From contig NZ_CP116221.1 in assembly GCF_023556315.2 (NCBI RefSeq), positions 3,052,001 through 3,116,000 on the forward strand: a stretch of DNA of 64,000 nt, read 5' to 3'. Each line of letters opens with the position of its first letter. The stretch's first letter is position 1. This DNA is from Psychroserpens ponticola (GTDB lineage Bacteria; Bacteroidota; Bacteroidia; Flavobacteriales; Flavobacteriaceae). The notes under the pieces are model-generated. The model was not told the origin of the DNA. It worked only from the letters and a program-made list of their open reading frames with translations, and ran no database searches. The translations under genes were made by a program, and so were the position numbers. Shown in pieces: positions 1-64,000 of this stretch.

Positions 1-674
1 TCAGTTGCATTCACTTGAACTTCAACTGTTGTATCTTCTTTTGTTTCTTCTTCGTCACCTCCAGTTAACATTCCTCCAAAACTCATAAAACCAATTGCCA
101 TAAGTCCTGTAATGATAAATGTAATTCCTAATCCTCTTAGTGCAGGTGGTACGTTAGAATATCTTATTTTCTCACGAATAGCAGCAATTGCTAAAATTGC
201 TAAGAACCATCCAATTCCTGATCCAATTCCGTAAGTTGTAGCTAATCCTAATGTTGCAATTTCTCTAGATTGCATAAACAATGAACCTCCTAAAATGGCA
301 CAATTCACAGCAATAAGTGGTAAGAAAATACCTAATGAATTATATAATGAAGGAGAGAATTTCTCTACAACAATTTCTACCAGTTGTACCATTGTTGCTA
401 TAGTAGCAATAAACATGATAAATGATAAGAAACTTAAATCATAATCTGCATATTCTGCACCTAACCAAGATAAAGCTCCAGGTTGTAATACATATTGATC
501 CAATAACCAGTTTAAAGGCACTGTAATTGCTAATACGAAAATTACTGCAGCTCCAAGACCAACTGCTGTTGATACTTTTTTAGAAACAGCTAGGTAAGAA
601 CACATTCCTAAGAATGTAGCAAATACCATGTTGTCTATAAATATCGATTTGAAAAATAATTCTATATGTTCCAT
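1..674 (-). CDS. nqrE: Na+-translocating NADH:quinone reductase subunit E (partial, 3' end outside window)
   Basis: Inner-membrane subunit of the Na+-pumping NADH:quinone oxidoreductase; with NqrD it forms the paralogous membrane pair that carries the inter-subunit Fe-S site. Translation from the ATG at 672-674 begins [12 protein letters not shown] and gives a very hydrophobic protein with about six membrane segments and the family Cys motifs ([17 protein letters not shown]). It is the last of five nqr genes in order A-B-C-D-E, 53 bp after nqrD; nqrF should follow beyond the left edge. The 224 visible codons already exceed the roughly 200 residues usual for NqrE, because an acidic tail ([17 protein letters not shown]) follows the last membrane helix. 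The frame is still open at base 1, so the stop lies outside the window. The family call is certain; the tail length is unknown. Confidence 0.96.
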
Positions 675-727
675 ATTGTATATTTTGATGAGATTCTGAA
701 CTGAATTCAGAATAACAATTCAATTCT

Positions 728-1372
728 TTAATCTTCTACTAATGCTGTATTTCTTGAACGTTGTACCCAAATAATGATTCCAACTACGATTAATGCCATT
801 GGTGATAATAACATAAATCCGTTATTTTCATATCCAAAAGCATATAATCCAGTTTTTTCAATTGGATCTCCTAATACAGGAATTCCTAATAAGGTTCCTG
901 ATCCTAAAAGCTCTCTAAAGAATCCAACTATAATTAAAATCACAGCATATCCTAAAGCGTTTCCAATACCATCTAAGAATGATCTCCAAGGCCCATTACC
1001 TAAAGCAAACGCTTCGAAACGTCCCATAATGATACAGTTTGTAATAATTAATCCAACGAATACTGAAAGTGTTTTACTTAATTCATAAGCAAAAGCCTTC
1101 AATACTAAATCCACAATAATTACTAAAGTAGCCACAACTATAAGTTGTACAATAATTCTAATTTTTGAAGGAATAATGTTTCTCATTAAAGAAATCACCA
1201 CGTTACCAACACCTAATACAAATAGTACAGATATTGACATTACTATTGATGCTTCTAACTCTGCAGTAATTGCTAAAGCAGAACAAATCCCTAATACCTG
1301 AATTGTAATCGGGTTATTATCTGCTAAAGGGTCTTTAATTAAAGCTGCGTCTTTTTTTGAAAGTAAGCCCAT
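728..1372 (-). CDS. nqrD: Na+-translocating NADH:quinone reductase subunit D
   Basis: Integral membrane subunit of Na+-NQR, homologous to RnfE and RsxE. The 214 residues form about six hydrophobic helices. Family signatures include PITIQVLGICSALAIT near residues 21-36 and GLIITNCIIMGRFEAFA near 107-123; the two Cys sit in positions matching the Cys pair that, with NqrE, ligates the membrane Fe-S centre. The start lies 4 bp downstream of the nqrC stop on the minus strand, so translation is probably coupled. Length and sequence look normal. Confidence 0.97.
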   Translation of the reverse strand: MGLLSKKDAALIKDPLADNNPITIQVLGICSALAITAELEASIVMSISVLFVLGVGNVVISLMRNIIPSKIRIIVQLIVVATLVIIVDLVLKAFAYELSKTLSVFVGLIITNCIIMGRFEAFALGNGPWRSFLDGIGNALGYAVILIIVGFFRELLGSGTLLGIPVLGDPIEKTGLYAFGYENNGFMLLSPMALIVVGIIIWVQRSRNTALVED

Positions 1373-1376
1373 ACTA

Positions 1377-2126
1377 TTATTGTTTTAGGTTTTTGAAATA
1401 AGGCACATAAAGCTTCAAATCGCTTCTAATCATTGCAGAAACACCGTCACCTGTAATAGTTGCTCCAGCAATTGCATCGACCTCATTATCTGTTTTATCA
1501 TTATTTTTAGGATCTGCGTTACCTTTAGCAACATTAATCCCTTTAAAACTTCCGTTAGACATTAAATGCTCACCAATAAAATCGTCCATAAAGAAACGTT
1601 GCTTAATGTTAGCACCTAAACCAGGTGTTTCTCCTTTGTGATCAAAATAAGCACCTTGAACCACCATATTTTCATCCATAGCGACATAAGCCCAAATGGC
1701 ATCCCAAAGTCCTTTTCCTCTAATTGGAGCGATGTAGTATTTTTTACCTTTTTCGTCTTCTCCAACAAAAAGAGGTAATTGTCTTACACCACCATCTTTA
1801 GCTTTAGCTTGCTCCTTTTTCACATCAATTAAGTAAGCTTCATTATTTTCAGTCGCCTGACCATCTGAAGTAACGACCAATTGTTGCTTAATGAATTTCT
1901 CAAATAATTGAGGTGCATTATCTGTTGACACAAAGTTTGCACTTGTACCTTCATTTTCATTGACACCCATTGCATAGAGAATATTTTGTTGTTTCTCTAA
2001 ACGTTGATTTTCTGTAATCGTCGGTTTTAATGAAGACGCTAAATATGCCAATAATGAACCCACTATTAATACCATTACTATGGCAAATATTATGGTATAC
2101 GAATTTTTATCTGTTCTTTTTTCCAT
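1377..2126 (-). CDS. nqrC: Na+-translocating NADH:quinone reductase subunit C
   Basis: Subunit carrying a covalently bound FMN in the Na+-NQR electron path. The 249-residue protein has one N-terminal transmembrane helix (about residues 10-32) and a periplasmic FMN-binding domain. The flavinylation motif DAIAGATIT ends at Thr225, the expected FMN-phosphothreonine. A GKGLWDAIWAYV segment near residue 137, typical of FMN_bind domains, is also present. The gene lies 2 bp after nqrB and 4 bp before nqrD. Flavinylation needs an ApbE transferase, which is not in this window. Confidence 0.97.
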   Translation of the reverse strand: MEKRTDKNSYTIIFAIVMVLIVGSLLAYLASSLKPTITENQRLEKQQNILYAMGVNENEGTSANFVSTDNAPQLFEKFIKQQLVVTSDGQATENNEAYLIDVKKEQAKAKDGGVRQLPLFVGEDEKGKKYYIAPIRGKGLWDAIWAYVAMDENMVVQGAYFDHKGETPGLGANIKQRFFMDDFIGEHLMSNGSFKGINVAKGNADPKNNDKTDNEVDAIAGATITGDGVSAMIRSDLKLYVPYFKNLKQ

Positions 2127-2128
2127 CG

Positions 2129-3355
2129 TTAAGCTGTTTTAACTTTTAGACGTTTCATTCTTTTCTTTACATTGCCTTGAACCACATAATGGTCAATCGT
2201 TGGTGCAAACACATTCATTAACAGAATGGCTAGCATCACACCTTCTGGATAAGCTGGATTAAATACACGTATCATTATGGAAATAAATCCAATTAAAAAT
2301 CCGTAAATCCATTTTCCTTTATTTGTTTGCGAAGCGGTTACAGGATCTGTAGCCATAAAGACTGTACCAAAGGCAAATCCACCAATTAATAGGTGATGCC
2401 AAAATTCGGTACTCATTAAACCGTAAAATTTACTTGATTCAGTAATCCATCCTGAACTTACAACGCCATTAAATATTAATCCCATGACTAAAGCTCCAAT
2501 AGCTGAAGACAACATGATTCTCCAACTTCCAATCTTTGTAAAGATTAAAAACAATCCAGCTAATAGAATTAAAAGTGTTGAAGTTTCTCCAACTGAACCA
2601 GGAATAATTCCGTAGAACATATCCATAACTTCATAACCAACGTCTTTCCCTTGTGCTAATGTTCCTAAAATGGTTTCACCAGAAATGGCATCCAAATTTT
2701 CACCAGCTGCAATCATTTGATCACGTTCAACAGCACCATGAACCCAAACTTTATCTCCTGACATCCATGTAGGATATGCGAAGAATAAAAAGGCTCTAAT
2801 GGTTAATGCAGGGTTTAGAATATTCATTCCTGTACCTCCAAATACTTCTTTTCCGATAACAACACCAAATGCAACTGCAACTGCTAGCATCCATAATGGT
2901 GTATCAATTGGTACGATTAAAGGCACTAACATACCTGTTACTAGATACCCTTCTTCGACTTCGTGACTATTTTTCATAGCAAAGAATATCTCAATGGCTA
3001 AACCTACTCCATAAGACACGATTACTAACGGAATGACTTTCCAAAAGCCAACTAATAAGTTATCTATCGTCCAAAATGCCGAACTTAAGAACCCTCCAGT
3101 TGCTGCTTGAATATCTCCAAAAGCTAAGTGATGTTGATATCCAGCATTATACATTCCGAAGATCAAACAAGGTACCATTGCCATAATGACTGTATTCATG
3201 GTACGCTTTAAATCATCAGCTGCTTTAATATGAGTCCCATTATGAGTCGTCTCATTTGGTAAGAATAAAAATGTATGAATTGCAGAAAATGCTGGCAACC
3301 ATTTTTTATCCTTATTCTTTTGTCTAAAATTATGTAAACTACTTTTTAAACCCAT
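2129..3355 (-). CDS. nqrB: Na+-translocating NADH:quinone reductase subunit B
   Basis: Largest membrane subunit of Na+-NQR; it carries a covalent FMN and riboflavin and is part of the Na+ path. The 408 residues form about ten helices, with the signatures GKEVFGGTGMNILNPAL (168-184) and a GGFAFGTVFMATDPVTA segment. The flavinylation site reads DAISGET, placing the acceptor Thr at residue 228; the usual motif has Ala where this protein has Glu227. The ATG overlaps the nqrA stop by one base (TAATG), a common coupling arrangement. The assignment is secure; the motif variant is listed as a finding. Confidence 0.97.
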   Translation of the reverse strand: MGLKSSLHNFRQKNKDKKWLPAFSAIHTFLFLPNETTHNGTHIKAADDLKRTMNTVIMAMVPCLIFGMYNAGYQHHLAFGDIQAATGGFLSSAFWTIDNLLVGFWKVIPLVIVSYGVGLAIEIFFAMKNSHEVEEGYLVTGMLVPLIVPIDTPLWMLAVAVAFGVVIGKEVFGGTGMNILNPALTIRAFLFFAYPTWMSGDKVWVHGAVERDQMIAAGENLDAISGETILGTLAQGKDVGYEVMDMFYGIIPGSVGETSTLLILLAGLFLIFTKIGSWRIMLSSAIGALVMGLIFNGVVSSGWITESSKFYGLMSTEFWHHLLIGGFAFGTVFMATDPVTASQTNKGKWIYGFLIGFISIMIRVFNPAYPEGVMLAILLMNVFAPTIDHYVVQGNVKKRMKRLKVKTA

Positions 3356-4704
3356 TATCCTATTTCTTTAAGCATTAAGTCTAAACCTTTTCTAATAATA
3401 TCTTGATGTGGTTGTTTAGACACACAAATAAATTCTGTCAATGCAAAATCTTCAGGTGCAACTTCGTACATTCCTAAAGCTTCCATTTCATCTAAATCTT
3501 CATACATACAAGCTTTCAATAATTGCATTGGATACATATCTAATGGAAATACTTTCTCATAAGAACCTGTAACAACAAAAGCACGATGCTCACCGTTTGT
3601 ATTGGTATTTAAAGCAAATTTCTTCTTAGGTGTTAACCAAGAAAAAGTTAACGCTCTTGATGTTGAAATTTTATTAAAAACGGGCTTATTCCAACCAAAT
3701 AATTCATAATCATCACCTTCAGGAATTACAGAAATCACATTATCGTAATAGCCTAAACTTCCGTCTGGTTTTAATTGTTTTCCAGATAATACATTACCTG
3801 AAATAATACGATCATTACCATCTTTATCTACGCCATTGTCATAAACCATAGTAGCTACTTCACTACCAATTAAAGTTTTGAAATATCTTGGTTTCTTAAC
3901 TGAAGAACCTGCTAAAGCGACAATACGTTCAGCATTAAATTTCCCAGTTAACAACAATTCACCAATAACAACTAAATCTTGTGCATTGACTGTCCAAACA
4001 ACTTCACCTTTATTTACAGGATCAATTCTATTGATATGTGTTCCAACATTTCCTGCTGGATGAGGACCAGATACGTTATGAATTGTTGCATCAGACATAT
4101 TTGCCAATGGCGAATTCTTTGATCCAACACCAATATGAACTTGACCTTCAGTTAATTTTGACAACGCAGAAACAGCAGCCTGTAATTCTGCTTCTTTTCC
4201 TTGTAAAACAAAGTCTAAATCTGCTGTTAAAGGTGCTGTTGCATATCCAGAAATGAAAATCGATTTTGGTGATTTTTCAGGATTTGCAATAACATCATAA
4301 GGTCTTTGTTTGATAAAAGGCCAGCATCCTGAAGCTAATAAGTGAGCTTTAGTTGTTTTTGCATCTGAACTTGTATTGAATTTCCCAAAATCTTTATATG
4401 ACTGTGGCTTATCTGCTTGAATTTTAACAGCATCAATACGTCGTTTAGGACCTCTTAATACTTCAATCACAGTTCCAGAAACAGGAGAAACGAACTTTAC
4501 ATCTTCATTTGATTTATCATAAAAGATAACATCACCTGCTTTTAAAGTAGCGCCTTCTTTTGCAATAAGTTTTGGAATAACGCTGTGAAAATCTTCAGGT
4601 CTGATAGTGCAGAAATTACTTATAATAGCTTGTTCCACTGATTTCTCAGCTTCGCCTACAAGTTTTATATCTAGACCTTTTTTAATCTTAATGTCTTTTG
4701 ACAT
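3355..4704 (-). CDS. nqrA: Na+-translocating NADH:quinone reductase subunit A
   Basis: Peripheral cytoplasmic subunit of Na+-NQR, linked to quinone binding. The protein has 449 residues, as expected for the family. Recognisable features are the N-terminal KKGLDIKLVGEAE segment, an IRPEDFH motif near residue 36, the VSGPHPAGNVGTHINRIDPV stretch near residues 212-231, and a C-terminal half that ends in MYEVAPEDFALTEFICVS. It is the first gene of the operon, with 173 bp of non-coding DNA upstream that contains a candidate Bacteroidota promoter. Confidence 0.97.
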   Translation of the reverse strand: MSKDIKIKKGLDIKLVGEAEKSVEQAIISNFCTIRPEDFHSVIPKLIAKEGATLKAGDVIFYDKSNEDVKFVSPVSGTVIEVLRGPKRRIDAVKIQADKPQSYKDFGKFNTSSDAKTTKAHLLASGCWPFIKQRPYDVIANPEKSPKSIFISGYATAPLTADLDFVLQGKEAELQAAVSALSKLTEGQVHIGVGSKNSPLANMSDATIHNVSGPHPAGNVGTHINRIDPVNKGEVVWTVNAQDLVVIGELLLTGKFNAERIVALAGSSVKKPRYFKTLIGSEVATMVYDNGVDKDGNDRIISGNVLSGKQLKPDGSLGYYDNVISVIPEGDDYELFGWNKPVFNKISTSRALTFSWLTPKKKFALNTNTNGEHRAFVVTGSYEKVFPLDMYPMQLLKACMYEDLDEMEALGMYEVAPEDFALTEFICVSKQPHQDIIRKGLDLMLKEIG

Positions 4705-4741
4705 ACGCTTTTTATTGAAATTAGTTGTCTAAAAATCGGTG

Positions 4742-4749
4742 CAAAAATA
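4742..4749 (-). promoter_or_regulatory. Candidate -7 element for the nqr operon
   Basis: The minus strand reads TATTTTTG, a match to the Bacteroidota -7 consensus TAnnTTTG, 37 bp before the nqrA start. No clear TTG element lies at the usual upstream spacing, so the call rests on the -7 match and position only. Confidence 0.4.
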
Positions 4750-4787
4750 CGAATAAATTGAGTAAAAAAACAGCATATTAGCGAAGT

Positions 4788-4837
4788 TTGTTGTTTTTAT
4801 TGATTCTAAATAGAGGAGTTTGAACCCAAAACAACAA
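4788..4837. repeat. 10-bp inverted repeat between porT and nqrA
   Basis: TTGTTGTTTT at 4788-4797 is the exact reverse complement of AAAACAACAA at 4828-4837, separated by 30 bp. It lies downstream of porT and upstream of the predicted nqr promoter. It may act as a weak terminator for the ubiE-porT transcript or as a regulatory structure; no clean U-tract follows on the minus strand. Confidence 0.3.
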
Positions 4838-4877
4838 TTGACAATATTAATTAAGTAAAACGTTGCTATTTAAAATT

Positions 4878-5591
4878 TTACTGGAATGTAAAATTCAGGA
4901 AGATACCACGTGTTTTCATGGTCGCAACATTACTTGTCCAAGGGCTATTTGGATCAACATCTTTAACAATTTCATCATCCATGGCAAACACACCTCTAAT
5001 TGAAGGCGAAAATTTAAACCATTGATTGTAAAAATCAACTCCGAAGCCTAATTCGTAAAACATTACCTTTTTCTTAGTTCTAAATTGACCAGAACTATTA
5101 TCATCAGGATTTTCTTGGTTACTTGATAAATTAATCGCTGTTGAAATACCACCAATAATAAAAGGCTTGAAATTGTTAAGTCGTTTTGTAGATATTTTTA
5201 ATAGAAGTGGAAAATGCACATAAGTAGATTTAACCTCACGTAATAAATCTGAATCATTAAATTCTACTCCAGCAAAATAGCTTGGATCATACATAATATT
5301 TCTTTGCGAAATAAAAAGGCCAGGTTCAAATCTTAAATCCAAATATTCACTGATACGCAAGTTAGACACCAATCCAACACTAAAACCTACACTAGTTTCT
5401 ACAAGTATTTCTTTTAAATCTTGTTCGTAGTTAAATTGAAAATCATAACTATTCATTCCTAAATAAAAACCCCAAGACAAACGCGCTTTATCAAAGTTCT
5501 CGTTATTTTTAATTTTCTCTCTACTAAACAATTGCGCAGTCGCAGTTTGCGTGACAATCAATAAGGCTAAGACGACAAATACTCTCTTCAT
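4878..5591 (-). CDS. porT: PorT/SprT-like outer membrane beta-barrel protein (T9SS assembly)
   Basis: Probable outer-membrane barrel needed for type IX secretion. The 237-residue protein begins with a clear signal peptide (MKRVFVVLALLIVTQTATAQ), followed by alternating amphipathic strands such as RLSWGFYLGMNSYDF and LLLKISTKRLNNFKPFIIGG, ending in an aromatic residue before the terminal Gln (ILNFTF-type ending). The length matches PorT/SprT. It follows ubiE by 9 bp on the same strand; a ubiE-porT pairing is familiar in flavobacterial genomes. T9SS cargo and the Plug protein in this window support an active system. A generic porin-family protein is the alternative. Confidence 0.75.
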   Translation of the reverse strand: MKRVFVVLALLIVTQTATAQLFSREKIKNNENFDKARLSWGFYLGMNSYDFQFNYEQDLKEILVETSVGFSVGLVSNLRISEYLDLRFEPGLFISQRNIMYDPSYFAGVEFNDSDLLREVKSTYVHFPLLLKISTKRLNNFKPFIIGGISTAINLSSNQENPDDNSSGQFRTKKKVMFYELGFGVDFYNQWFKFSPSIRGVFAMDDEIVKDVDPNSPWTSNVATMKTRGIFLNFTFQ

Positions 5592-5600
5592 AAATTCACA

Positions 5601-6329
5601 TTATGCTTTGGATGCACTGTAAATAGTTGCAACACCAAAGGTTTGTGGTTGATCTACAACGTTATTAAACCCAATTTTACGTAAAATATTGTTTAATGCT
5701 TCACCAAAAGGAAAAACTGAAGCTGATTCGCATAAATATGAATAAGCAGATTGATCTTTTGAGAACACTTTTCCAATAGTAGGCAAAATATATTTAGTAT
5801 AAAAGTTATACCCTTGTTTAAATGGCGTTTTTGTAGGAAGAGAAGTTTCAAGAATTACAAAAATACCATTAGGCTTTAAAACGCGATAAATTTCGGCTAA
5901 ACCTTTTTCTAAAGTTTCAAAATTACGCACACCAAAAGCAACTGTTATAGCATCAAATGAATCATTCTCAAAAGGCAAATTTTCAGAATCACCTAAAACC
6001 ATACTAATTTTATCATCAAAATTCTTGTTGCTAATTTTTTTTCTACCAACGTCCAACATGCCATCACTAATATCTAAACCAACAATTTTAACAGCATTTG
6101 TTTTAACCAAACTAATTGCTAAATCTCCTGTTCCTGTTGCAATATCCAAAATATTTTCAGGTTTTGTCTTAGCCACAATATCAACAACTTTATTTCGCCA
6201 TTTAATATCTATTCCAAATGAAATCACGCGATTTAAACCGTCATATTCTTTAGAAATATTATCAAACATTTGAGCGACCTGTTGCTTTTTATTCAGATCA
6301 CTATCTTTATATGGTTTTACTTTTGACAC
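5601..6329 (-). CDS. ubiE: Demethylmenaquinone methyltransferase (UbiE/MenG)
   Basis: SAM-dependent C-methyltransferase that makes the last step of menaquinone synthesis, the quinone used by the Nqr complex encoded next door. The 242 residues contain the SAM-binding motif [13 protein letters not shown] (residues about 61-73), a [10 protein letters not shown] acidic loop and the UbiE signatures VAFGVRNFE and YRVLKPNG. Most Bacteroidota respire with menaquinone, so the menaquinone role is favoured over ubiquinone. The -7 element TATATTTG lies 14 bp upstream, giving a very short leader. Confidence 0.96.
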
Positions 6330-6343
6330 CTACGTTTTTTTTG

Positions 6344-6351
6344 CAAATATA
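6344..6351 (-). promoter_or_regulatory. -7 promoter element for ubiE-porT
   Basis: The minus strand reads TATATTTG, an exact match to the preferred flavobacterial -7 sequence, 14 bp before the ubiE ATG. An identical element on the plus strand (6434-6441) serves trkA, so the spacer is a divergent promoter region. Confidence 0.6.
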
Positions 6352-6433
6352 GATAACTATCTTATACTATTTAAGTATTTGTCATACGAATTATAATCAA
6401 GCATCATTTCGTTTATTTGAGATAATAATATAG

Positions 6434-6441
6434 TATATTTG
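6434..6441 (+). promoter_or_regulatory. -7 promoter element for trkA
   Basis: TATATTTG lies 26 bp before the trkA ATG. The nearest upstream TTG (6417-6419) gives a 14-bp spacer, shorter than the usual 17-23 bp, so the -33 partner is uncertain. Confidence 0.55.
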
Positions 6442-6467
6442 TATGTTATTTCAATACAATTTATTTA

Positions 6468-7820
6468 ATGAAAATAATAATTGCTGGAGCAGGAGAAGTC
6501 GGATTTCATTTGGCAAAACTTTTGTCTTACGAATCTCAAGAGATTACACTTATTGATATTGACAGGGAGAATTTAACCTATGCCAATGACCATTTAGACA
6601 TAAGAGTAATAAAAGGCGATGTAACTTCTATTGCAATCTTAAAGGAGGCTAGAATTAATACATCTGGACTTTTTATAGCTGTAACTTCTTCTGAAACCAC
6701 TAATATTACAGCTTGTGTACTTGCCAAACAATTAGGCGCTAAACGAACAATTGCCAGAATATCTAATGCAGAGTTTATAAATCATAAAGACGATGTTGGA
6801 TTTACAAAATTTGGTATTGATGAGCTTATTTCGCCTGAAGCACTTGCAGCATCAGAAATAGAATTGTTATTAAATCAATATGGATTTAATGACACATATT
6901 TATTTGAAGAAGGTGCATTAACAATGTTGAGTTTGAGACTATCTAGAACAGCTTCATTTGTTGGCAAAACTGTGAAAGAAGCTGCTCAAGTATTCCCTGA
7001 ACTCCATTTCATCCCTATTGCTATTCAACGCTTTGGAACACAATATACTATCATACCTAGAGGTGACACTCATTTTAAAGAAGGTGATAAAGTTGTATTT
7101 ATAACTTCTAAAGGTGGAGATGACGAACTTTTTGAACTTTCAGGACGCGTAAAAGCTGAAGTAAAAAATGTGATGATTCTTGGTGGTAGTAAAATTGGAT
7201 TTAAAACCACAAGAGATCTTTGCAAAAGCAAATTCAATGTAAAAATTATTGAGAAAGATAAAGATGCAGCTTTTGAACTAGCTGATGAATTACCAAATGC
7301 CTTAGTAATTAATGGAGATGGAAGAAATGTAGAACTGTTAGAAGAAGAAAACATTAGTGATATGGATGCTTTCATTTCAGTAACTGGTAATTCTGAAACT
7401 AATATCATGTCTTGTTTGGTTGCCAAATCTAAAGGCGTCAAAAAAACGATAGCTTTAGTAGAAAACATGGATTATTACCAATTATCACAATCCATTGGCA
7501 TTGACACACTTATTAATAAGAAACTTTTAGCAGCAAATAACATCTTTAGATATATTAGAAAAGGTGAAGTTTTAGCAATGACAAAATTGAGCAATATGAA
7601 CGCTGAATTGTTAGAGTTTGAAGTCAATTCACCAAATTCAAAAATCACAAAAAAACCAATTAAAGATTTAGATTTTCCTCGTTCGGCAATCATTGGAGGA
7701 ATTATTAGAAATGAAACAGGAATTATTCCTTTAGGTAGTTTCAAAATACAAGAAGGCGACAAAGTTGTAGTCTGCTGCTTACCAAGATCAATAACAAAAG
7801 TTGAATCATTTTTCTTCTAA
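6468..7820 (+). CDS. trkA: Trk system potassium transporter TrkA (NAD-binding regulator)
   Basis: Cytoplasmic gating subunit of the Trk K+ uptake system. The 450-residue protein has the duplicated TrkA architecture: a first RCK/TrkA_N domain with IIIAGAGEVGFHLAKLL at residues 2-18, a first TrkA_C domain, a second TrkA_N domain with VMILGGSKIGFKTTRDL near 234-250, and a final TrkA_C domain. Both nucleotide-binding folds and the acidic ribose-binding residues (LIDID, IIEKD) are intact. trkH follows after 30 bp, consistent with one transporter operon. Confidence 0.96.
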   Translation: MKIIIAGAGEVGFHLAKLLSYESQEITLIDIDRENLTYANDHLDIRVIKGDVTSIAILKEARINTSGLFIAVTSSETTNITACVLAKQLGAKRTIARISNAEFINHKDDVGFTKFGIDELISPEALAASEIELLLNQYGFNDTYLFEEGALTMLSLRLSRTASFVGKTVKEAAQVFPELHFIPIAIQRFGTQYTIIPRGDTHFKEGDKVVFITSKGGDDELFELSGRVKAEVKNVMILGGSKIGFKTTRDLCKSKFNVKIIEKDKDAAFELADELPNALVINGDGRNVELLEEENISDMDAFISVTGNSETNIMSCLVAKSKGVKKTIALVENMDYYQLSQSIGIDTLINKKLLAANNIFRYIRKGEVLAMTKLSNMNAELLEFEVNSPNSKITKKPIKDLDFPRSAIIGGIIRNETGIIPLGSFKIQEGDKVVVCCLPRSITKVESFFF

Positions 7821-7850
7821 ATCATTAATTAAGACTATAGAATTATACAA

Positions 7851-9344
7851 ATGAAACTCAATTTCAAAATCATATTCCATTTTTTCGGATTGTTATTGTT
7901 ATTCAATGGTGGTTTCATGCTTCTGGCTGCTTTAATAAGTTTTATTTATAAAGATGGAGTTACGATAGAAATTCTATTATCAGGAATATGCATAGTCATC
8001 TCTGGAGGCATATTAATGGTGACAACCAAAAACCACAGAAAAGAGCTTAACAAACGTGAAGGCTACCTTGTTGTTTCTTTTGGCTGGATTGTTATGGCAT
8101 TAACAGGTACACTTCCATATATTTTAACGGAATCAATTCCAAGTTTTACAAACGCATTTTTTGAAACCATGTCTGGCTATACTACAACAGGAGCTTCAAT
8201 ATTAAATGATATTGAAGCTGTACCAGAAGGTGTTTTATTTTGGCGAAGTATGACACACTGGATTGGTGGCATGGGAATTATTGTGCTCGCTATTGCTATC
8301 TTACCATTATTAGGAATTGGTGGCATGCAACTTTTCGCTGCCGAAGCTCCTGGTCCAAATGCCGATAAATTACACCCAAGAATTACAGATACTGCAAAAC
8401 GCTTATGGCTCATTTATTTTGGATATACTGCTGCCGAAACTATTTTACTTCAAGTTGCAGGAATGACCTTTTTTGACGCTATAAATCATTCGATGTGTAC
8501 TTTATCAACTGGAGGTTTTTCAACTAAAAATGCAAGCGTTGCCTATTGGAACGGACAACCAATTATTCAATATATAATTATAGTTTTTATGTTCTTGGCT
8601 GGAACAAACTTTGTATTAAGCTATTTTGCTTTTAAAGGTAAAGTCCAAAAAGCAATACGAGACGAAGAATTCAAACTCTATTTTAAATTTATAGCATTAT
8701 TTACAATAATCGCCGCACTTATCATTTATTTTAGAGCAGACTTCTCTATATCATCTATTGATCATCCTATGGTGTACGGTAAAGGTGAAGCTTCTATTCG
8801 TCACTCTTTATTTCAAGTGATTGCCATAATTACAACAACAGGATTTGTAACAGCAGATTACACGCTATGGACCCCTTTTCTAGTTGTGTTCTTTTTTGGA
8901 TTAATGTTTTTAGGTGGTTCCGCTGGAAGTACTTCTGGTGGTGTTAAAGTTGTTCGTCATATGATTATGATAAAGAATGGTTTTCTTGAATTTAAACGTG
9001 CCTTACATCCAAATGCAATCTTACCTGTACGTTATAACAAAAGAGGTGTTTCTGGAGATATTGTATTTAATATTTTAGGATTCTTTATCCTATATATGCT
9101 TTCCTTTATTGTTGGTGCTTTAGTATTTTCTATGCTACAAATCGATTTTGAATCTGCTATCGGACTCTCTGCTTCAAGTCTAGGAAACGTAGGTCCTGCT
9201 CTAGGTAATTATGGTCCAGTAAATAATTATGCTGAATTGCCAGCTCTTGGAAAATGGTGGTCAGCATTTTTAATGCTCATTGGTCGATTAGAACTCTTCA
9301 CTGTTTTAATTTTATTGACTCCTTTTTTCTGGAGAAACAGATAA
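7851..9344 (+). CDS. trkH: Trk-type potassium transporter membrane subunit TrkH
   Basis: Ion-conducting subunit of the Trk K+ uptake system, gated by the adjacent TrkA. The 497-residue protein is strongly hydrophobic and shows the four selectivity-filter pore loops with central Gly, for example MSGYTTTGAS near residue 107, CTLSTGGFS near 216 and ITTTGFVTADY near 325, plus SSLGNVGPALG near 442. The HWIGGMGIIVL signature near residue 133 is present. No sign of truncation. Confidence 0.96.
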   Translation: MKLNFKIIFHFFGLLLLFNGGFMLLAALISFIYKDGVTIEILLSGICIVISGGILMVTTKNHRKELNKREGYLVVSFGWIVMALTGTLPYILTESIPSFTNAFFETMSGYTTTGASILNDIEAVPEGVLFWRSMTHWIGGMGIIVLAIAILPLLGIGGMQLFAAEAPGPNADKLHPRITDTAKRLWLIYFGYTAAETILLQVAGMTFFDAINHSMCTLSTGGFSTKNASVAYWNGQPIIQYIIIVFMFLAGTNFVLSYFAFKGKVQKAIRDEEFKLYFKFIALFTIIAALIIYFRADFSISSIDHPMVYGKGEASIRHSLFQVIAIITTTGFVTADYTLWTPFLVVFFFGLMFLGGSAGSTSGGVKVVRHMIMIKNGFLEFKRALHPNAILPVRYNKRGVSGDIVFNILGFFILYMLSFIVGALVFSMLQIDFESAIGLSASSLGNVGPALGNYGPVNNYAELPALGKWWSAFLMLIGRLELFTVLILLTPFFWRNR

Positions 9345-9504
9345 ATTTAAATTTTTTTTCCATTTTAACAATTTCAAAATTCATTAGTATTTATAGGTGA
9401 ATCGAGAATTTAACACTTGGTTTTTAATGATTTAGAACACCCTTCACTGTAACATTTATTTGAATTGTACGTCTTATTTGTATAACCATTAATAATCAAT
9501 CATC

Positions 9505-9756
9505 ATGGAATTAACAATCACACAAGAATTAGAACCGTTACCCATACATAACTTAGAATCAGGATTTGAAACACCAATAGGTTTATTAAATTCAAACTAT
9601 AAAAAAGTTATAAAATGCAATTTTAACAACTACAATTCAAAGTCAATCTTTGGTATTAAGCGAGGCGTAAAAAGCAGACGATATCAATTTACTTCTAGTA
9701 TTGAAACCCTTTTAAAAGTGTCTGTTTTTGTAATTATCTTAGCAGTTATTATATAA
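9505..9756 (+). CDS. Small protein with C-terminal membrane helix
   Basis: Function not recognised. The 83-residue product has a polar, basic middle (IFGIKRGVKSRRYQF near residues 49-63) and a single hydrophobic helix at the very C-terminus (VSVFVIILAVII), so it would be tail-anchored in the inner membrane. The ATG at 9505 follows an AT-rich spacer of 160 bp after trkH. Its design matches that of the next small gene (9931), which suggests a related role. Coding status is likely but rests on composition and architecture only. Confidence 0.6.
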   Translation: MELTITQELEPLPIHNLESGFETPIGLLNSNYKKVIKCNFNNYNSKSIFGIKRGVKSRRYQFTSSIETLLKVSVFVIILAVII

Positions 9757-9830
9757 TACTGCCTTACAATTAGTCCTTTTAACTGGTACGATTGAGCACA
9801 TACTCAAAACCTATCTTTTACATTCAGAAT

Positions 9831-9873
9831 TAATGCCATTTCGATTAGTGATTTACGACATCGAAATGCATTA
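9831..9873. repeat. Strong hairpin: 14-bp inverted repeat with one bulge
   Basis: The left arm TAATGCCATTTCGAT (9831-9845) pairs with the right arm ATCGAAATGCATTA (9860-9873) across a 14-nt loop, with only one bulged C. No U-tract follows, so it is not a standard terminator. It lies in the 174-bp spacer between the two small tail-anchored protein genes and could be an mRNA leader structure, an RNA processing site or a small RNA. Confidence 0.5.
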
Positions 9874-9892
9874 TATACTCTAATTACAACGT

Positions 9893-9909
9893 ATTACTTC
9901 TGAAGTAAT
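9893..9909. promoter_or_regulatory. Operator-like palindrome upstream of the 88-residue protein gene
   Basis: ATTACTTC, one base, GAAGTAAT: a perfect 8-bp inverted repeat ending 21 bp before the ATG at 9931. The short spacing is typical of a dimeric regulator site, but at RNA level it could also close a small hairpin close to the start codon. Confidence 0.35.
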
Positions 9910-9930
9910 TCAGAACAAAAAAAAGATATC

Positions 9931-10197
9931 ATGGGCTCAATCTCATCAATGAATGCTACGATAAATAACAATAGAAAACTTTTAAAAAACGGAAAACGCA
10001 AACCATTTACAAAAATGAATGGAGCTTCGAGTAAAAAGAAAGGTTACAAGCCTTATGTTTTTCCTCAAATTGAACCTCATAAGCTAAGAAGAATTCGTAT
10101 AAAAGTTAAAAAAGAAAATCGAAAACTTTTAATTAAGAAACTAATAACTGCAACAATTATCCTTTTAGGAATAACCTATTGGGTTTGGAACATATAA
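9931..10197 (+). CDS. Small basic protein with C-terminal membrane helix
   Basis: Function not recognised, although short proteins of this design (N-terminal MGxxSSM, a Lys/Arg-rich middle, an RRIRIKVKKENRK segment and a terminal membrane helix) appear familiar from flavobacteria. The 88-residue product is highly basic up to residue 70, then hydrophobic (LITATIILLGITYWVW) to the end. The positive charge ahead of the helix predicts a cytoplasmic N-terminus, possibly touching nucleic acid or lipid head groups. The stop is one base before the start of the next gene (10199). Confidence 0.65.
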   Translation: MGSISSMNATINNNRKLLKNGKRKPFTKMNGASSKKKGYKPYVFPQIEPHKLRRIRIKVKKENRKLLIKKLITATIILLGITYWVWNI

Positions 10198-10198
10198 A

Positions 10199-10946
10199 AT
10201 GAATACTACAGAAAAATCAAAAACAACTTTAGTTGTTGGCGCTAGTGGAGCAACAGGTAAAGAATTAGTTAACCAATTACTAAATCTTGATCAAAATGTC
10301 AAGATTATTGTAAGATCAAAAAGCAGAATACCAAGTACTTGGAAAGCCAATTCTAAAATTTCAATTATAGAAAACAGCATCTTAAATCTCTCTGATTTGC
10401 AAATGCAAGATTATGTAAAAGATTGTGATGCAATTGCATCCTGTCTTGGTCATAATCTTACTTTTAAAGGCATATATGGTCATCCAAGAAGACTTGTAAC
10501 TGATGCCACAAAAAAACTTGTTAATGCTAGCATTCATCACAAAAACAAAAAACCTATAAAGTTTGTATTAATGAATACAAGTGGTAATAGTAATCGTGAT
10601 TTAAATGAATCTGTACCCTTTTCTCAAAAATGTGTTATCGCACTTTTAAGGCTACTATTGCCTCCACATGTAGATAATGAGAAAGCAGCAGATTATTTAA
10701 GAACCGAAAATAGGTCCAAATCATAAACACATTGAATGGGTTGCAGTTAGACCTGATGGTTTATCAAACGAAGAAAACGTTAGTGAATATAAAACTTACC
10801 AATCACCAATTAGAAATCCTATTTTTAATGCAGGAAAAGTAAGTCGAATAAATGTAGCTCATTTTATGGCTAAATTAATAGATTCAGATAAAGAATGGCA
10901 AAAATGGAAAGGTCAAATGCCAGTTATTTACAATAAAGACGCTTAG
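10199..10946 (+). pseudogene. NAD(P)-binding oxidoreductase (atypical SDR), frameshifted
   Basis: The N-terminal part is a Rossmann-fold protein with the nucleotide-binding motif VVGASGATGKELVNQLL (residues 12-28) and the SDR-like segments CDAIASCLGHN and FVLMNTSGN. The first frame stops at 10724-10726 after 175 codons. The next frame continues the same protein from ATA at 10710, reading EIGPNHKHIEWVAVRPDGLS and ending at TAG 10944-10946. A single extra A in the AAAA run at 10707-10710 explains the break. About 73% of the protein is in the first frame. It is either a true inactivation, a programmed slip or a sequencing error in a short homopolymer. The start lies 1 bp after the preceding small gene. 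Confidence 0.8.
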
Positions 10947-10952
10947 AATATA

Positions 10953-12137
10953 TTACGCTAATGCTGATTTTATTCTCTTAACTGCTTCAATAATTTGCTC
11001 TTGTGATGCTGCATAAGATATTCTGATACAATTAGGGTTCCCAAAAGCGTCACCAGTTACTGTTGCAACGTTAGCAAATTCTAATAAAAACAAAGATAAT
11101 TCTGTAGCATTATGAATTGTTTTTCCATGTATTGTTTTCCCGAAGTAATAAGACACATCTGGAAACACATAAAAAGCACCTTCAGGCACATTAGTTTTAA
11201 ACCCTTCAATATCGTTAAGTAAACCTAAAATAAGTTCACGTCTTACTTTAAATTCATCAATCATGAATTGCACTCTTGATGGCGATTCATTTAGAGCAGT
11301 AATTACGGCTCTCTGAGCAATACAATTTGCTCCACTTGTTACTTGACCTTGCATCTTGTTACAAGCACGAGCAATTTCAGTTGGAGCTCCAATATAACCA
11401 ATTCTCCAGCCCGTCATTGCAAATGCTTTAGAAACGCCATTTACAGTTACTGTTCTGTCAAACATATCTTCAAATTGAGCCATACTCGCATGACCTCCAA
11501 TAAAGTTAATATGTTCGTAAATTTCATCAGACACCACAATAATATTTGGATATTTTTGTAATACATCAGCCAAAGCTCTGAGTTCTTCTTTACTATAAAC
11601 AGAACCACTAGGATTACAAGGAGAACTGTACCAAATCATTTTAGTTTTAGGAGTAATAGCAGCTTCTAATTGCTCAGGCGTCAATTTAAAATCGTTTTCA
11701 ATAGACGTTGCCACTTCAACTGGAACGCCTTCATTTAATTTAACAATATCACTATAACTCACCCAATAAGGGCAAGGTAAAATCACCTCATCACCTTTAT
11801 TTAACATCACTGCTGCAACATTTGCTAAGGCTTGTTTTGCTCCAGTAGAGACCACTATTTGTGGCAATGTATAATCAAGATGATTATCTCTTTTAAATTT
11901 TGTAATTATAGCTTGCTTTAACTCGACATAACCATCAACAGGAGTGTAAGAATTATAATTTTCATCAATAGCTTGTTTAGCTGCGTCTTTAATGAAATCT
12001 GGAGTATTAAAATCTGGTTCTCCAAGACTTAAACCGATAATATCTTTTCCTTCTGCTTTTAGCTCTCTAGCTTTTGCTGCCATAGCTAAAGTTGCAGAAG
12101 TAGACATATTTAAAACTCTTTCTGAAAGTAAGCTCAT
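10953..12137 (-). CDS. PLP-dependent aminotransferase, aspartate aminotransferase type (class I)
   Basis: Cytoplasmic fold-type I aminotransferase that probably interconverts aspartate and oxaloacetate. The 394 residues include the substrate-side segment SLGEPDF (37-43), Asn175 in SSPCNPSG, Asp204 in SDEIYEH, the Schiff-base Lys237 in NGVSKAFAMTGWRIG and the C-terminal carboxylate-binding Arg in NCIRISYA. This is the bacterial 1-gamma type (AspC/AspB-like) common in Bacteroidota. Related subgroups accept prephenate or aromatic amino acids, so exact substrate range is inferred. It converges on the frameshifted oxidoreductase with only 6 bp between. Confidence 0.9.
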   Translation of the reverse strand: MSLLSERVLNMSTSATLAMAAKARELKAEGKDIIGLSLGEPDFNTPDFIKDAAKQAIDENYNSYTPVDGYVELKQAIITKFKRDNHLDYTLPQIVVSTGAKQALANVAAVMLNKGDEVILPCPYWVSYSDIVKLNEGVPVEVATSIENDFKLTPEQLEAAITPKTKMIWYSSPCNPSGSVYSKEELRALADVLQKYPNIIVVSDEIYEHINFIGGHASMAQFEDMFDRTVTVNGVSKAFAMTGWRIGYIGAPTEIARACNKMQGQVTSGANCIAQRAVITALNESPSRVQFMIDEFKVRRELILGLLNDIEGFKTNVPEGAFYVFPDVSYYFGKTIHGKTIHNATELSLFLLEFANVATVTGDAFGNPNCIRISYAASQEQIIEAVKRIKSALA

Positions 12138-12173
12138 TATGTATTTGTGATTATTTTAAAACTAGAAATTGCA

Positions 12174-13268
12174 TTAGGCCATAGTAGGCTTTCTCCCTAA
12201 TTCTTTTAATTGTTGATAATGTTCCGAAATAGCAGTCCAAATAGAATTGTATTCGTTGTAAGGCAAACTAAATTCATGAGCAGTTTCTCTTACAATTTTT
12301 GCTATATTCTTATAATGAACATGACTAATGTTTGAGAATAAATGATGTTCAACTTGTCTATTTAAACCACCAGTATAAAATTCTACTATCCAACTTTTAG
12401 GAGAAAAATTAGAAGTCGTAAATAATTGGTGAATAGCCCAAGTATTTTTCATAGTTCCATTTTCATCTGGTAAAGGCATTTCAGTATTTGGCATGACATG
12501 CGCTAATTGAAAAATCACACTTAGAATAATTCCAGCCGTATAATGCATAATTAGAAACCCGATTAAAACTTGCCACCAAGCGTAACCTAAAACTATTGGC
12601 AATACCACCCAAATTGAATAATATAATATCTTACCGATAATCAATTTCGTCCATTGAGTCGCAGGATTTGGAAAATCGCCATAAGACAACTTTCTTTTTA
12701 AGTACACATATGTTTGCTTAAAATCTGTTGTTATTGCCCAATTAACGGTTAACAAACCATATAATAAAAAGGCATAATATTTTTGATACTTATGAACTTT
12801 TAACCATTTAGAATGTTTAGAAAAACGAATGATTCTACCAGCATCAATATCTTCATCATGTCCTTGAATATTAGTATATGTATGATGTAACACATTGTGT
12901 TGTACTTTCCAATTATAATCGTTTCCAGCTAAAATATGTATGCTACTTCCCATTAATCTATTAACCCATTTTTTACTAGAAAAAGAGCCATGATTAGCAT
13001 CGTGCATAACATTCATTCCTACACCAGCCATACCTACACCAATAACCATCATGCAAATAACGAGTACCCAAGTTGGCAAATCAACAGTTAGTAATAAAAC
13101 TAATGGGCCGAGTAATAATGTAAACATTATTATAGCTTTTATATACAATTTCCAGTTTCCTGTTTTCTTAATGTTATTATCTTTAAAGTAAGCATTTACG
13201 CGCTTGTTTAAAGTTCTAAAAAACTTTGCAGAATCAGTTCTAGAAAACGTTAATGTTTGCTTTGTCAT
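12174..13268 (-). CDS. Fatty acid desaturase (front-end acyl-CoA/acyl-lipid type)
   Basis: Membrane di-iron desaturase that introduces a double bond into fatty acyl chains, probably to adjust membrane fluidity. The 364-residue protein has all three histidine boxes: HDANHG (89-94), HNVLHH (124-129) and QVEHH (305-309). The Gln in the third box is the hallmark of front-end desaturases such as the linoleoyl-CoA/delta-6 group. Hydrophobic segments lie at about 43-85 and 215-255. A TATATTTG promoter element lies 53 bp upstream. No cytochrome b5 fusion domain is present. Confidence 0.92.
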   Translation of the reverse strand: MTKQTLTFSRTDSAKFFRTLNKRVNAYFKDNNIKKTGNWKLYIKAIIMFTLLLGPLVLLLTVDLPTWVLVICMMVIGVGMAGVGMNVMHDANHGSFSSKKWVNRLMGSSIHILAGNDYNWKVQHNVLHHTYTNIQGHDEDIDAGRIIRFSKHSKWLKVHKYQKYYAFLLYGLLTVNWAITTDFKQTYVYLKRKLSYGDFPNPATQWTKLIIGKILYYSIWVVLPIVLGYAWWQVLIGFLIMHYTAGIILSVIFQLAHVMPNTEMPLPDENGTMKNTWAIHQLFTTSNFSPKSWIVEFYTGGLNRQVEHHLFSNISHVHYKNIAKIVRETAHEFSLPYNEYNSIWTAISEHYQQLKELGRKPTMA

Positions 13269-13320
13269 AGTATTGATATTTTAGTACTAACGTAAAATTA
13301 TTAGCCTTCGTATGATGTGG

Positions 13321-13328
13321 CAAATATA
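13321..13328 (-). promoter_or_regulatory. -7 promoter element for the desaturase
   Basis: The minus strand reads TATATTTG, an exact match to the preferred flavobacterial -7 element, 53 bp before the desaturase start. No TTG is found at the standard spacing. Confidence 0.5.
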
Positions 13329-13386
13329 AATAATTAAAGCTGTCGTAATGCTAATATTATCGTAAAAATATCCACATAAAAATGCA

Positions 13387-13394
13387 TATTTTTG
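13387..13394 (+). promoter_or_regulatory. -7 promoter element for rsmG
   Basis: TATTTTTG (TAnnTTTG) lies 16 bp before the rsmG ATG, predicting a leader of only about ten nucleotides, as is frequent in this phylum. It forms a divergent promoter pair with the desaturase element at 13321. Confidence 0.5.
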
Positions 13395-13410
13395 TTGAAA
13401 ATTATAAACG

Positions 13411-14040
13411 ATGCAACTCTTAAAACAATATTTTCCAGATTTAACTGACATACAATTACAACAGTTTGAATTATTAGAAACCTTATATAAAGATTGGAAC
13501 CTAAAAATCAATGTCGTATCGCGAAAAGATATCGATGAATTATACCTACGTCATGTATTGCATTCGCTTGGCATCGCAAAAGTAACCTCTTTTTTACCTG
13601 ATTCGAAAGTTTTAGATGTTGGTACTGGTGGAGGTTTTCCTGGAATTCCTCTAGCTATTTTATATCCTGAAACTCAATTTCATTTGGTGGACAGTATTGC
13701 AAAAAAACTAAAAGTAGTTAATGAAGTTGTTGAAGGATTAGGATTAACTAATGTAAAAACAACACATGATCGCGTTGAAAATATTGACGATCAATTTGAT
13801 TTTATAGTCAGTAGAGCTGTTGCTGTAATGCCAACTTTTGTACATTGGGTAAAAGGAAAAATCGCTAAAGAGCAAAAGCACGAACTTAAAAATGGAATAC
13901 TTTATTTAAAAGGTGGTGACCTAACAGAAGAATTAGAAACCTATAGAACTGCTACAATTTATAACCTCAGCGATTATTATCGTGAAGACTTTTTCGACAC
14001 AAAAAAAGTGGTACACTTACCTTTAAAATTTAGAGGTTAA
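13411..14040 (+). CDS. rsmG: 16S rRNA (guanine(527)-N7)-methyltransferase RsmG
   Basis: Methylates N7 of G527 in 16S rRNA; its loss gives low-level streptomycin resistance in other bacteria. The 209 residues show NVVSRKD at 34-40, RHVLHSLG near 47-54, the SAM-binding motif VLDVGTGGGFPGIPLAI (67-83) and VSRAVAVMP further on, all standard for RsmG/GidB. A strong bidirectional hairpin terminator follows directly after the stop. Confidence 0.96.
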   Translation: MQLLKQYFPDLTDIQLQQFELLETLYKDWNLKINVVSRKDIDELYLRHVLHSLGIAKVTSFLPDSKVLDVGTGGGFPGIPLAILYPETQFHLVDSIAKKLKVVNEVVEGLGLTNVKTTHDRVENIDDQFDFIVSRAVAVMPTFVHWVKGKIAKEQKHELKNGILYLKGGDLTEELETYRTATIYNLSDYYREDFFDTKKVVHLPLKFRG

Positions 14041-14075
14041 AAAAAAGCTCCATTTTTAAAATGGAGCTTTTTTTT
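14041..14075. terminator. Bidirectional rho-independent terminator
   Basis: AGCTCCATT (46-54 of this line) pairs with AATGGAGCT (14060-14068), flanked by an A-run on the left and a T-run on the right, so it can end both rsmG (plus) and the barrel-protein gene (minus). Confidence 0.85.
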
Positions 14076-14088
14076 AAAATTATTTCTT

Positions 14089-15765
14089 TTAGAAAGAAGT
14101 TGATATACTTAATGAGAATCCCGTATTTTCTGGGACTAATCGACAAACTCCACCAACGCAAACCAATCCACCACGTTGTCTACCATAACTTGCCATCACT
14201 CGAGTTGCTCCTTTTGTAAAACTTCCACCAAAGGTATAATAATGAATTTGATTGTCTTCATCTGGATTGCCATAATTCCATAGGTCATTTGCAAATAAAC
14301 TCAACCTACTGTTAAAATTATACTCTAAAGTTCCTCCTGACCAGTTTTTAGCTCTCTCAGATGTTTTATCATCAGAAGACAAATGTGAAAGTTCTAATCT
14401 TAATGATTTACCTTTTCCAAATTTACGAGTTACTTCACCTACAACTGCAGTTGCATTAACTTCTCCTGATCTATCTTCTACATATTGTGCATTATAATAT
14501 GTGTTTACTACAGAAAAAATAGTCGACCACTTAGGCGACCATTTCTTTTTAATATCTAAACTAAATTCTTCAAAGTATTTCTCTCCAAATCCAAAAAGAT
14601 CAGTATCTTCATAAGTACGATCAACTGAATCAAAATCACTTTTTAGACCAGACCATGTTGCAAAATTAAAAGCTAACTTTGTTCCATATTTCCCTCCTAA
14701 TGTCGATCCTTTTTTGATGTTATAAAAAACGTCTACTTGACCTCCAATTTCTCCAGATTTAAATTGTGGATTAAAGGTTAATTTAGGTTGAGCTTGATAC
14801 ACGTAAATATTCGTCACTCCATAATCATGTTGTTTCGTCAATCCTGGAATAAAGTTGATATAGTTTTGATTAAACACATTTCCAGATTCATCTCTTTCCG
14901 AGAAAAATGCCATGTTTTCCATACGTCTAAACGTTGCATCGATTCCCAAACCAGACTTAGCATACCCAACATTAAAAAGTATGGCGTTACCATCAAAATA
15001 TTTATCTTCAATAATATTTCCCAATTCTGAATACACATCTTCTCCTTTAACAATATATTCAATAGAACTATACATATTTCCTTCAGCTAATCCTAAACGA
15101 AAAGAATAAGAACTCGTAAGCGATTCAAAATCTGAATTTTTAATATCTAGATCTTCATCTCTGCCAACATAACTAAAACCAAAATCTAAACCAGTAGATT
15201 CAAATTTAAATACACTTGAAAGGTCAACTTCTGTATTAAAGGCATAAATCGTACCATCTGACACTTCAAAACCATCGCGTTGCCTTCCATAAATTGCCGA
15301 AAATTCGAGTGCTTTTGTTGGACTATATTTAACATTAGCGCCTCTTATGGAGTTATTAATTCCTAATTGTCTGTCTTCCCAAGAACGCAATATCAAACCG
15401 CTTCCAAATTGTTCGTAGAAATGTCCAAGTGTAACTTGTATTTTTTCATTACGATATCCTAAAGCAAATGTTCCTATATCTGTTTCTACATATTTAGGAT
15501 AAAAATTTAAAATGGCATTTGGTTCATAGGACTCAACTTGCACATGTGCAAAAAAGTTTTTGTAATCGTAATTTAATCTCAAGTAGTTATTTGATCTAAA
15601 ATTATCTTCTTCTGTAAAATCTCCAGTTTTAGAATCATCAACATAGTACTGTGAGTTAGATTCAATTCCTCCACTTAATTTTCCGTAATCTTTCTTTACT
15701 TCATCTTGAGCGAAAAGAAAACTTGGAGTACAAAGAATTATGGCTATTAACTTGTATCGATTCAT
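14089..15765 (-). CDS. Predicted outer membrane beta-barrel protein (DUF6029-like)
   Basis: A secreted 558-residue protein with signal peptide MNRYKLIAIILCTPSFLFAQ. The rest is rich in alternating short strands with aromatic ends (for example YFVHVQVESY-like and FSLSISTSF at the C-terminus), as expected of a large outer-membrane barrel; the terminal Phe is typical. It resembles the flavobacterial family known as DUF6029, but this is from memory of its features rather than a search. The tlpA-like gene lies 32 bp upstream on the same strand, suggesting co-transcription. No enzymatic motif was seen; the function is unknown. Confidence 0.7.
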   Translation of the reverse strand: MNRYKLIAIILCTPSFLFAQDEVKKDYGKLSGGIESNSQYYVDDSKTGDFTEEDNFRSNNYLRLNYDYKNFFAHVQVESYEPNAILNFYPKYVETDIGTFALGYRNEKIQVTLGHFYEQFGSGLILRSWEDRQLGINNSIRGANVKYSPTKALEFSAIYGRQRDGFEVSDGTIYAFNTEVDLSSVFKFESTGLDFGFSYVGRDEDLDIKNSDFESLTSSYSFRLGLAEGNMYSSIEYIVKGEDVYSELGNIIEDKYFDGNAILFNVGYAKSGLGIDATFRRMENMAFFSERDESGNVFNQNYINFIPGLTKQHDYGVTNIYVYQAQPKLTFNPQFKSGEIGGQVDVFYNIKKGSTLGGKYGTKLAFNFATWSGLKSDFDSVDRTYEDTDLFGFGEKYFEEFSLDIKKKWSPKWSTIFSVVNTYYNAQYVEDRSGEVNATAVVGEVTRKFGKGKSLRLELSHLSSDDKTSERAKNWSGGTLEYNFNSRLSLFANDLWNYGNPDEDNQIHYYTFGGSFTKGATRVMASYGRQRGGLVCVGGVCRLVPENTGFSLSISTSF

Positions 15766-15797
15766 TTAGTTGTAAATTAGGTTTTTGATAGTAACAA

Positions 15798-16283
15798 TTA
15801 TTTTGAAAACTCTAAAATCTTCTCATAAAGTTCATCTTCGCTTCCAGGTGTATATCCTGAATGCCTGAATAAGATTTTATTATTTTTAACCAACAAAGTT
15901 AACGGAATAGTTGGCGCGTTTAACTGTCTTTTCAAATCACTATTTGTATCAAGCAAAATTTCATAACTCCAATCTTTACCACTAACTAATGGCTTAACTC
16001 TTTTCACAGTTCTAGCATCATCAACAGATATTGCATAAAGTTTAACATTAGTTTCCTCAACCCACTCTTCGTATACATCACTTATTGCATCAAGTTCATT
16101 TTTACAAGGCACACACCAAGTTGCCCACAAAGAAACAATTACGAGTTGATCATCTTTAGAGATGTCTTCTAAACTTATATTATCACCATTTAAATTTTCA
16201 ATCTGCATTTTTGGAAGTACATCTTGAGCAATAGCAGATATAGAACATATTAATACAAATAATAAAGTAGTAAGAGTTTTCAT
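15798..16283 (-). CDS. TlpA-family thiol-disulfide oxidoreductase
   Basis: Exported thioredoxin-fold protein. With the start at 16281-16283 it has 161 residues and a clean signal peptide (MKTLTTLLFVLICSISAIAQ). An in-frame ATG at 16301 would add six polar residues ahead of the signal and leave almost no leader after the promoter at 16312, so the inner start is preferred. The active site is WATWCVPCKNEL with CVPC at residues 57-60, and the cis-Pro region reads APTIPLTLLV. It probably reduces or oxidises envelope protein thiols. Neighbours are an outer membrane barrel (same strand) and an Omp28-like lipoprotein with a CGWC motif (divergent). Confidence 0.88.
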   Translation of the reverse strand: MKTLTTLLFVLICSISAIAQDVLPKMQIENLNGDNISLEDISKDDQLVIVSLWATWCVPCKNELDAISDVYEEWVEETNVKLYAISVDDARTVKRVKPLVSGKDWSYEILLDTNSDLKRQLNAPTIPLTLLVKNNKILFRHSGYTPGSEDELYEKILEFSK

Positions 16284-16311
16284 GTTTTGTGTATTTATCA
16301 TTTTATTTGAA

Positions 16312-16319
16312 CAAAGTTA
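16312..16319 (-). promoter_or_regulatory. -7 promoter element for the tlpA-like gene
   Basis: The minus strand reads TAACTTTG (TAnnTTTG), 28 bp before the preferred start at 16283. Its position argues for the inner start codon of the thioredoxin gene. Confidence 0.45.
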
Positions 16320-16450
16320 ATTTTTTTTTAAAAACTGTATAATTTTAATTGGGTTTTTAAAATCTACATATCAATTTCGTTAAAAATTTAAAATATATCT
16401 TTATATTCGTGCTTCTTAAATTTTTAACATATAATACAATCTTATTTATT

Positions 16451-17749
16451 ATGAAAATCAAAAACCTTACCAAGTTTTTTCTTTTTGTTGCTGTAGCTGT
16501 TATGTCTTCTTGTAGTTCTTCAAGTGATGATGGCAATGGAGGCAATGGAAACGGATTAAATGCTATTACAGTCTCTGCAAGTTCTCAATATGTAGATTTT
16601 GGAACAGAAATCACTTTTACAGTTACCACCAACAAAGGTGATGACGTAACTTCAGAAGCTATAATTCTTGTTGACGACCAAGGCATTACTGGAAATGCTT
16701 TCACTGCAACTTCTACGGGTCAATACAATGTAACAGCTACCTATGAAGATTTAACAAGTGCAGCTGTAACAGTTACTGTTTTACCTGTCATTGTTTCAAT
16801 TGAAATAAGATCAGCAAACACAGTTTATAACTTAGGAGAGCGAATTGATTTTCAAGTTATCGCTTTAGATAACGATGGAGGAGAAACAGATGTGACTGGA
16901 GGTTCAACAGTTGCAATTGATGGTACTGAATCATTTAGTGGTGCTAGTTATGTACCTGGATCTGCAGGAACTTTAGATGCAGACGCAACATTTAATGAGT
17001 TTACCTCTAATATTATAACAGTATCAGTTGAAGATAATGCTTCTACACCTGCTTCATATGATCAAAAAGCATTAATTGAAGATTATACTGGAACATGGTG
17101 TGGATGGTGCCCAAGAGTATCTTATGGTATCGAATTAGCACAACAAGCTACAGCTAAAGTAGCAGTAGTAGCTGTTCACTCTGGAGATCAAATGTCTAAC
17201 TCTTATGGCAATGCTCTAATTGGTGCTTTTAACCCTGGAGGTAGCTACCCAACGGCAATTGTAAATAGAGATGTTGAATGGACATATCCTGAACCAAATA
17301 ACATAGGTCAAATTACTACAGCAGCATCAGGCACTAATTCTACTGGATTATCTATTGTTACTGCTCGAAAAGGAAGCAATTTATCATTAATGGTAAATGC
17401 TGGATTTGGTCAAAATCTCTCAGGAGCTAAACTTGTTGTTTTATTACTTGAAAATGGTCTAATCTACGATCAAGAAAACTATACTTCTTACTATAATGGT
17501 GATGATGTTCTTAATAATTTTGTTCATGATCACGTATTACGTTATGCTTTTACTAATCCATTAGGAGATGCTATTCCAGCAGGAGAAATGGTAGCAGGTA
17601 ACACTTACAGAATGAAATATGATTTCACGATGCCTACTAACATAATAACTAATGCCTTAAGAACTGAAGTTGTAGCGATGGTAGTTGATTCAAATAATAA
17701 AATTATAAATGTAACTAAGGTTAATGTTGGAAATAACGTTGACTTTTAA
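16451..17749 (+). CDS. Omp28-related lipoprotein with thioredoxin-like CGWC motif
   Basis: Predicted surface or periplasmic lipoprotein of 432 residues. The start at 16451 gives a proper lipoprotein signal with lipobox MSSC at residues 18-21, followed by Ser/Asp residues; an in-frame ATG at 16409 would place 14 residues ahead of it. Residues about 33-190 look like two Ig-like beta domains (repeated ITVSASS / IEIRSAN starts). The C-terminal half begins ALIEDYTGTWCGWCPR, with CGWC at 217-220, and matches the Omp28-related family, which has a thioredoxin-like fold. Redox activity is an inference. A perfect hairpin terminator follows. Confidence 0.82.
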   Translation: MKIKNLTKFFLFVAVAVMSSCSSSSDDGNGGNGNGLNAITVSASSQYVDFGTEITFTVTTNKGDDVTSEAIILVDDQGITGNAFTATSTGQYNVTATYEDLTSAAVTVTVLPVIVSIEIRSANTVYNLGERIDFQVIALDNDGGETDVTGGSTVAIDGTESFSGASYVPGSAGTLDADATFNEFTSNIITVSVEDNASTPASYDQKALIEDYTGTWCGWCPRVSYGIELAQQATAKVAVVAVHSGDQMSNSYGNALIGAFNPGGSYPTAIVNRDVEWTYPEPNNIGQITTAASGTNSTGLSIVTARKGSNLSLMVNAGFGQNLSGAKLVVLLLENGLIYDQENYTSYYNGDDVLNNFVHDHVLRYAFTNPLGDAIPAGEMVAGNTYRMKYDFTMPTNIITNALRTEVVAMVVDSNNKIINVTKVNVGNNVDF

Positions 17750-17768
17750 TTACAATTTAAATACACAT

Positions 17769-17802
17769 AAAAAAAGTCTGGATACGTATCCAGACTTTTT
17801 TT
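17769..17802 (+). terminator. Rho-independent terminator after the Omp28-like gene
   Basis: A perfect 34-bp palindrome: AAAAAAAGTCTGGATAC followed by its reverse complement, ending in seven T. It can work in both directions. Confidence 0.9.
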
Positions 17803-17860
17803 ATAACCTATAACTTCTTTTTATAAAGAATACATAAAAGAGTTTCTTAGGTATATTCAT

Positions 17861-17893
17861 AAAAAAGACTGAACAAAATGCTCAGTCTTTTTT
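17861..17893 (-). terminator. Rho-independent terminator of the T9SS hydrolase gene
   Basis: AAAAAAGACTGA (17861-17872) pairs with TCAGTCTTTTTT (17882-17893) around a 9-nt loop, 18 bp beyond the stop of the minus-strand gene at 17911. Confidence 0.8.
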
Positions 17894-17910
17894 ATTTTGA
17901 TGTTAACAAT

Positions 17911-19719
17911 TTATTTCACAATTATTTTTGTTCTATACTTTAAATTGTTTTTTGCTACCACATTCATAACATATAATCCTGAATCTAAGTTTAATGGCAT
18001 TACAGTTCTACCTGAAAGAGAATTGAAAGTATTACTATAAACTATTTTACCTGTAATATCAACTATTACAACAGTTGCTTGATCGATTGGATTACCTGTG
18101 ATGATGACAAGTTCATTATCGATTGGGTTTTGACCAATCTTTATTAAATTTTCGCTTTCAAATGCTGAATTAGATAATGTTTCAGGTATAATTTCACTCA
18201 AAGCAAAAGCTACATTCTGTTCCGTTAGTTGAACATGATTTTCATTATCATCTGGCATATACCAATTTACAAAAGGCGTTTCATTTAAAGTATCGCCATT
18301 AGTCCCTGGATCTCCAAGATCAATATTATGATACCAATTAATTTCACCATCTGGAGACGAATCTAAAGCCATTCCACTTACAGAAGGAATAAAACTAAAT
18401 TTATCTATTTGTAAGGATGTAAGAAAACTATCAATTATTGGGTCACCTCCTAAACCATTGGTAAATCCACCAAGGTCAAACAATCCACCTGATGCAGCAT
18501 CAACACCATCAGAAAATATTGGTGCTTGAGCTTCAACTTCTACATCAACTAATGTTATAAAACCAAAAACAAGGAAACCTTCAACAAAAACTTTACTTAT
18601 CAATTGTGATCCATCTACAGTAGCTGGTGTGAAATTAATATTAATGTCTGCAGTTGTATCAGGCAAAGGAGATGTCGGAATTTCTAAATTTTGAATATCA
18701 AGTACAGTAAAACCAGGAGTTACATTTGTACTAGCTGTAGATTGATATGGAGTACCAATACCACTTCCATTAATAATAGATACATTTCTAGTTGTTTCTG
18801 GAAACCCTGAATTGGTTAGCGCATTGATATTTGTTTCAAAAACACCTCGATAAGGATGTGCTTCTGGCAATAGTTTTGCAGCATCAAACTCAAATTCACT
18901 TCCATCAACTAAATGTGATTCAAAATGATCTACAAGAAGTTGTCTAGCCGCTGAAGACTTCAGCAAACCATTAACAATCGGTTGAAGTGCTGTCACGTTC
19001 AAACCATCTCCTAAACCAAACCCTAAAAAGTTAAATTGATGCTGAAACCCTAAAGGCACATTAGCACCATGATGTGGAGAATCAAAAGAGATCCAAAGCC
19101 TTGTTTCATGATCAAGACTCTGGTTTTCCATATAATTTAATGCAAATCTAGAAATTAATCCTCCCATACTTGGTCCAATAATTACCAATTCCTCATCGCC
19201 TTGCTTATCTGTATTTAAAGTATTGATTAAATCGACCAAGAGCATAGCATTTCGTTCCATAAAATCTGCTCCTCCATCAATAAATGTACTTCCAGCAGGA
19301 TAATCAATTTCATCAATAATCATATCACCATTAGTATCAGCAACATCATCTATATTCAATAATGTGTTATCACTTAATCTTAAATAAGACGGAAAATTTA
19401 AAACCACAACATCAAAACCTTCTGCCCTAACCAAGTCTCCTAAATTTTGGTTACCACCTGAGCCATTGAAATCTAATAAACTATAAAGCCCAGGGACTGT
19501 TCTTCCATCTCCAGGATCAAAACCATCAACAAGAATAATTGGTTTATCTAAAACACCGTTATCGGTATCTAAATAAATTTCATATTCACCAAGACCAGCG
19601 AAACTAGTGACTCCGGAATAGCCGGATAAATCTGGAACAATTGCAGATTCAAATTCTACAACTTGCGCATTTGTTAAAAAGGGTAATACCAATAAAATCC
19701 AAGCGTATTTTTTTATCAT
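17911..19719 (-). CDS. Secreted alpha/beta hydrolase (lipase/esterase-like) with T9SS sorting domain
   Basis: Predicted type IX secreted enzyme of 602 residues. An N-terminal signal (MIKKYAWILLVLPFLTNAQ) is followed by a hydrolase domain with IILVDGFDPGDGR (61-73), the nucleophile elbow GPSMG with Ser184 and DSPHHGAN (213-220), which resembles the lid/oxyanion region of PGAP1- or lipase-like folds. The last ~70 residues (from IKIGQNPIDNEL) form a Por secretion-tail domain ending in KTIIVK-type strands that directs export and surface anchoring. A paralogue lies at 36037-39270. The substrate (lipid ester, polyester or peptide ester) cannot be told. It has its own terminators on both sides. Confidence 0.82.
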   Translation of the reverse strand: MIKKYAWILLVLPFLTNAQVVEFESAIVPDLSGYSGVTSFAGLGEYEIYLDTDNGVLDKPIILVDGFDPGDGRTVPGLYSLLDFNGSGGNQNLGDLVRAEGFDVVVLNFPSYLRLSDNTLLNIDDVADTNGDMIIDEIDYPAGSTFIDGGADFMERNAMLLVDLINTLNTDKQGDEELVIIGPSMGGLISRFALNYMENQSLDHETRLWISFDSPHHGANVPLGFQHQFNFLGFGLGDGLNVTALQPIVNGLLKSSAARQLLVDHFESHLVDGSEFEFDAAKLLPEAHPYRGVFETNINALTNSGFPETTRNVSIINGSGIGTPYQSTASTNVTPGFTVLDIQNLEIPTSPLPDTTADININFTPATVDGSQLISKVFVEGFLVFGFITLVDVEVEAQAPIFSDGVDAASGGLFDLGGFTNGLGGDPIIDSFLTSLQIDKFSFIPSVSGMALDSSPDGEINWYHNIDLGDPGTNGDTLNETPFVNWYMPDDNENHVQLTEQNVAFALSEIIPETLSNSAFESENLIKIGQNPIDNELVIITGNPIDQATVVIVDITGKIVYSNTFNSLSGRTVMPLNLDSGLYVMNVVAKNNLKYRTKIIVK

Positions 19720-19797
19720 AATGACATAATTTAAGTTATGCTTACAATATACGAAGTTTAATTATTTGTTTTTTAAGGATTTATAATTAAATACAAT

Positions 19798-19835
19798 AAA
19801 AAAATCCTCTAACGGTATATGTTGAGGATTTTTTT
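19798..19835 (-). terminator. Rho-independent terminator of pruA
   Basis: AAAAAAATCCTC (19798-19809) pairs with GAGGATTTTTTT (19824-19835); the inner TAAC/GTT bases extend the stem with one bulge. It lies 30 bp past the pruA stop on the minus strand. Confidence 0.8.
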
Positions 19836-19865
19836 AGCTTCAATAAGTGTTCAATAAGTGTATTC

Positions 19866-21491
19866 TTAACCTAAAAATGGATAACGATAATCTGTAGGTG
19901 TAACAAATGTTTCTTTAATCATTCGCGGAGACACCCAACGTAATAAGTTAAGTGCACTACCAGCTTTATCATTGGTACCTGAGGCTCTAGCTCCTCCAAA
20001 AGGTTGCTGACCTACAACAGCACCTGTTGGCTTATCGTTTATATAGAAGTTTCCAGCACAATTTTGTAAGGCTTTTGTTGCTTCTTGAATAGCATACCTA
20101 TCTGTTGATAAAATCGCACCAGTTAGAGCATATTCGCTTGTTTCATCTACTAATTTTAGAGTTTCTGAATATTGATTTTCATCATATACATATATTGTAA
20201 TTACTGGTCCAAATAACTCGGTACACATTGTTGTATAGTTTGGGTTATTTGTAACAATCACTGTAGGTTCAATAAAGTAACCTTTGCTTTTATCATAATT
20301 TCCACCAACAATAATTTCAGCATCTGCATCGGCTTTAGCTTGATCAATGTATTTCGCTAATTTATCAAAAGAACCTTCATGAATTACTGCGGTAACAAAG
20401 TTTTCTAAATCTGCAGGAGATCCCATTTTGAAAGACTTCACATCTGCTACAACTTGACTTTTAACGTCTTCCCAAATATTTGATGGTACGTAAGCACGTG
20501 AGGCTGCACTACATTTCTGACCTTGAAATTCAAAAGCACCTCTAGAAATTGCAGTCGCAACTTGTTTTGGGTTTGCCGATTTGTGTGCTACTATAAAATC
20601 TTTCCCTCCTGTTTCACCAACAATTCTAGGGTAGGTTTTATAGTTGTGAATATTATTTCCTATTTTTTTCCAAAGCTCCTTAAATATAAAAGTAGAACCT
20701 GTAAAATGTAAACCTGAAAAATCAGGACTATCCATTACTGTATCAGTAATCATAACTGGATCACCAAATACAACATTAATTACTCCTGGAGGAACACCTG
20801 CTTCTTCAAAAACATCCATAATTATTTTAGCAGAAAATATCTGACTATCACTAGGTTTCCATACTACAACATTGCCCATCATGGCCATACAGGCAGGAAG
20901 ATTGGCTGCAATTGCTGTAAAATTAAATGGAGTTACTGCATATACAAAACCTTCAAGTGGACGATATTCTAATCGGTTCCAAGCATCACTTGTACTATCT
21001 GGTTGCTCATGATAAATGTCTGTCATAAATTGCACATTAAAACGCAAGAAATCTATCAACTCACATGAGGCATCAATTTCTGCCTGATGCACTGTTTTAG
21101 ATTGCGCAATCATTGTTGCTGCGTTTATTTTTGCTCTGTAAGGGCCAGCAATTAATTCGGCTGCTTTTAAAAAAATACCTGCACGTTGTTCCCATGGTAA
21201 TTCTGCCCATTCAGTTCTTGCTTCTAAAGCCGTAGAAATAGCGTCATCAATATGAGATTTTTCAGCTAAATGATAATTACCAACAACGTGTTGATGATCA
21301 TGAGGTGCTGACATGGTTTTTGTGTTTCCTGTCGATACATTTTCACCATTAATGTACATAGGCACATCAATTTTTGAATTCCACATAGTGCTATAAGCCT
21401 CTAATACAGCTGCGCGTTCTGGTGAACCTGGAGCATATGACTTAACAGGTTCATTTATAGCCACTGGCACATTAAAAAATCCTTTTCCCAT
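19866..21491 (-). CDS. pruA: L-glutamate gamma-semialdehyde (1-pyrroline-5-carboxylate) dehydrogenase
   Basis: Oxidises glutamate gamma-semialdehyde to glutamate with NAD+, the second step of proline breakdown. The 541-residue protein is a monofunctional family member. Visible signatures are the cofactor segment TPFNFTAIAANLPA (187-200), Glu293 in GETGGKDF, the catalytic Cys327 in FQGQKCSAASR, and the C-terminal GARASGTNDKAGSALNLLRW. No proline dehydrogenase domain is fused and no putA gene is adjacent. A TACCTTTG promoter element lies 41 bp upstream. Confidence 0.96.
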   Translation of the reverse strand: MGKGFFNVPVAINEPVKSYAPGSPERAAVLEAYSTMWNSKIDVPMYINGENVSTGNTKTMSAPHDHQHVVGNYHLAEKSHIDDAISTALEARTEWAELPWEQRAGIFLKAAELIAGPYRAKINAATMIAQSKTVHQAEIDASCELIDFLRFNVQFMTDIYHEQPDSTSDAWNRLEYRPLEGFVYAVTPFNFTAIAANLPACMAMMGNVVVWKPSDSQIFSAKIIMDVFEEAGVPPGVINVVFGDPVMITDTVMDSPDFSGLHFTGSTFIFKELWKKIGNNIHNYKTYPRIVGETGGKDFIVAHKSANPKQVATAISRGAFEFQGQKCSAASRAYVPSNIWEDVKSQVVADVKSFKMGSPADLENFVTAVIHEGSFDKLAKYIDQAKADADAEIIVGGNYDKSKGYFIEPTVIVTNNPNYTTMCTELFGPVITIYVYDENQYSETLKLVDETSEYALTGAILSTDRYAIQEATKALQNCAGNFYINDKPTGAVVGQQPFGGARASGTNDKAGSALNLLRWVSPRMIKETFVTPTDYRYPFLG

Positions 21492-21531
21492 TTTATATTT
21501 TGATTAAAAATTGGTTATTGTTTTGAAGTTG

Positions 21532-21539
21532 CAAAGGTA
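21532..21539 (-). promoter_or_regulatory. -7 promoter element for pruA
   Basis: The minus strand reads TACCTTTG, matching TAnnTTTG, 41 bp before the pruA ATG. No good -33 element. Confidence 0.45.
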
Positions 21540-21630
21540 CAATTTTTTGATAACTAATGAGTTTAGCAACTATTAAATGGAAGTTAAAAAAATGCATAAT
21601 TTTTTGTAAGTTGCTTGCTTTAATTCTGAA

Positions 21631-22632
21631 ATGAACGACGCATTTATTATTACACTTGCTTATCCTGAAACCATAGTGACTCACGCTGAAGAATGGTACT
21701 CCCCTTTTCTTAGATTTTTGTTTGTTGGAAACAAGACACATGTAAGAGCTGGACATGCAGCTTTAGTTTTAATTGATAAATCTACTGGTGTTTTAGAATA
21801 TTTTGATTTTGGAAGATATACGACATCTTTAGGCCATGGTAGAGTTAGAGGTCGAGACACTGATTTCGAGCTACATATTCCTATTGTTCCACAAATTGAA
21901 AACAATCAAATTGCAAATCTTGATGACATTTTAAAATTTTTAGCGTCACATCCAAAACTCACTCATGGAGAGGGAAATCTATATGCTTCCGTTTGTAATG
22001 CCATAGATTATCAAAAAGCGAAACAGTATATAACTACAATTCAAAATCAAGGATTTATTCGTTATGCTGCATTTATAAAGAATGCTTCCAATTGTTCACG
22101 TTTTGTAACTGACACTTTAATTACGAGTGTTACTGATGCTTCCATCAAATCTAATCTTATTAAATCAAAATGGTTTACTCCAAGTACTATCGGAAATGTT
22201 GTTCTTTCTGACACAGAAAACCATGTTTATATCGTATCTGAGTCTCGTCAAATTTCAAAATTTAATTCAACTGTTAGAAAAGAAAATAGACGACTGTTTT
22301 TAGATGTTCTAAAAGGATACATCCCAAATGTAGTTGGATCACTTGAACCAAAACACAATACGATTATAAAAAATCATGCACAATGGTTAAGTGGCATTGG
22401 ATCGGGAGCTTGGTTTGAACTTTATGATTTGAATCACCAAACTGAATTTCGTTTCAGAAGAATTTCACCATATGGGAACATTGACTGTGATGGAATTTAC
22501 ATGATAGATTCTGAAGGGTTTGATATTTCAACTAACTATGAATTCATACATTATTCAAATTGTCAATATTTTCACATTATGCAGAATAATGCCACGTATA
22601 GATTTAAATTTTTGAAAAAATATAATGACTAG
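21631..22632 (+). CDS. Uncharacterised protein, possible permuted NlpC/P60-like fold (DUF6695-like)
   Basis: The 333-residue protein has no signal peptide or membrane helix. The N-terminal half contains RAGHAALVLIDKS (His42) followed by EYFDFGRY, and later NASNCSRFVTD (Cys155). A His in a strand-turn motif before an NC..F motif is the pattern of circularly permuted papain/NlpC-P60-like proteins such as YiiX/LRAT types, so His42 and Cys155 could form a catalytic pair. This is inference from motif order. The C-terminal part (from about residue 215) has a strand-rich region with aromatic residues and no recognised motif. I recall a flavobacterial family numbered DUF6695 with this look. It overlaps apaG tail to tail by four bases. 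Confidence 0.6.
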   Translation: MNDAFIITLAYPETIVTHAEEWYSPFLRFLFVGNKTHVRAGHAALVLIDKSTGVLEYFDFGRYTTSLGHGRVRGRDTDFELHIPIVPQIENNQIANLDDILKFLASHPKLTHGEGNLYASVCNAIDYQKAKQYITTIQNQGFIRYAAFIKNASNCSRFVTDTLITSVTDASIKSNLIKSKWFTPSTIGNVVLSDTENHVYIVSESRQISKFNSTVRKENRRLFLDVLKGYIPNVVGSLEPKHNTIIKNHAQWLSGIGSGAWFELYDLNHQTEFRFRRISPYGNIDCDGIYMIDSEGFDISTNYEFIHYSNCQYFHIMQNNATYRFKFLKKYND

Positions 22633-23015
22633 TTAAGCGCAAATGGCGCACTTAATTTAAATGAAGGAATAATCACTTTAAATTTATTGGTATTCGTAAA
22701 GTTAACCATATTGTAATGTCCTTGCATTGCACCAAATGGTGAAGTAAGTAAGCATCCAGAATTGTATGTATGAGATTCACCAGGTTTTAAAACAGGTTTT
22801 TTTCCTATAACGCCTTCACCTTCAATAATCTCAACATTATTAAGTGCATCTAACACTTTCCAATATCTAGAATTTAATTGTACAGAATCTTTACTTTGAT
22901 TTTCTATGGTAACTTTATATCCAAACGCGAAATGCACTTTATAATTTTTATAAAATGTGCCTTCGAAAGTTGTTTCGACAGAAATTTTTATACCACTAGT
23001 AACTTGTTGTACCAT
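22629..23015 (-). CDS. apaG: ApaG domain protein (Co2+/Mg2+ efflux-associated)
   Basis: Small cytoplasmic protein with an immunoglobulin/FN3-like fold. The 128 residues include the ApaG hallmarks VTIENQSKDSVQLNSRYW (34-51), EGVIGKKPVLKPGESHTY (81-98) and SPFGAMQGHYNMV near 108-120. ApaG is linked by genetics in other bacteria to Co2+ resistance and Mg2+ efflux, and its molecular role is unsettled. The gene ends inside the stop of the convergent gene (shared CTAG). Confidence 0.93.
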   Translation of the reverse strand: MVQQVTSGIKISVETTFEGTFYKNYKVHFAFGYKVTIENQSKDSVQLNSRYWKVLDALNNVEIIEGEGVIGKKPVLKPGESHTYNSGCLLTSPFGAMQGHYNMVNFTNTNKFKVIIPSFKLSAPFALN

Positions 23016-23125
23016 TAAAATAATTAAAATTAAGTTTGTAAAAATAGCTAAATTCTGACATAATATCTGAGTTTATTTCTAATTATGCAAAAATTTAACA
23101 CAAGAAACTACTTTTTTGTATCACA

Positions 23126-24487
23126 CTAAAAATCTTCCGAAGCAACAAATGCTTCTAAAGTTTTGAAAAATGCAACAATATCTTTTTCTTCAACTTGCGT
23201 ATTAATAGTCACTAATCTAACAAATGTATCCTCTCTAAATGTGCCATAGCCAACCATTAATTTTGAATGCTCATAGAGCTTAGTACACAAGGTTTTCGCT
23301 GAAACACCTTTATAGTTAAAACATACAGAAATAGAATCGTCAAAACTGTACAATGTATAATTTGGATTTGATTTTATATAATGTCTAGCAAAATCTGCAA
23401 GCTTGAATTGATGGTCTACAATTTTTTCAAGTCCAAGGTTTCCAACAGACTTCCAGAGTGTCCAAAGTTTTAAGGCATCGTTACGTCGACCACATTGAAG
23501 TGAGGTCTTACCTAAATTAAAAGCATCATCATCTGTTTGATAGAGATAATCGGCATCATTTGAAAACGATTGGTATAAGTGTTTTTTATTTTTAGTTACG
23601 ATAATTGAACATCCCAAAGGTGTACCTAACATCTTATGGGCATTTAAACTAAATGAATCTGTTAACTCAATACCTTCTACTAAATGTTGATATTGTTTAC
23701 TAAAAATAACGGAGCCACAATAAGCACCATCTAAATGCAACCAAAGGTTATGAGTTTTACAAACCTTACTGATGCTCACAACATGATCAAAAGCACCTAA
23801 AACAGTAGTTCCTGCAGTCGCATTTACAAAGAATGGATGATAACCTTTGTTAATATCATTTTGAATTTGAACTGCTAAATCTTCAGTCAACATTTCACCT
23901 TTAGCATTTGTTTTTACAGACCTTACTTGTTGTCTTCCAATACCAGCAAAAGATGCATTTTTAGTCACTGAATAATGAGATGCATCTGAAGTATATGCTA
24001 TTAATCTCTTAGACACACCTTCATTTCTTATTGAAGCATCAAAAGCATCTCTAGCCATTAACATTGCCATATAATTACTCATTGAACCTCCAGGTGCTAG
24101 TGTACCATCACTCTCATTACCATAACCTATGCGATTACAAATTTGTTGCAATATTACTTTTTCGATGCCAACTTGAACTCCAGCAACTTTATATGTGTAC
24201 ATGCTATTATTAAGCATTACAGCCAATAAATCTCCTAAAGTCGCTCTAGAGATTCTTCCACCAAACAACTGATTAAAAAAAGCTTTTGAGGCTGTTTTGG
24301 GAGTGCTTTTCACAATATCTTTTAACGTATTTTTAAAGGCATCATCAATTGTAGGTTCGTCTCTAAGCTCTAGATCTATAGTATTATAAAGTGTTTTGGC
24401 ATCAATAGGTACTGCAACAGGATTGTTTGTTTCTTCAGAAATTAAAAACTCAGCGAGTTCAATAAACAATTTTAAGTCGTTATGCAT
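23126..24487 (-). CDS. Group II PLP decarboxylase, probable cysteine sulfinate (or glutamate) decarboxylase
   Basis: Cytoplasmic fold-type I decarboxylase of 453 residues. It shows FFNQLFGG near 71-78, APGGSMSNY (131-139), the PLP-stacking His171 in DASHYSV, TAGTTVLGAFD (224-234), Asp253 in HLDGAYCG, the Schiff-base Lys285 in LNAHKMLG and CGRRNDALKLWTLWK near 334-348. The last block and the HYS, TTVLGAFD and FFNQLF blocks closely follow animal cysteine sulfinate decarboxylase and glutamate decarboxylase as I know them. The gene is divergent from a cysteine dioxygenase (96 bp apart), whose product is cysteine sulfinate, so hypotaurine formation is the best guess. Aspartate, glutamate or 2,4-diaminobutyrate are other possible substrates. 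Confidence 0.8.
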   Translation of the reverse strand: MHNDLKLFIELAEFLISEETNNPVAVPIDAKTLYNTIDLELRDEPTIDDAFKNTLKDIVKSTPKTASKAFFNQLFGGRISRATLGDLLAVMLNNSMYTYKVAGVQVGIEKVILQQICNRIGYGNESDGTLAPGGSMSNYMAMLMARDAFDASIRNEGVSKRLIAYTSDASHYSVTKNASFAGIGRQQVRSVKTNAKGEMLTEDLAVQIQNDINKGYHPFFVNATAGTTVLGAFDHVVSISKVCKTHNLWLHLDGAYCGSVIFSKQYQHLVEGIELTDSFSLNAHKMLGTPLGCSIIVTKNKKHLYQSFSNDADYLYQTDDDAFNLGKTSLQCGRRNDALKLWTLWKSVGNLGLEKIVDHQFKLADFARHYIKSNPNYTLYSFDDSISVCFNYKGVSAKTLCTKLYEHSKLMVGYGTFREDTFVRLVTINTQVEEKDIVAFFKTLEAFVASEDF

Positions 24488-24583
24488 AAGTGGTTTTGGT
24501 TCTCTAATTTTTGGCTTTGTGTAAATTTATTCCTATTTTCTCAAATTATTATAACAATCTCTTTCTAATTTATTTTTAGCTTA

Positions 24584-25129
24584 TTGAAATCGCCAGAAAA
24601 CATTCAAGAATTAATACAACTGTTGTCGGAAACCACAAAATCGCATTACAATTCAATATTGAATAATTTTGATTTTAACACCATAGAATTTCAAGATTTC
24701 GAGAGTTGGTCATCAAAAAAATACACTCGAAATTGCTTGTATAAAGATTCACAATTTGAATTGCTTTTATTGTGTTGGAATGAAGGTCAAGAGACTTCAA
24801 TACATGGTCATGATGGTGAAGATTGTTGGGTATATTTATTACATGGAGAAATGGAAGAAGTTTTTTATTCATTAGACGATTCTAATTACCTAGTAGAAGA
24901 ACGGTCGCAAAATATCTTACCTCAACAGTTATCATTTATGAATGATAGAATTGGTTTTCATAAATTAAGAAATCGATTTAATGGAAAGTCTATGAGTTTG
25001 CATTTATACGCAAAACCAATTGAACAGTGTCGTTTTTATTGTGAAACTTCAGAACAATTCATTGAAAAAAAACTAAAATATGACACGCATAAAGAGTTGA
25101 TATTTGGTGTTACTTGCAAGCTAATATGA
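24584..25129 (+). CDS. Cysteine dioxygenase (type I)
   Basis: Non-haem iron cupin that oxidises cysteine to cysteine sulfinate. The 181 residues contain the metal ligands His74 and His76 in HGHDGEDC, the third His126 in GFHKLRN, Cys81 at the position that forms the Cys-Tyr crosslink in mammalian CDO, and Tyr142 in SLHLYAKP as its partner. Both crosslink residues being present is notable, since many bacterial enzymes lack the Cys. The start is TTG at 24584; no in-frame ATG exists before the conserved region. The stop overlaps the ATG of the following regulator gene (ATGA), so the two are translationally coupled. Confidence 0.9.
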   Translation: MKSPENIQELIQLLSETTKSHYNSILNNFDFNTIEFQDFESWSSKKYTRNCLYKDSQFELLLLCWNEGQETSIHGHDGEDCWVYLLHGEMEEVFYSLDDSNYLVEERSQNILPQQLSFMNDRIGFHKLRNRFNGKSMSLHLYAKPIEQCRFYCETSEQFIEKKLKYDTHKELIFGVTCKLI

Positions 25130-25662
25130 ACCCAATTTCAAATTTAATTGACAAAATAAACAGCCAACAACTTTGGGATAGAGAAATCGAATTAGAACGC
25201 AATGAATATTTAAAGGTAAAAGGAAGTATTGACACAAATATTTATTTGGTAAAAAGTGGGAGCCTAAGAATATTTGTAGTTGATGAATTCGAAGAACATA
25301 CAATAAGATTTGGTTATAAGGACAACTTAATAGCCTCTCTAGATTCTTTTTTAAATGAAAAACCTTCAGACTTCTATATTCAAGCGTTAAAAAGAACTCA
25401 TGTTAAAATCATCAATAAGAAAAAGTATAAATCCTTCATCGAATCATCATCAGAAAATAAAGAAATATGGCTTTCTATTTTAGAGAGTTTCGTTTTGCAG
25501 CAAATGGAAAGAGAAAGAGATATTCTTACATCATCTCCAATTGAACGATACAAAAGAGTATTGGAACGAAGTCCTCAGCTATTTCAAGAAGTACCAAATA
25601 AATATATTGCTTCGTATTTAAGAATGACACCTGAAACACTTTCTAGAATTAAAAAATCTTAA
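25126..25662 (+). CDS. Crp/Fnr-family transcriptional regulator
   Basis: The 178-residue protein has an N-terminal cyclic-nucleotide-binding-like beta roll (EYLKVKGSIDTNIYLVKSG near residues 27-45) and a short C-terminal winged helix (VPNKYIASYLRMTPETLSRI at the end), the pattern of small Bacteroidota Crp-like regulators. The ATG at 25126 overlaps the stop of the cysteine dioxygenase gene. An upstream in-frame TTG at 25114 is possible but lies inside that gene. No cysteine cluster for an Fe-S sensor is seen, so it is not a classical FNR. Control of the cysteine dioxygenase/decarboxylase pair is inferred from coupling. Confidence 0.85.
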   Translation: MNPISNLIDKINSQQLWDREIELERNEYLKVKGSIDTNIYLVKSGSLRIFVVDEFEEHTIRFGYKDNLIASLDSFLNEKPSDFYIQALKRTHVKIINKKKYKSFIESSSENKEIWLSILESFVLQQMERERDILTSSPIERYKRVLERSPQLFQEVPNKYIASYLRMTPETLSRIKKS

Positions 25663-25718
25663 TTTCAATCAATTTTTTTAAAAAATTATCTATTGATATT
25701 TGTCATAAAATAAATATA

Positions 25719-26312
25719 ATGGCATTAGCAACTGAAAAATTATTACAAAACTTATTAGAGATTACTCGTGAGAACTTAAACAGCGTAGAACAATTAAAAA
25801 AGCAACCTCTTGATTCTCTCAATTGGAAACAAGACTCTGAAAGTTGGAGTGCATTAGAATGCATTGAACATCTAAATTGGTATGGAGATTTCTATATTCC
25901 AGAAATAACAAACAAAATAAAAACTTCTAAATACAAGCATTCTGAAATTTTTAAAAGTAATTGGCTAGGTAAATATTTTAGCAAATCAGTTTCTTACAAT
26001 GAGGATTTAAACAAAATGAAAACGTTTAAATCTATGAATCCTTTAAACTCAAAACTAGATATTCAAACACTACACAAATTTATAAATCAACAACATCAAA
26101 TAATAGAGCTTTTAGATAAGTCTAAAAAAGTAAATTTAGACAAAACTAAAACAGCAATTTCAATTTCATCATTAATCAAATTGAGATTAGGTGATACATT
26201 TAGGGTTGTAATATATCATAATGAAAGACATATTAAACAAGCAGAAAAGACAGTGAAATTGCCAGAAGGTAACAACGTGCATAATCAATGCTATCCTCCT
26301 ACTTCAATTTAA
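25719..26312 (+). CDS. DinB-superfamily protein
   Basis: The 197-residue four-helix-bundle protein has the DinB_2 pattern: SESWSALECIEHLNWYGDFY near residues 42-61 supplies one His, and YHNERHIKQAE near 166-176 supplies the other two metal-ligand His. The superfamily includes metal-dependent thiol-S-transferases (bacillithiol and mycothiol types) and proteins of unknown role. It starts 56 bp after the Crp-like gene on the same strand. A role in thiol chemistry would fit the cysteine genes before it but is not shown by the sequence. Confidence 0.82.
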   Translation: MALATEKLLQNLLEITRENLNSVEQLKKQPLDSLNWKQDSESWSALECIEHLNWYGDFYIPEITNKIKTSKYKHSEIFKSNWLGKYFSKSVSYNEDLNKMKTFKSMNPLNSKLDIQTLHKFINQQHQIIELLDKSKKVNLDKTKTAISISSLIKLRLGDTFRVVIYHNERHIKQAEKTVKLPEGNNVHNQCYPPTSI

Positions 26313-26406
26313 ATTTATATCTTTAATCATCTGATTTGCTACAACTGAAAATCCTGCAGATTCTAAGCCGCACAAATCATACACAACACATTAATCCTAA
26401 TTCAAT

Positions 26407-27657
26407 TTAGTTCGAAATATTTACCGAAGTCGATTCACCAAAACCGATTAACTTATCATACCTTGCTCCTAGATCTCTATAATACACTAGCACTTTATAA
26501 TTGTTTTCTGTTTGCCAAAAATTGCCACTAATACGACCTTCGTCTAAATTCCCTTCTGAATCAACAATAACATATTTATAATTATAAAAACCTTGTTTGA
26601 GTTTAAATGCTGCTTGATAAAAATTCTCATCACTATTAAACACCATTCTATTCATCTCTTCTAAAGCATAATTATTAAAATTACCATAAATATAAACTTT
26701 GCTACCATCAGTAAGTTCTGGATAAGCTAACGCGAAATGAGTCATTGTATAATCTGCTTCAATACTTACGTTTTCTACATCGATTGCATTAATTAAAAAA
26801 TTACCGTTAATATCTGGATTATATGTATATGGTCTACTTCCTCGTTCTGAATTCACAAACAAATAATTATGATAAATATCTTTTAAATCTACAAATTGCA
26901 CACCAATATTAGCTGCTCTAACATCTTTATTTTCAAAAAAACGGAACTCATTTCCAGCCCAAAAAGCAGTTTCATGAGTATATCTATAAACGAGCTCTTT
27001 ACCTAAAGTATATTGTGGCTTTACATTTTTAATTGCTGTACGCAAATTATTGTTCTGTATAATTAAAGTATTAACGGTCTGTAGTGGGTTATTAAGATTT
27101 AAGCTGTTTGAATTTATTGAAATATCTACACTTTGTTTTCCTGCGATAAACCTCACATCTCTGGAACGTTTTACGGCAACACCTACGCCAACTTTTTGTT
27201 CATAAATCATAAATTTTCTAGTAAAAACGAGTTCTCTATCATCATTAAAAATTGAAATTATATAATTCCCCGTTTTAGTCAATGCTCGTGTTTGTGCATT
27301 AGGAATTTGTAGTCTATAATGAGAATATAATTGATAAGCATTATATGAGTTGTCATAATTTACAATTCTAAAATCATCAAATCCTTTCATGTATTCCATT
27401 TTTACAAGGTTAGATTTTGTCCAATCGTAATTATAATGTTCTATGGTATAGTAAAAATCAGGTTCAGAAGCTAATAAAGCATCAAACTCCAAATAAAATG
27501 GTTCATTTAATCTCAAAATTGGCAATTCTCCTTGCTGTGTATTTCTACTTTTAAAAGTAATTGTTTTAATATAATTTGGAGGATTTATTTCTTCAACTTG
27601 AGCCATCATAAATAATGGCAAACAAAAAGCGAATAAAAATAGAGTACTAAATTTCAT
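26407..27657 (-). CDS. Type IX secretion system Plug protein (DUF5103)
   Basis: Predicted periplasmic plug of the SprA (Sov) translocon, the DUF5103 protein found closing the channel in the SprA structural work. The 416 residues start with a signal peptide (MKFSTLFLFAFCLPLFMMAQ) and EINPPNYIKTI, followed by beta-sandwich sequence: PILRLNEPFYLEFDALLA, DFYYTIEHYNYDW, and a C-terminal segment with YIYGNFNNYALEE and GFYNYKYVIVD that looks like an early-set/CBM48-like domain. Length and N-terminal motif are standard. porT, tamL and two T9SS cargo genes are also in the window. Confidence 0.87.
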   Translation of the reverse strand: MKFSTLFLFAFCLPLFMMAQVEEINPPNYIKTITFKSRNTQQGELPILRLNEPFYLEFDALLASEPDFYYTIEHYNYDWTKSNLVKMEYMKGFDDFRIVNYDNSYNAYQLYSHYRLQIPNAQTRALTKTGNYIISIFNDDRELVFTRKFMIYEQKVGVGVAVKRSRDVRFIAGKQSVDISINSNSLNLNNPLQTVNTLIIQNNNLRTAIKNVKPQYTLGKELVYRYTHETAFWAGNEFRFFENKDVRAANIGVQFVDLKDIYHNYLFVNSERGSRPYTYNPDINGNFLINAIDVENVSIEADYTMTHFALAYPELTDGSKVYIYGNFNNYALEEMNRMVFNSDENFYQAAFKLKQGFYNYKYVIVDSEGNLDEGRISGNFWQTENNYKVLVYYRDLGARYDKLIGFGESTSVNISN

Positions 27658-27747
27658 TTTAAGATAGTTTTATAAGTAAAGATATACAAAATCCATGCCT
27701 TTATTAAGTGTATAAACGGTATTTCACAATGTTTATTGAATATTAAA

Positions 27748-28464
27748 TCAACGCCCTTTAAAAGCACTTAAAACAATTGCAGTAGCTGTAGCCACATTTA
27801 AACTTTCTGTAGCTTTCAAATCTCCAAACCTTGGGATACCAATTTTTTTAGAGATTAAACGTTCAATTTTTTTAGAAATACCATTGGCTTCATTACCCAT
27901 TATTATGACTCCTTCTTGTGGTAATGCTTCTGAATAAATACTATTCCCATCCATAAACGTACCAAAAGTTTCAAGTTTAGTGTGTTCAAGGTACCTTTCT
28001 AAATTTGTATAATTAATTTGTATTCGCGTTAACGAACCCATTGTAGCTTGTACTACTTTAGGATTATAACAATCTACAGTTTCTAAACTACAAATGAGTT
28101 TTTCTATTCCAAACCAATCACATAATCGTATAATGGTTCCTAAATTCCCTGGATCTCTAACATCATCAAGCGCTAAAACTAATGAAGATTCTAGAACAGG
28201 TTTAGGCTTAGGTATTCTAAAAATAGCCAGCCCTGTATTTGGAGTTTTTAATGCACTAATTCTTTGAAGATCTTTAGGCGAAATTAACGTTGTTTCAACA
28301 TCAAAAATAGCATCAGTAGCGAATAATTGATAGAGCTCAAAATCTGAATTTAAAAATTCACGAATCCCTTTTACACCTTCAACTAAAAAAAGTTGTTCTT
28401 GGTGTCTAAACTTTTTTTGATTTAAGGATTTAATTAACTTAATATCATTTTTTGTTATACTCAA
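27748..28464 (-). CDS. TrmH-family RNA methyltransferase (SpoU type)
   Basis: SAM-dependent 2'-O-methyltransferase with a knotted SPOUT fold. The 238 residues contain an N-terminal substrate-binding domain (KFRHQEQLFLVEGVKGIREF), motif 1 LALDDVRDPGNLGTIIR, motif 2 IIMGNEANGIS and motif 3 IPRFGDLKATESLNVATATAIVL, the standard three SpoU blocks. The start codon is TTG at 28464; no ATG or GTG fits better. The target, an rRNA or tRNA ribose, is not known. It is divergent from tamL. Confidence 0.93.
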   Translation of the reverse strand: MSITKNDIKLIKSLNQKKFRHQEQLFLVEGVKGIREFLNSDFELYQLFATDAIFDVETTLISPKDLQRISALKTPNTGLAIFRIPKPKPVLESSLVLALDDVRDPGNLGTIIRLCDWFGIEKLICSLETVDCYNPKVVQATMGSLTRIQINYTNLERYLEHTKLETFGTFMDGNSIYSEALPQEGVIIMGNEANGISKKIERLISKKIGIPRFGDLKATESLNVATATAIVLSAFKGR

Positions 28465-28525
28465 AATGTATTTACTTTTGTTTCTTGTATTGAATTTACA
28501 AAGTAATACTTTTTTGGTCTATTTT

Positions 28526-28560
28526 TTGTTATGCTATAGCACATTAAAACAGTACATTTG
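28526..28560 (+). promoter_or_regulatory. Candidate promoter for tamL
   Basis: TTG at 28526-28528, a 24-bp spacer and TACATTTG at 28553-28560 fit the flavobacterial TTG...TAnnTTTG pattern with a spacer one base over the usual range. The tamL TTG start lies 29 bp downstream. Confidence 0.5.
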
Positions 28561-28589
28561 AATTACGTCGTTTTTCTAATTAATTTTTT

Positions 28590-31121
28590 TTGAAAAAAAG
28601 CCTCTACTACATATCGTTTCTCTTAATATCTATCACCTTTGCAACCTCATGTAACGTAATGAAGCATGTAGGCGAAAATGAGCATTTATTAACAGAAAAC
28701 ACGGTCTTAGTTGATGATAAAAAAGATAAGACTGAAACCATTGACAATCTTATTTACCAAAAGCCTAATGGTGAATTATTAGGGATTCCGCTTCGACTAC
28801 ACATATTTAATTTGGCAAGACCTAATATCGATTCCATTTTAAATGACAAATACAGAAATCCTGAAAACCCAAGAACTGGACAAAAAAAGTTGCTCTCATT
28901 AAAACAATATGAAGCTTTAATTAATTCAAAAAAAGGGTTTAATACATGGCTAAAAAAAACAGGTGAAGCGCCTGTAATTTTCAATGATTTAAAAGCGGAA
29001 AAAACAGCAGCAGGACTTAAAAAATATTTTTACAGTAAAGGCTGGTTTAACGTTAATACATCTTATGACGTTGAAAAAGATAGCACTCAAAAAGCAAGTG
29101 TAACTTATAAAGTAGTTCGAGGTAATCCTTTTTATTTAGATTCTATTACAACTAGTATTGCATCTCCAGTTGTTGATTCCTTATATCGTAAAAAATTTAA
29201 AGAAAATTCACTCATAAAACAAGGGCAACAATTTGATGAATTGAATTACACCAAAGAGCGAAACAGACTTACAGCAGAATTAAGAAATTCTGGTTTATAT
29301 CATTTTGGTCAAGATTATATTAGATTTGATATTGACACTATTCTGCCAGGCGATAAAGTCAATACAGAATTGATTATAGAAAATAGAGCGATTCGATCTG
29401 AAGATTCTATTTCAAGAGTTCCCTTTAAAATCTATACAGTAAAAGATGTTAATATTTATAGTGACGACAGATTTGAGAACAAAGGTAAGCCCATTGTAGA
29501 CTCTGTACACTATAACAATTACAACTTATATAGTCACGAAAAATTAAAGTATAGACCCAAAGCACTAACAGATGCCATTTTCATTGAAAAAGATCAAATT
29601 TTTAGAGATATTGATAGAACAAGAACGTATAAGTATTTAAGCGAACTTAAAGCATTTAACTATCCCAACATCACATATATTGAAAATGAACAAGACACAA
29701 CTTTAACAGCAAATATTTACTTATCACCAAAAAAGAAATACGATTTAGGTTTTGATTTTGATGTTACTCAAAGTAATATTCAAACTGTTGGATTTGCATT
29801 AAGTACTGGCCTTATAATTAGAAATGTTTTTAGAGGTGCTGAAACTTTAGAGATATCTGTTCTAGGTGCTATTGGCGCTTCAAAAGATGCTGCAGACGGT
29901 AGAGATCAATTTTTTGACATAAATGAATATGGTGGAAATTTAAGACTCAGTATACCAAGGCTTTTTGTACCATTTAATACAGACAATATCATTCCTAAAT
30001 ACATGTCTCCAAGTACAAGAATTAGTATAGGCGCTACAAGTCAGCGCAATATTGGCCTTGATAAACAAACCCTTACAGGTGCTTTCAATTATAACTGGTA
30101 TCCATCAAAGAAAGTAACCAATAATATTGATTTATTTAATGTACAGTTTGTAAAAAACTTAAACACCAACAATTATTTTGGTGTGTATCAAAACTCTTAT
30201 GATAGATTAAATCAAATTGCAAAAAACATCAACTACATAAACAGTAATAATGATTTGTCTATTCCTAATGGTGCAAATACTTTTATTAATGATGTTCTAT
30301 CTAATAACACATCTTTAACTCCTGATGATGACAGCTATGAAGATATCAATAATATTTCTCAACGTAAAGATCGTCTTACTGAAGACAACCTCATTTTCTC
30401 ATCAAGTTTCAATTATATAAAAGACCATAGAGAAAATCTATTTGATAATGATTTTTCAATCTTTAGATTTAGAGTTGAAACAGCCGGAAATTTACTTACA
30501 AACTTGTCTAAGACATTTAATTTAAATAAAAATAGCAATGGTAAATATGAAATATTTGGCGTACCATTCTCTCAATTTATAAAAACCGAATTAGATTATG
30601 TTAAGCACTGGGATTTGGGTAAGAAAAACGTGTTTGCAATTCGTAGTTATTTCGGCATAGCAATTCCGTATGGCAATTCAGATAATATTCCTTTTGCTGA
30701 AAGTTTCTTTGCAGGTGGACCAAACGACATAAGAGCTTGGTCTGCATATAATCTCGGACCTGGAAGCTCATTATCAACAAATGAGTTTAACGAAGCAAAT
30801 ATGAAAATCACCTTAAGTGCAGAACAACGTTTTAACCTCGTTGGTCGATTTAATGGTGCGATTTTCGTTGATGCAGGAAATATCTGGAATGTTCTTGATG
30901 ACGTTGAAGATAAAGAGGCAACATTTGAAGGACTAAACTCTTTAGAAAATATTGCAGTTGGTTCTGGATTTGGCATCCGTTACGACTTTAGTTTTTTCAT
31001 ATTAAGATTAGATGTTGGATTTAAAACCTATGATCCTTCAAGGCAACTTGGTGCTCGATGGTTTAAAGATTACAATTTTGGTCATGCAGTTTACAACATC
31101 GGAATAAACTATCCTTTTTAA
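28590..31121 (+). CDS. tamL: BamA/TamA-family outer membrane lipoprotein TamL
   Basis: Omp85-superfamily assembly factor, in Bacteroidota a lipoprotein (TamL) that works with TamB on outer-membrane biogenesis. The 843-residue protein starts at a TTG (28590), giving MKKSLYYISF and lipobox ATSC with Cys21. POTRA-like modules fill about residues 90-360 (KYFYSKGWFNVNTSYDVEKD and TYKYLSELKAFNYPN). The C-terminal barrel contains FFAGGPNDIRAWSAYNLGPG near 708-727, the family's VRGF-type motif region, and ends GHAVYNIGINYPF with a terminal Phe. The length fits. Confidence 0.9.
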   Translation: MKKSLYYISFLLISITFATSCNVMKHVGENEHLLTENTVLVDDKKDKTETIDNLIYQKPNGELLGIPLRLHIFNLARPNIDSILNDKYRNPENPRTGQKKLLSLKQYEALINSKKGFNTWLKKTGEAPVIFNDLKAEKTAAGLKKYFYSKGWFNVNTSYDVEKDSTQKASVTYKVVRGNPFYLDSITTSIASPVVDSLYRKKFKENSLIKQGQQFDELNYTKERNRLTAELRNSGLYHFGQDYIRFDIDTILPGDKVNTELIIENRAIRSEDSISRVPFKIYTVKDVNIYSDDRFENKGKPIVDSVHYNNYNLYSHEKLKYRPKALTDAIFIEKDQIFRDIDRTRTYKYLSELKAFNYPNITYIENEQDTTLTANIYLSPKKKYDLGFDFDVTQSNIQTVGFALSTGLIIRNVFRGAETLEISVLGAIGASKDAADGRDQFFDINEYGGNLRLSIPRLFVPFNTDNIIPKYMSPSTRISIGATSQRNIGLDKQTLTGAFNYNWYPSKKVTNNIDLFNVQFVKNLNTNNYFGVYQNSYDRLNQIAKNINYINSNNDLSIPNGANTFINDVLSNNTSLTPDDDSYEDINNISQRKDRLTEDNLIFSSSFNYIKDHRENLFDNDFSIFRFRVETAGNLLTNLSKTFNLNKNSNGKYEIFGVPFSQFIKTELDYVKHWDLGKKNVFAIRSYFGIAIPYGNSDNIPFAESFFAGGPNDIRAWSAYNLGPGSSLSTNEFNEANMKITLSAEQRFNLVGRFNGAIFVDAGNIWNVLDDVEDKEATFEGLNSLENIAVGSGFGIRYDFSFFILRLDVGFKTYDPSRQLGARWFKDYNFGHAVYNIGINYPF

Positions 31122-31199
31122 TTCAACCAACAATAACGTTTGCGTAGATTTATTAGCTATCTAAGTAACAAATAGCACTTCATTTATTTAAAAATTGTG

Positions 31200-31207
31200 T
31201 ATTTTTG
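31200..31207 (+). promoter_or_regulatory. -7 promoter element for fbaA
   Basis: TATTTTTG (TAnnTTTG) lies 33 bp before the preferred fbaA start at 31241. Since an in-frame ATG at 31205 falls inside this element, the promoter supports the later start. Confidence 0.45.
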
Positions 31208-31240
31208 ATAACATATTTTTCAACTAAAAAAATCACAAAA

Positions 31241-32308
31241 ATGAGTCATAATATCAAAGGTGGAGTTGCTACTGGAAGAGAAGTACAAGAGATTTTCAAA
31301 CTAGCTAAAGAAAAAGGCTTTGCCTTACCTGCAGTTAATGTCATTGGATCAAATACTATTAATGGTGTTTTAGAAACAGCAAAAGCTTTAAATGCTCCAG
31401 TAATTATTCAATTTTCAAATGGAGGAGCACAATTCAATGCAGGTAAAGGATTAAGCAACGAAGATCAAAAAGCAGCAGTTGCTGGTTCTATTGCAGGTGC
31501 AAAGCACATACACCTTATGGCTGAAGCTTATGATGTTCCTGTCATATTACATACAGACCACTGTGCAAAAAAATTATTGCCTTGGATTGACGGATTATTA
31601 GACGCGAGTGAGCAACATTTCAAAGCCACAGGAAAATCTTTATATAGTTCTCATATGATCGATTTATCTGAAGAACCTATTGAAGAAAACATAGAGATTT
31701 GTAAATCATACCTTGAACGAATGAGTAAAATGGGAATGACTTTAGAAATTGAATTAGGTATTACTGGTGGAGAAGAAGATGGTGTTGATAATACTGATGT
31801 TGATGATTCAAAATTATACACACAACCTGAAGAAGTAGCTTATGCTTATGAAGAATTAAGCAAAGTAAGTGACCAGTTTACAATTGCTGCAGCCTTTGGA
31901 AATGTTCATGGTGTTTATAAACCTGGAAACGTTAAACTAACACCTAAAATATTAAAGAATTCACAAGAATTTTTATCTAACAAACACAATCTACCTCATA
32001 ACCACATTGATTTTGTATTTCATGGTGGCTCAGGTTCTACTGTTGAAGAAATAAGAGAAGCTATTGGTTATGGAGTTATAAAAATGAATATTGATACAGA
32101 CATGCAATATGCATTTATGAGTGGTGTTCGTGATTATATGGGCGAAAAAGAAGCCTATTTAAAAGCTCAAATTGGTAATCCAGATGGTAACGATGTTCCT
32201 AACAAAAAGTATTACGACCCAAGAGTTTGGTTACGTAAAGGTGAAGATGCATTTGTTGAACGTCTAAAAAAAGCATTTGAAGACCTTAATAATGTAAATA
32301 CTTTATAA
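31241..32308 (+). CDS. fbaA: Class II fructose-bisphosphate aldolase
   Basis: Zinc-dependent aldolase of glycolysis and gluconeogenesis, splitting fructose 1,6-bisphosphate. Starting at 31241 the protein has 355 residues, in line with class IIA enzymes. Signatures are PAVNVIGSNTINGVLETA near 27-44, the zinc-ligand HTDHCAKK, LEIELGITGGEEDGVDN and the Zn/phosphate-site FVFHGGSGST. The in-frame ATG at 31205 would add twelve non-conserved residues and overlap the predicted promoter. accD follows after 35 bp. Confidence 0.96.
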   Translation: MSHNIKGGVATGREVQEIFKLAKEKGFALPAVNVIGSNTINGVLETAKALNAPVIIQFSNGGAQFNAGKGLSNEDQKAAVAGSIAGAKHIHLMAEAYDVPVILHTDHCAKKLLPWIDGLLDASEQHFKATGKSLYSSHMIDLSEEPIEENIEICKSYLERMSKMGMTLEIELGITGGEEDGVDNTDVDDSKLYTQPEEVAYAYEELSKVSDQFTIAAAFGNVHGVYKPGNVKLTPKILKNSQEFLSNKHNLPHNHIDFVFHGGSGSTVEEIREAIGYGVIKMNIDTDMQYAFMSGVRDYMGEKEAYLKAQIGNPDGNDVPNKKYYDPRVWLRKGEDAFVERLKKAFEDLNNVNTL

Positions 32309-32343
32309 CTTTGCACTCTAACTAATTAACTAAATCTGATTAA

Positions 32344-33204
32344 ATGGCTTGGTTTAAAAGAAAAGATAAAGGAATACAAACCACTACTGAAGAGAAAAAA
32401 GACACACCCAAAGGGTTGTGGTATAAATCTCCTACTGGTAAAATTGTAGACACTAAAGAATTAGAACAAAACTTTTATGTGAGTCCGGAAGATGGATATC
32501 ACGTTAGAATTGGAAGTAAAGAATATTTTGAAATTTTATTTGACGATAATAAATTCAAGGAACTCGATCCCGATTTAACATCAAAAGATCCATTAAAATT
32601 CGAAGACACTAAAAAATATCCAGACCGTTTAAAAGCTGCTCAAGAAAAAACAGGACTTAAAGATGCTGTTCGTACTGCTGTTGGAAAATCTAATGGACAA
32701 AATTTAGTAATTGCTTGTATGGATTTTACATTCATTGGAGGCTCTATGGGTAGTGTTGTAGGTGAAAAAATTGCACGTGCTGCAGATTATGCCTTAAAGA
32801 AAAAGATTCCTTTTATGATCATTTCCAAATCTGGAGGTGCACGTATGATGGAAGCGGCTTTGTCTTTAATGCAATTAGCAAAAACTTCAGTTAAACTAGC
32901 ACAATTGGCAGATGCTGGAATTCCTTACATATCGTTAAGTACTGATCCAACTACAGGAGGAACCACAGCATCATTTGCAATGCTAGGTGACATCAATATT
33001 GGTGAGCCAGGAGCTTTGATTGGGTTTGCTGGACCTCGAGTTGTTAGAGACACAACAGGGCAAGAATTACCAGAAGGATTCCAAACCTCTGAGTTTTTAT
33101 TAGAACATGGATTCTTAGATTTTATAACACATCGTAAGAACTTAAAAAAGAAAGTCAATTTATATATTGATTTGATAAAAAATCAACCCTTACGAACTGC
33201 ATAA
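32344..33204 (+). CDS. accD: Acetyl-CoA carboxylase carboxyltransferase subunit beta (zinc-ribbon cysteines absent)
   Basis: Beta subunit of the carboxyltransferase that makes malonyl-CoA for fatty acid synthesis. The 286 residues include the crotonase-like core: [19 protein letters not shown] near 126-144, [20 protein letters not shown] near 162-181, [16 protein letters not shown] near 201-216 and [11 protein letters not shown]. The N-terminal region aligns with the zinc-ribbon domain of E. coli AccD, but all four Cys are missing: the first pair is replaced in KSPTGK (residues 28-33) and the second in SPEDGYH (47-53). A strong terminator follows. Confidence 0.95.
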
Positions 33205-33207
33205 ATT

Positions 33208-33239
33208 AAAAAAGCGAGCCAAATGGCTCGCTTTTTTTT
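33208..33239 (+). terminator. Rho-independent terminator of the fbaA-accD unit
   Basis: GCGAGCC (33214-33220), loop AAAT, GGCTCGC (33225-33231), followed by eight T and preceded by six A. A degenerate copy occurs at 34055-34086. Confidence 0.9.
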
Positions 33240-33363
33240 ATATCATTCTCAATATATACTATTTAATGCTACACAATAAAATAAAATAATCAAAGTTACA
33301 TAGTAAATAATCTATCAGTTTTTGTATATTATCCTGATACAGAATAATCTAAATTCAAATACT

Positions 33364-34041
33364 ATGAAAAAAATAGCACTTGTATTAATTGGTATCATGG
33401 CTCTTGGCTGCTCTACAAATTCTGAATCTAAAAATCCCTTCGAAAATTTAACTTATTATAAATTTACAAATGACGATAATAGTAACCTATTGTTAAATTT
33501 CAATCTTGATAACTCGATAATATATAAAAACCAAGATGGAGAAACAATTGTATTTGAAGTCAAAGATTATTTAAAAAATAAAAGCACGTATTCTAAAGGT
33601 AGTTTTTTGAGTAACTCATCTATTGAATATTATCGCTTTGATCAACAGCAATTAATTTTATCACTAGTTGATTTGCCATATTTATCAAATCAAATTGAAG
33701 TAAAGCATGAAAGACATCCATTGAATTTCAATCCAAATATTTATCCTCATAAAAAAAAGGCTTCAAGTTTTAACAGCTATATAGAATTCCCCTTTTGGAA
33801 TGGATATTTAGGTGATGATGAATACGATATAACGATTATATTAGACTATAATATTCAAGTTACAAGCATGTCTTTTAATAACACAACTTATAATAACGTA
33901 AGAATTATTGAATCTGGCAATACAGAAACCATAAATCCACAATTAGATTATCCTAGAAATGTTCATATCCTATATTATGATACAGAATATGGCGTAATAG
34001 GCTTTAATGACCTAGAAGGAAACCATTGGAGATTAGATTAG
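33364..34041 (+). CDS. Predicted lipoprotein of unknown function
   Basis: Function not recognised. Starting at 33364 the 225-residue protein has a lipoprotein signal (MKKIALVLIGIMALGC, Cys16) followed by Ser-Thr-Asn. An upstream in-frame ATG at 33322 would place 14 residues before the signal and is unlikely. The mature part is rich in Asn, Asp and Tyr and appears all-beta. It is the first gene of a group of secreted-protein genes between accD and rpsO. Confidence 0.7.
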   Translation: MKKIALVLIGIMALGCSTNSESKNPFENLTYYKFTNDDNSNLLLNFNLDNSIIYKNQDGETIVFEVKDYLKNKSTYSKGSFLSNSSIEYYRFDQQQLILSLVDLPYLSNQIEVKHERHPLNFNPNIYPHKKKASSFNSYIEFPFWNGYLGDDEYDITIILDYNIQVTSMSFNNTTYNNVRIIESGNTETINPQLDYPRNVHILYYDTEYGVIGFNDLEGNHWRLD

Positions 34042-34054
34042 TTAGTTAACAACT

Positions 34055-34086
34055 AAAAAAACAAGCCAAATGGCTCACTTTCTTTT
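34055..34086 (+). terminator. Degenerate copy of the accD terminator
   Basis: Seven A, then AGCCA/AA/TGGCT (34064-34075) and a broken T-run (TTTCTTTT). It shares the 13-base core AGCCAAATGGCTC with the accD terminator at 33208. The stem is shorter, so it may be weak. Confidence 0.5.
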
Positions 34087-34179
34087 ATTGAATCCCAACT
34101 TATAATAATTATTATTTATCATATATAGTAAATTTTCTATATTATTTTGTATATTAGTATAAATTAATCCTTCTAAAAA

Positions 34180-34713
34180 ATGAAAAAGCAATTTATAGCA
34201 TCTCTTTTTTGTATATCAATTCTTTATGTAAATGGTCAAGAATTTAGAGTAAATGATATCCAGTTTTTACCATTAAGTATTTTTCATATTCACAACAAAA
34301 ATGGCAACTTTGATACTGGTGGACTTCATTTTGGTTTAGATGTAGGTATAGAAATCTTTAAACAAGATATTCGCTTACAATTAAATACCGGTTCTAATAT
34401 AAACATTTTAGGCACAAGTGATGATAGTTTTTATTCTATAAATGTTTTGTATGAAAAAAGTCCAAAAATTCTAAATTGGATGGAAACCGACATTTATGCT
34501 GGAATTGGATTTCAGCACCAATCTTATACGAAGTATCAATCTATTACAATTAATTCTTCACACTTCAATATTCCAGTTGGTCTTCGATTTATGTTTCTTA
34601 ATGAAAATAGAATCTCCCTTGGTCTTCAATCTCAATCTGAATTTAATAAAAATAATATTACACTTATCTATTCAACAGTGATTAGATACAATTTCAAAAA
34701 TAAAAAACCATGA
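34180..34713 (+). CDS. Predicted small outer membrane beta-barrel protein
   Basis: The 177-residue protein has a signal peptide (MKKQFIASLFCISILYVNGQ) and alternating amphipathic strands with frequent Gly and aromatic ends: GGLHFGLDVGIEIF, DIYAGIGFQHQSYT, FNIPVGLRFMFLNE, RISLGLQSQSEF and a final STVIRYNFK strand. This fits an eight-stranded barrel. No family was recognised. Its stop overlaps the ATG of the next lipoprotein gene (ATGA), so it is coupled to the lipoprotein pair. Confidence 0.65.
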   Translation: MKKQFIASLFCISILYVNGQEFRVNDIQFLPLSIFHIHNKNGNFDTGGLHFGLDVGIEIFKQDIRLQLNTGSNINILGTSDDSFYSINVLYEKSPKILNWMETDIYAGIGFQHQSYTKYQSITINSSHFNIPVGLRFMFLNENRISLGLQSQSEFNKNNITLIYSTVIRYNFKNKKP

Positions 34714-35321
34714 AAAACTTAAGTACAATATTAATAATAATAACATCACTACTAAGTTGCGGCAATGATGACATCAACACAACAAATAATAAGCGAACTC
34801 TACCTCCAATTACACAAATTGGTGCAAATACATTCGGTTGCTATATAGACGAACTACTCTTTATACCACGAGATGGTGATGGCTCATTTAATAGTAATGA
34901 TAGAGCTATTTATTTCAAAGGCGGATATCCACACCCATTAGATTATAATGAAATTGAAATAAAAGACTATAAAAGTGAAAAAACTGCAAGTCTATTGATG
35001 CACATAGAAGAACTTGATGCCACAGGTGTTGGTGCTTATATTATCAATGAATCTAATGGACTATCCAATATTGATGGATTAGACCATAATTATATGCATT
35101 GTCGTGTTTGGCGAGATGATGTAGGAAATTATCAAAATTACTTATCATATGAAAACTCTGGTACAATTACTATAACCAATTATAGCCTCTCAGGCAGACT
35201 AGTTTCAGGTACTTTTTCGGGAAGTGTTCGTAATTATCAAGAACCACATGATACCATTCAAATCACTAATGGACGTTTCGATTTTAAATGGGAAACGCTA
35301 GATGAAACAGATTTCAATTAA
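34710..35321 (+). CDS. Predicted lipoprotein, DUF6252-like, tandem copy 1
   Basis: The 203-residue protein carries a lipoprotein signal (Cys17 in LLSCGNDD) and the segment LPPITQIGANTFGCYIDEL right after a short linker, a pattern I associate with the flavobacterial DUF6252 lipoproteins. It is a tandem paralogue of the next gene. The first ~50 and last ~88 residues of the two are nearly identical, while residues about 50-115 differ strongly. Function unknown. Translation is probably coupled to the preceding barrel gene. Confidence 0.75.
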   Translation: MKNLSTILIIITSLLSCGNDDINTTNNKRTLPPITQIGANTFGCYIDELLFIPRDGDGSFNSNDRAIYFKGGYPHPLDYNEIEIKDYKSEKTASLLMHIEELDATGVGAYIINESNGLSNIDGLDHNYMHCRVWRDDVGNYQNYLSYENSGTITITNYSLSGRLVSGTFSGSVRNYQEPHDTIQITNGRFDFKWETLDETDFN

Positions 35322-35345
35322 AAGTAACTCAAAAACATCAAACTA

Positions 35346-35954
35346 ATGAAAAATTCAATCCTAATAATTTTAATTATAACATTATGTCTTAGTTGTGGTA
35401 ACGACGATGCCATTTTAACGAATGAAAGAACCTTACCTCCAATTACACAAATTGGTGCAAATACATTTGGCTGCTATATAGACGAACTCCTCTTTATACC
35501 ACGTAATGGAAGTGGAACTTTTAATAGTAATGATCCTGCAGCAATAGTTTGGGGAGATCCATCTGGAAATCTAGAATATCAAGAATATGCCTTATATGAT
35601 TATGTAAGTGAAAAAACAAGTAGTATTTTCATCCATATTCAAGGCATTCATCAAAATGGTGATATAACCTACGTGATTGACAAATCAAATGGATTAACAA
35701 ATATAGATGGATTAGATCACACTTATATGCATTGCCGAGTTTGGCGTGATGATGTAGGAAATTATCAAAATTACTTATCATATGAAAACTCAGGAACAAT
35801 AACTATCACAAATTATAATTTCTATGGCAGACTAGTTTCAGGAACATTTTCAGGAAGTGTTCGAAATTACCAAGAACCTCACGACACCATACAAATAACA
35901 AATGGACGCTTCGATTTTAATTGGGAAACTTTAGACGAAACAGACTTTCCATAA
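35346..35954 (+). CDS. Predicted lipoprotein, DUF6252-like, tandem copy 2
   Basis: The 202-residue product has a lipoprotein signal with Cys17 (LCLSCGNDD) and the same TQIGANTFGCYIDELLFIPR block as copy 1. The C-terminal block from NIDGLDH to WETLDETDF differs from copy 1 at only a handful of residues, and its DNA is also close. The middle region has a different sequence (for example VWGDPSGNLEYQEYALYDY). The gene starts 24 bp after copy 1. No catalytic motif is visible; a surface-exposed binding role is possible. Confidence 0.75.
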   Translation: MKNSILIILIITLCLSCGNDDAILTNERTLPPITQIGANTFGCYIDELLFIPRNGSGTFNSNDPAAIVWGDPSGNLEYQEYALYDYVSEKTSSIFIHIQGIHQNGDITYVIDKSNGLTNIDGLDHTYMHCRVWRDDVGNYQNYLSYENSGTITITNYNFYGRLVSGTFSGSVRNYQEPHDTIQITNGRFDFNWETLDETDFP

Positions 35955-35962
35955 ACTAAAAA

Positions 35963-35986
35963 AGAGGCAAACTGCAATTTGCCTCT
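35963..35986 (+). terminator. Hairpin after the lipoprotein pair
   Basis: AGAGGCAAA (35963-35971) pairs with TTTGCCTCT (35978-35986) around a 6-nt loop, preceded by an A-run. The T-tract after it is short (CTAAATAA), so termination may be partial. Confidence 0.6.
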
Positions 35987-36036
35987 CTAAATAATTTTAA
36001 TCAACATCATTTTATTAACTAAAATCTCTCAAAATT

Positions 36037-39000
36037 ATGAAAAATTTTTATCTATTGGTAGTTTTCACACTAATTAGTAATGCTATCAATGCTCAGACCA
36101 AACTAGATTCAATGTTGGTCAATGTCGACAAATCCACAGTTACTTCTGGAATCATTTACGAACGGGTCACTCAATTTGCTAACCTTTACAATTTCAACAA
36201 ACCGAATTACTCTAATACTGCAGATTACAAATATCTCAGACAGGCCTTAAACGAATTACACAATGCTAGCAACCAAACACGTTTAATTAGTTTACAAGAA
36301 TTAGAAAATAGAATTGCTTCAACAACCCAAGAGAATCACCTAGATGTTGCTATTCTAAATTCTACTTTTCAAATACTAAACTATAATTTTGAAAACCCAA
36401 ATAGTGGTGGTCTATTATTAAATGAAACCACTCAAAAATTCAATCAGATTACAAATACACCACCTTTTTATTCCATGCAAACAAGCATTGTAGCACCTAC
36501 TAAATCCATTGTAAAAGGGCATAATGCAGAGTTCATTTTTAATGAAAATCTCTTTTTAGAAAATGGAGAAAATGATATAAAAACCTTAACTATTGATTTT
36601 GGTTCAATAACAAAAACTATCATTTCAAATGGAGATTTCTTAGCTCAAAATGTTATCATACCTTATAACTCGAGTGGCACTAAAGAATTGAATTGTCAAA
36701 TTACATTTAATGACAATACGACACTAATCACTAATGGAAGTTTCTATTTCCACTACATTCCAAATACACCATCAGTAAATAGTTTAAACGGACTTTGTAC
36801 TGCTAGTAATACAAGAACGAAAGACGATTATGTAATTGCTGAAGAAACATTCAAAGGTTATAAAACAAATGATCCAACAATATTTCCTCGAATTGACTAT
36901 CGTATTTTTTATGCAGATGAATCTTTTCATTCAGATTTAAACATGTATAAACCTGTCATAATAATCGATGGTTTTGACCCAGGAGATAAAAGAAAAATCC
37001 AAGATTGTGATTGTGAAGAAGATCCTAAATGCGCAGCAGCAAATTTATCTAATGGTGTATTTGACCCTAATAAACATAAATCTATGGTAGATTTTCAAGC
37101 TTATGATGATGAAAATAATGAAAATGCAAATATTTTGACAAAACTTAGAACTCTTGGCTACGACGTCATCCTAGTTAATCAACCAACATATGAAACAACC
37201 AATTTAGATAATAATCAACAAGTTACAATAGATGGTGGTGCCTACTACATCGAAAGTAATGCTCTTGCATTAGTGGCATTAATCAAGAAAATAAAGCTAA
37301 AACTTGCTGAAGTGAATAGCGATGAAGAAATCGCTATTGTTGGTCCAAGTATGGGTGGACAAATATCGAGATATGCATTATCATATATGGAAAAAAAATA
37401 TGCTGACACAAATGATGAAGATTGGAATCACAATACGGGTTTATGGGTAAGTGTCGATAGTCCACATCTAGGTGCAAACATTCCTGTTGGTGATCAAGCC
37501 CTCATATATTTAGCGAGCTCCATTGGCGATAGTGATTCGGCTAATGACTTTTACATGAATCAATTAGGAAGTGTCGCTGCCAAACAACAATTAATTGAAT
37601 TCCATAGAAATGTACCAAGTCTTCACTCCATAAACGAAAATAATCTTAATGGTAAAGTAGCATCACAAGGATATTCTAATGATGATGGTTCACTATTTTA
37701 TAGAACATATTATAATAATTTAGAAGATAATGGCTTACCAAATTCACATGGTTATCCTCAAAACTTACGTAAAATAGCACTAATAAATGGTTCTTTGAAA
37801 GGAAAAACAATAGGCTACAATAGTGAAAAAGTACTTAATATTAGAGGATTCCAAAGGGTAGATATTGATTTGCCATGGCCTTTTGGCTCAATTAACTTTA
37901 AGGTGCATATAGCGAGTCTAGAAAGTCACTTCATGCCTTCTTTTGGCTCTGGTTACAAAAGAGTTGCTAGATTTAAAGCAGGTTTTAGGGATTTCAAACT
38001 TAAATCTCCTAATATTAATTCAAGAGATAATATGGATATTGTACCAGGTGGATATTTCAATGCGCAAAATGATATCGCAACGTCAATACTAGGAACATCA
38101 CCAATTGATGGTGCAGGAGGAAGCTTTTGGGAATTCCCAGGAGACAATATTATATACTGGTTATCTAGCTCTTTAGGAGACAGTGAATTTGAACTACGTG
38201 ATTTCAGACCTAATCACTCTTTTATTCCTTCATTTTCAGCTATAGCACATAAAAATCCAGATCAAAGCTGGTTGAATTCGCTAGATTATAATTTAATTTG
38301 TAGTGATGAGACTTATTTTGATAGTTATTTTGGCCATGATGAAAATACGCAACATACAAGCTTCACAAAAGAAAGTGCACAATGGCTATTTGAAGAATTA
38401 GCAGGCAATGAACAAACGCCATACTATCCTTTAGATAATACCGATTTACATGGAGATAGTGCCTTTTGCTTAGATGAAGTAAGAACATTTTATTTTGGAA
38501 CTTGTAAATTACCTTCACAACCAACCTGGTTTGCTTCTCTCAATCTTGAAATATTAGAAATAGACAACAATAATCAGAGTATTACTGTAAAAGCATTAAG
38601 TAATGGTAATGGACATATTATTGCAACCATAGAAGATGGGAGAAGCTTTAGTAAAAACATCTTTATTGGAGTACCTGATGTCCTTTCCGTAGAAAAAATT
38701 AATAAAATCAAAACTGGACTTTCAGACCCAATAGCTACATTTAACAGTTGTGATGATATAGCCATCAAACTTAATATGCAACCTTCAAACAATGAAGTCT
38801 CTGAAGTTGAGTGGCAACAAGTTTCCACAAATTTTACTTGGTCTGTATCTAATAATGAGTTTGCAATTATTAGTCCTCAATGTAATGGCAAAATACAATT
38901 TAAAGTAAGAATGAGAAACAATTGCGGATGGTCACGTTGGAAAACAATAAATTTCGACATAAAGCATTGCACTAAAAAATGCAACAAAATAGATGCAGAA

Positions 39001-39270
39001 GGTAGTATTACTAGCAATAATTTTGTTATCTATCCTGTTCCAGCTGACACCGTTTTAAATGTAAAATTAGCAAACCAATCAGCAGGCCTATTACAATACG
39101 GCGAAGGACTAGTTATAAAACTATTCACAAGTTCTGGTTGGATGGTGTATGAGGCAAATGCAATAGCAACTTTAACAACTATAAACGTTAGCAGTTTAGC
39201 TTCAGGTGTCTATACCTTGGTTCTTAATTATGAAGGAGTCATTGAAACTCATCAAATCATCATTCAGTAG
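36037..39270 (+). CDS. Large secreted alpha/beta hydrolase with T9SS sorting domain
   Basis: Predicted type IX secreted protein of 1077 residues with signal MKNFYLLVVFTLISNAINAQ. An N-terminal region of ~300 residues with no recognised motif is followed by the hydrolase domain: VIIIDGFDPGDKR from about residue 308 (Asp311), nucleophile elbow GPSMG with Ser438, and SVDSPHLGANIPVG near 475-488. An Ig-like region (about 850-980) precedes a Por secretion tail starting NNFVIYPVPADTVLN and ending ETHQIIIQ. It is clearly paralogous to the 602-residue protein at 17911, but larger by an N-terminal domain and the Ig-like part. The substrate is unknown. Confidence 0.82.
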   Translation: MKNFYLLVVFTLISNAINAQTKLDSMLVNVDKSTVTSGIIYERVTQFANLYNFNKPNYSNTADYKYLRQALNELHNASNQTRLISLQELENRIASTTQENHLDVAILNSTFQILNYNFENPNSGGLLLNETTQKFNQITNTPPFYSMQTSIVAPTKSIVKGHNAEFIFNENLFLENGENDIKTLTIDFGSITKTIISNGDFLAQNVIIPYNSSGTKELNCQITFNDNTTLITNGSFYFHYIPNTPSVNSLNGLCTASNTRTKDDYVIAEETFKGYKTNDPTIFPRIDYRIFYADESFHSDLNMYKPVIIIDGFDPGDKRKIQDCDCEEDPKCAAANLSNGVFDPNKHKSMVDFQAYDDENNENANILTKLRTLGYDVILVNQPTYETTNLDNNQQVTIDGGAYYIESNALALVALIKKIKLKLAEVNSDEEIAIVGPSMGGQISRYALSYMEKKYADTNDEDWNHNTGLWVSVDSPHLGANIPVGDQALIYLASSIGDSDSANDFYMNQLGSVAAKQQLIEFHRNVPSLHSINENNLNGKVASQGYSNDDGSLFYRTYYNNLEDNGLPNSHGYPQNLRKIALINGSLKGKTIGYNSEKVLNIRGFQRVDIDLPWPFGSINFKVHIASLESHFMPSFGSGYKRVARFKAGFRDFKLKSPNINSRDNMDIVPGGYFNAQNDIATSILGTSPIDGAGGSFWEFPGDNIIYWLSSSLGDSEFELRDFRPNHSFIPSFSAIAHKNPDQSWLNSLDYNLICSDETYFDSYFGHDENTQHTSFTKESAQWLFEELAGNEQTPYYPLDNTDLHGDSAFCLDEVRTFYFGTCKLPSQPTWFASLNLEILEIDNNNQSITVKALSNGNGHIIATIEDGRSFSKNIFIGVPDVLSVEKINKIKTGLSDPIATFNSCDDIAIKLNMQPSNNEVSEVEWQQVSTNFTWSVSNNEFAIISPQCNGKIQFKVRMRNNCGWSRWKTINFDIKHCTKKCNKIDAEGSITSNNFVIYPVPADTVLNVKLANQSAGLLQYGEGLVIKLFTSSGWMVYEANAIATLTTINVSSLASGVYTLVLNYEGVIETHQIIIQ

Positions 39271-39321
39271 AACATAAATTTACTTTTAAATATTGTATAA
39301 AAAACAGTAGTGCCAAAATAT

Positions 39322-39350
39322 TTGTAAATCATTAAAAATTACTATATTTG
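39322..39350 (+). promoter_or_regulatory. Flavobacterial promoter of rpsO
   Basis: TTG (39322-39324), an 18-bp spacer and TATATTTG (39343-39350) match both elements of the Bacteroidota consensus. This is one of the two best promoters in the window, fitting a highly expressed ribosomal gene 56 bp downstream. Confidence 0.75.
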
Positions 39351-39405
39351 CAGCTTGAAAGATTGACTTTCAACGTACATAAAAATCATTTACAATAATA
39401 TTAGC

Positions 39406-39675
39406 ATGTATTTAGACAAAAAAGAAAAAGAGAAACTCTTTAAGAAACACGGTAAAAACGCAAAAGATACTGGTTCTGCGGAAGGACAGATTGCATTATT
39501 TACACAAAGAATTGAACATTTAACTGAGCACTTAAAAAACAATCGTAAAGATTATAACACTGAGCGTTCATTAGTAATGTTAGTAGGAAAAAGAAGAAGC
39601 CTACTTGATTACTTAACTAAGAAAGATGTTTTAAGATATCGTGCAATAGTTAAAGAGTTAGGATTAAGAAAATAA
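39406..39675 (+). CDS. rpsO: 30S ribosomal protein S15
   Basis: Primary-binding small-subunit protein. The 89 residues contain the S15 signatures TGSAEGQIALFTQRIEHLTEHL near residues 22-43 and MLVGKRRSLLDYL near 58-70. It precedes pnp, the order found in many bacteria, here with its own hairpin terminator in between. The leader of ~50 nt between promoter and start could carry an S15 autoregulatory site, which cannot be judged by eye. Confidence 0.98.
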   Translation: MYLDKKEKEKLFKKHGKNAKDTGSAEGQIALFTQRIEHLTEHLKNNRKDYNTERSLVMLVGKRRSLLDYLTKKDVLRYRAIVKELGLRK

Positions 39676-39679
39676 AATT

Positions 39680-39704
39680 AAAGAGGCTTCGTGCCTCTTT
39701 TTTT
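39680..39704 (+). terminator. Rho-independent terminator of rpsO
   Basis: AAAGAGGC (39680-39687), loop TTCGT, GCCTCTTT followed by further T. In this position it may be partly read through into pnp. Confidence 0.85.
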
Positions 39705-39870
39705 ATACAATAACTCTTACGAAAGAGTATAACATTCGTAAATAAGAAGCTAATTATAGTTTTTCATTGGTCAAGACATCACGTCTCACAACAACAACTA
39801 CAACACAACGACCATTGTTTAACATTGTTTTGATATGTTTAAAATATTCAAAACTAGAATTAAAAAATTT

Positions 39871-42123
39871 ATGATTCCAAAAGTATTTAGAGAGGTCATT
39901 GACCTTGGTGATGGTAGAGAAATTTCTATCGAAACCGGAAAATTAGCAAAACAAGCTCATGGTAGCGTTGTGGTGCAATCTGGAAAATGTATGTTATTAT
40001 GTACTGTTGTTTCCAATTACGAACAAAAGGACGTTAATTTCCTTCCTTTAACTGTAGATTACAGAGAAAAATTTGCTGCTGCAGGACGATATCCAGGTGG
40101 TTTCTTCAAAAGAGAAGCAAGACCAAGTGATGGTGAAGTATTAACAATGCGTTTAGTAGACAGAGTTTTACGTCCGTTATTCCCAAAAGATTACCATTCT
40201 GAAACACAGGTGATGATTCAATTAATGTCTCATGACCCTGAAGTTATGCCAGATGCTATGGCAGGTTTAGCTGCTTCTGCTGCAATTCAATTATCAGATT
40301 TCCCGTTTGAATGTGCAATATCTGAGGCTAGAGTTGGTCGTATCAATGGTGAATTCATTATCAACCCAACATTTGCTCAATTAGAAGAATCTGATATCGA
40401 TATGATGATTGGTGCTTCTGCTGATTCAGTAATGATGGTAGAAGGTGAAATGGATGAGATTTCTGAAGAAGAAATGGCAGATGCTATTAAATTTGCTCAC
40501 GAAGCAATTAAAGTACAATGTGCTGCTCAAGTAAGATTAGCAGAAGCATTCGGAAAGAAAGACGTTCGTGAATATGAACCAGAAAGAGAAGACAAAGATT
40601 TAGAGAAGAAAGTACATGACATGGCATATGACAAAGTATATGCTATTGCAAAAGCTGGATCTTCAAAGCATGAAAGAAGTGCTGCTTTTCAACAAATAAA
40701 AGAAGATATTAAAGCGACGTTTTCTGAAGAAGAATTAGCAGATTACGGAGGTTTAGTTTCTGATTATTACCGTAAAGCTGAAAAAGCTGCCATTAGAAAT
40801 TTAACCTTAGATGAAGGTTTACGTTTAGATGGTAGAAAAACTGATGAAATTAGACCAATCTGGTGTGAAGTAGATTATTTACCATCAACACATGGTTCTT
40901 CAATTTTTACTCGTGGAGAAACTCAAGCATTGGCTACAGTAACTTTAGGAACATCAAGAGATGCAAATCAAATAGATATGCCATCACAAGAAGGTGAAGA
41001 ACGTTTCTATTTACATTATAACTTCCCTCCTTTTTGTACAGGAGAAGCTAGACCTATTCGTGGAACATCTCGTAGAGAAGTAGGACATGGTAACTTAGCG
41101 CAACGTGCATTAAAGGGAATGATTCCTGCAGATTGCCCTTACACTGTTAGAGTTGTATCTGAAGTATTAGAATCTAACGGTTCGTCTTCTATGGCAACTG
41201 TTTGTTCTGGGACAATGGCACTTATGGATGCTGGTGTACAAATGACAAAACCTGTTTCTGGTATTGCAATGGGATTAATTTCTGATGCAGATTCTGGAAA
41301 GTATGCTGTATTATCTGATATTTTAGGTGATGAAGATCATCTTGGTGATATGGATTTTAAAGTAACTGGTACTGCAGATGGTATTACAGCTTGTCAAATG
41401 GATATTAAAGTAAAAGGATTATCATACGAGATTTTAGTGAATGCACTTCAACAAGCTCGTAATGGTCGTTTACATATCTTAGAGAAACTGACTGATACAA
41501 TTGCTACACCAAATGCAGATGTGAAAGATCATGCGCCTACAATGGTAACTAGACGAGTTCCTAACGAATTTATCGGAGCATTAATAGGTCCTGGTGGAAA
41601 AGTAATTCAGGAAATGCAAAAAGAAACTGAGACAACTATCGTAATTAACGAAGATCCTGTAACTGAAGAAGGTATTGTAGAAATTTTGGGTGTTGGTAAA
41701 ACTGGTATTGATGCAGTTATGGCTAGAATAGATGCTATATTGTTTAAACCAACAGTTGGTAGCGTTTACGAAGTAAAAGTAATCAAAATGTTAGATTTTG
41801 GTGCTGTTGTTGAGTATATGGACGCTCCTGGTAATGAAGTTTTATTACACGTAAGTGAATTAGCTTGGGAACGCACAGAAAATGTGTCTGATGTTGTAAA
41901 CATGGGAGACGTTTTTGATGTAAAGTATTTTGGTGTAGATTCTAGAACACGTAAAGAAAAAGTATCTCGTAAAGCAATTTTACCAAAACCTGAAGGTTAT
42001 GTAGCAAGACCACCAAGAGATGATAAACGTTCTGGTGGACGCGATAACAGAGGTAGAGACAATCGCGGACGCGATAACCGTCGTGATGATCGCAAACCTA
42101 GAGAAGATAAAAAAGACGATTAA
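39871..42123 (+). CDS. pnp: Polyribonucleotide nucleotidyltransferase (PNPase)
   Basis: Phosphorolytic 3'-5' exoribonuclease of the RNA degradosome. The preferred start at 39871 ([18 protein letters not shown]) gives 750 residues; an in-frame ATG at 39835 adds twelve basic residues not typical of the family. Two RNase PH domains are seen (first with [15 protein letters not shown], second with [14 protein letters not shown] and [15 protein letters not shown]), followed by a KH domain with [10 protein letters not shown] and an S1 domain ([20 protein letters not shown]). The C-terminal ~35 residues are a charged RDNRGRDNR-type tail, probably an RNA-binding extension. Confidence 0.97.
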
Positions 42124-42150
42124 TAATTAGCTTTTTAAAATATATTACCT

Positions 42151-42187
42151 AAGGTCTTTTTCATGTTTTTGGAAAAGACCTTTTTAT
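42151..42187 (+). terminator. Rho-independent terminator of pnp
   Basis: AAGGTCTTTT (42151-42160) pairs with AAAAGACCTT (42173-42182) around a 12-nt loop and runs into TTTTTA. Confidence 0.8.
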
Positions 42188-42192
42188 TTATT

Positions 42193-42822
42193 GTGAAAAA
42201 AATATTTATTCTAATAATCTTATTTTAATCAGTTTATTCTTGTTCTCCAGAGGATAGTGCAAATGAAGAAGATAATCAATCCTCAATTCAATTTAGCAAC
42301 TTCATCATTAAGTTTTATGATGCGCAGAATGATAATTCAAACACTGTTATTGACTCAATAAATTATGTTGTTATGAATAACAAGATAATTAGAGCTGAAG
42401 GGTTAAGATTTTCTACAAGCACCAAAAAAAGTTTTGATAACGCATACACTAACAATAGAAGATCAGAGTACAGAGACGGTATTAAATAAGAGAAAACTAT
42501 TTAATTACAATGCTGTAAATGAATTAGCGGAGTATATAGAAGAGTTTATAATTAATCCTACAGAAAGTTCCTTTACAAAGTATGAATTTGAACATACAAA
42601 TGAAACTTTCGCAAACATTTTACCAGATGGAATTTCTCAAATTTCAGTAGTTAATCAAATTACTCCAAACACAATAGAATTATTTAATACTAGTTTTGGC
42701 AATGGTAATAGTGAATAACTAATATTAATAACGATGACAATATTACAACTTATAATGAGTTTCAATTTTTCAATTTTAGAAAATATTTTAGTAGAGAAAC
42801 CAGAGAGTTTTTCACTCAATAG
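42193..42822 (+). pseudogene. Decayed lipoprotein gene (one stop, two frameshifts)
   Basis: From GTG 42193 the sequence reads MKKIFILIILF, a TAA stop (42226-42228), then SVYSCSPEDSANEED, a lipoprotein signal interrupted inside its hydrophobic core. The frame then runs to the A7 run at 42424-42430; removing one A joins it to VLITHTLTIEDQSTETVLN, the frame that continues to 42718. After GNGNSE a second shift of the opposite sense leads back to the first frame, NINNDDNITTYNEFQFF, ending at TAG 42820. The two shifts compensate each other. This fills most of the 856-bp gap between pnp and the next gene; bases 42823-42979 hold nothing I can identify. No family was recognised. Confidence 0.75.
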
Positions 42823-42979
42823 TCATTAGATCTGCTTCGCTAAGATATTCTTATAAAGAATGAGATATTAAAAACAATTCTAAATAAAATCTAGTATTGA
42901 AGAGTTTTCAAACTTATTCAATCACTATATAATAGTCATCAAATTGGAAAACGCCTTAGTTTTCACTATATTACGAGTT

Positions 42980-43354
42980 ATGATACATGAAGACAAAGAA
43001 AAATATCAAGATATTTTAAAAGACTCAGTAGATTATTTAGAGCACCATGGTTTCGAAAACATCAAAGCTGATACTGAAGGTTATGAAACTCCAAAATCAT
43101 TTACAAAAAAAGGGAGTGATATAATTATTACACCAGATATTGTTGCAGATAAAAACGGTAGCAAACACTATTTTGATATAAGTCTAAAAAGTGAAAAACC
43201 AAAATTATTAAAATCTAAATGGCTATTTTTAAACGCTTTTACTGCCTTAAAATCACATCATTTCAAACTTATTACGACTAAAGGACATTACAAATTCACA
43301 AATGAAATGCTTGATGACATTAATTTACACAACAAAAGTTTAATCAAAATATAA
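42980..43354 (+). CDS. Conserved-looking small protein of unknown function
   Basis: The 124-residue product from ATG 42980 starts MIHEDKEKYQDILKDSVDYL; an in-frame TTG at 42944 could extend it by 12 residues but the ATG is more plausible. It has no signal peptide or membrane segment. The centre reads DIIITPDIVADKNG ... HYFDISLKSEK, a PD...K-like strand pattern that loosely recalls PD-(D/E)XK folds but lacks the exact (D/E)xK spacing. It lies 90 bp before rpoD on the same strand. Function not recognised. Confidence 0.6.
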   Translation: MIHEDKEKYQDILKDSVDYLEHHGFENIKADTEGYETPKSFTKKGSDIIITPDIVADKNGSKHYFDISLKSEKPKLLKSKWLFLNAFTALKSHHFKLITTKGHYKFTNEMLDDINLHNKSLIKI

Positions 43355-43444
43355 ATTAATTCAATATACTTGTAACATTTTTAACGCTTGTTACGTATAA
43401 CTATATAGTAAAATACATTTACCCAAATTAAAGAAGACATTTAG

Positions 43445-44308
43445 ATGAGACAGCTAAAAATCACAAAACAGGTTACCAATAGAGAAACGGCCTCCTTAGA
43501 CAAGTATTTACAAGAGATTGGAAAGGTTGATTTAATTACAGCAGATGAAGAGGTAGAATTAGCTCAAAGAATCAAAGCAGGTGATCAAATAGCTTTAGAA
43601 AAATTAACTAAAGCAAACTTACGTTTTGTTGTTTCTGTAGCAAAACAATATCAGAATCAAGGTTTAACTTTGCCAGATCTAATTAATGAAGGAAACTTAG
43701 GTTTAATTAAAGCTGCACAACGATTTGATGAAACACGTGGATTTAAATTCATATCTTACGCTGTTTGGTGGATACGTCAATCAATATTACAAGCATTAGC
43801 TGAACAATCTCGTATTGTTCGCTTACCTTTAAACAAAATTGGTTCTATTAATAAAATAAATAAAACATTTGCTTTTTTAGAGCAAAGTCATGAACGTCCA
43901 CCAAGTGCTGAAGAAATTGCAAAAGAGTTAGATATGACTATAAATGATGTCAAAGAGTCATTAAAAAACTCTGGTCGTCATGTCTCAATGGATGCTCCTT
44001 TAGTTCAAGGTGAGGATTCAAACCTTTATGATGTATTACGAAGTAGTGAATCACCAAATCCAGATAGAGATTTATTACATGAATCTTTACGAACCGAAAT
44101 TGAAAGAGCCTTAGAAACTCTAACACCTCGAGAAGCTGATGTAATACGACTATATTTTGGCCTTGGAAATCAACACCCAATGACATTAGAAGAAATAGGT
44201 GAAACATTTGATTTGACACGAGAACGTGTACGTCAAATTAAAGAAAAAGCGATTAGAAGATTAAAACACACGTCCAGAAGTAAAATATTAAAAACATATT
44301 TAGGTTAG
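43445..44308 (+). CDS. rpoD: Primary RNA polymerase sigma factor RpoD/SigA
   Basis: Housekeeping sigma factor of 287 residues, the compact form normal for flavobacteria, lacking region 1.1 and the non-conserved insert. Region 1.2 ([20 protein letters not shown]), region 2 ([27 protein letters not shown] and [16 protein letters not shown]), region 3 and region 4 with the helix-turn-helix [20 protein letters not shown] are all intact. It is the factor expected to read the TTG...TAnnTTTG promoters noted in this window. Two tandem hairpins follow before rpe. Confidence 0.97.
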
Positions 44309-44343
44309 TAATTATATTTTTTCACGACCTAATAACAGTAACA

Positions 44344-44364
44344 AACAGTTACAAAATAACTGTT
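44344..44364 (+). terminator. First hairpin after rpoD
   Basis: AACAGTTA, loop CAAAA, TAACTGTT, followed by CGTTTTTTGA. An 8-bp AT-rich stem with a T-tract, 36 bp past the rpoD stop. Confidence 0.55.
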
Positions 44365-44384
44365 CGTTTTTTGATTGATGAAAG

Positions 44385-44418
44385 AACCCACGGCTGATTA
44401 CCGTGGGTTTGTTTTTTT
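44385..44418 (+). terminator. Second, stronger terminator after rpoD
   Basis: AACCCACGG (44385-44393) pairs with CCGTGGGTT (44401-44409) around a 7-nt loop, then TGTTTTTTT. It lies just before the rpe promoter. Confidence 0.85.
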
Positions 44419-44422
44419 GTAC

Positions 44423-44430
44423 TATTTTTG
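44423..44430 (+). promoter_or_regulatory. -7 promoter element for rpe
   Basis: TATTTTTG (TAnnTTTG) lies 13 bp before the rpe ATG at 44444 and just after the rpoD terminator, so the leader would be only a few bases. Confidence 0.5.
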
Positions 44431-44443
44431 CAAAAAACAACTT

Positions 44444-45106
44444 ATGTCTTCAAAACTTATAGCACCTTCAATTTTAGCAGCCGATTTTGCTAATTTACAA
44501 CGCGATATTGAAATGATAAACGACAGTGAAGCAGATTGGTTTCACATTGATATTATGGATGGTGTATTTGTACCCAATATTTCTTTTGGAATGCCAGTTT
44601 TAAAAGCAATTACCACACATACAATAAAACCAGTAGATGTACATTTAATGATTGTAGATCCAGATAGATATATCAAAACATTTGCCAATCTTGGAGCAGA
44701 TAATCTTACAGTACATTATGAAGCATGTCCTCATCTTCATAGAACTATACAAGCAATTAAAGCTGAAGGTATGAAAGCTGGTGTTGCATTAAATCCACAT
44801 ACTCCTATTGCGTTATTAGAAGATATAATCCAAAATATAGATTTGATATGTTTAATGAGTGTAAACCCAGGATTTGGCGGTCAGAGTTTTATTGAAAACA
44901 CATATTCAAAAGTTAATCAATTAAAAAAAATGATTAACAAAAATGGAGCTACAACCAAAATTGAAATTGATGGAGGTGTCACTAATAAAAATGCAAAGCA
45001 GCTTATTGAAGCAGGTGCAGACATATTAGTTGCAGGTAGCTATGTTTTTAAAAGTAAAAACCAAACAGAAACAATTAAAGATTTAAAAGCTTTAGCAAAC
45101 AGTTAA
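44444..45106 (+). CDS. rpe: Ribulose-phosphate 3-epimerase
   Basis: Pentose phosphate pathway enzyme interconverting ribulose 5-phosphate and xylulose 5-phosphate. The start at 44444 gives 220 residues beginning MSSKLIAPSILAADFANL; an upstream in-frame ATG at 44375 would include the terminator hairpin and is rejected. TIM-barrel motifs HIDIMDGVFVPNISFG, VDVHLMI, LMSVNPGFGGQSF and IEIDGGV supply the metal and substrate residues. Its TAA stop shares the palindrome TTAA with the stop of the convergent wzc-like gene. Confidence 0.97.
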   Translation: MSSKLIAPSILAADFANLQRDIEMINDSEADWFHIDIMDGVFVPNISFGMPVLKAITTHTIKPVDVHLMIVDPDRYIKTFANLGADNLTVHYEACPHLHRTIQAIKAEGMKAGVALNPHTPIALLEDIIQNIDLICLMSVNPGFGGQSFIENTYSKVNQLKKMINKNGATTKIEIDGGVTNKNAKQLIEAGADILVAGSYVFKSKNQTETIKDLKALANS

Positions 45107-47457
45107 GTTTGCTCTTTACTACCATAGCCATAGCCATAGCCATAGTTATAGCCATAACCATAAGATTTACTAGCTCCTACACCATTAATTACAAACGCCA
45201 TATTATTTAATTTACCCGTTTTGAATAAATCATCAGAGAACGTTAAAATCTTTTTATCAGTAAAATTAGCTCTTGCAATATAAACGGTTACATCTGCAAA
45301 TTTAGAGATAAGCATTGTATCAGTAACTAGAATAGTTGGAGCTGTATCTACAATAACATAATCATATATTTTTTTGGCTTGATTTATTAAATCTTCATAT
45401 CTCCAATTGGTTAATAAACTGGTTGGATTCGGAGGGATATTTCCTGAAAGTAAGATATCATGATTTGGATGATTATCAAATCCTTTCACAAGGTTTGATT
45501 GCCAATCAATAGATTTATCATTCAAATAATCAGACAATCCTACTGTATTTTTATCAAATTTTGTGTGGGTATGAATTTGAGGATTACGTAAATCTGCTCC
45601 TATTAATAACACTTTTTTATTCATACTAGAAAGTGCTAAAGATAAATTGATACTAATAAAAGTCTTCCCTTCACCCTTAATAGTTGAGGTACAATAAATT
45701 ACTTTCCCATCATCACTATCGGTTAATGGAATTAAATAATTAACATTAGAACTTAAAATTCTGAAAGATTCGGCTAATACAGATCTATCATTAGGATCTT
45801 CAAAAAGCGTTTTTTCTTTTTTATTTATATCTGGTATCTCTGCTATAATTGGTATTTTATTATTCAATTTTACAATATCATCCTTTTCATGGATTTTAGT
45901 ATCAAACATGAAAATTATAAATAGGACTCCAAATGGCACTAGAAAACCGCCTAAAATTGATGCAGCATAAATAACATTTGGTTTTGGCGTTTTAGGCGCA
46001 GATGATGACAATGCAAAATCAACCACTTTAATTGAAGGCTCTGTAATTGCTAAATTAATAGCTGCTTCTTCACGCTTTTGTAATAATAAAAGATATAAAC
46101 TTTCTTTAATTGTTTGTTGACGCTCAATAGCTCTCAACAGTTTCTCCTTTTTAGGGATTTGTGCAACCGTACCCGACAACTCTCTATTTCTACTTCTTAA
46201 TTGTGATTGCGACAACTCTAATTGCTTGTAGTAGGATTCAAGAGATTTTGTAATATTAGATGTTAAATCTTTTATTCTAGCTTTTGTTAATTGAACTGTA
46301 GGATTATTTATACCTCCACCTCCACTACTAATAAGTTTATCCTTATCAAGTACGGCCTGATTATATTCTCCAATTAATGAATTAACATTTCTGTTTTGGA
46401 GTCCAACATCTTCAGGTATGAGTTTTCCTTCTTCGTCTGTAACTATTGAGTTCTTAAGGACTTCAACTAATGCAATTTGACTCTCAATTTCAAATACCTT
46501 ATCGTCTGACCTAGATCTTAGCTGTAAGCCTAATTCTGCATCAGTACTTAAGTCAATTAAATTGTTACGCTGTTTAAATTCCTTACGATCTACTTCAATA
46601 GAGTCTAATTCCTCTGCCAGATAAATAAATCTGTCATCGATAAAATCTAAAGTCCGTTGAGAAACCAATTGTCTATCTTTTATTCCATCATTATTAAAAA
46701 CCTGTAAAAGTGTATTCAATATTCGTTCTGAACGTAACCTACTTTCGCCTCTGATAGTCAATTTAAGTAAATCACTTACGTCACCAACTGATTCTACAGA
46801 AAGCTGAGCTCTGAGTGCTAAAGTTGCTTTTTTAAGTGGTCCTAAATATACGGTATAGCGTTTTCCAGCACTCTCATCATAGGATAGTTGGTTATTAACA
46901 GCTACCGAGAATGGTAAAAGGCTGTCTGTTTCGACTTCTGTTACATGAGATCTGTTATATACTTGGTTGGTTTTTAAATCTGTAATTTTAATTGTTTCCT
47001 TTTCAATTTCTATAGCATAAGAACTAACTTTTTCTATACTTTCAGGTTCAACTAATTGTTGGTATTCAAAAGGTAATTCTGCTATTTGTGCGGTTTGAAT
47101 TGTACCTTCTTCAAAAAATACAGTATTTAGTTTTAATCTTTTTGCCACTTTTTCAAGAAGCTGATAAGATCTAATAATTTCCATTTCATTTTCTAAGTTT
47201 ATATTTTTACGCTTAAAAATGAATGCTGAAGTAGGCAATTCTAAACCTTCAGACTCGTCTAAAATTTTAATTTTAGCACTAGTTTCATATATCCTAGGAG
47301 CATATCTTACGTATAAATAAGCACTAGCTAAAGCTATAATTAAAGCAAAAACAAACCAAGGCCATTGTCTTAGATATTTATTAAATTCTTGCTTTAAATT
47401 TGCATTATCATCTTCTAAAATAGTAAATGCAGCGTTGTTATTTGGTTGTATGTCCAT
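45103..47457 (-). CDS. Polysaccharide biosynthesis tyrosine autokinase (Wzc-like, BY-kinase)
   Basis: Inner-membrane co-polymerase and kinase controlling capsule/exopolysaccharide chain export. The 784 residues comprise an N-terminal Wzz domain with a membrane helix near 33-51, a long coiled-coil region (about 240-440) with a GNVR-like segment, a second membrane helix near 500-520, and a cytoplasmic kinase domain: Walker A GEGKT (595-599), Walker A' VLLIGADLRNP (616-626) and Walker B VIVDTAP (about 703-709). The C-terminus is a seven-tyrosine cluster (about 766-778) encoded by a hexamer repeat. The wza-like gene is 1 bp upstream. Confidence 0.93.
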   Translation of the reverse strand: MDIQPNNNAAFTILEDDNANLKQEFNKYLRQWPWFVFALIIALASAYLYVRYAPRIYETSAKIKILDESEGLELPTSAFIFKRKNINLENEMEIIRSYQLLEKVAKRLKLNTVFFEEGTIQTAQIAELPFEYQQLVEPESIEKVSSYAIEIEKETIKITDLKTNQVYNRSHVTEVETDSLLPFSVAVNNQLSYDESAGKRYTVYLGPLKKATLALRAQLSVESVGDVSDLLKLTIRGESRLRSERILNTLLQVFNNDGIKDRQLVSQRTLDFIDDRFIYLAEELDSIEVDRKEFKQRNNLIDLSTDAELGLQLRSRSDDKVFEIESQIALVEVLKNSIVTDEEGKLIPEDVGLQNRNVNSLIGEYNQAVLDKDKLISSGGGGINNPTVQLTKARIKDLTSNITKSLESYYKQLELSQSQLRSRNRELSGTVAQIPKKEKLLRAIERQQTIKESLYLLLLQKREEAAINLAITEPSIKVVDFALSSSAPKTPKPNVIYAASILGGFLVPFGVLFIIFMFDTKIHEKDDIVKLNNKIPIIAEIPDINKKEKTLFEDPNDRSVLAESFRILSSNVNYLIPLTDSDDGKVIYCTSTIKGEGKTFISINLSLALSSMNKKVLLIGADLRNPQIHTHTKFDKNTVGLSDYLNDKSIDWQSNLVKGFDNHPNHDILLSGNIPPNPTSLLTNWRYEDLINQAKKIYDYVIVDTAPTILVTDTMLISKFADVTVYIARANFTDKKILTFSDDLFKTGKLNNMAFVINGVGASKSYGYGYNYGYGYGYGSKEQT
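45122..45163. repeat. Hexanucleotide tandem repeat encoding the kinase tyrosine tail
   Basis: Seven 6-bp units: CCATAG four times, TTATAG once, CCATAA twice (plus strand). On the coding strand each unit is a Gly-Tyr (or Asn-Tyr) codon pair. Because the unit is two codons long, gain or loss of units keeps the frame and changes the number of tyrosines. Confidence 0.85.
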
Positions 47458-47458
47458 T

Positions 47459-48220
47459 CTACCTAGATAATAAAATAATTGAACTTAAAAGTACAGATGT
47501 AACAGAGAGAAGAATTCCAATATTCCCTATATATCCAGAACTTGTAACCTTTGATTTATTCGGATTTACAATGATGATATCGTTGGGTTTTAAATAATAA
47601 AACTCAGAATTCATAAATTCTGTATTTGTCAAATCTACATGAGTAATCTGTCTTGAACCATCAACTTCCCTAGTTATAATAATATCGTCTCGTTTACCAT
47701 TAATCGTTAAATCTCCAGCATAACCTAATGCCTGAAAAAGTGATACGTTATGTTCGGTAAACGGAAATGTTCCTGGATTTCTAACTTCACCCAATACGGT
47801 TACTTTAGAATTCACAATACGAACATTAACTTTCGGATTATTTAAATGTCCACCAGAAGTGAGCTCATTTTTAAGCTTTTCAGCCACTTCTACAACTGTA
47901 AGATTAACTACAGAAATCTCTCCTAAATTATGGAAATTTATAGTCCCATCTTTATTCACCAAATATCCTTCTAACTGCATAACTAGCAGATTAGGAACGG
48001 CTCCACTACCTGTAACACTTTGATTATATGGTCGAGCTGCTTCAGGTATCAAGGTTTCGATATCTATTTTTAAAATATCATTTGGTTGAACAGTCATACT
48101 TTGATACTTAATTTCTGTCTCATTGTTTTCAACTGCATCTTGCAAATAAAACAAATCTTTTTTTGACGCACACGACGTCAAGACTAAAACAAATAGTAAC
48201 ATCAAATACTTTGATTTCAT
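47459..48220 (-). CDS. Polysaccharide export lipoprotein (Wza/BexD family)
   Basis: Outer-membrane export channel component for capsule/exopolysaccharide. The preferred start at 48220 gives 253 residues with lipoprotein signal MKSKYLMLLFVLVLTSC (Cys17); an in-frame ATG at 48283 would precede this by 21 residues and overlaps the promoter. The Poly_export domain (QPNDILKIDIETLIPEA) and a SLBB domain (KVTVLGEVRNPGTFPFTEHNVS) are recognisable, and a C-terminal hydrophobic helix (IGILLSVTSVLLSSIILL) is present, as in many Bacteroidota members. It pairs with the wzc-like kinase gene. Confidence 0.93.
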   Translation of the reverse strand: MKSKYLMLLFVLVLTSCASKKDLFYLQDAVENNETEIKYQSMTVQPNDILKIDIETLIPEAARPYNQSVTGSGAVPNLLVMQLEGYLVNKDGTINFHNLGEISVVNLTVVEVAEKLKNELTSGGHLNNPKVNVRIVNSKVTVLGEVRNPGTFPFTEHNVSLFQALGYAGDLTINGKRDDIIITREVDGSRQITHVDLTNTEFMNSEFYYLKPNDIIIVNPNKSKVTSSGYIGNIGILLSVTSVLLSSIILLSR

Positions 48221-48244
48221 GGTATTGTATATAAATTGAGTTTG

Positions 48245-48273
48245 CAAATATAATCTATTTAAAGGAATCTCAA
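48245..48273 (-). promoter_or_regulatory. Flavobacterial promoter of the wza-wzc pair
   Basis: On the minus strand, TTG (48271-48273), an 18-bp spacer and TATATTTG (48245-48252) match both consensus elements, with the same spacing as the rpsO promoter. It lies 25 bp before the start at 48220 and allows the export genes to be transcribed apart from the upstream sugar genes. Confidence 0.75.
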
Positions 48274-48305
48274 AGAAGTGCAAGAGTTGATTTCAGTTAA
48301 AAAAA

Positions 48306-49418
48306 TTAGACCTTGACGCGTTTTTTATTTTTATTGAATACTCTAACAATAATAAATGGCAAACAATATAATACTGAACCATACACTAAAAGCAGTCCAA
48401 TTTGCGAATTTAAATTTAAATGCAACATGTTAAACGCAATTACGACTATAAATAAATTGATAAGAACTACAGTGAACGTAGTTTGTACATGTGAAAATCC
48501 AGCTTGAATAAACCTATGATGAATGTGATTTTTATCAGCTTCGAAAGGGCTTTTCTTCAAAATAAAGATTCGAATAAAAAAGATTCGTAATGTATCAATA
48601 AGAGGAAAAAACAGCATGGCAAACGCCAAAGCTGGCGAAGCTCTAAAATATTCAGAATCAATATTTGTTTGTGATTGCGAGATAAAACTAATTGTAAAGA
48701 AGGCGAGCAAGAACCCAACAATCATAGATCCTGTATCTCCCATAAATATTTTATTTTTAGAAGAAAAATTCGACTTCAAAAATGCTAATAATGCACCAAT
48801 TAGAGCCACTGAAATTGTAGCCAGACTAAGTGCGCCAGAGTTATAAAATAATATCGTAAAAAAAACACTTATTAATAAAGCGATACAGCCTGCTAAACCA
48901 TCCACACCATCAATAAGGTTATAGGCATTTATTATTAATATATATACAAATAATGTAAAACCAATAGATACCCAATAAGGCAATATATCTATATCAAAAA
49001 TTTTTGAAAACCCAATAATACGTGTATCAGTAAAGATAATTAATAATAATGCAGCAAACAGTTGTCCTATAAATTTCTTTCTAGCAGAAAGCACAGTTAA
49101 ATCATCTTTTAGACCAAGAAAAAAAAGGATAGTTAATCCACCCATAACCAGCAATAATGCCTTTGTATTAAGCATTGCGCCAACAATAGTCATGACCACT
49201 ACCAAACTAAAAAAAATACCAATACCTCCTAAGGTTGGTGTTTTACTAGAATGCATGCTTCTACTATCTGGCTCATCCATAAGATGCTTTTCTTTAGCAA
49301 CATATAAAATAGTTGGAAAGGTTTGGTATGCAATTACAAATGCAAGAACAAAAGCGCAAACGAGCCATATTAATGGACTGTTTTCAGGATTAAAATTTTC
49401 AAGTAATGTTTTAATCAT
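48306..49418 (-). CDS. Undecaprenyl-phosphate HexNAc-1-phosphate transferase (WecA/TagO/MraY family)
   Basis: Membrane enzyme that starts lipid-linked glycan assembly by moving GlcNAc-1-phosphate (or similar) to undecaprenyl phosphate. The 370-residue protein has about eleven helices. Family residues seen: HLMDEPDSRSMHS near 45-57, the Asp pair in GLKDDL (105-106), NAYNLIDGVDGLAG near 163-176, MGDTGSM, and the cytoplasmic HIHHRFIQAGFSH loop. The sugar is inferred to be GlcNAc because UDP-GlcNAc 2-epimerase and a TagA-type transferase genes follow the same locus. Confidence 0.9.
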   Translation of the reverse strand: MIKTLLENFNPENSPLIWLVCAFVLAFVIAYQTFPTILYVAKEKHLMDEPDSRSMHSSKTPTLGGIGIFFSLVVVMTIVGAMLNTKALLLVMGGLTILFFLGLKDDLTVLSARKKFIGQLFAALLLIIFTDTRIIGFSKIFDIDILPYWVSIGFTLFVYILIINAYNLIDGVDGLAGCIALLISVFFTILFYNSGALSLATISVALIGALLAFLKSNFSSKNKIFMGDTGSMIVGFLLAFFTISFISQSQTNIDSEYFRASPALAFAMLFFPLIDTLRIFFIRIFILKKSPFEADKNHIHHRFIQAGFSHVQTTFTVVLINLFIVVIAFNMLHLNLNSQIGLLLVYGSVLYCLPFIIVRVFNKNKKRVKV

Positions 49419-49475
49419 AAGTGTAATATGACATACAACGACATCATATTTTTAATTAATAGCAGATGCAAGATA

Positions 49476-49483
49476 CAAATTTA
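49476..49483 (-). promoter_or_regulatory. Candidate -7 element upstream of the wecA-like gene
   Basis: The minus strand reads TAAATTTG (TAnnTTTG), 57 bp before the start at 49418, in the 125-bp spacer after wecB. No matching -33 element. Confidence 0.4.
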
Positions 49484-49543
49484 ATAACTAACACCTATAA
49501 TTTCCGACATATTGCAGAATTATGACGAAGACATGATTGTTTT

Positions 49544-50644
49544 TTAATTATTTGAAAATAATTCTTTTAAAGATGTAATAATTCTTGTAGCTGTTTGCCC
49601 ATCCCATAATGGAATATCATTTCCTTTTTTCCAATTTCCAGCAAAAAGCTTATCTAAATAAGGCTTCATGTTTTTTGGGTTTGTACCTACCAATTCATTA
49701 GTTCCTAAAGTGATGGTTTCAGGACGTTCTGTATTATCTCTAAGAGTCAAACAAGGTACTCGCATTACAGAGGCTTCTTCTGTAATTCCTCCAGAATCTG
49801 TTATTACTGCTTTTGCACGTTGCACCAAATAATTAAATTCTAAATAACTTAAAGGTTTCACCATATGAAGCCTTTGGTGACTAATATGCAATCGTTCTAA
49901 AATTTTAGCGGTTCTAGGATGCACAGGAAAAACCAATGGCAAATCTTGCGTGTTTGCTATAATTTCATCTATCATATCCTTTAGTTGAGACTCTTCATCT
50001 ACATTTGCTGGTCTATGAAGCGTCATCACAATATAATTACCTTCAAAAAGGTTTAAATCGTTCCAAACTTGTGGTTGAATAAAATTAGGTTGTTGTTTAA
50101 GTAATGTATCTATCATTGTATTTCCAACGAAAAATATTTGCTCATCGTTAACACCACTTTTTTTCAAGTTTTCATTTGCAGTTTCTGAAGTGGTAAAAAA
50201 GTAATTTGTAATGCTATCGGTTACTAATCTATTAATTTCTTCAGGCATTGTCCAATCGTCGGAACGAATACCTCCTTCAACATGTGCTACTTTGGTTTGA
50301 AGTTTTTGAGCTACAAGAGCGCACGCCATTGTTGATGTCACATCACCAACTACAAGCACTATATCAGCAGGATGAGCTAATAATTCTTTTTCAAAACTAA
50401 TCATAATGTTTGCTGTTTGTTCAGCCTGTGACCCTCCACTACATTCTAAATTTGCATGCGGTTCTGGAATCTCTAATTGTTCAAAAAAACTTCCAGACAT
50501 GTTTTTATCATAGTGTTGCCCTGTATGCACCAATCTATAATCTAAATCAAAACCTTCTGCTTTTGCTTTTTGAATGGCATGAATAATTGGTGCAATCTTC
50601 ATGAAATTTGGTCGTGCTCCAGCAATGATTGTAATATTATGCAT
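49544..50644 (-). CDS. wecB: UDP-N-acetylglucosamine 2-epimerase (non-hydrolysing)
   Basis: Interconverts UDP-GlcNAc and UDP-ManNAc. The start at 50644 gives 366 residues opening MHNITIIAGARPNFMKIAPI, the standard family N-terminus; a longer frame from 50689 adds 15 polar residues and is not preferred. Further signatures are VEGGIRSDDWTMPEEINR, LHRPANVDEESQL, VFPVHPRT and ITDSGGITEEA. No UDP-ManNAc dehydrogenase is seen in the window, so ManNAc itself may be used. Confidence 0.96.
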   Translation of the reverse strand: MHNITIIAGARPNFMKIAPIIHAIQKAKAEGFDLDYRLVHTGQHYDKNMSGSFFEQLEIPEPHANLECSGGSQAEQTANIMISFEKELLAHPADIVLVVGDVTSTMACALVAQKLQTKVAHVEGGIRSDDWTMPEEINRLVTDSITNYFFTTSETANENLKKSGVNDEQIFFVGNTMIDTLLKQQPNFIQPQVWNDLNLFEGNYIVMTLHRPANVDEESQLKDMIDEIIANTQDLPLVFPVHPRTAKILERLHISHQRLHMVKPLSYLEFNYLVQRAKAVITDSGGITEEASVMRVPCLTLRDNTERPETITLGTNELVGTNPKNMKPYLDKLFAGNWKKGNDIPLWDGQTATRIITSLKELFSNN

Positions 50645-50715
50645 TAGTTCTTGTTTTCGTATTTTAATTTTATTCTTATTATTTGTCACCTGCTTATAAC
50701 GTTAGTGCATCTATT

Positions 50716-51414
50716 TTAATATTTACCTAAATGCAAGTTTACAAAAAATCTTACTAAATGAATTTGACGCTTAATTCTTGAAGGCTGACTTAATAACCTA
50801 TAGGTCCATTCCATATTATTTTTCACCCACCATTTTGGAGCTCTTTTTACATTCCCTGTATAAACGTCATAACTTCCGCCTAAACCTTGATAAACCGCTT
50901 GATGAGATTGTTGAATTTTCTCCATCAAATTTTCTTGCTTTGGAGATCCCATCGCTACAAAAACCACATCTGGTTGATGTTTTTTAATATCTTCAATTAG
51001 GGCGTTTTCTTCTTCTTCAGTTTTAATATAACCGTTTCTGAAATTACAAATTGTAATGCCTTTAAAATCAGATTGTAATTTATTAACTGTTTCTTCAATT
51101 ATGTCTTGCTTTCCTCCTACTAAATAAAAGGATTTTGTTTTGTAATAATTTTCAACGACATCTAGCCAAAGTTCGCATCCTGGAATTTTCACTACATTTT
51201 TAATTCCTTTTTTTTGAAGTGCCCAAACAGCTCCAATTCCATCTGGATAGCCTAGATTTCTATTGATGAGTGCACGACTATCATCTGTTGCGTGAAGAAT
51301 TTTTTCTGCATTAACTGCAACCATAATTTTATGATGATCGAAAGCATATTGCATCAATTCTTCTCTAGACCTTGGAGCAAAGGTCATTACTCCATTTAAT
51401 GACTTAGCTTCCAT
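50716..51414 (-). CDS. WecG/TagA/CpsF-family glycosyltransferase (GT26)
   Basis: Peripheral membrane glycosyltransferase that adds the second sugar to the lipid-linked acceptor. The 232 residues show the family pattern: NAEKILHA near 35-42, catalytic-Asp segment NLGYPDGIGAVWAL (Asp58), FYLVGGKQDIIEETV, VFVAMGSPKQENLM and GLGGSYDVYTGNVKRAPKWW. In relatives the sugar is ManNAc (TagA) or ManNAcA (WecG); the adjacent 2-epimerase and lack of a dehydrogenase favour ManNAc. It overlaps the upstream gene by 11 bp. Confidence 0.92.
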   Translation of the reverse strand: MEAKSLNGVMTFAPRSREELMQYAFDHHKIMVAVNAEKILHATDDSRALINRNLGYPDGIGAVWALQKKGIKNVVKIPGCELWLDVVENYYKTKSFYLVGGKQDIIEETVNKLQSDFKGITICNFRNGYIKTEEEENALIEDIKKHQPDVVFVAMGSPKQENLMEKIQQSHQAVYQGLGGSYDVYTGNVKRAPKWWVKNNMEWTYRLLSQPSRIKRQIHLVRFFVNLHLGKY

Positions 51415-52624
51415 GTTTTACTGATTTAGTTTCTAATAAAAAATGTGCCATTGCATTAAACATAAACGCATTACTCCATCTCATATAAGAAATTTTTGAG
51501 CTCATTCCTTTTTTCAATTGATAATAAAAATAGCCTTTTTTATGTTGCATATTATCAATTGTCCAATCTAAAACTTTTGACATCAATTCTTCATGGTTTT
51601 TAAAAACACCGAGTTTAGAAAGTGTCACTATTACTTGAGCTGGACAATGAATATCTATTGGATAGGTTTTATTATGGTAATACTTAGGTGTTCCATTATC
51701 CTCAAAAAAATGTTCAAGATAATAGTCAGTTCCTTTCTGTATAGAGGCTTGAAAACTATGATCTTTAGTGTTTTGCTGATACGTTTCAATCGCATCTAAG
51801 TTGAACCCAGTATGAAAACTATCTTTCCATGATTGCACTGGAAGCAAACCATAAATCCAGGAACCATCTTCTTCTTGCAGATCACAAGCAGCAATAACAG
51901 CCTGTTTTGCCAAATTTGCATGCTCTTGATTTTTAGTATACTTAAAAGAATAACTTAATATTTTCGCACCTAAAAGAGATGCATTAATAACCGTATTATT
52001 GCCATCTTTAATACTATAAGAAAATATGACACCTTCACCATGTGGTGTTCTTGACAAGTCATTAAGCACAAAATCTGCAGCTGACAAAGTCTCTTTCAAG
52101 ACCGTTTCGTCTTTAGTAATTTCATAGCTTTCTAATAAAGCTTCAACACAAAAACAAGTAGCCACAACTGTTGGTGTTTGTTTTTTAAATAAGAACAAAC
52201 GTCTTGCCTGCCAATCAAAATTATAACCCCAAGCTGAACCTGAGTAACCTTTAGTTCTTAGATCAAGTAATAAGTGCGTTACTTCTTTTATACGTTGTAG
52301 AATATCTGCTTTAGTTCCGAAGTCTTCACAGCCTTTTTCAGCTAACTTGTATAAACGACAGTAGCCCAAGAGAAAAAGTCCGACACCTTTAGCGTTGTGT
52401 TCTTTTGGAACTAATAATAGTTTCCTAAAGTTTATAGGACTCCGTTTAAATCCTTGAATCCAGGCAAGTCGAGCCAAGTCCCAATGCTTAAGAGGTAAAG
52501 CCTGAAAAACTTTAGAATTCATGCCGTCATAAGGATCCCAACCTTTAAACTTTTCGTTTTCACAATAAGCTTTTAGCTTTAAAAAACTTGAATCGACTTT
52601 ATATTTCAACTTGCTGTCCTCCAC
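51404..52624 (-). CDS. Predicted alpha/alpha-barrel protein of the polysaccharide locus
   Basis: Function not recognised with certainty. The 406-residue protein has no signal peptide. It is helix-rich with repeated motifs typical of six-hairpin toroids: GYSGSAWGYNFDWQARRLF near 123-141, VVATCFCVEALLESYEIT near 149-166, GSWIYGLLPVQSWKDSFHTGFNLDAIETY near 256-284 (two parts), and HCPAQVIVTLSKLG near 325. This suggests a glycosidase-, lyase- or epimerase-like (alpha/alpha) fold acting in the cytoplasm. Such proteins are seen near the fused dehydrogenase gene in other capsule loci, as far as I recall. It overlaps that gene by 26 bp and wecG by 11 bp. Confidence 0.65.
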   Translation of the reverse strand: MEDSKLKYKVDSSFLKLKAYCENEKFKGWDPYDGMNSKVFQALPLKHWDLARLAWIQGFKRSPINFRKLLLVPKEHNAKGVGLFLLGYCRLYKLAEKGCEDFGTKADILQRIKEVTHLLLDLRTKGYSGSAWGYNFDWQARRLFLFKKQTPTVVATCFCVEALLESYEITKDETVLKETLSAADFVLNDLSRTPHGEGVIFSYSIKDGNNTVINASLLGAKILSYSFKYTKNQEHANLAKQAVIAACDLQEEDGSWIYGLLPVQSWKDSFHTGFNLDAIETYQQNTKDHSFQASIQKGTDYYLEHFFEDNGTPKYYHNKTYPIDIHCPAQVIVTLSKLGVFKNHEELMSKVLDWTIDNMQHKKGYFYYQLKKGMSSKISYMRWSNAFMFNAMAHFLLETKSVKHGS

Positions 52625-54737
52625 GCTTTACAGATTCTAGAACTCCAAAAGATGCTTTGGTTACAGCAACGATATCTTCAAAAGGGATTGGCGCTTTACC
52701 ATTGGTAAGTAAACCATTAACAAATGCGCTAACCATTTCTTTCTGACCTTTATTTTGATTCAGAATTTTATCTTTTTTAGGTTTTCCTTTACCATAAATT
52801 TTCAATTCTTTAAAATCGTTAAGCGTTGCTGACATTCCAGCTGAGAATACCTCAACGTATTCCTTAGTTAAGGATTTTGATCCATTCGCATAATAGCCAA
52901 TGACACCTGAAGATCCATTTTCAAACTGAACTAAAATATTTAAAGTATCATTTAACTGATTTGCATCTGGAAGCGCTGAAGCTGATATTTTTACAGGAAG
53001 ACTTCCATTTAAATACGTTAAGTAATCAATAAAATGGCATACCTCACCTAATACTCGTCCACCACCAATTTCTAAATCCTGAATCCAGTTATCACCAGGA
53101 ATTGCACCTGAATTAATTCTATAAATCATCGTCATTGGATTATTTCCAACAGCTTTTTTCAGTTTAGTAGTCAACGGTGAAAATCGTCTATTAAACCCAA
53201 CCATAACCGCTTTATTGGTTTTTGATTGTAAGTTAATAATAGATTCTAATTCTGATTCTAAAAGACATAATGGTTTTTCGACAAAAACATTTTTATTTGC
53301 TTCTAAACTTTTTAAAACATAAGGTCCATGCGAATCATGACGAGTAGCAACGAAAACTGTATTTGTTTTATCGTCTAACACATCTGATTCCTGAGTAGCA
53401 CAAAACTGAAACTTAAATTTTTCAGCAACACGTTTAGACGTTGTACCTGTATTGGTTAAAACACCAACACGACCAACTTCATTAGTTTCAGGAATATTAG
53501 GCAAAAGATTTCCTTGCGCATAACTTCCTGCTCCAATAAAGGAGATATTTATTTTACCTAGTTTATTATTTTCAGACGTTGGAATTTTAGATTTTGAAAT
53601 CGTTTTTTCCAGGTCATATTTAAGAGCAATTCCTGTAAAAGGTTCTTCTTTAGAGACTACAAGATCGAATGCATCTTTAGCTTTTTCAAATTCAAACTCG
53701 TGTGTTGTTAGGTAATCTATATCAATACGTTTGGTAGCAATTAAATTCTGAAACGCTTCCATGTTTCGTTTTTCTGTCCAACGCACATAAGGCAACGGAT
53801 AATCAATTCCTTTTTCTTCGTAGTTTAAATCGTAACGACCTGGACCATAAGAACACGCCATTTTTAACTCTAACTCTTTACGATACCAAAATGGATCACG
53901 TTCAAAACCAGTTGGAACAGCACCAAGAACGACAACTTTTCCTTTTTTACGTGCAATAGCACCTGCAAAATTTATGGGATCTAAACTTGAAGTTGCAGCA
54001 GCGATAATAACAGCATCTGCTCCGTAGCCATTGGTTATATTTTGGATTTGCTCTTCAACACCAGCTGCATTTCTAGTGAGACCTAAATCAACTACATTAT
54101 TATCAATAGCTTGTTTAACAGCTGCTTCAGAGACATCAATACCAATAACGGTTACTCCAGATGCTTTTAAGATTAATGCTGCTAATTGACCAAGCAAGCC
54201 AAGGCCAATAATCACACAAGATTCGCCTAGTCGTAAATCGGCTTGACGTACACCTTGCATAGATATTGCTCCAAGTGTATTGTATGCAGCGTCTTTTAAA
54301 TTTGTATTTGAGTTTAATTTAACACAAAGATTAATTGGTACTGTAATAATTTCAGCATGATTTGCATATCCTGCTCCAGCACAAGCGACTTTATCACCTA
54401 CTTCAAATTCGGTTACACCTTCACCAACTTCAATTACTTCTCCAGCAGAACTATAGCCTAATGGCGAGTATGCATCGAGCTTTTTCATCACAGCTCTATA
54501 CGTTTGGATTGGGCCTTGTTTTTTTAAAGTATCAATAACTTGCTTAACCTGTTGCGGACGCTCTTTAGCTTTACCAAGTAAGCTTTTACGAGCTGCGACG
54601 ACAGTAGAACCCTCAGTTCCTGCACTTATAATAGAATAGTGATTTTTCACGATGACCATTCCTTTTCCTAATTGAGGATAAGGCACATCTTGAATAATCA
54701 TATCACCAGAACCTAATTTTTGTGTTAGTTGTTGCAT
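52599..54737 (-). CDS. Bi-domain oxidoreductase: zinc-type alcohol dehydrogenase fused to Gfo/Idh/MocA
   Basis: A 712-residue fusion. Residues ~1-350 are an MDR-type dehydrogenase with AYSPLGYSSAGEVIEVGEGV near 89-108, GDKVACAGAGYANHAE and a Rossmann motif IGLGLLGQLAALILKASG near 174-191. Residues ~395-712 are a Gfo/Idh/MocA oxidoreductase with ISFIGAGSYAQGNLLP near 398-413, the FVEKPLCL signature (EKP) and VGFNRRFSPL. Both nucleotide-binding sites look intact. Fusions of this type occur in polysaccharide loci; the likely substrate is a sugar nucleotide or lipid-linked sugar, but the reaction is not known to me. It directly abuts the acyltransferase gene upstream. Confidence 0.9.
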   Translation of the reverse strand: MQQLTQKLGSGDMIIQDVPYPQLGKGMVIVKNHYSIISAGTEGSTVVAARKSLLGKAKERPQQVKQVIDTLKKQGPIQTYRAVMKKLDAYSPLGYSSAGEVIEVGEGVTEFEVGDKVACAGAGYANHAEIITVPINLCVKLNSNTNLKDAAYNTLGAISMQGVRQADLRLGESCVIIGLGLLGQLAALILKASGVTVIGIDVSEAAVKQAIDNNVVDLGLTRNAAGVEEQIQNITNGYGADAVIIAAATSSLDPINFAGAIARKKGKVVVLGAVPTGFERDPFWYRKELELKMACSYGPGRYDLNYEEKGIDYPLPYVRWTEKRNMEAFQNLIATKRIDIDYLTTHEFEFEKAKDAFDLVVSKEEPFTGIALKYDLEKTISKSKIPTSENNKLGKINISFIGAGSYAQGNLLPNIPETNEVGRVGVLTNTGTTSKRVAEKFKFQFCATQESDVLDDKTNTVFVATRHDSHGPYVLKSLEANKNVFVEKPLCLLESELESIINLQSKTNKAVMVGFNRRFSPLTTKLKKAVGNNPMTMIYRINSGAIPGDNWIQDLEIGGGRVLGEVCHFIDYLTYLNGSLPVKISASALPDANQLNDTLNILVQFENGSSGVIGYYANGSKSLTKEYVEVFSAGMSATLNDFKELKIYGKGKPKKDKILNQNKGQKEMVSAFVNGLLTNGKAPIPFEDIVAVTKASFGVLESVKRGGQQVEI

Positions 54738-55196
54738 TTAATCTACATTTTTATGAACCTTAGGCAAAGACCTGTAAGGTTTCTCTAATTCTTTAATTAT
54801 TTTTATTGGGTTTCCAGCGGCAACTACACCTTCAGGAATATCTTTATTAACAACTGATCCAGCTCCAATTATAGAATGACTACCAATCGTAACGTTTCTC
54901 ATCACAACAGTATTAACTCCAATAAACACATGATCACCAATATTGACATAACCTGTGCCATTATCTTCTGGATTGATAATGTGCGCAGCACCATCATGTG
55001 ATAATATATAACAACCATGAGTTATTAAGCAATGGTCACCAATAATAACTTTACCTCGTCTTAAATCTATTTTTGCGCCAAGACTTATCATTGTATTTTT
55101 ACCAATTTTGGCACCAGAAGCTCTAAGAAAATACATTTGAAAAAATCTAAGTAGATTACCCAATGAATGGACCATTTTTCTAATAATTATTTTCAT
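54738..55196 (-). CDS. Hexapeptide-repeat acyltransferase
   Basis: Left-handed beta-helix acyltransferase, probably O- or N-acetylating a sugar of the polysaccharide. The 152 residues contain isoleucine-patch repeats (IGKNTMISLGAKIDLRRGKV, IGDHCLITHGCYI, IGDHVFIGVNTVVMRNVTIG, IGAGSVVNKDIPEGVVAAGNPIKII). The His in LSHDGAAH is the likely catalytic base. Its stop touches the next gene's start, and its ATG overlaps the glycosyltransferase gene upstream by 4 bp. Confidence 0.88.
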   Translation of the reverse strand: MKIIIRKMVHSLGNLLRFFQMYFLRASGAKIGKNTMISLGAKIDLRRGKVIIGDHCLITHGCYILSHDGAAHIINPEDNGTGYVNIGDHVFIGVNTVVMRNVTIGSHSIIGAGSVVNKDIPEGVVAAGNPIKIIKELEKPYRSLPKVHKNVD

Positions 55197-56359
55197 GCTT
55201 CCAATGTGTTTGAGATGATCGTTTTAAAATCTTTAGCAATTTTTTGAATTGAAAAATCTGAAACCACATAGTTTCTATTTGTTTGTCCTAATACTAAACG
55301 TTTGTTTGCATCTTCTAACATAGTTCTTAATGCTTTTTTTAAACCCTCTAAATCACCAGGAATAAAAGAATATCCATGAATACCATCTTCAAAAACTTCA
55401 CGATGAGCACCAACAGGTGTAAACACTACAGGCTTACCAATCGCCATTGCTTCTAATAAAGATCTTGAAAAGCCTTCGGAATACGACGCTGTCAAGAACA
55501 TATCTGTAGATTGCAAATGCTTCATTTTATCCTCTCCACTAATAATACCGAGATTTTCGTAATTTTGATTATATGCCGAATTCAATATCTTGTTTTCTGC
55601 TTCGAAAGGATCTTCATAGTCTATTTTTTCACCAGTATATTGGTTATAAAAGACACCTCTTTCTCCTTTTCTTATATTTCCTGCAAAATAAAACTTTATA
55701 TAAGGAAATTCGTCGCAAAGGTCAGGAATTATTTTTAAAATATCTGTAAAACCTTTAGCCTTAGTCATATGACCCATCACGAGTATTTTTCCTTTTTCAA
55801 CTTCAACTTCATAATCATTGGAATATTGATTTATGTCCATAGCTTGATAGAGCACAGACACTTTTGAGGCATTTATATAAGGTAAAAATTGATCATTGAG
55901 ATATTTAGCCTGAACAATAGCACAGTCTACTCGTTTTAAGCTAAAGCCAACAAGACGCTTTATAATTGTATTAAATTGTTGGAAATTTAATTTAAAATGA
56001 CTTCCTCTTAAATGAATAATAACTTTTGCACCAAATAGTTTACCTAAGAGTATGGTCCATACATCACGACCTATCCAACCAATTTGTGTTGGAGTTATAG
56101 GATAGTACACACATTTAAATCTGTTTGTAATTAATAATTTAAGCAATTTAGAAAAGAAGATAAAGAAATTAGTTAGCATTGATAAATCAAGCTTTCCTTT
56201 TTTAGTATTATCATTTCGAAAATTTGTTTTAAGGAACTTTATTTCAAATGCTTCATTTAACATTTGAGATTCTAAAAACTGTTGCATACTCAGTTCGGGA
56301 CCAGAGTAAGGAGGAGGTGTTGGACCGATAAATAGTATTTTAGGTTTTTTTTTAACCAT
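55193..56359 (-). CDS. Glycosyltransferase family 4
   Basis: GT-B retaining glycosyltransferase of 388 residues. The N-terminal glycine-loop segment reads FIGPTPPPYSGPELSM (11-26); the C-terminal donor domain contains ILVMGHMTKAKGFTDIL, and the EX7E-type motif in SEGFSRSLLEAMAIGKPVV followed by TPVGAHREVFEDGIHG. Donor and acceptor sugars cannot be predicted. It overlaps both neighbours by a few bases (4 and 8 bp), so all are translated from one message. Confidence 0.9.
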   Translation of the reverse strand: MVKKKPKILFIGPTPPPYSGPELSMQQFLESQMLNEAFEIKFLKTNFRNDNTKKGKLDLSMLTNFFIFFSKLLKLLITNRFKCVYYPITPTQIGWIGRDVWTILLGKLFGAKVIIHLRGSHFKLNFQQFNTIIKRLVGFSLKRVDCAIVQAKYLNDQFLPYINASKVSVLYQAMDINQYSNDYEVEVEKGKILVMGHMTKAKGFTDILKIIPDLCDEFPYIKFYFAGNIRKGERGVFYNQYTGEKIDYEDPFEAENKILNSAYNQNYENLGIISGEDKMKHLQSTDMFLTASYSEGFSRSLLEAMAIGKPVVFTPVGAHREVFEDGIHGYSFIPGDLEGLKKALRTMLEDANKRLVLGQTNRNYVVSDFSIQKIAKDFKTIISNTLEA

Positions 56360-57446
56360 CTAACAGATTACTTTTCATTTGTGCTACCCATTTTTCAACA
56401 GACAACTCTTTTCCTTTAGCATTCGCATTCTGACAGAATCTATCTAACAGGTTACTATCTAATAATAAATTTGACAATTTTTGAACATTACGATCAAAAT
56501 CTTCAGCAAGAATATAACCATTTTCACCATTAATAAGGTAACTAATCTCAGGGCCATGTTTATCAGCTTGTAAAGTTACATAAGGTCTACCATAAACAAA
56601 GGCGTGGTTAATTGATAATCCTGAATGACCTGGAACAAACACCAAGCAAGATCTAGACATTATAGGCGCAATTTTTTCTTCATCAACGATAGACTTATGC
56701 CAAATGATATCCTTATCATTTTTCACAGCTGCTTCAACCACTTCAGACATTGGTCCATCACCTATAATTTCAAGTTTTAAATCGGCAATACTTTTCTTAA
56801 TTTCGTGGTAATACCTGAACAATTCAGGAATCTGTTTTGATTCGATTAATCGACCAATAAACAACATTCGTTGTTCCTCTTTTGGAGGTTTTACGTACTC
56901 ATAAAATTTATTAACTTCAATCGTATCAATTGTATTATTTACCCAGTATGATTTTTTTGAAGCAATTAAATTTTCACTTAATGCAAGTTCCATACTTTCT
57001 TTAGTATAGAATACAACGCGATCTAGGTTTTTAAAAAAAAACTTAGACAACCATAAATCTATAGCTTTTAAGTTTTTGTTTTTTGTTTTTAAAATCGGAT
57101 GATTATATGAAAACACATTTGTGTTTTGAAGATTTCTGCAATGCTTTACAAGAAACATAAATAAAAGCAAATTCTTTTTTTCAGCAGGAATCATAATCCA
57201 ATCAAAATTATGAGCTTCTTTCTTTAAAAACGCCTTAACCTCTTTAGAAAAGCCAAATTTTGATTTAGGAACATTTATTTTATCTTGATCAAATGTCCAA
57301 TCTTGACTAATTTCATGGTCACCCATTTTATTACGACCAGTTCCTGAAAGAATATGTAGTTGAATTTCATTATCATTAGCTAAGTGATTTAAAAACCTTG
57401 CTTTATAATGATTTAATGCAGGTGAGAGCCATAAAATTTTTACCAT
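56352..57446 (-). CDS. Glycosyltransferase (GT-B, family 4-like)
   Basis: The 364-residue protein begins MVKILWLSPALNHYKARFL and has a GT-B C-terminal domain with RMLFIGRLIESKQIPELF near 193-210, LEIIGDGPMSEVVEA and FVPGHSGLSINHAFVYGRPYV, where the usual EX7E glutamate positions are less conserved than in the neighbouring family 4 enzymes. No signal peptide. Overlaps of 7-8 bp with both neighbours place it in the operon core. Sugar specificity unknown. Confidence 0.83.
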   Translation of the reverse strand: MVKILWLSPALNHYKARFLNHLANDNEIQLHILSGTGRNKMGDHEISQDWTFDQDKINVPKSKFGFSKEVKAFLKKEAHNFDWIMIPAEKKNLLLFMFLVKHCRNLQNTNVFSYNHPILKTKNKNLKAIDLWLSKFFFKNLDRVVFYTKESMELALSENLIASKKSYWVNNTIDTIEVNKFYEYVKPPKEEQRMLFIGRLIESKQIPELFRYYHEIKKSIADLKLEIIGDGPMSEVVEAAVKNDKDIIWHKSIVDEEKIAPIMSRSCLVFVPGHSGLSINHAFVYGRPYVTLQADKHGPEISYLINGENGYILAEDFDRNVQKLSNLLLDSNLLDRFCQNANAKGKELSVEKWVAQMKSNLLDG

Positions 57447-58717
57447 ATCCCTCTTTTATTGGTTTGTCCAAACATTGCTGTAACAAAATACATCATAGCT
57501 CCCGAAGCTAATAATGGCAATGAACTTATACTATACATAGCAACTACAATCAAATTGGCAAGCAATAAAAATTTAAATTCTACAATCATCGGTTTAAATG
57601 AACTTCTTAAAACAGTTAATAAGAAATACAAATAACATAAGATTCCAAAAATACCAGTAGTAAAAAAGATTCGAACATAATCATTATGCATACCACCACT
57701 CATCATAACTTTAGCTTTTTCATGTTGAGCAAGACCAGAACCAAAAACCTGTGATAAAATATTAAAATCTTCCCAATAAGCAAAATAGCGTCTCCAAATC
57801 CACACTCGACCATTCAAAGCTCTAGAATCATCGGCATTACCTTCGGCAACACTAATATCTTTTGCATAAAGAACTTCAAAAATCTCAAAATAAAAATAGA
57901 TTCCTACGCCAAACATAATAACGAAAAAAATTGCCAATTGTAAAACTGATACTTTTTTTCTAATGAAGTAAATAAATACAATTAAAAGAACAATAGAAAC
58001 TGCCCAAGAGGCTTGATGCCTAAGATTATAAACGCCTACTAAAAATATGAGAAGTACAATTATAAATCCAAAATTCCCGAAGACGAAGTGCTTTTTTTTC
58101 CTGTTACTATTTTTAATATAAAAGTAACAGTAGCAAACAAACCCACAAATTAAATGACTCATATAGCCGAATAAATCAGCATAAAAACCACTTAGTCGCA
58201 AACCACCTCCTCTTGATTCTGTATTATAAACCTCAACAATTGGATCAAATAAAATTTCATAATACAAAGTTCCAATTGGAAAAACTGATGCAATAAGAAA
58301 CGTAATTAAGAAGCCTTCTATATCAATAACAGAATTTAAATGTTTTCTAAAATAGAAAAACAAAACAAATGGTAGTATTGCTCTAATAGATTGTCCAAAC
58401 TGAGAAAATGATTGTTCAAAACCAAATACTAAAAAATGATTTAAAACGAATAAAAAAATAAAAATAAAAAAGGCAATGGTAAGGTTAGGTGTTCTTGTGC
58501 TTTTTCTGACATAAAATAAAAATCCAAAAACAAAAACCATTAGTCCTAATACCTGTAAAGGTGAGAAACCTGATGTTTCTTTCATTTCCCATGTTGCAGC
58601 AAAAAAAGGAAATAACAAAATAACAACGAGCATCCACTTCAAAGCAACCTCTCTACTACCAAACCATTGTTTATAGAGTTTAAAATCCCAAGTAAAATTA
58701 TTTAGTGCACTCGCCAT
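57440..58717 (-). CDS. O-antigen ligase/polymerase-like membrane protein (Wzy-like)
   Basis: The 425-residue protein has about ten to twelve predicted membrane segments, starting near residue 28 (WMLVVILLFPFFAATWEM), and a large loop between about 275 and 330 containing DDSRALNGRVWIWRRYFAYW and GSGLAQHEKA ... MHNDYVRIF. A periplasmic loop with an R..W pattern and a later HNDY motif is typical of the Wzy_C/O-antigen ligase family. In this locus it is most likely the repeat-unit polymerase. A ligase is the alternative. No Wzx flippase is seen in the window. Confidence 0.82.
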   Translation of the reverse strand: MASALNNFTWDFKLYKQWFGSREVALKWMLVVILLFPFFAATWEMKETSGFSPLQVLGLMVFVFGFLFYVRKSTRTPNLTIAFFIFIFLFVLNHFLVFGFEQSFSQFGQSIRAILPFVLFFYFRKHLNSVIDIEGFLITFLIASVFPIGTLYYEILFDPIVEVYNTESRGGGLRLSGFYADLFGYMSHLICGFVCYCYFYIKNSNRKKKHFVFGNFGFIIVLLIFLVGVYNLRHQASWAVSIVLLIVFIYFIRKKVSVLQLAIFFVIMFGVGIYFYFEIFEVLYAKDISVAEGNADDSRALNGRVWIWRRYFAYWEDFNILSQVFGSGLAQHEKAKVMMSGGMHNDYVRIFFTTGIFGILCYLYFLLTVLRSSFKPMIVEFKFLLLANLIVVAMYSISSLPLLASGAMMYFVTAMFGQTNKRGIW

Positions 58718-58730
58718 TCTTCGTTCTTAA

Positions 58731-60629
58731 TTAAAACCATTTTTTATACCAATTAATCAAGAAATATATTGTCCAAATGGTATTAGTATACTGTATATTC
58801 CCTTTTTTTAGCAAATCAAGTTTTTGATTTACTTCATCTAGATTAAATAAATTGGTATCTTTATTAAACTGTGTAATATTATCTTTTACACCATTATAAA
58901 TGGTATCATTTGCCCATTCTCGTATTGGCAAATTAAATCCCATTTTTTTTCTATACAGAATATCGTTTGGTAAAATTCTTTCAAGTGATTTTTTAAGAAT
59001 ATATTTATTTACACCATTTTTTATTTTGTACTCTCCTGGTATGGACAATGCCAATTGTACCATTTCGTGATTTAAAAATGGGCTTCTTGCTTCAATAGAA
59101 TTAGCCATCCCTAATCGATCAGCTCTAAACAAAAATTGTTCTGTAATAGCTTGTCTATAACCAGAATAACACAACCAATTCACATAATCAAATTTATGTC
59201 CATTCAAAAAAGTATGATATTCCTCTTTTAATTGTTTCACATAGTCATAAGACGAATGACCATTTATAGCATTTTTAAAATCATTTGAAATTATACTATT
59301 CTTTACGCCTTCTTTTATGCCACCAGCTCCTGGCCAATAAAAATCTTGATTATTATACAATCTATTTGTTATTTCAGAAATAGGTGTATCTGGTTTTAAT
59401 TGTTGGGTGACTGAATTAGCAATACTCTTTAAAAACCTAGGAGATTTAGAAGCAATTTTATAGTATTGATATTTCTTGACATAACGTTCATAATTACTAT
59501 ATCCACTGAATAGTTCATCTGGACCATCACCATTTAAAACAACTTTAATGTCTTCTTGTTTTGCTAATTGAGAAATAAAATAAATTGGGATAGCAGTTGG
59601 GTCAGCTTGAGGCTCATCATAAATATCAGTAATTTTGGGTATAAAATCTAAGATATCATTAGACGTAACCGTTTTTACAAAATGATTGGTATCATAGCGT
59701 TTTGCAATTTTTTCGGCATATTTCAATTCATTATAATCGGGTTGATTTTCAAAACCAATGGTAAATGTTTTAATATCATTTGGTGTATTATCTCTCATTA
59801 ATGCCACAATTGCAGAAGAATCAACGCCTCCACTTAAAAAAGCTCCAACAGGAACATCCGAAATCATACGCATCTTTACAGATTCGTCTAATTTATCATA
59901 TACCAAATCTGCTAACTCTTTTTCTGAAGAAAACTGAATTGGTTTATATTTTAAATCATTAAAGGATTCATAAGTTTGAATACCATGTTTATTAACTACC
60001 ATGTAATGTCCAGGCTTAAACTTTTGAATGCCCTTGAACATTGTATTAGGAGTCGCAACTGTATTATAGGTTAAAAAATCATAAAGCACTTTTTCATCAA
60101 TCTCTTTATTTATCCATGGTAATTTAAAAAGTGCTTTTAACTCAGAGGAAAATGAAAAATCTCCATTCATCTCAGTAAAATACAATGGTTTTTTTCCTGA
60201 GCGATCTCTTGCAAGAATGAGTTCTTCTTTTGAAGCATCCCAAAGTGCAAAAGCAAACATGCCATTTAAATGTTGCAACATGTCTAAACCAAACTTTCTA
60301 TAGAGTTTTAAAAGGGTTTCTGTATCAGAATGCGAATTAAACTTCTCATCACTTAAAAATTTAGTGTTTAATAACTGAAAATTAAAGATTTCACCATTAA
60401 ATACTACGGTGTTATTTGCAATGGAATCATGCATAGGTTGATGACCAGCACTTGATAAATCGAGAATACTTAAGCGTGTTTGACCTAATGCTAAACCTTG
60501 GCTCTCATCTATCCAAATACCATTATCATCTGGTCCTCGATGCGCTAATTCAGCATTCATAGAAGATACCGCATCTTTTAAATGCGCACTTCCGGATGAT
60601 AATTGAAATATTCCGTTAATACCACACAT
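58731..60629 (-). CDS. asnB: Glutamine-hydrolysing asparagine synthase-type amidotransferase
   Basis: Class II glutamine amidotransferase joined to an AsnB synthetase domain, 632 residues. The N-terminal Cys2 nucleophile (MCGINGIFQ), AHRGPDDNGIW near 29-39 and NGEIFN near 73-78 mark the glutaminase. The synthetase P-loop is FLSGGVDSSAIVAL near 263-276, with YFTIGFENQ-like and LNGDGPDELFSGY segments further on. Its place among glycosyltransferase genes suggests it amidates a uronic acid or other carboxylated sugar in the polysaccharide, rather than making free asparagine. It overlaps the next gene by one base. Confidence 0.92.
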   Translation of the reverse strand: MCGINGIFQLSSGSAHLKDAVSSMNAELAHRGPDDNGIWIDESQGLALGQTRLSILDLSSAGHQPMHDSIANNTVVFNGEIFNFQLLNTKFLSDEKFNSHSDTETLLKLYRKFGLDMLQHLNGMFAFALWDASKEELILARDRSGKKPLYFTEMNGDFSFSSELKALFKLPWINKEIDEKVLYDFLTYNTVATPNTMFKGIQKFKPGHYMVVNKHGIQTYESFNDLKYKPIQFSSEKELADLVYDKLDESVKMRMISDVPVGAFLSGGVDSSAIVALMRDNTPNDIKTFTIGFENQPDYNELKYAEKIAKRYDTNHFVKTVTSNDILDFIPKITDIYDEPQADPTAIPIYFISQLAKQEDIKVVLNGDGPDELFSGYSNYERYVKKYQYYKIASKSPRFLKSIANSVTQQLKPDTPISEITNRLYNNQDFYWPGAGGIKEGVKNSIISNDFKNAINGHSSYDYVKQLKEEYHTFLNGHKFDYVNWLCYSGYRQAITEQFLFRADRLGMANSIEARSPFLNHEMVQLALSIPGEYKIKNGVNKYILKKSLERILPNDILYRKKMGFNLPIREWANDTIYNGVKDNITQFNKDTNLFNLDEVNQKLDLLKKGNIQYTNTIWTIYFLINWYKKWF

Positions 60630-61714
60630 TAGATAACCTTTTTATATTGATTATAATAATCTTGTTCCATTCGTTCTAAGCTAAAAAATTCTAATTGATG
60701 TTTAGAATCATCTCCTGGGATAAATTCGTTTACTTGATAATGTTTAAGTCTTTCAATCATTGCCTTTTCATCCAAACAAATATCTTCAGGATTAAATCTA
60801 TTAATTATTTCTACTACTCCTCCTCCATCACTAAATGCTAAAATTGGTGTTTCAACTGAATAAGATTCAACGGTAACCAATCCAAATGCTTCATTTTTAG
60901 AACCAATAACATTAACATTAAATAGAGATTGGTAAGTCATAATTTCATCTTGATATCCAAGAAATTCAACATTATCTAAAATATTAAGGTTTTTAACCTT
61001 TTTTAAAAGATTTTCTTTCTCAACACCTTCTCCAATGATTAAAAGTTTTGCCGACTTATTTATTTTTAAATAGGAATTGAATACTTCAATTACCTTATCA
61101 ACTCTTTTTACTCCAGCCAAACGTCCAACTACACCAACAATAAAATTTGCTGAATATTTTTTTTGTAACCGTTCCAACAATTGTAAATTAATGACCTTAT
61201 CTATTGACGACCCATTATAAACAATTTGTAATCTATTCCCTTTATAAAAACGTTTTTCGACTAAACCTTTTGTGAAAGTTGAATTACAACAAATATATAC
61301 TGTTCCAATTTTAAAAAATAATTTTCTCAAAAAGAAACTCAACTTGTCTGAGCTTTTAATTTGTCTTCCAAACCCAAAATTACCGTGTTCTGTGTATATA
61401 ATTTTCTTTCCTGATAATATAGCTGCCAAAGCAATACTTAAATGAAATCCGTGGAGATGAATCACATCATAGTGTTTAAAGCTCTTAGAAATTTTTAAGA
61501 TTTTAGATGGATTTAAATCAAAACCAGAATTTAGATTAAAATCAATTAAAGAAACGCCAAGGTTTTCAAACTGCGTTTTAAACTCTCCTTTTATGTTGCC
61601 TACACCAATAGCAACATTCATTACTTCTCTTTTAATCTGTTGTGAAACTAAATCATAAACCAAGCGCTCGATACCACCAAATCCTAAACTTCCTATGTAA
61701 TGAATTATTTTCAA
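60629..61714 (-). CDS. Glycosyltransferase family 4
   Basis: The 361 residues start MKIIHYIGSLGFGGIERLVYDL, the standard GT4 acceptor-domain opening. The donor domain has VGVVGRLAGVKRVDKVIEVF near 192-211, LLIIGEGVEKENL, VEFLGYQDEI and GSKNEAFGLVTVESYSVETPIL with the two conserved Glu. It is the first gene of the tight block that runs to the asnB gene and beyond; the 214-bp spacer upstream may hold its promoter. Confidence 0.92.
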   Translation of the reverse strand: MKIIHYIGSLGFGGIERLVYDLVSQQIKREVMNVAIGVGNIKGEFKTQFENLGVSLIDFNLNSGFDLNPSKILKISKSFKHYDVIHLHGFHLSIALAAILSGKKIIYTEHGNFGFGRQIKSSDKLSFFLRKLFFKIGTVYICCNSTFTKGLVEKRFYKGNRLQIVYNGSSIDKVINLQLLERLQKKYSANFIVGVVGRLAGVKRVDKVIEVFNSYLKINKSAKLLIIGEGVEKENLLKKVKNLNILDNVEFLGYQDEIMTYQSLFNVNVIGSKNEAFGLVTVESYSVETPILAFSDGGGVVEIINRFNPEDICLDEKAMIERLKHYQVNEFIPGDDSKHQLEFFSLERMEQDYYNQYKKVI

Positions 61715-61928
61715 TAGTTTTTACTAATATAATCCGCAAAAATAGAGGTAATTATTGTTTAAATTAAATAATTCATTAAAAGTTTGACAAGTTTGCATTT
61801 AATGGGATAAAGTTGATCACGTTTTTATTATAAAATTAATTGGTCAATTTTATTAATGGACGCCATCATTAATATCCGAAATACAAATGTAGTTTGAAAA
61901 AATCTACTTTTCAAATCACATAGGATTC
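61715..61928. promoter_or_regulatory. Intergenic region with candidate promoters for the glycosyltransferase operon
   Basis: A 214-bp AT-rich spacer in an otherwise overlapping gene cluster. On the minus strand it holds TATTTTTG (61737-61744) and TACATTTG (61884-61891), both TAnnTTTG matches, either of which could drive the operon from 61714 downward. No hairpin terminator for the upstream acyltransferase gene is evident. Confidence 0.4.
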
Positions 61929-62459
61929 CTAACTTTCACTTGTGTTTCGATACTTAATCAACTTAGCTGGATTACCAGCTACTATAGCATATTCAGGAAC
62001 ATCCTTAGTGAGAACAGAGCCTGCGGCAATAATAGAACCTTTTCCTATTTTTTTTACTGAAGCCGTTATGATTACTCTAGCGCCAATCCATACGTCATCC
62101 TCAACAATCAAAGTTCTCATTTCTCCAGATCCTTGCTTCGACATTGGTTTATCTAATCTATCAAAATTATGATTTGCGCCATATATTAATACATCTTGTC
62201 CCATCATTACATAATCTCCCATTACTACATTATTAACATAACAATTTCTTCCTATTCCTGAATGGCTACCAATTTCGATTGTAGCTCCAGTACCAATCAT
62301 AGCACCTCTTCCTATATTATTAAGTTTACCGCATTTCTTAAACATTTTACTTGCCACATACGATCTAAATTTATGGCTTCCAAAAGAATAAAAATCTGTC
62401 CTATGAGGTAAAAACCTAGCAAAGAAATAATAAACTAAAGTAAAAAATGTTCTTTTCAT
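61929..62459 (-). CDS. Hexapeptide-repeat acyltransferase (DapH/DapD/GlmU-related group)
   Basis: Left-handed beta-helix acetyltransferase of 176 residues from ATG 62459 (MKRTFFTLVYYFFARF). A longer in-frame start at 62549 would overlap the upstream gene by 86 bp, whereas the chosen start lies 4 bp after its stop. The hydrophobic N-terminus may associate with the membrane. The C-terminal part carries GTGATIEIGSHSGIG, IYGANHNFDRLDKPM with the probable catalytic His, VWIGARVIITASVKKIGKGS and VPEYAIVAGNPAKLI. It probably acetylates a sugar of the polysaccharide. Confidence 0.87.
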   Translation of the reverse strand: MKRTFFTLVYYFFARFLPHRTDFYSFGSHKFRSYVASKMFKKCGKLNNIGRGAMIGTGATIEIGSHSGIGRNCYVNNVVMGDYVMMGQDVLIYGANHNFDRLDKPMSKQGSGEMRTLIVEDDVWIGARVIITASVKKIGKGSIIAAGSVLTKDVPEYAIVAGNPAKLIKYRNTSES

Positions 62460-62463
62460 TGTA

Positions 62464-63426
62464 TTAGTATAAGGATAAACTTGACATAATAGGAAAAAAA
62501 GCAGGATACTGCATTCTATTTTTATCAACCAAATATTGCGTGAATTCAAATCTATTTTTCAGGATTGAATCATTCTTTGGAATATCAAAAGGCATAGAAT
62601 ATTGAAACTGATTTAATCTATATTGTAAATTTATATATTTTTTACCTAAAAACTTAAATTGACTAGGCAGCACGAATCCTTTATGAGAACTACCAAAAAC
62701 ATCTGCTTTTTGAATATTAAAGTTTCCTGGCAAATTAATTTCATTTACAGGCAAGTAAAATTTTTCGTCAATAAAGAGACGCTCTAATAATAGTTTGGTT
62801 TCTGTATGGAATTCTAAAATCAAGTTTGTGATTTCTTTTTTATTTGGTTGGTTTGTAAACCATATCGATCTAAATTTAAGAACTCTTTCAACTAAATCAT
62901 ACAGTTTTCCTTCTGAGATGTTTAAGAGTTTCAAATCAAATGAAATAGCCTTAGCTAAAAGCAAAAAAGATCGTAATTTCACAATTTTCAACGTTTTTTG
63001 AGTATCTAAAGTTATAAACATCTTAACTAAATATTCAATTGCGATTTGTTGGTTTAAACCAGTATTATTAAGTGATTCTACCTTGTTTAAATTCATGTCC
63101 TCTCCTCCTAATAGCTGTAGGTTTGACATTAAATTATATGGTAATGCTTCTTCTAAATCCTTTTTTTCAACACCGAAAAGTCCATGAGTTAAAATCAATT
63201 TTTCATCTTGAGACAAGTTACTTCGATAATCATTTCTATTCTCAGAATCATTTTGAAAAACACAGATTAGGTCCAAATCTGAAATACCAGGATCTTTTAC
63301 AGAACCCATTTGATAAACACTTAATATTGAATTATGCGCTAACAACTCCTTAACCATTTTAGCTTTAAGTGCGCTATATTTATCTAGTGAAATAGCACTA
63401 GGATATTCAATAAGTTCAATTTTCAT
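62464..63426 (-). CDS. Nucleotidyltransferase-like protein of unknown role
   Basis: The 320-residue protein has a minimal nucleotidyltransferase signature near its start: VYQMGS (Gly41-Ser42) and SDLDLI (Asp50, Asp52), matching the hG[GS]...[DE]h[DE] pattern of the Pol-beta-type superfamily. The remaining ~230 residues are mostly helical with no recognised domain, including a strand-rich segment near 230-275. It does not resemble sugar-nucleotide pyrophosphorylases. The stop of the upstream partial gene overlaps its ATG by one base, so the two are coupled. Role in the polysaccharide locus is unknown. Confidence 0.65.
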   Translation of the reverse strand: MKIELIEYPSAISLDKYSALKAKMVKELLAHNSILSVYQMGSVKDPGISDLDLICVFQNDSENRNDYRSNLSQDEKLILTHGLFGVEKKDLEEALPYNLMSNLQLLGGEDMNLNKVESLNNTGLNQQIAIEYLVKMFITLDTQKTLKIVKLRSFLLLAKAISFDLKLLNISEGKLYDLVERVLKFRSIWFTNQPNKKEITNLILEFHTETKLLLERLFIDEKFYLPVNEINLPGNFNIQKADVFGSSHKGFVLPSQFKFLGKKYINLQYRLNQFQYSMPFDIPKNDSILKNRFEFTQYLVDKNRMQYPAFFPIMSSLSLY

Positions 63427-64000
63427 TATATATCAGTTTTAATTTTTTTAAGTAATAACAACAGACTATTATAAAAGTTATCATTAACTAACTCTAAGTG
63501 TTTTTTTGGAATATTTATTGGCATAAATTTAAGTACAACCTTTCTAATTAACCTATTTGGTAGCTCTAATAATTTTCTCTGAAAACTATTGAAATGAGGA
63601 TTCCAATCATTTCTAATTTGAGAAGCCGTTTCCATTACCATCCATTCGTCCGGTGTAAAAACACCTTTCACAGCATCAAAACTTTCTCTTTTAAATATAC
63701 CTTCATTGTTTTTAGCTGAATAATAAAGACAAGGAACTAACATAATTTGACTTAAAAGACTTTTTAATTCAAATATGCTTTTAGGTCGCCATTTAGTAGC
63801 AATTTTATTTTCAAGCTGATTGACCATGTTATTTAACCCAATCTTGTAATCTGGTTTTTGTTTTATTTCAATCTTAAGTTCGATGTCTTTGGATATTGGA
63901 AATAGCGCCTTTGAATTTTCCAATATGGTCGTTGGCAAATAATACTCAGGATAATCTAACAATTGACTTTCTTTTATCTGAAACCAACCATGATGCTGAA
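63426..64000 (-). CDS. Uncharacterised protein, 5' end outside window (partial)
   Basis: The frame is open from the stop at 63426-63428 to the right edge of the window, about 191 codons. An in-frame TTG at 63962 is the first start-like codon inside, but the preceding codons (reading HHGWFQIKESQ) look coding, so the true start lies beyond base 64000. The visible part is cytoplasmic, with segments YPEYYLPTTILENSKALFP, KWRPKSIFELKSLLSQIMLV and FNSFQRKLLELPNRLIR. No family was recognised. It is coupled to the nucleotidyltransferase-like gene by a one-base overlap. Confidence 0.6.
   Translation of the reverse strand, partial: QHHGWFQIKESQLLDYPEYYLPTTILENSKALFPISKDIELKIEIKQKPDYKIGLNNMVNQLENKIATKWRPKSIFELKSLLSQIMLVPCLYYSAKNNEGIFKRESFDAVKGVFTPDEWMVMETASQIRNDWNPHFNSFQRKLLELPNRLIRKVVLKFMPINIPKKHLELVNDNFYNSLLLLLKKIKTDI

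Follow-up and report, generated by a model that had tools for sequence, protein, structure and literature searches.

A decarboxylase (Dec) and a cysteine dioxygenase (CDO) encoded side by side in Psychroserpens ponticola most probably form a two-gene cysteine-to-hypotaurine module, in which Dec is CSAD-like. Both genes lie in a window of 64,000 nucleotides, the whole stretch of DNA that we analyzed, from a genome consisting of one contig of 4.03 Mb. In the proposed pathway, CDO would add O2 to cysteine to form cysteine sulfinate, from which Dec would remove CO2 to yield hypotaurine, possibly oxidized further to taurine, and a shared 96-bp region would control Dec and CDO together. These substrates and this product are predicted from the enzyme families, active-site residues, linkage, and divergent control region, all of which are visible in the DNA and its translations. 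In animals, enzymes of these two kinds make hypotaurine, from which taurine is formed, out of cysteine. In the bacterium the module may serve to supply an osmolyte, to provide an antioxidant, or to dispose of cysteine. It resembles the route to taurine via CDO and CSAD known from bacteria (Agnello et al. 2013; Synechococcus PCC 7335) in its two enzymes and in the sequence of cysteine, cysteine sulfinate, and hypotaurine. Set beside that route, the flavobacterial module has mostly divergent genes, a conserved control region, and a CDO that is often missing while Dec stays.

A cysteine-to-taurine route in marine flavobacteria has already been reported: a 2025 paper (PMC12585060), which cites three references, Agnello 2013 included, lists marine flavobacteria among the organisms that make taurine via cysteine. 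For Psychroserpens, Winogradskyella, flavobacteria in general, and Bacteroidota, none of the titles listed by literature searches, which covered mainly papers outside subscription, dealt with the CDO/Dec module. PMC8153620 reports that the CSAD of Synechococcus PCC 7335 was purified. According to PMC7891661, marine prokaryotes use dissolved taurine as a source of carbon and energy. Conservation of the route in Psychroserpens, some Winogradskyella and Polaribacter, and other Bacteroidota would mark these as possible taurine producers.

Layout and linkage of the two genes

The locus comprises the following features, in window coordinates:
23126..24487, minus strand: Dec, CSAD-like group II PLP decarboxylase, 453 aa (PF00282, Pyridoxal_deC, 2.8e-76)
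24522..24539, strand given as ".": conserved intergenic element, TAAATTTATTCCTATTTT in the CDO sense, defined by conservation in relatives
24584..25129, plus strand: CDO, cysteine dioxygenase of the Arg type, 181 aa, TTG start (PF05995, CDO_I, 3.2e-23)
25126..25662, plus strand: Crp/Fnr-like gene (PF00027, cNMP_binding, 4.6e-07)
25719..26312, plus strand: DinB-like gene (PF12867, 1.7e-10)

Dec and CDO are divergent with a gap of 96 bp, and the ATG of the Crp-like gene (25126) overlaps the TGA stop of CDO (25127-25129) as ATGA. This arrangement had been described in a sequence-only reading of the window and was confirmed by the coordinates and Pfam matches; the four motifs quoted there for Dec were all found in its translation. 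The in-frame start candidates of CDO between 24541 and 24660 are all TTG, with an upstream stop at 24566, and TTG stood at the aligned CDO start in 20/20 loci of the genus. Elsewhere in the window, a plus-strand gene at 21631-22632 combines a TseH-like domain (PF25218, 4.3e-65) with DUF6695; this TseH-like/DUF6695 gene adjoins ApaG in the same neighborhood at many Dec loci.

Three surveys, with overlaps allowed for, contained 35 different CDO-bearing genomes, and Dec adjoined CDO in 33 of them, the two genes being adjacent and conserved together as in a bacterial CDO-CSAD module. The family survey (149 genomes) identified CDO in 11 genomes, always with Dec adjacent, divergently in 9 and on the same strand in G009 and G131. 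Among the 23 genomes of the genus survey, all had Dec and 20 had CDO, and the 20 pairs were all adjacent and divergent. The phylum sample (395 genomes) contained CDO in 8, with Dec adjacent in 6; two of the CDO genomes showed no Dec match at 1e-70. In the best 80 of 474 named Dec loci, a non-random set taken by similarity in which some stretches are short, CDO was beside Dec in 43 (29 divergent, 14 same strand) and not in 37. Among the loci with both genes on one strand are some from Polaribacter, Lutibacter, Cyclobacteriaceae, and Saprospiraceae. The Dec-CDO pairing is far above chance. Together with the CSAD-type residues and the CDO active site described below, this conserved neighborhood supports the cysteine-to-hypotaurine pair put forward in the sequence-only reading. 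That reading had also suggested looking in relatives for the pair plus a regulator; the pair was conserved, mostly divergently, but the Crp-like regulator was not conserved there.

The closest of the best 80 of 474 named Dec loci were from an "Algicola" MAG (86%), Psychroserpens jangbogonensis (86%), and P. mesophilus (85%). Algicola is a gammaproteobacterial name that does not fit this MAG, whose gene order is flavobacterial. Among viral contigs, 53 stretches fit a pattern and none was a relative. Plasmids yielded 93 records, all below 60% identity, with 20 listed at 28.7-31.6%.

Active sites and relatives of CDO and Dec

Compared with solved structures (PDB), CDO matched mammalian CDO1 at 4.5e-22. 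The B. subtilis-type CDO (3eqe) and 3-mercaptopropionate dioxygenase (4wvz) belong to the same family but were weak matches relative to CDO1 (1.7e-6 and 3e-4, respectively), and no NCBIfam family matched CDO. Like CDO1, the window CDO has equivalents of Tyr58, Arg60, His86, His88, Cys93, His140, Ser153, His155, Tyr157, and Cys164; its iron-binding residues are H74, H76, and H126, and R49 corresponds to Arg60. It differs from CDO1 in being bacterial, and the crosslink of its Cys/Tyr pair is putative. This pair, Cys81/Tyr142, aligns with the crosslink-pair residues Cys93/Tyr157 of the mammalian enzyme, a pair characteristic of eukaryotic CDO. The remark of the sequence-only reading that the window CDO has a pair lacking in many bacterial enzymes is right, and a review (PMC4019311) states that the cysteine is missing from many bacterial CDOs; PMC8050391 describes bacterial CDO forms that use an unmodified Tyr. 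Cys93 was kept in 77/79 CDO rows (61/63 when rows distinct by their last 120 residues were counted), the exceptions, L218 with Gly and L219 with Trp, being the two CDOs that have no adjoining Dec. Position 157 was Tyr in 78/79 rows, the remaining row being truncated, and six Winogradskyella CDOs carry either Ser or Asn at the Cys164 site. Judged from these alignments, the clade of the window CDO consists of bacterial CDOs that keep the Cys93/Tyr157 pair. The CDO-like domain of L219 (genome G204) belongs to an open frame of 566 aa, the C-terminal part of which appeared methyltransferase-like by eye.

The best solved-structure matches of Dec (PDB) were mouse GADL1 (2.2e-77) and CSAD (3.6e-76 and 8.5e-76), with GAD structures at 1.1e-69 (GAD2) to 4.9e-69. 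A fold search with a Dec model also ranked GADL1, CSAD, and GAD first (TM ∼0.7, rmsd >13 Å), with 30-33% identity to animal CSAD/GADL1 and the same fold. The model was used for the fold only, because its low-confidence stretches (94-101 and 310-331) include the selectivity residues 95 and 97. Unlike the animal enzymes, Dec has a shorter N terminus, query residue 31 corresponding to chain residue 78. As in group II PLP decarboxylases, Dec has a PLP lysine, Lys285 in NAHK, aligned with NPHK of CSAD. In solved-structure alignments, F75/S95/Y97 of Dec (F-x19-S-x-Y) align with F/S/Y of CSAD, the same three sites being S/N/F in GAD and Y/S/Y in GADL1. The abstract of Agnello 2013 reportedly names the residues that occupy the three GAD/CSAD selectivity positions. 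That three active-site positions set GAD/CSAD selectivity is stated in PMC8153620, citing Agnello 2013.

By pattern, F/S/Y was present in 43/44 CDO-linked Dec rows, window included, and the 44th (L140) was recognized by eye; this motif count left out the broken Dec of G112. The same residues were found in 35/37 Dec rows without CDO and in L034, a distant decarboxylase of G116, a genome without CDO, so F/S/Y alone is no proof that cysteine sulfinate is the substrate.

In a tree of 99 rows, the 81 Dec rows formed one clade, sister to the animal GAD/CSAD/GADL1 enzymes as a whole (SH-aLRT 87), with 13 other decarboxylases all outside this grouping; the tree was built by a quick method without bootstrap and with a midpoint root, and carried long-branch warnings. 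This 99-row, midpoint-rooted quick tree did not unite Dec with animal CSAD apart from GAD. Since Dec is sister to animal CSAD, GADL1, and GAD together, we describe it as CSAD-like at the selectivity sites and, as far as this phylogeny goes, not as an ortholog of animal CSAD alone. The CSAD label of the sequence-only reading is therefore upheld at the three selectivity residues but not by the phylogeny it had called for, in which Dec is not nested in CSAD.

The same tree bears on the alternative that Dec has nothing to do with cysteine metabolism, being instead a decarboxylase of the PanP type or one for glutamate or diaminobutyrate. The best NCBIfam matches of Dec were indeed to diaminobutyrate decarboxylase (NF052646, 173 bits) and PanP (TIGR03799, 120.8 bits), but these fell short of the cut-offs of 900 and 606.1 bits, and no NCBIfam family scored above cut-off. 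The position of Dec next to the animal enzymes, the absence of the S/N/F of GAD, and the linkage to CDO likewise argue against such an identity, which we regard as scarcely credible.

Support for steps beyond hypotaurine was not convincing in the window genome. An FMO-like match scored 31.3 bits versus a Pfam cut-off of 22, covering only positions 72-213 of 532, and Xsc scored 312.6 bits versus a cut-off of 676.4, in a search that also gave matches under the cut-off in 14/14 control genomes. Neither match was convincing for hypotaurine oxidation or taurine breakdown in this genome.

Decarboxylases without a dioxygenase

Dec could mainly act on another acidic amino acid, converting cysteate to taurine or, as proposed for GADL1, aspartate to beta-alanine, with CDO as an optional supplier in some lineages. 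Consistent with this alternative, 8/19 Dec-bearing family genomes kept Dec without any CDO in the genome at the thresholds used, and the 37 of the best 80 of 474 named loci mentioned above had no CDO beside Dec. No hidden divergent CDO was found in the CDO-less Dec genomes, the PF05995 search returning the same 11/149 family genomes. According to PMC8153620, human CSAD also takes cysteic acid as a substrate, aspartate and glutamate being weak ones. In addition, the Dec of G040 and a pair of identical Mangrovimonas copies, none of them with a CDO, show Y/S/Y, the GADL1 pattern.

Other results weigh against a different main substrate. Dec adjoins nearly every CDO found (33/35), F/S/Y is kept in most CDO-less rows, and panD was present in 18/19 Dec-bearing family genomes (139/149 family genomes overall), the 19th being a genome that is 64% complete. 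As panD accompanies Dec in these genomes, Dec need not replace it, and a function of Dec as a panD substitute is unsupported. Furthermore, the space between Dec and a conserved convergent gene (ESTR) in L134, a locus of a close relative, contains a decayed CDO remnant (2669-3000; two short stretches, 2.1e-06) next to a full-length Dec, and the intergenic element has 3 mismatches there; L111 of G158 showed the same picture, with a CDO remnant between ESTR and an intact Dec. The loss of CDO in L134 thus looks recent. Overall, we consider it rather unlikely that Dec acts mainly on another acid, and we retain cysteine sulfinate as its probable substrate where CDO is present.

Mapped on the Dec tree, the presence or absence of CDO requires 9 changes, of which starred branches force 6, all other rows serving as the comparison. 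CDO-less Dec proteins would either obtain their substrate from another source or use another acid. One scenario, which we hold to be possible though improbable, is that in many Flavobacteriaceae a CSAD-type Dec works without CDO, for example converting cysteate directly to taurine, and that CDO with the intergenic element is an add-on, repeatedly lost and possibly regained, and controlled from the spacer by a regulator. The many Dec loci without CDO provide a handle on the real substrate of Dec, as the element does on regulation.

The two Mangrovimonas copies are L165 and L166 of Mangrovimonas sp. TPBH4, which encode identical Dec proteins ∼70 kb apart on one contig. Their identity reflects either a duplication or an assembly artefact.

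The intergenic element and the genes around CDO

In the 20 CDO-bearing loci of the genus, the gap of 89-96 bp contains a conserved core. An 18-bp element was found with ≤2 mismatches in 20/20 CDO-bearing genus genomes, and the three CDO-less genus genomes had 3, 6, and 8 mismatches. Among the best 80 of 474 named loci, it was present (≤2 mismatches) in 20/29 divergent loci, seven Winogradskyella loci being among those with the element, in 0/14 same-strand loci, and in 0/37 CDO-less loci. Nine divergent loci lacked it: L150, in which it has 4 mismatches, and eight that do not share the usual gene neighborhood. Since the element-less divergent loci mostly lie outside that neighborhood, the element goes with a divergent CDO in the usual neighborhood. 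The consensus was picked after the alignments had been viewed, so these statistics are not blind; composition-only shuffles of the upstream stretches reached ≤2 mismatches in 0.019% of cases. We take the element as a candidate promoter or operator of CDO, or the two combined, that perhaps also acts for Dec. Candidate promoter hexamers, a -33 TTG and a -7 TATTTTTT, were picked by eye against the Bacteroidetes consensus.

The sequence-only reading had given the pair its own Crp-like regulator, which would make the Crp-like protein a dedicated regulator of Dec and CDO. The ATGA overlap with CDO on the same strand is in keeping with this role. However, the gene following CDO at 19/19 other genus CDO loci was ESTR and no Crp-like gene was present, and the window Crp-like protein had no match at 1e-6 in any of the best 80 of 474 named Dec loci, within the stretch available. 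On contig C10, G156 carries a Crp-like gene 85% identical to that of the window and, right after it, a DinB-like gene with 84% identity, whereas CDO is on C9. Moreover, the element is kept where the Crp-like gene is absent, and the window genome contains seven Crp-like matches, the window gene included. We therefore rejected the Crp-like gene as the regulator of the module, a role that is now very unlikely. Together, the Crp-like gene and the DinB-like gene make up a unit of two, located behind CDO only in the window genome among those examined. The simplest account is that this unit landed behind CDO in the lineage of the window; the two genes probably do not regulate CDO in a conserved way, and the Crp-like gene looks like a chance neighbor outside the module.

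Other genes were noticed near the pair in individual genomes. A sodium:solute symporter is beside Dec on the same strand in L057 (6686-8173; by a family scan, above the general SSS cut-off and under that of PutP) and in L058 (10111-11658; assigned by clustering), perhaps a transporter for the product or a precursor. Some relatives have other genes of a DNA-binding type close to CDO: an HTH_3 match adjoins CDO in G112 (L062, 95-667), and a gene judged XRE-like by eye lies two genes from CDO in G114 (L057, 10645-11067).
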